13,025 nucleotides of DNA from Halobacteriales archaeon SW_9_67_25 (GTDB taxonomy: Archaea; Halobacteriota; Halobacteria; Halobacteriales; Haloarculaceae): the NCBI GenBank assembly GCA_003022745.1, contig PXSU01000121.1:1652-14676 (forward strand), in the 5' to 3' direction. Below are positions 1 through 13,025 of this stretch, one piece after another. Position numbers and translations under genes: made by a program. The number at the start of each line of letters is the position of its first letter. Position 1 is the first letter of the stretch. A model generated the notes under the pieces. That model was given only the letters and a program-made list of their open reading frames with translations. It did not search any database and was not told where the DNA came from.

Positions 1-17
1 GTCCGGTCGGCCCGGAC
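1..17. other. Short inverted repeat at left edge
   Basis: Bases 1-6 (gtccgg) and 12-17 (ccggac) are perfect reverse complements around a 5-base loop. It could be the end of a terminator hairpin of a gene outside the window. No T-run follows, and such short GC stems occur often by chance in DNA this GC-rich. Nothing else recognisable lies between here and the hemE promoter. Confidence 0.2.
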
Positions 18-74
18 CTGTCCGCGCGAGTCTGCGGTCGACCCGAGACTGGCCCCCAGTTCCTCCGGGACGGT

Positions 75-89
75 CGAAAACCCTTATTC
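75..89 (+). promoter_or_regulatory. hemE promoter (BRE/TATA-like)
   Basis: A purine-rich cgaaaa stretch (75-80) followed by the AT-rich cccttattc lies in a GC-rich background. The TATA-like core is about 28 bases upstream of the hemE ATG at 113, the spacing expected for a haloarchaeal basal promoter with little or no leader. A ggag at 105-108, five bases before the ATG, could serve as a ribosome-binding site if a short leader exists. Confidence 0.55.
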
Positions 90-112
90 CCCGACCCGCC
101 AACCCGGAGACG

Positions 113-1132
113 ATGGACCACCTGCTCGTGCGCGCCGCCCGCGGGGAGCGGACGGAGCGACCGCCAGTCTGGCTGATGCGCCAGGCCGGCAGACACATCC
201 CCGAGTACCGCGACCTCCGCGAGGAGTACTCCTTTCTGGAGGCGATCAAAACGCCGAAGATCGCCGAGGAAATAAGCCTGCTGCCCTGGGAGTACTACCG
301 CCCCGACGGGGTGGTGATGTTCTCGGACATCCTCACCGTGCTCGAACCGCTGGGCTTTTCCTACCACATCGAGAGCGGCGTCGGCCCGGTCGTCGAGAAC
401 CCCGTCGAGGGGCCCGCCGACTGTGACCGCTCGCACGACGACGTCGCGCGCGAACTCGACTACGTTGGCGACCTCCTGGTGCGCCTGAACGACCGCGTGG
501 GCGAGGAGACCGCGGTCATCGGGTTCGCCGGGGGACCCTTCACCCTCGCTTCGTACGCCGCGGCCGGTGGCCCCTCGCGGACGAACATGCCACTCCGGCA
601 ACTCCGGGCGCGCGACCCCGAGGCGTTCCGGACGCTGCTGTCGTCGTTTGCGGACGTCGTCACGGACTACCTGGAGTTCCAGATCGGCAACGGCGCGGAC
701 GTCGTGCAACTGTTCGACACCTACGCCGGCACCCTCACCCCCGAGGACTACCGGGAGTTCGTCCTGCCCTTGCACCGCGAGATCCTGGCTGACCTGCGCG
801 CGCCCTCCATCGTCTTCGTCCGGCGGATGGGTGGGCGCCTCGACCTGCTCGCGGAGAGTGGCGCCGACGTCGTCGGCCTCGACTGGACGGTCGGGATCGG
901 GGAGGCCCGCGAGCGCCTCGGGGACCGACCGGTCCAGGGGAACCTGGACCCCTCGTACCTCTTTGGCGACCCGGAGTTCGTCCGTGCGCGGACCCGCGAG
1001 GTCATCGAGGCCGCCGGTCCCGAGGGGCACATCCTCAACCTCGGCCACGGGGTCAACAAGGACACGCCCGTCGAGAGCGTCCGGGCGTTCGTCGAGACCG
1101 CGAAGTCGGTCGACCGCGACCGGGAGCGGTAG
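113..1132 (+). CDS. hemE: Uroporphyrinogen decarboxylase (UroD/HemE)
   Basis: Cytoplasmic enzyme that removes the four acetate carboxyls of uroporphyrinogen III to give coproporphyrinogen III, the first step committed to heme rather than siroheme. The 339-residue length is normal for the family. Seen in the sequence: the N-terminal signature VWLMRQAGRHIPEY (about residues 19-32, with substrate-binding Arg23 and Arg27), the catalytic-type Asp72 in MFSDIL, the second signature GFAGGPFTLASY, QGNLDP, and the C-terminal LNLGHGV with His312. These argue for a true UroD rather than a corrinoid methyltransferase paralogue. Phe replaces the usual Trp in the GxPWT motif, a mild change. A TATA-like box about 28 bases upstream and the ATG right before the conserved N-terminus support the start. 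The gene is followed 49 bases later by a histidine kinase and faces hemG-hemH, which encode later heme steps. Confidence 0.95.
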   Translation: MDHLLVRAARGERTERPPVWLMRQAGRHIPEYRDLREEYSFLEAIKTPKIAEEISLLPWEYYRPDGVVMFSDILTVLEPLGFSYHIESGVGPVVENPVEGPADCDRSHDDVARELDYVGDLLVRLNDRVGEETAVIGFAGGPFTLASYAAAGGPSRTNMPLRQLRARDPEAFRTLLSSFADVVTDYLEFQIGNGADVVQLFDTYAGTLTPEDYREFVLPLHREILADLRAPSIVFVRRMGGRLDLLAESGADVVGLDWTVGIGEARERLGDRPVQGNLDPSYLFGDPEFVRARTREVIEAAGPEGHILNLGHGVNKDTPVESVRAFVETAKSVDRDRER

Positions 1133-1181
1133 GGGGAACACCTATGCCGTTCGGGGAACGAATGTCCGCCAGTACAGCCCC

Positions 1182-3273
1182 ATGAGCGAGGACACAGGGA
1201 TCGAGGACCCGGACGGCATCCACGTGTTACACGTCGACGACGAGCCCGGATTCGGGGACCTCGCAGCCGAGTACCTCGAACGCGAGGACGACCGGCTGAC
1301 AGTCGAGACGGCGACCAGCGCAGAGGACGCCGACGACGTTCTCGGCGACCGTCGCGTCGACTGTGTCATCTCCGACTACGACATGCCGGGGATGTCCGGC
1401 ATCGAGTTTCTCGAACACGTCCGGGCGGAGTATCCCGACCTCCCCTTCATCCTCTTTACGGGCAAGGGCAGCGAGGAGGTCGCCAGCGAGGCCATCTCGG
1501 CGGGCGTGACCGACTACCTCCAGAAGGAGGGAACGAGCGACCAGTACGCGGTCCTGGCCAACCGCGTGCGAAACGCCGTCAAGGGGTACCGCGCCGAGCG
1601 GGAGGCCGAACGGACACGGACGCGTCTGGCGGCGATCACCGAGAACTCGACGGAGGCCATCCTCACGGTCGACGAGGAGGTGGTCGTCAGGTTCGCCAAC
1701 CCCGCCGTCGCGGACATCTTCGGGCACGACCCCGACGACGTGGTGGGACAGTCGCTGACGATGCTGGTCCCCGAACGCCTCCGCGAGGACTACAGCGCGG
1801 GCTTTCGCCGGTACCTGGAGACCGACGAAGGGGACCTCGACTGGTCGTCGACGGAGTTTACCGGGCGCCACGCCGACGGCCACGAAGTCCCGCTGTCGGT
1901 GTCGCTGCGCGAGTTCGAGATCGACGGCCAGCGCCGCTTTGCCGCCGTCCTCCGGGACATGACCGACATCGAGGAGTCCCGGCGGCGCCTCCAGACGCTC
2001 ATCAGCAACGTTCCCGGCGCCGTCTACCGATGTCGCAACGAACCGGGCTGGCCCATGGAGCAGGTCGAGGGCGGGTGCGAGTCGCTGACGGGCTATCCCG
2101 CCGAGGGCCTCGAATCCGGCGCGGTCGCCTGGGGCGAGGACGTCCTCCACCCCGAGGACAGAGAGCGGATGTGGGACGCCGTTCAGGAGGCCCTCGAGAC
2201 CGGGGACCCCTTCGAGGTCACCCACCGCATCGTGACCGCCGACGGCGAGACGCGATGGATGTGGGAGCGTGGCCGGGCCGTCGACACCGACGACGGGGCG
2301 ACGGTCCTGGAGGGGTTCATCACGGACATCACCGAGCGGGAGGAGCGGGAACGGGCACTGGCCTACGAACGCGACAGGCTGGCGGCCGTCTTCGACGCCG
2401 TCCCGCATCCGATCACCGAGGTCGAGTTCCGGGACGACGAGCCACGGGTCACGCAGGTCAACGACGCCTTCGAGGAGGTGTTTGGCTACCCCGAGCAGCG
2501 CGTGGCCGGGGAATCACTCGACGACTTCATCGTCCCCGAGGAACACCGCGCGGAGGCAAAGGAACTGAACGAGTCCGCCCGCAGCCGTCCGACGGTCCAG
2601 CGGGAGGTCGAGCGCGTCACGGCCGACGGCGAGCGCCGAACCTTTCTGTTTCGCTCCTCGCGGGTCTCCGAGGAACACGAGACCCACTGGCTCGGCACGT
2701 ACATCGACGTCACCGAGCGCACCGAGCGCGAACGGGAACTGAAGCGCCAGAACGAGCGCCTCGACCAGTTCGCCTCGGTCGTCTCCCACGACCTCCGGAA
2801 CCCCCTGAACGTCGCCTCGGCGCGCCTCGAACTCGCCGGCGACGAGTGTGACAGCCCCCACCTCGCGGACATCGCGGACGCCCACCGGCGCATGGAGGAA
2901 CTCATCGACGACCTCCTGACGTTCGCCCGTGTCGGCACCCAGGCGATCGATCCGGGCAGCGTCGACCTCCGCCGTCTCACGGAGGAGTGCTGGGAGACCC
3001 TCGGGGACGGCGACGCCACGCTCGTCGTCGAGACCGACCGGATGGTCCGGGCCGACCGCGACCGCCTCAAACAACTCCTCGAGAACCTCGTCTCGAACGT
3101 CATGGACCACGGCGGCGCGGATGTGACCGTCCGGGTCGGCGACCTCGGGGATGGCTTCTACGTCGCGGACGACGGGCCCGGAATCCCCGCCGACCGCCGC
3201 GAGGACGTCTTCGAGCCGGGGTACTCGGAGCGGCGGCGCGCGCTTCGAGGTCACTGGCGTCGAGACCGCGTAG
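1182..3273 (+). pseudogene. REC-PAS-PAS-PAS histidine kinase, 3' end broken by deletion and frameshift
   Basis: Hybrid sensor kinase, apparently soluble (no membrane segment seen). Receiver domain, residues about 13-135: acidic pair Asp19-Asp20, phosphoacceptor Asp65 in SDYDMPGMSG, Thr93 and Lys115. Three PAS domains follow (about 147-270, 272-395, 398-520), then a HisKA domain with His536 in VVSHDLRNP, then an HATPase domain with an N-box (ENLVSNVMDHG), the G1 box DDGPGIP (about 663-669) and an F-box-like FEPGYS ending at residue 682 (base 3227). The reading frame then changes. The expected end of such a kinase, GGARFEVTGVETA and a TAG stop, is present in the +1 frame at 3232-3273. The roughly 30 residues between, which should carry the G2 box (GTGFGL) of the ATP lid, are missing. 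Reading on without a shift, the frame stays open to 4067, antisense to hemG, giving 961 residues. The ATG at 1182 is the start just before the receiver domain. The lesion probably abolishes ATP binding; an assembly error is the alternative. Confidence 0.8.
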
Positions 3274-3374
3274 CGACCGCGTCTGGATCGGGACACACCA
3301 GAGTATCGCCGAGAAGTGCGGCACAGCGGATGTTCACTCCCGATGAGAATGGATCGACGGGCACCGCCTCGTCT

Positions 3375-4649
3375 TCACCGACCAGTTTTCGCAATCGACT
3401 CGGCCACCTCCCGCGCTTCACGCACGCGACTCGGGATACCCATCCGCCCGGTGTAGTTCGTCGCCACGTGGACGCCCGGCGGCGTCTCGAAGCCCGCCAG
3501 CGCGTCCCAGGTGCGGTCCCAGGCGGGGAACCACCGCTCGCGCGTGGCGACGTGCAGCACCTCGGCCCCGGAGTCCATCACCGCCTCGAACTCCTCGCGG
3601 GCGATCTCGCCGATTGCGGCGCGGTCGCGCCCGACCATCTCCGGGTCGTGCATGCCGCCGAGAAAGGCGGTGTAGAGGCCGTCGCGGCCGAACATGCTGG
3701 CGTTCCAGGAGACACCCAGGGTGTGCAACTCCTCGCCGAAAGCGACCTGGTAGCCGAAACCGTCGGGCCGGCAGTCGGCGGTGAGGTGGACCATCGCCAG
3801 GGGGTTGTAGGTCAGGCCGGCGAGCCCGTCCACGCCGGTCGCAACGCCGTCGAGCAACTCGGCAGTCACGTCCGCGGGCGTCGTGACGACGACGTGGTCG
3901 ACGGCGTGGGTCCCGCCGCCGGTCTCGACGAGGTATCGACCCCTGTCTTCCGACTCGGCTCGCCGGACGTCGGTCACCGGCGTGCCGAGTTCGACCCGGT
4001 CGGTGTGGGCCTCGCAGAGCGCCCGGGGCAGTTGCTGGTTTCCCTTCTCGAAGGAGATCGGGGGTGACTGCTGGCCCTGGCCGACGCGCTTTCCGAACGC
4101 GAGCAGGAAACTCCCGGCCGCGCGTTCGCGTTCGAGCAACGATTCGAGGGCGTACGCGGCGGGCATAGCTGCGGGGTCCGAGCCGTAGATGCCCCCGTAG
4201 AGGGGGCCGATGAAGCGCTCGTAGGCCTCGCGGCCGAACTTCCGGGTGAACAGCTCCGCGGCGGACTCCTGCGGGTAGCCCCGCCGGGTCAGCGGCTCGG
4301 CCAGCAGGCGGAGTTTCCCCGGCCACGAGAGCAGGTCCGTCCGCAGGAACGCCGCCACGTCGAGGGGTGCCTCGCGCAGGCGGCCGTCGGCGTAGACGTA
4401 CAGCGGCGCTTCCGCGGCCTCGATGGTCGCGTCGTCGAGCCCGACGGCCTCGACCAAGTCGCCGAGGCCCGGCGTCAGGCGCAGTCGCTGGGGGCCGATC
4501 TCGACGACGCGACCCTCGACGGTGCGGGACTGGATGACGCCACCGGGCTGGTCGGCCGCCTCGAAGGTCGTGGCGTCGACGCCACGCTCTGCGAGGAACT
4601 GCGTCGCTGCGAGGCCAGTGATACCCCCGCCGACGACCGCGCACTCCAC
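3375..4649 (-). CDS. hemG: Protoporphyrinogen/coproporphyrinogen oxidase (HemG/HemY type)
   Basis: FAD-dependent, oxygen-using oxidase of the HemY (PgoX/CgoX) family. It removes six electrons from protoporphyrinogen IX or coproporphyrinogen III; sequence alone does not decide which substrate. Seen: an N-terminal Rossmann dinucleotide motif VVGGGITGLAA directly at the start, then FEAADQPGG, then VVEIGPQRL (second FAD contact), and a C-terminal FAD segment NYTGRMGIPSRVREA. I prefer the GTG start at 4649, giving 424 residues. It lies one base after the hemH stop (TGA-C-GTG), has a GAGG about 9 bases upstream, and places the FAD motif at the very N-terminus as in the family. An in-frame ATG at 4712 would add 21 residues that overlap the hemH tail and resemble no known domain. 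The gene is probably co-transcribed with hemH and translationally coupled to it. Its stop lies about 100 bases from the natural stop of the converging kinase gene. Confidence 0.9.
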   Translation of the reverse strand: MECAVVGGGITGLAATQFLAERGVDATTFEAADQPGGVIQSRTVEGRVVEIGPQRLRLTPGLGDLVEAVGLDDATIEAAEAPLYVYADGRLREAPLDVAAFLRTDLLSWPGKLRLLAEPLTRRGYPQESAAELFTRKFGREAYERFIGPLYGGIYGSDPAAMPAAYALESLLERERAAGSFLLAFGKRVGQGQQSPPISFEKGNQQLPRALCEAHTDRVELGTPVTDVRRAESEDRGRYLVETGGGTHAVDHVVVTTPADVTAELLDGVATGVDGLAGLTYNPLAMVHLTADCRPDGFGYQVAFGEELHTLGVSWNASMFGRDGLYTAFLGGMHDPEMVGRDRAAIGEIAREEFEAVMDSGAEVLHVATRERWFPAWDRTWDALAGFETPPGVHVATNYTGRMGIPSRVREAREVAESIAKTGR

Positions 4650-4650
4650 G

Positions 4651-5826
4651 TCAGTCGTCCTCGGCACGGGCAGTGTCCGCGTCTCCACGGCCGTCGGCGC
4701 GTGCGTCGGCACCGGTCCCGTCGTCAGTCCCCACGTCCGTCTCCGCCTCGGCCTGGTGGGCCGCAGCGGCGTCGTCGGTCGCCGTCTGTGGCGCGTTCAG
4801 ACACATCGTCCCCGGGACGTCCCGGCACTGGCACTGGCGGTACTGGTAGTACCCGGGATCGAAATCAGCCAGGAAGGGCTCGACGAGGTCCGCGAATATC
4901 CCGGGAATCCGCTCGTCGTCGTGGGGGATGGGGACCCGGTAGAAGTCCAGCCTGGCCGCCTCGGCCGCTTCGGCGAGTTCGTCGTCGAGTTCGGAGAGGG
5001 TCTCGCTCTGTTCGTGGAGGAAACTGACGGGCTCGACCACGACGCGCTCGGCATCGACAGTCCCGATCAGGTCCTCGATTTCGGGTTCCGTCCAGGGTAT
5101 GTCGCGGTTCTCGTGGTTCTGGAAGCCGATGTGGTAGTCCCCGACGCCCAGCAGGGAGGCCACGACCGAGCAGAACTCCTCGACGTAGATGTCGTACCGG
5201 CTCCCCTCTTCGAGGTAGTGCTGTGGCGTGCCGTGGGCGGAGAAGACGAGCGCGGTGTCCGGGTCCTGGAGGTCGACGCCGGACTCGGCGGCGAAGGTAT
5301 CGATGTTCTCGGCGCGGACGCGGTTGTACCCCGGGTGCTTGTGCCAGCCGGTGATGGCCTGGAAGGGGACGTCCAGGCCGGCCTCGGCCATGGCCGACTC
5401 CAGTTCGTCAAGAGAGATGACGTTCGTCGAGGGGCCACACAGCGGATAGACGGGGAATCCCACGACGCGGTCCACGCCGTCGGCCCTGGCGGCTTCGACG
5501 GCGTCCTCGATGAAGGGTTCGGTGTACTGCATGCCGAGGTAGGTGGTGGCGTCGAAGCCCCGCGCTTGCAGGCGCTCTTCGAGGGCCTCGGCCTGCCTGG
5601 TCGCCTGTTCGTTCAGCGGCGAGCCGCCGATTTCTTCGTACTCCTCGATCAGGCCGGGTGCGCGCCGTTTCGCGAGCTTGCGGGAGCGCTCGCGGGCGGC
5701 CTGTTCGGAGTCGTACTCCTCGAGGTCGGCGTTGGCGAAGAAGATGCGTTCGAGGTAGTCGACGACCGCCTCGCGGTCGGGTTCGGACGGTTCCCCAAAG
5801 TTCAGAACGACGACGCCTGTGCTCAT
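4651..5826 (-). CDS. hemH: Ferrochelatase (HemH/CpfC), probable [2Fe-2S] type
   Basis: Inserts Fe2+ into protoporphyrin IX or coproporphyrin III. 391 residues. The ATG at 5826 is followed at once by the family N-terminus GVVVLNFGEP. Active-site motifs are present: FSAHGTP with His198, and EPVSFLHEQSETL with His271 and Glu275, matching the conserved His and Glu of the family. Cys130 lies in YPLCGPSTN, a segment that aligns by eye with the region of human ferrochelatase containing cluster ligand Cys196. The C-terminal QCQCRDVPGTMC gives Cys332, Cys334 and Cys342. Four such cysteines are what [2Fe-2S] ferrochelatases have, so a cluster is likely (inference). The last 45 or so residues, after the cysteines, are an Ala/Asp/Gly-rich, probably disordered acidic tail. 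A TATA-like box lies at 5851-5856. The stop is one base from the proposed hemG start, indicating a two-gene operon. Confidence 0.93.
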   Translation of the reverse strand: MSTGVVVLNFGEPSEPDREAVVDYLERIFFANADLEEYDSEQAARERSRKLAKRRAPGLIEEYEEIGGSPLNEQATRQAEALEERLQARGFDATTYLGMQYTEPFIEDAVEAARADGVDRVVGFPVYPLCGPSTNVISLDELESAMAEAGLDVPFQAITGWHKHPGYNRVRAENIDTFAAESGVDLQDPDTALVFSAHGTPQHYLEEGSRYDIYVEEFCSVVASLLGVGDYHIGFQNHENRDIPWTEPEIEDLIGTVDAERVVVEPVSFLHEQSETLSELDDELAEAAEAARLDFYRVPIPHDDERIPGIFADLVEPFLADFDPGYYQYRQCQCRDVPGTMCLNAPQTATDDAAAAHQAEAETDVGTDDGTGADARADGRGDADTARAEDD

Positions 5827-5848
5827 GTGCGGGGGTTGGACTGTACCG

Positions 5849-5866
5849 GGGTATACCTGTCGTTTG
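5849..5866 (-). promoter_or_regulatory. hemH-hemG operon promoter
   Basis: On the minus strand the order is CAAACGACAG (BRE-like purine/A-rich) then GTATAC (5851-5856), centred about 27 bases upstream of the hemH ATG at 5826. This fits a haloarchaeal leaderless promoter. The core lies inside an 8-base palindrome, GGTATACC. Confidence 0.55.
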
Positions 5867-5906
5867 CGTGGACAGCGGCTGGGTTCGGTCCCGGCCCGGC
5901 GTGTCG

Positions 5907-6274
5907 CTACACGTCCCGGACGACGAACACCGGACGGGAGACCCTGTCGACGACCCGTCCAGTCGTGGGCCGAATATTCGCTCCCGCAACGAGGGTTCTG
6001 ACTCCCCGAGCACGAGTACGTCGTACTCCTCGGCGGCCGCGACGATGGCGTCGCTCGGGCTGTCCCCCTGCTCCAGCCGCCAGGCGACGCGGTCGCGGTC
6101 GACGCCGTCCTCTTCGAGGCGGTCACAGACGCCCCTGAGCAGCATCTCGTCACGGGAGGCCTCGTCCCCGGAGTCGGCGACGTTGAACAGCGTGACCTCG
6201 GCGTCACCCGCCCGCGCTCGGTCGTCGAGCGCCTCCTCGGGCGGTAAGGGGTCTCCCCGGGGGACGACCGGATT
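5907..6274 (-). pseudogene. Universal stress protein (UspA family) remnant
   Basis: A minus-strand reading frame encodes a recognisable UspA-type fold of about 118 residues: VVP near the N-terminus, then AEVTLFNV, a Glu/Asp-rich helix, SDAIVAAAEEYDVLVLGESEP, then RERIFGP. UspA proteins normally continue G-x(9)-G-S/T-x-x-x-V-x-x...P-V-x-V-V. Here the matching VVDRVSRPVFVVRDV and its stop (TAG at 5909-5907) are in another frame, so a frameshift lies near 5963-5968. No ATG, GTG or TTG occurs in frame upstream before the neighbouring ATPase promoter; the last similar residue is near 6274. The gene therefore lacks both a start and a continuous 3' end. It may have been a stand-alone stress protein or the C-terminal domain of a transporter. 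This remnant fills most of the 520-base gap between hemH and the ATPase gene. Confidence 0.65.
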
Positions 6275-6310
6275 CCCTGGGCTCGCTGTCGGTCGGGCGT
6301 CTGACGGAGA

Positions 6311-6320
6311 GTTATGTGTC
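6311..6320 (+). promoter_or_regulatory. Weak TATA-like box for the HerA-like ATPase gene
   Basis: gttatgtg at 6311-6318 is the only AT-rich stretch close upstream. It is about 33 bases from the ATG at 6348 and only about 15 from the in-frame ATG at 6330. This favours 6348 as the start. The match to a haloarchaeal TATA box is poor. Confidence 0.3.
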
Positions 6321-6347
6321 GCGGAACAGATGGTTCCCCCAACGAGT

Positions 6348-9300
6348 ATGGTCGAAACCGAGCGCATCACGGTCGCCGAAGTCAGCGAGGGGCCGCCCGA
6401 GTCAGGTGGCGACGGCGACCCCGGCGAGGCGGTGTCGCTTCCAGTTGTAGAATTACTGACTGGTCGAGGGTTCATTACGGGGAAATCGGGCGCCGGAAAG
6501 AGCATCCTCGAAGGAACACCGGTGTATACTGATTCCGGCCGCAAACCGATAGAGAACGTCGAGCGGGGCGAAAAGGTCCTCTCGCTGAACAAACACACGT
6601 ACGAGCAGGAATTCCGTGCGGTACAGGCGACGATAGAGCACACTGACGACCGACTCCTCCGAGTCACGCTCGAAGACGGTACCGGACTCGTTGGCACCGA
6701 AGACCACAGCTTCCTGACCGCGGACGGACTCGAAATCGTTCCGGTTCGGGGCGATGAACTCGAAGAAGGGATGTGGATGCCCATGGCACGATCCCTCCCG
6801 AGCACGGAGGAAACGCGGGAGATCGATCTCGGCGAGTACGTCGGTGAGGCCAACAACGTTATTATTGAGGGCGACACTATCAGGAGCGGACCGCGAACAG
6901 AAGACCGGACGCTGACCCTGGATTTCGAAACGGGCAAAGAGATCGGGCTGTGTCTGGCCGAAGGGTCCTTCGACAACAACGACACGCTGCAGATCGCCAA
7001 TATCGCTGACGGCGTCCACACCTTTCTCGAAAAACGTGGCTACAACGTCTACGAGAAGACGTGCAACAAGGGGTTCCAGCCGTATGCCCGCTTTCTCCAA
7101 TCGGAGTTCGGAAGCGGATCCGCCGGGAAGCGACTCCCTGGATGGGTGTTCGACGCGCCGGAGCCGTTCCGTGCCGGATTGCTCTCGGGATACTTTGACG
7201 GCGACGGAACCGTCGGCGAGGCCGACGTCACGGCGATAACGAAATCGGAGACACTGCTCGATGGACTCCGGGAACTGCTCAGACAATTTGGCGTCTCGAC
7301 GACAGTTCGGGAGAAGTTCACGTTCTACGACGGCGACAAGCGGCGGTACCAGCGCCTCACGGTCGACTCCTTCGCAATCGACCGATTTGCGGAGGTCGTC
7401 GACCTCAGTGTGTCAGCAAAGGCAGACCGCCTCGAAAATCTCCGCGAGGACCTCGAAAAGGGAGAGCAGTACAACTCGAAGGACATGATCCCGAGCTTCG
7501 GGCCCGTTCTCAACGCCGCAGCCAGGGAGGCGGGCTGGACCGCCAGGGAGAGCGAGCGACGAGACGACAGCGCCTCCGTCCACCATCTCACTCGCCAGCA
7601 GAAGGCGGGCCGTGACACCTACCAGCGACTGGTCGAGGAACTCGACATCGGCGGCCGCGCGAAGGCGTACGGGGAATCGGACATTCAGTGGAAACGGGTC
7701 GTCTCCGTCGAATCCCTGGACGAACAGCGCCGGGTATACGATCTCGATGTCGAACTCAACGACAATTTCATCGCGAACGGTGTGTTTGTCCACAACTCGA
7801 ACACGGCGAGCGTCTTTGTCGAAAAATTACTCGACAACGGCTTCGGGCTGTTGATCGTCGACATCGACGGCGAGTACTACGGCCTGAAGGAGGCGTACGA
7901 GATCCTCCACGCCGGCGCCGACGAGGAGTGTGACGTCCAGGTGACCGAAGACCACGCCGAGAAACTGGCGACGCTGGCCCTGGAAAAGAACGTGCCGATC
8001 ATCCTCGACGTCTCCTCGTTCCTCGACGAGGACGAGGCCGAGGCGGTACTGACGGCGGTAGCGCGACACCTCTTCGCGAAGGCGAAGAAACAGAAACAGC
8101 CGTTCCTGGTGCTCGTCGAGGAGGTCCACGAGTACATCCCCGAGAACGGGTCGGTCGGGGAGTGTGGGAAGATGCTCATCAAGATCGGCAAGCGGGGGCG
8201 CAAACACGGGCTGGGTATCGTGGGCATCAGCCAGCGGCCGGCCGACGTCAAGAAGGACTTCATCACGCAGTGTGACTGGCTGGTCTGGCACCGGCTGACC
8301 TGGGACAACGACACGAACGTCGTCCGGCGGGTGCTCGACGCCGAGTACGCCCGGGCCGTCGAGGACCTGGCGGACGGCGAGGGCTTTCTCATGACTGACT
8401 GGTCGGCGTCGGTCCGGCGGGTGCAGTTCCAGCGCAAGCGGACCTTCGACGCCGGCGCGACGCCCGGGCTGGACGACTTCAAGCGACCCGATCTGAAATC
8501 GGTCAGCGACGACCTCGTCTCCGAACTGGCCGAAATCAGCGAACAGCGCGCGAGCAGGGAGAGCGAGATCGCCGAACTCAAGGCGGAACTCGACCGCAAG
8601 AACTCCCGCATCGCGGAACTCGAACGCGAACTGAAGGATGCCCGCGACCTCCAGCGCATGGCCGACCAGTTCGTCGACGCCCTACTCGGCCACGTCGAGG
8701 GTGCTGCCCCGGGTCGCACCGAGCGCGAACGGGCACGGGGCGGGCACCGGCCCGACGACCGGGGAGACGCGTCCGAGACCCGGACAGGGGCGTCCGGCAT
8801 CCCGGCGACCGGGACGAGCGCCAACGGGGACGCGACGGCGACGACCGGCGAGGCGCCGACCTGGGAGTTCAGCGCCGCGGACGTCCTCGACCGGCTGGAA
8901 TCAGTCGAGGCCGATGCCGTCGCGGATGCGATGTCCGAGACTGTCGCGGACGACCGCGCGGGCGACAACGCGGAGGCCGCACACGCCGGGAACGGAACCG
9001 GGGCGGCCGATGAGAGGGAAGACATCGTCGAGGCCGACGGGGACGACACCGAGTACGGCATCCTGGGCGAGGCCGGCGAGGCAGACATCATCGAGGAGCC
9101 CATCGCGGTGCGGGAACTCAAAGCCGAGATAGCGGGACTGGAGACGACTACGCGGGGCATGCTGGCAGTCTACCGCGAACGGGGGCCGATGACCCCGCCC
9201 GAGGCACACGTCGCCGCGGGCGGCGACGGCGACCGGACGGCGGCCTACGCACACAACAGACAGCTCCGGACGCGGGGGCTGATCGAACACGCCGGGCGCG

Positions 9301-9428
9301 GCCACTACGACTACCGGCTCCGCGAGTTGCTCGAAGAGACCTTCGACGGGCACGCCGACGGCGAGCAGGTCGAGGCCTACGCCCGGAGCGCGGAACAGCA
9401 CGCGCTGACCCCCGACCTCGGGGAGTAG
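6348..9428 (+). CDS. HerA/DUF87-type ATPase, interrupted by an intein
   Basis: Precursor of 1026 residues; 594 after removal of the intein (residues 52-483). The spliced protein has a Walker A motif GKSGAGKS at 45-52 (precursor numbering, with Ser484 taking the place of Ser52), then LLIVDIDGEYY (about 501-511), the Walker B strand FLVLVEEVHEY (586-596, acidic Glu591-Glu592) and a sensor-like SQRPADV (628-634). This order is that of HerA/FtsK-family DNA-translocating ATPases of the DUF87 group. Unlike canonical HerA, there is no room for the N-terminal HAS beta-barrel: the P-loop begins at residue 45. A strongly heptad-like coiled coil (about 718-778) follows the ATPase core, then an acidic low-complexity linker (about 785-915), then a probable winged helix (about 920-1000; TPPEAHVAA and LIEHAGRGHYDYRL). 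No nurA gene is beside it. Its role is unknown; DNA pumping, chromosome handling or repair are guesses. ATG 6348 is preferred over 6330 because of promoter spacing. Confidence 0.85.
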   Translation: MVETERITVAEVSEGPPESGGDGDPGEAVSLPVVELLTGRGFITGKSGAGKSILEGTPVYTDSGRKPIENVERGEKVLSLNKHTYEQEFRAVQATIEHTDDRLLRVTLEDGTGLVGTEDHSFLTADGLEIVPVRGDELEEGMWMPMARSLPSTEETREIDLGEYVGEANNVIIEGDTIRSGPRTEDRTLTLDFETGKEIGLCLAEGSFDNNDTLQIANIADGVHTFLEKRGYNVYEKTCNKGFQPYARFLQSEFGSGSAGKRLPGWVFDAPEPFRAGLLSGYFDGDGTVGEADVTAITKSETLLDGLRELLRQFGVSTTVREKFTFYDGDKRRYQRLTVDSFAIDRFAEVVDLSVSAKADRLENLREDLEKGEQYNSKDMIPSFGPVLNAAAREAGWTARESERRDDSASVHHLTRQQKAGRDTYQRLVEELDIGGRAKAYGESDIQWKRVVSVESLDEQRRVYDLDVELNDNFIANGVFVHNSNTASVFVEKLLDNGFGLLIVDIDGEYYGLKEAYEILHAGADEECDVQVTEDHAEKLATLALEKNVPIILDVSSFLDEDEAEAVLTAVARHLFAKAKKQKQPFLVLVEEVHEYIPENGSVGECGKMLIKIGKRGRKHGLGIVGISQRPADVKKDFITQCDWLVWHRLTWDNDTNVVRRVLDAEYARAVEDLADGEGFLMTDWSASVRRVQFQRKRTFDAGATPGLDDFKRPDLKSVSDDLVSELAEISEQRASRESEIAELKAELDRKNSRIAELERELKDARDLQRMADQFVDALLGHVEGAAPGRTERERARGGHRPDDRGDASETRTGASGIPATGTSANGDATATTGEAPTWEFSAADVLDRLESVEADAVADAMSETVADDRAGDNAEAAHAGNGTGAADEREDIVEADGDDTEYGILGEAGEADIIEEPIAVRELKAEIAGLETTTRGMLAVYRERGPMTPPEAHVAAGGDGDRTAAYAHNRQLRTRGLIEHAGRGHYDYRLRELLEETFDGHADGEQVEAYARSAEQHALTPDLGE
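6501..7796 (+). mobile_element. Intein with LAGLIDADG homing endonuclease in Walker A
   Basis: 432 residues, inserted in frame between Lys51 and the Ser that completes GAGKS. Block A starts with Ser1 (SILEGTPVYT, then KPIENVERGEKVLSLN). Block B has T66-x-x-H69 in GTEDHSFLT. The endonuclease blocks are IGLCLAEGS with acidic Glu154, and LLSGYFDGDG with acidic Asp235; both catalytic acids are present, so nuclease activity is plausible. Block F is RRVYDLDVE, and block G NFIANGVFVHN ends in His431-Asn432, followed by extein Ser+1. All residues needed for class 1 splicing with Ser1 and Ser+1 nucleophiles are intact. Removal rejoins GKSGAGK to SNTASV, an uninterrupted P-loop. The intein looks less GC-rich by eye than the flanking exteins. 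The empty target would read ggaaag then a serine codon and aacacg. Confidence 0.95.
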
Positions 9429-9512
9429 ACCAGCGGACGTGAGGTCTCCCGGCCGGGCCTGTACTGGTCCGCGCCGAGCCGGAGACATCGAAAGGGCGGA
9501 GGTATCCGGCGG

Positions 9513-10157
9513 TTACAGCGGGTCGACGAGCGACTCGAGTGCGGCCCGCGGGTCGTCGGCCTTGGCGACGCCACTCGCCAGCAGGACGCCCTCGGCACCC
9601 AGGTCGGCGGCCGCGACGACGTCCTCGCCGGTCGAGATACCCGCCCCACAGTAGACGTCCACGTCGGGGTCGGCCTCCTCGGCGGCGGCGACGGCGTCCC
9701 GGACAATGTCGGGGTCGGCCTGGCTGACGGGCGTGCCCGTGCCGATGAGTTCCGGTGGCTCGACCGCGACGGCGTCGGGACCCAGCGTTGCAGCTGCGGC
9801 GATCTGGTCGGGGTTGTTCGCACAGACGGCTGTCTCCAGGCCCGCCCGCTCGGCAGCCGCGAGCGCGGCGTTGATGTCGGCCAGTTTCAGCCGGTTCTCG
9901 GAGTGGTTCAACAGCGTGCCCGCCGCGCCGGCGTCCGCGACGGCCTCAGCGAGGGTGCTGCCGGTATGAGAGCCGTGTTCGACAGGGCTGACGTGCTGGC
10001 CCCACGTCTCGACGCCAGTCTCGGCGACCCCCCCGAGGTGGGCCGCCTGCGGTGCGACGCCGACACGGACGCCGGAACTGTCTGCGACTTCGTAGGCCGC
10101 GCGGGCTACCTCAACCGGATCACAGGGATACGCCTTCAGATTGACGAGGACGAACAT
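9513..10157 (-). CDS. tpiA: Triosephosphate isomerase (archaeal type)
   Basis: Interconverts dihydroxyacetone phosphate and glyceraldehyde 3-phosphate in glycolysis and gluconeogenesis; cytoplasmic TIM barrel. 214 residues, the short form typical of archaea (bacterial enzymes are about 250). Catalytic residues seen: Asn6 and Lys8 in VLVNLKAY, His85 in LLNHSENR, Glu133 in [10 protein letters not shown]. The phosphate-binding end is [11 protein letters not shown] and [10 protein letters not shown]. The ATG at 10157 lies directly before the first beta strand and 28 bases after a TATA-like box; upstream in-frame codons (to 10310) are non-conserved and overlap the hisS 3' end. It lies 76 bases downstream of hisS on the same strand but has its own promoter. 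It converges with the ATPase gene, leaving 84 bases in which I see no clear terminator. Confidence 0.96.
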
Positions 10158-10160
10158 ACA

Positions 10161-10179
10161 CTGCCCGGGGACCGGGCAG
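10161..10179. promoter_or_regulatory. Perfect palindrome between tpiA TATA box and start, possible operator
   Basis: ctgcccgg (10161-10168) and ccgggcag (10172-10179) are perfect reverse complements around a 3-base spacer. The element lies 4-22 bases upstream of the tpiA ATG and just downstream of the TATA-like box. A bound repressor there would block transcription initiation. If instead transcribed, it would form a hairpin at the 5' end of the mRNA. An 8-base perfect arm is more than usually expected by chance at such a place, though the GC content weakens this. Confidence 0.4.
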
Positions 10180-10181
10180 GG

Positions 10182-10189
10182 GAAATAGG
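10182..10189 (-). promoter_or_regulatory. tpiA promoter (TATA-like)
   Basis: Minus-strand CCTATTTC is the only AT-rich run in the 76-base hisS-tpiA gap, centred about 28 bases upstream of the ATG. This is the expected spacing for a leaderless haloarchaeal transcript. Confidence 0.5.
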
Positions 10190-10233
10190 TTGCGTGTTGG
10201 TGCGGTCCGACGAGGTCGTCGTCCGTCGGCCGG

Positions 10234-11538
10234 CTACGCGAAATCGTCGTAGGTCGGCCGGTCGTGCTCGCCGGGGAACGCGTCGACGGGCGCAGTCGTC
10301 TGGTCGCCACTCTCCATGTCCTTGACCGTCACCTCGCCGTTCTCGAGGTCGCGTTCGCCCACGATGACGACCGTCTCGGCGTTTACCGAGTCGGCGTACT
10401 CGAGTTGCGCGCCGAAACTCCGGCCCGCGATGTCGGACTCGACGACGTGTCCCCGCCCCCGGAGGTCACGGGCGACCCGGGCCGCCACCTCCCGTGTCTC
10501 CCCGACCTGCAGGACGTAGTAGTCCGTCGCGAGTTCCTCGGCGGGCCAGACACCGGCCCGCTGGCAGAGAAGCGAGAGCGTGGCGTGGCCCGGTGCGACG
10601 CCCACGGCGGGCGTGGGCTGGCCGCCGAAGCCCTCGATGAGGTCGTCGTACCGGCCGCCGCCGAACACCGACCGCGAGACATCGCCCGTCGAGTCGAAAC
10701 ACTCGAAGACCACGCCGGTGTAGTAGTCCAGCCCGCGGGCGGTCGTCAGCGAGAGCGTGCAGTACTCCCGGACGCCGAAATCGGCCGTCGCGTCCAGCAC
10801 GGCCTGCAGATTCTCGACCGCCTCGGCGACCCGCTCTGTCCCCGCGAAGGCGGTCAGTTCGTCGAGGCGGTCCTCGGGGATCTCCAAGAGGCCGTCGAAC
10901 TCCGCGGCCTGGGCGTCTGTCAGGCCCGCCGATTCCAGCAGGGCGAAGTACTCGTCGGCCTCGACCTTGGCGCGCTTGTCGACCGCGCGGACGGCCGCCT
11001 GGGTGTCGACGTCGGCCTCGAAGGTCTCCAGCAGGCCCCCGAGGATGTTCCGATGAGAGACCCGAAAGACGAAATCCCCGGCGGTCAGTCCGAGGTCGGT
11101 CAGGGCGTCGGCGGCCACCGCGAGTATCTCGGCGTCGGCAGCGGGGTCGGCCGACCCGAAGATGTCGACGTTGGTCTGGTAGAACTCCCGGAATCGGCCC
11201 TGCTGGGGCTCCTCGTAGCGCCAGAACGGGCGCGTCGAGACCCACTTGACGGGTTTGGCGAGTTCCTGCCCCCTGGCGACGAACATCCGCGCCACCGTCG
11301 GGGTCAGTTCCGGCGTCAGCGCCACCTGGCGGCCACCCCGGTCCTCGAAGGCGTACAGTTCCTCGAGGATTTCCTCGCCGCTCTTGTCGGCGTACATCGC
11401 TGCGGGTTCGAGCGCGGGCGTGCCGACCTCGCGGAAGCCATAGCAGTGGGCCGCCGCCTCGACGGTGTCGATGACCTGCCGGCGGGCCCCCATTTCCTCC
11501 GGATAGAAGTCCCGGAAGCCCTTGATGCGGTCGTACAT
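10234..11538 (-). CDS. hisS: Histidyl-tRNA synthetase
   Basis: Charges tRNA-His with histidine; class II synthetase, cytoplasmic. 434 residues, a normal length. N-terminal [16 protein letters not shown] matches the family start. Motif 2 is [20 protein letters not shown] (residues 102-121) and the histidine-specific motif is RGLDYYTG (268-275), whose Arg268 corresponds to the catalytic Arg259 of the E. coli enzyme. GGGRYDDL (293-300) precedes motif 3. Motif 3, [10 protein letters not shown] (312-321), lacks the arginine found in the bacterial GLER sequence. The C-terminal anticodon-binding domain (about 335-425) contains [19 protein letters not shown] and VTVKDMESG. The ATG at 11538 is chosen over the in-frame ATG at 11598 because it begins the conserved N-terminus and has a TATA-like box 28 bases upstream. 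Divergent from the osmC-like gene. Confidence 0.96.
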
Positions 11539-11561
11539 GCCCCGGGATTCGGAGAGGGCGC

Positions 11562-11570
11562 GTTTGAAAG
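11562..11570 (-). promoter_or_regulatory. hisS promoter (TATA-like)
   Basis: Minus-strand CTTTCAAAC, about 28 bases upstream of the hisS ATG at 11538, is AT-rich in a GC-rich surround. Its position supports the shorter hisS start. A 10-base palindrome, ggccgcggcc (11582-11591), lies between this box and the opposing osmC promoter; GC-only palindromes of this size are weak evidence of a binding site. Confidence 0.5.
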
Positions 11571-11623
11571 CTTCCTTCGGCGGCCGCGGCCGGCGCACAG
11601 AGTCGCTGGGGGGCAGAAGACAG

Positions 11624-11632
11624 AACTATAAG
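11624..11632 (+). promoter_or_regulatory. Promoter of the OsmC-family gene (TATA box)
   Basis: aactataag is a good TATA box, centred about 32 bases upstream of the ATG at 11660. It is one of the clearest promoters in the window and, with the hisS box 55-60 bases away, makes this 121-base gap a divergent promoter region. Confidence 0.55.
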
Positions 11633-11659
11633 TGCCGGTCGGACAAACGCGTAGACGCA

Positions 11660-12079
11660 ATGCCTACCAGTTCAGCCGAAGCCACGTGGAACGGTGCGCT
11701 CAAGGACGGCGAGGGGACGGTCGGTCTCGGGAGCGGTGCCTACGAGGGGCCGTACAGCTTCGCCTCCCGGTTCCAGGACGGCGACGGCACCAACCCCGAG
11801 GAACTCATCGGTGCCGCGGAGGCCGGCTGTTACGCGATGGCCTTCGCGAACATGCTCGACGAGGAGGGCTACACACCCGAGAGCGTCCACGCCGAGGCCG
11901 TCGTGACGCTGGACGCCGAGACCCTGGAGATCACGACCGTCGACCTGACCGTGGAGGCGACGGTCCCGGACATCGACGAGGACGCGTTCCAGGAGCTGGC
12001 CAACCAGGCCAAGGAGGGCTGTCCGGTCTCGAAGGTACTGGCCGGGGCCGACATCACGCTCGACGCGACGCTGGCGTAG
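11660..12079 (+). CDS. OsmC-family peroxiredoxin-like protein
   Basis: 139 residues, the usual size of OsmC/Ohr proteins, which reduce organic or lipid hydroperoxides with a cysteine pair. Seen: Arg37 in FASRFQDG, Glu47-Glu48 in NPEELIGAAEAGC, the first cysteine Cys57 in AGCYAMAF, and the second cysteine Cys121 in EGCPVSKVLAG. This matches the Arg-Glu-Cys-Cys set of E. coli-type OsmC, so peroxidase activity is likely. The motifs and N-terminal ATWNG fit the OsmC branch better than Ohr. The ATG at 11660 is supported by a TATA box about 32 bases upstream. It converges, 40 bases apart, on a winged-helix regulator gene. The adjacency suggests but does not show that the regulator has a link to oxidative or osmotic stress. 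Confidence 0.9.
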   Translation: MPTSSAEATWNGALKDGEGTVGLGSGAYEGPYSFASRFQDGDGTNPEELIGAAEAGCYAMAFANMLDEEGYTPESVHAEAVVTLDAETLEITTVDLTVEATVPDIDEDAFQELANQAKEGCPVSKVLAGADITLDATLA

Positions 12080-12119
12080 CGCCGGGGTGCCCGCACCGGG
12101 CGTCGTATCGTTTCGAGGG

Positions 12120-12770
12120 TTACTCGCCCAGCGACCAGCGACTGCCGTCCCGGACGACGACGCCGCGGGATGCGAGGCCGTCGAGAACCTCCTCGACGAG
12201 GGGCGGCGGCGCGTCGACGAGACGGCTCAACTGCTCGGTATCGGCCTCCTCGTCGGCCAGCACCGCGAGCAGGTCCGTCACCAGTCGCGGGTCCGCGTCC
12301 CCGATCTCCTCGGCGATCCGCTCGCGGACGTCGGCGAGCCGGCCCTGGACCCACCGCTGGGCCAGCGAGAGTTCGTTCTCGAGTTCCTCGAGTCGCCGGA
12401 GCGTCTCGGCCGTCTCCGAGAGGTCCGCCGTCCGGTCGGTTTCGATCTCGATGCTCAGGTACCGACAGGAGGCCATGTCGACGCCGGAACTGGCCGGGTA
12501 GGCGCTTTTCGTCCCGAAGTTGTAGGGGGAGACGCTCACCTCCAGCCGGAGGTTCCGCGAGATGGAGAAGTACTTGCGCCGCCTGTCGTCTGTCCGGCTC
12601 TCGACCAGTCCCGCCTCCTCCAGTTTGCGGAGGTGGTCGATGACGGCCTTCGGGCTCACGCCGAGATACTCACTGATCTCCGTGACGTAGCAGGGTTTGC
12701 GTGCGAGCAGACGGAGGATGCGCCGCCTGTTCGCGTTCCCCAGCAGGTCCAGTAAGTCGGCGGAATCCAT
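12120..12770 (-). CDS. Winged-helix transcription regulator, ArsR-like
   Basis: 216 residues. The N-terminal winged helix-turn-helix (about residues 3-75) reads LLGNANRRRILRLLA, then VTEISEYLGVSPKAVIDHLRKLEEAGLV with the recognition helix near 39-51, then a basic wing (SRTDDRRRKYFSI). The middle (75-110) is probably beta-rich. It is followed by a predicted coiled coil (about 115-155), and a second helix-turn-helix-like segment at about 165-214 (TEQLSRLVDAPPPLVEEVLDGL, wing at GVVVRDGSRWSL). The coiled coil suggests dimerisation. Cys27 sits at the start of the HTH and another Cys lies near residue 102; a redox role is possible but unsupported. I do not recognise a named family member. It converges on the OsmC-like gene. 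The start at 12770 has a TATA-like box about 27 bases upstream. Confidence 0.85.
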   Translation of the reverse strand: MDSADLLDLLGNANRRRILRLLARKPCYVTEISEYLGVSPKAVIDHLRKLEEAGLVESRTDDRRRKYFSISRNLRLEVSVSPYNFGTKSAYPASSGVDMASCRYLSIEIETDRTADLSETAETLRRLEELENELSLAQRWVQGRLADVRERIAEEIGDADPRLVTDLLAVLADEEADTEQLSRLVDAPPPLVEEVLDGLASRGVVVRDGSRWSLGE

Positions 12771-12790
12771 TCACCTCATGTAATCAACGC

Positions 12791-12802
12791 TGATACAAAA
12801 AC
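12791..12802 (-). promoter_or_regulatory. Promoter of the winged-helix regulator gene
   Basis: Minus-strand GTTTTTGTATCA is centred about 27 bases upstream of the ATG at 12770. Just before the start is ATGAGGTGAATG: a two-codon reading frame (ATG AGG TGA) abuts the true ATG, and its AGGTGA is too close to act as a ribosome-binding site, so leaderless translation is more likely. Confidence 0.5.
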
Positions 12803-12823
12803 GTGTGCACGACCGGTCGGTGA

Positions 12824-13025
12824 TCAGTTCGGCGGACCGCCGTTGCCGTTACCGCGGTTATCGCCGCCGTCTCCGCCATCGCCACCATCGCCACCATCGC
12901 CACTGTCACCAGCACCGCCATTACCGCCGTCTCCACCGTTGCCACTGTTGTCGGACCGGTCGCTGTTGTCGGACTTATCGCTGTTGTCGGACTTATCGCT
13001 GCTGTCACTACTGTCGGACTTGTCG
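12824..13025 (-). CDS. C-terminus of an Asp/Ser/Gly-rich repeat protein (partial)
   Basis: The minus-strand frame is open from the window edge to TGA at 12826-12824 and gives the last 67 residues; the start lies outside. The first part is a Ser/Asp-rich repeat with the 6-residue unit DKSDNS. The second part is Gly/Asp/Asn-rich, with GDG steps, ending in GNGNGGPPN. Such tails are typical of disordered, highly acidic linkers or secreted and surface-linked proteins in haloarchaea. No transmembrane segment, sortase signal or PGF-type anchor is seen in the part present. Choosing this frame rests on its biased, coherent acidic composition and its stop shortly before the neighbour's promoter; the alternative frame (12784-13008) gives an unlikely Ala/Val/Thr run. 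No function can be assigned. Confidence 0.55.
   Translation of the reverse strand, partial: DKSDSSDSSDKSDNSDKSDNSDRSDNSGNGGDGGNGGAGDSGDGGDGGDGGDGGDNRGNGNGGPPN
12881..12907. repeat. 9-base tandem repeat (GDG-coding)
   Basis: gccaccatc occurs at 12881-12889 and 12890-12898, followed by the variant gccactgtc (12899-12907). On the minus strand these encode Gly/Asp steps of the repeat protein. The unit is a multiple of three, so copy changes keep the frame. Confidence 0.6.
12951..13025. repeat. 18-base tandem repeat (DKSDNS-coding), runs off the edge
   Basis: Units with consensus tcggacttatcgctgttg lie at 12951-12968, 12969-12986 and 12987-13004, then a half unit (13005-13013) and the beginning of another (13014-13025). 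On the minus strand each encodes six residues, DKSDNS or a variant (DRSDNS, DKSDSS). Differences between units are mostly single bases, consistent with recent expansion by slippage or unequal crossover. Confidence 0.75.

Follow-up and report, generated by a model that had tools for sequence, protein, structure and literature searches.

The gene for a HerA-like ATPase in Halobacteriales archaeon SW_9_67_25 carries a predicted intein of 432 codons between the lysine and the serine of its Walker A motif. Comparison with homologous sequences confirms this assignment for 6501..7796 of the window, by which we mean the whole 13,025-nucleotide stretch of DNA that was analysed. It is very probably a homing intein, a self-excising, LAGLIDADG-driven and selfish element residing at the P-loop. 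The most likely mechanism is the ordinary intein life cycle at this site, and a selfish element without host function is the simplest account; the rare and patchy occurrence of the intein, the conflict between trees, the endonuclease states and the flanking residues all fit the known homing cycle. The intein would be translated within the ATPase precursor and leave by class 1 excision, through an acyl shift at Ser1 (aided by T66 and H69), branching via Ser+1 and cyclisation of Asn432 (aided by H431), to yield a 594-residue HerA-like ATPase with the Walker A sequence GAGKS. The LAGLIDADG endonuclease would cleave alleles that lack the intein, at the P-loop codons or close by, and repair of the break would then insert a copy of the intein along with some of the adjoining DNA. 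The position would be tolerated, and imprecise loss costly, because the Ser+1 of splicing doubles as the P-loop serine.

The intein and its host ATPase

Coordinates of the features are given in Table 1. The host gene starts at ATG 6348, as judged by homology with relatives, and the intein corresponds to precursor residues 52-483, from the Ser1 codon at 6501 to the end of the Asn432 codon at 7796. Its serine directly follows GKSGAGK and its terminal HN precedes SNTASVF. The joined flanks read GKSGAGK-SNTASVFVEKLL in a 594-residue protein counted from ATG 6348, so that removal of the intein restores the Walker A motif GAGKS. The sequence-only reading had listed a full set of splicing residues and both endonuclease acids, and these are indeed in place: Ser1, T66-x-x-H69, His431, Asn432 and Ser+1, together with two LAGLIDADG motifs bearing the putative acids E154 and D235, whose motif column we take to be the catalytic one of PI-SceI. 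The features of a class 1 intein (Ser1, block B TxxH, a His-Asn end and the +1 residue) are found here and in all 53 parsed inteins, which were themselves chosen by their ends. Pfam Intein_splicing covers residues 13-432 of the intein (E 3.9e-24), and LAGLIDADG_3 matches as a single unit at residues 223-299 (E 1.8e-14). NCBIfam sees both intein ends, the C-terminal one at 29.6 bits against a cut-off of 15.6 (TIGR01443 intein_Cterm) and the N-terminal one slightly under its cut-off (23.9 versus 24.5 bits). GC content is 60.0% in the intein versus 67.8% in the joined extein, and GC3 is 0.745 versus 0.869.

Table 1. Features of the interrupted ATPase gene (window coordinates)
Feature	Position	Strand	Basis or remark
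Open frame holding host gene and intein	5658-9428	+	ORF list
N-extein, 51 residues of HerA-like ATPase up to GAGK	6348..6500	+	Translation; relatives with homologous starts
Walker A codons GAGK	6489..6500	+	Serine of the motif at 7797-7799, beyond the intein
Class 1 intein with homing endonuclease, 432 residues	6501..7796	+	
Block B TEDH (T66, H69)	6696..6707	+	T66 and H69 in 53/53 parsed inteins
First LAGLIDADG-type motif GKEIGLCLAEGS, putative acid E154	6933..6968	+	E in 41/49 full-length inteins
Second LAGLIDADG-type motif LLSGYFDGDG, putative acid D235	7179..7208	+	D in 41/49 full-length inteins
C-terminal splicing region, end FVHN (H431, N432)	7728..7796	+	TIGR01443 intein_Cterm
C-extein: Ser+1, rest of ATPase core, long helix, acidic linker, C-terminal winged-helix-like domain, stop	7797..9428	+	
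Predicted long helix after ATPase core, putative coiled coil	8508..8687	+	Precursor model, helix 721-780
Putative C-terminal winged-helix-like domain	9102..9344	+	High pLDDT in precursor model

Relatives were collected in two protein searches. The best 120 of 1382 matches were taken from a search over about 5.8 billion proteins (7997 candidates scored), and some of these are already named intein or homing endonuclease in database records; a further search, in which only the intein was scored (7992 candidates), gave 97 matches. Of the 163 proteins (162 matches and that of the window), 118 were parsed under a rule that odd junctions would escape (front GKSGxxx[SCT], back FVHN[SCT]N), and the remaining 45 are one-junction pieces, sequences unparsable at both junctions, or other proteins from the second search. 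The intein occupies the exact position in 53 of the parsed proteins, and the site is uninterrupted, as GKSGxGKSN, in the other 65 and at 69 DNA loci. Chance origin is excluded by these two sets, which also bear out the insertion point between GAGK and S first proposed from the letters of the window. Comparison with intein-free orthologues had been suggested as the check on a competing view, namely that these 432 residues belong to the ordinary ATPase fold and there is no intein. We reject that view, to which the 65 empty homologues, the separate folds matched by intein and host in structure comparison, and the intein Pfam domains leave practically no probability.

The host is HerA-like and stands outside the curated HerA families. 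The ATPase core is of the DUF87/HerA type, and to this extent the original naming of the host holds; membership of the curated families does not. Four curated HerA equivalogs (NF040819, NF042943, NF042944 and NF040937), with cut-offs of 800-970 bits, score 38-53 bits on the intein-free proteins P0117 and P0040 and 30-49 bits on the unspliced window protein. The N-terminal HAS barrel, which we take to be a defining domain of HerA, appears to be missing: just 51 residues lie ahead of the intein, leaving little space, and structural alignments begin at model residues 2-7 against residue 110-157 of HerA-type chains. The host-only model is poor (mean pLDDT 58), with a HerA chain as its best fold match (E 2e-4) and weak MarR/ArsR-type matches for the winged-helix-like end (E 0.02 or worse). 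By analogy with other P-loop inteins, the precursor would presumably be unable to bind nucleotide while the intein is present. NurA is the partner of HerA and is often encoded next to it; here a NurA-family gene above the Pfam cut-off lies on another contig of the assembly (G000:C139:4492-5412; contig of 8446 bases), and no HerA-like frame beside it was recognised by eye among the open reading frames of at least 150 aa on that contig. The NurA-family search also matches in Haloferax volcanii, from which HerA and NurA are absent according to the available portion of a review.

Elsewhere in the window, genes for uroporphyrinogen decarboxylase, a flavin amine-oxidoreductase family protein and ferrochelatase lie side by side within 113-5550 and likely belong to the haem pathway; the neighbours of the second suggest that it is protoporphyrinogen oxidase. 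A response-regulator/PAS/histidine-kinase gene at 1191-3240 is perhaps truncated or disrupted: by eye, no typical continuation of the kinase ATP-binding domain past GYSE (~3220) was recognised in the three forward frames, the Pfam input having ended at 3230. Outside the host gene, other intein-like matches in the same assembly occur on contigs C110, C124, C152 and C167.

Distribution and mobility

The host gene is near-universal, being found in 366 of 391 Halobacteria genomes. The intein is rare and patchy. A search for it in haloarchaeal genomes, as had been recommended, detected it in 8 of the 391 and left 358 of the 366 host-bearing genomes without a detected copy; strongly diverged mini-inteins could escape this count. 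Six genomes have the long form (G000, G316, G184, G310, G035 and G354, the copy in G310 being broken), and a mini-intein occurs in G360 and G318, the two species sampled from a single genus. With the full-length query, seven of the eight carriers were recovered together with G382 (33% identity, an rpolA'' intein), and the mini-intein of G318 was found by a query built from the intein ends. This second query separates the eight carriers (E <=8.7e-30) from all other genomes (E >=1.3e-19). Among the named carriers are Halapricum desulfuricans, Halegenticoccus soli, Halobacterium noricense, Halalkaliarchaeum sp. AArc-CO, the uncultured J07HX64, Halobacterium sp. CBA1126 and six QS/QH assemblies. 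At L013 (G310:C22), apparently the same as L051, the gene is interrupted close to the C-terminus of the intein: its N-part and C-part are in different frames, separated by a stop. The genome is incomplete, and the break reflects either genuine decay or faulty assembly. P0037 from H. noricense equals L012 over 977 compared residues except for two adjacent ones, where the Walker A Gly-Lys beside the intein has become Gln-His; either the P-loop is dead or the sequence is in error.

Host and intein trees, both quick searches, conflict at supported places. The host tree, which took 40 of the 65 empty hosts, has a minimum of 8 changes of intein presence, 3 of them forced by well-supported branches, and the close relatives of the window include both occupied and empty hosts. 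The intein of P0041, one of nine divergent, shorter hosts, groups with those of P0036 and P0037 of the Halobacterium type (support 100), whereas in the host tree P0041 joins P0048 (98). Inteins of the short hosts P0044, P0045, P0047 and P0049 group with those of P0023 and P0024 (99); several short-host rows have long branches and were flagged by the program. A query with P0045 found two or three host-like genes in 12 of 116 genomes, so the short hosts are probably paralogues. The tree conflict would include moves of the intein into divergent, shorter hosts. Pairwise identities tell of a loose association between intein and host: over 1128 pairs of 48 inteins (of the 53, those above 400 residues in hosts above 400, the window and its near-copy P0001 included) the correlation is weak (r 0.34), and the intein is more similar than the host in 371 pairs. 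P0018 and P0031 have inteins 99.1% identical and the same first 208 host residues, after which the hosts diverge sharply, a pattern of a long conversion tract, recombination or chimeric assembly. As to a vehicle, 27 viral-contig stretches fit a pattern and none was confirmed in one scan of eight, and phage and plasmid collections gave just 2 and 1 records, respectively, at 22-27% identity.

Flanking residues and endonuclease state

In the aligned proteins, occupied and empty alleles tend to have different residues flanking the site. At position x of GKSGxGKS, 63 of 65 empty proteins have Ser, whereas 26 of 53 occupied proteins have Ala or Gly (Fisher p 2e-10, kinship disregarded). Compared with its nearest empty relative, P0040, the window host differs at 5 of 19 residues near the site and at 9 of 238 farther away (p 0.0017); P0002 versus P0042 has the same five changes, the two cases being close kin and non-independent. 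An empty relative within 15% was available for 17 of 52 occupied rows (P0001 left out). Pooled over these non-independent pairs, the signal is weak, with differences at 42/323 near and 372/4046 far (ratio 1.41, p 0.03), against a near/far ratio of 1.06 in 64 empty-empty control pairs; three of the 17 (P0004, P0005, P0013) have zero near difference. Co-conversion during homing would produce such differences, as would an empty allele taking the place of an occupied one; alternatively, residues near the splice site may have co-adapted. In the DNA, the codon GGA of the GGA-AAG preceding the intein is used at 6 of 11 occupied versus 4 of 69 empty loci (p 2.5e-4, kinship uncorrected; the empty loci comprise 29 that best match the host of the window and 40 hand-picked from the listed matches). 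The idea that the site was chosen as the most conserved DNA nearby is unsupported: its 24 bp rank 206 of 366 windows across 390 bases in the 48 of 69 empty loci that have the full stretch.

Both acids are kept in 40 of 49 full-length inteins, that of the window included. The loss of at least one in the other 9, together with the one LAGLIDADG unit that Pfam recognises in the window's copy, could be taken to mean that this copy still splices, no longer cuts and is inherited vertically. We regard such decay as unlikely here, given that both acids and the common length of 432 residues are retained and that the close relatives of the window are divided between occupied and empty. L011 and L012, the sole pair near enough for sound dN/dS (distant pairs look saturated and were unused), have dN 0.036 and dS 0.30 in the endonuclease part and dN 0.018 and dS 0.24 in the host part, values that suggest purifying selection on both.

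Four parsed inteins, of 163-189 residues, are minis that lack the homing endonuclease. Their persistence, including in both sampled species of one genus (G360, G318), is one reason to ask whether the intein is retained as a post-translational switch, with a signal such as salt, temperature, redox state or DNA triggering splicing and turning the ATPase on; conditional splicing of P-loop inteins is described in the accessible text on Pyrococcus horikoshii RadA (PMC5790916) and Mycobacterium smegmatis DnaB (PMC6195587). Lag alone can account for the persistence of mini-inteins, however, and 358 of 366 host-bearing genomes do without a detected intein. In another host, the polB intein of Haloferax volcanii was lost without a growth defect, according to the part of a review consulted. 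Both cysteines, C151 and C188, are located in the half of the intein that forms the endonuclease. Of 49 full-length inteins, 3 have C151, among them that of the window and its near-copy. With no cysteine at the splice junctions, redox switching via an active-site cysteine is unsupported. The salt, redox or temperature switch raised in the sequence-only reading gains nothing beyond the position of the intein; regulation by splicing is possible but unsupported, and we consider it very unlikely that a switch explains retention. A broader proposal, also improbable, is a P-loop intein lineage specialised on the HerA-like ATPases of Halobacteria, moving among orthologues and divergent, probably paralogous hosts and retained, where the endonuclease was lost, to restrain a DNA motor at the post-translational level.

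The probable homing intein described here widens the range of haloarchaeal intein hosts, as far as we know, by a near-core gene. Empty, active-looking, acid-lacking and mini states form a natural series at one Walker A site, with related inteins in divergent hosts. Homing range, co-conversion and a possible regulation of hosts by P-loop inteins thereby become testable, partly in cultured haloarchaea.

Comparison with known inteins

The P-loop position is already known from MCM-a, VMA-b, RadA and mycobacterial DnaB, and a preference of inteins for P-loops is stated in the accessible section of a review (PMC5874633). The HerA-like host allele appears unreported in the searchable literature, in line with the initial impression that such hosts are not commonly described. 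The words HerA and DUF87 are absent from the available text of a 2014 survey of 118 haloarchaeal genomes (PMC4071816), and no report of an intein in a HerA-like/DUF87 host was found among the literature matches listed (titles and abstract starts, with most subscription journals outside). The available text of the survey gives one "ATP-dependent helicase" allele, helicase-b, in one halobacterial genome, with relatives in Bacillus and a nanoarchaeon (PMC4071816); it may be linked to the intein of the HerA-like host.

Among inteins in other hosts, the best single-domain profile match is the haloarchaeal rpolA'' intein (180.8 bits; L015, G382), and PRK14898 is the best NCBIfam family match of the window intein, below its cut-off. 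That intein differs in being about 24-33% identical and in lying before TMNTFHYAG of RNA polymerase A'', where there is no P-loop. By whole-protein score the top other-host proteins are the MCM P0122 and the UvrD-type helicase P0129, both P-loop-interrupted and with seemingly two inteins each; the MCM intein of P0122 (junction HN/SQLLKYI) scores 143.6 bits against the profile of the present inteins, with a best local identity of 26%. The intein could have originated by a jump from another P-loop. Two inteins apiece are seemingly present in P0122, P0129, and P0131 and P0134 (PF00437, type II secretion ATPase).

A close counterpart in position is the haloarchaeal MCM-a (cdc21-a) intein, which, according to the excerpt of PMC10643990 available, directly follows the Walker A lysine and shares this position with VMA-b. 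Like the present intein, MCM-a interrupts a hexameric DNA motor of the same archaeal class after that lysine (PMC10643990, same excerpt); its host is MCM. The VMA-b inteins (TliVMA, PhoVMA) have the same position, again from that excerpt, and differ in their host, an ATP synthase subunit, and in sequence (17% identity over the structural alignment). The RadA intein of P. horikoshii is likewise inserted in the P-loop, but it is a mini-intein in a recombinase, for which conditional splicing is shown in the accessible part of PMC5790916. M. smegmatis DnaBi1 resembles the window's intein in that the P-loop serine serves both Mg2+ coordination and splicing (PMC6195587, as far as its accessible text goes); DnaBi1 is a class 3 mini-intein, whereas that of the window is class 1 with an endonuclease.
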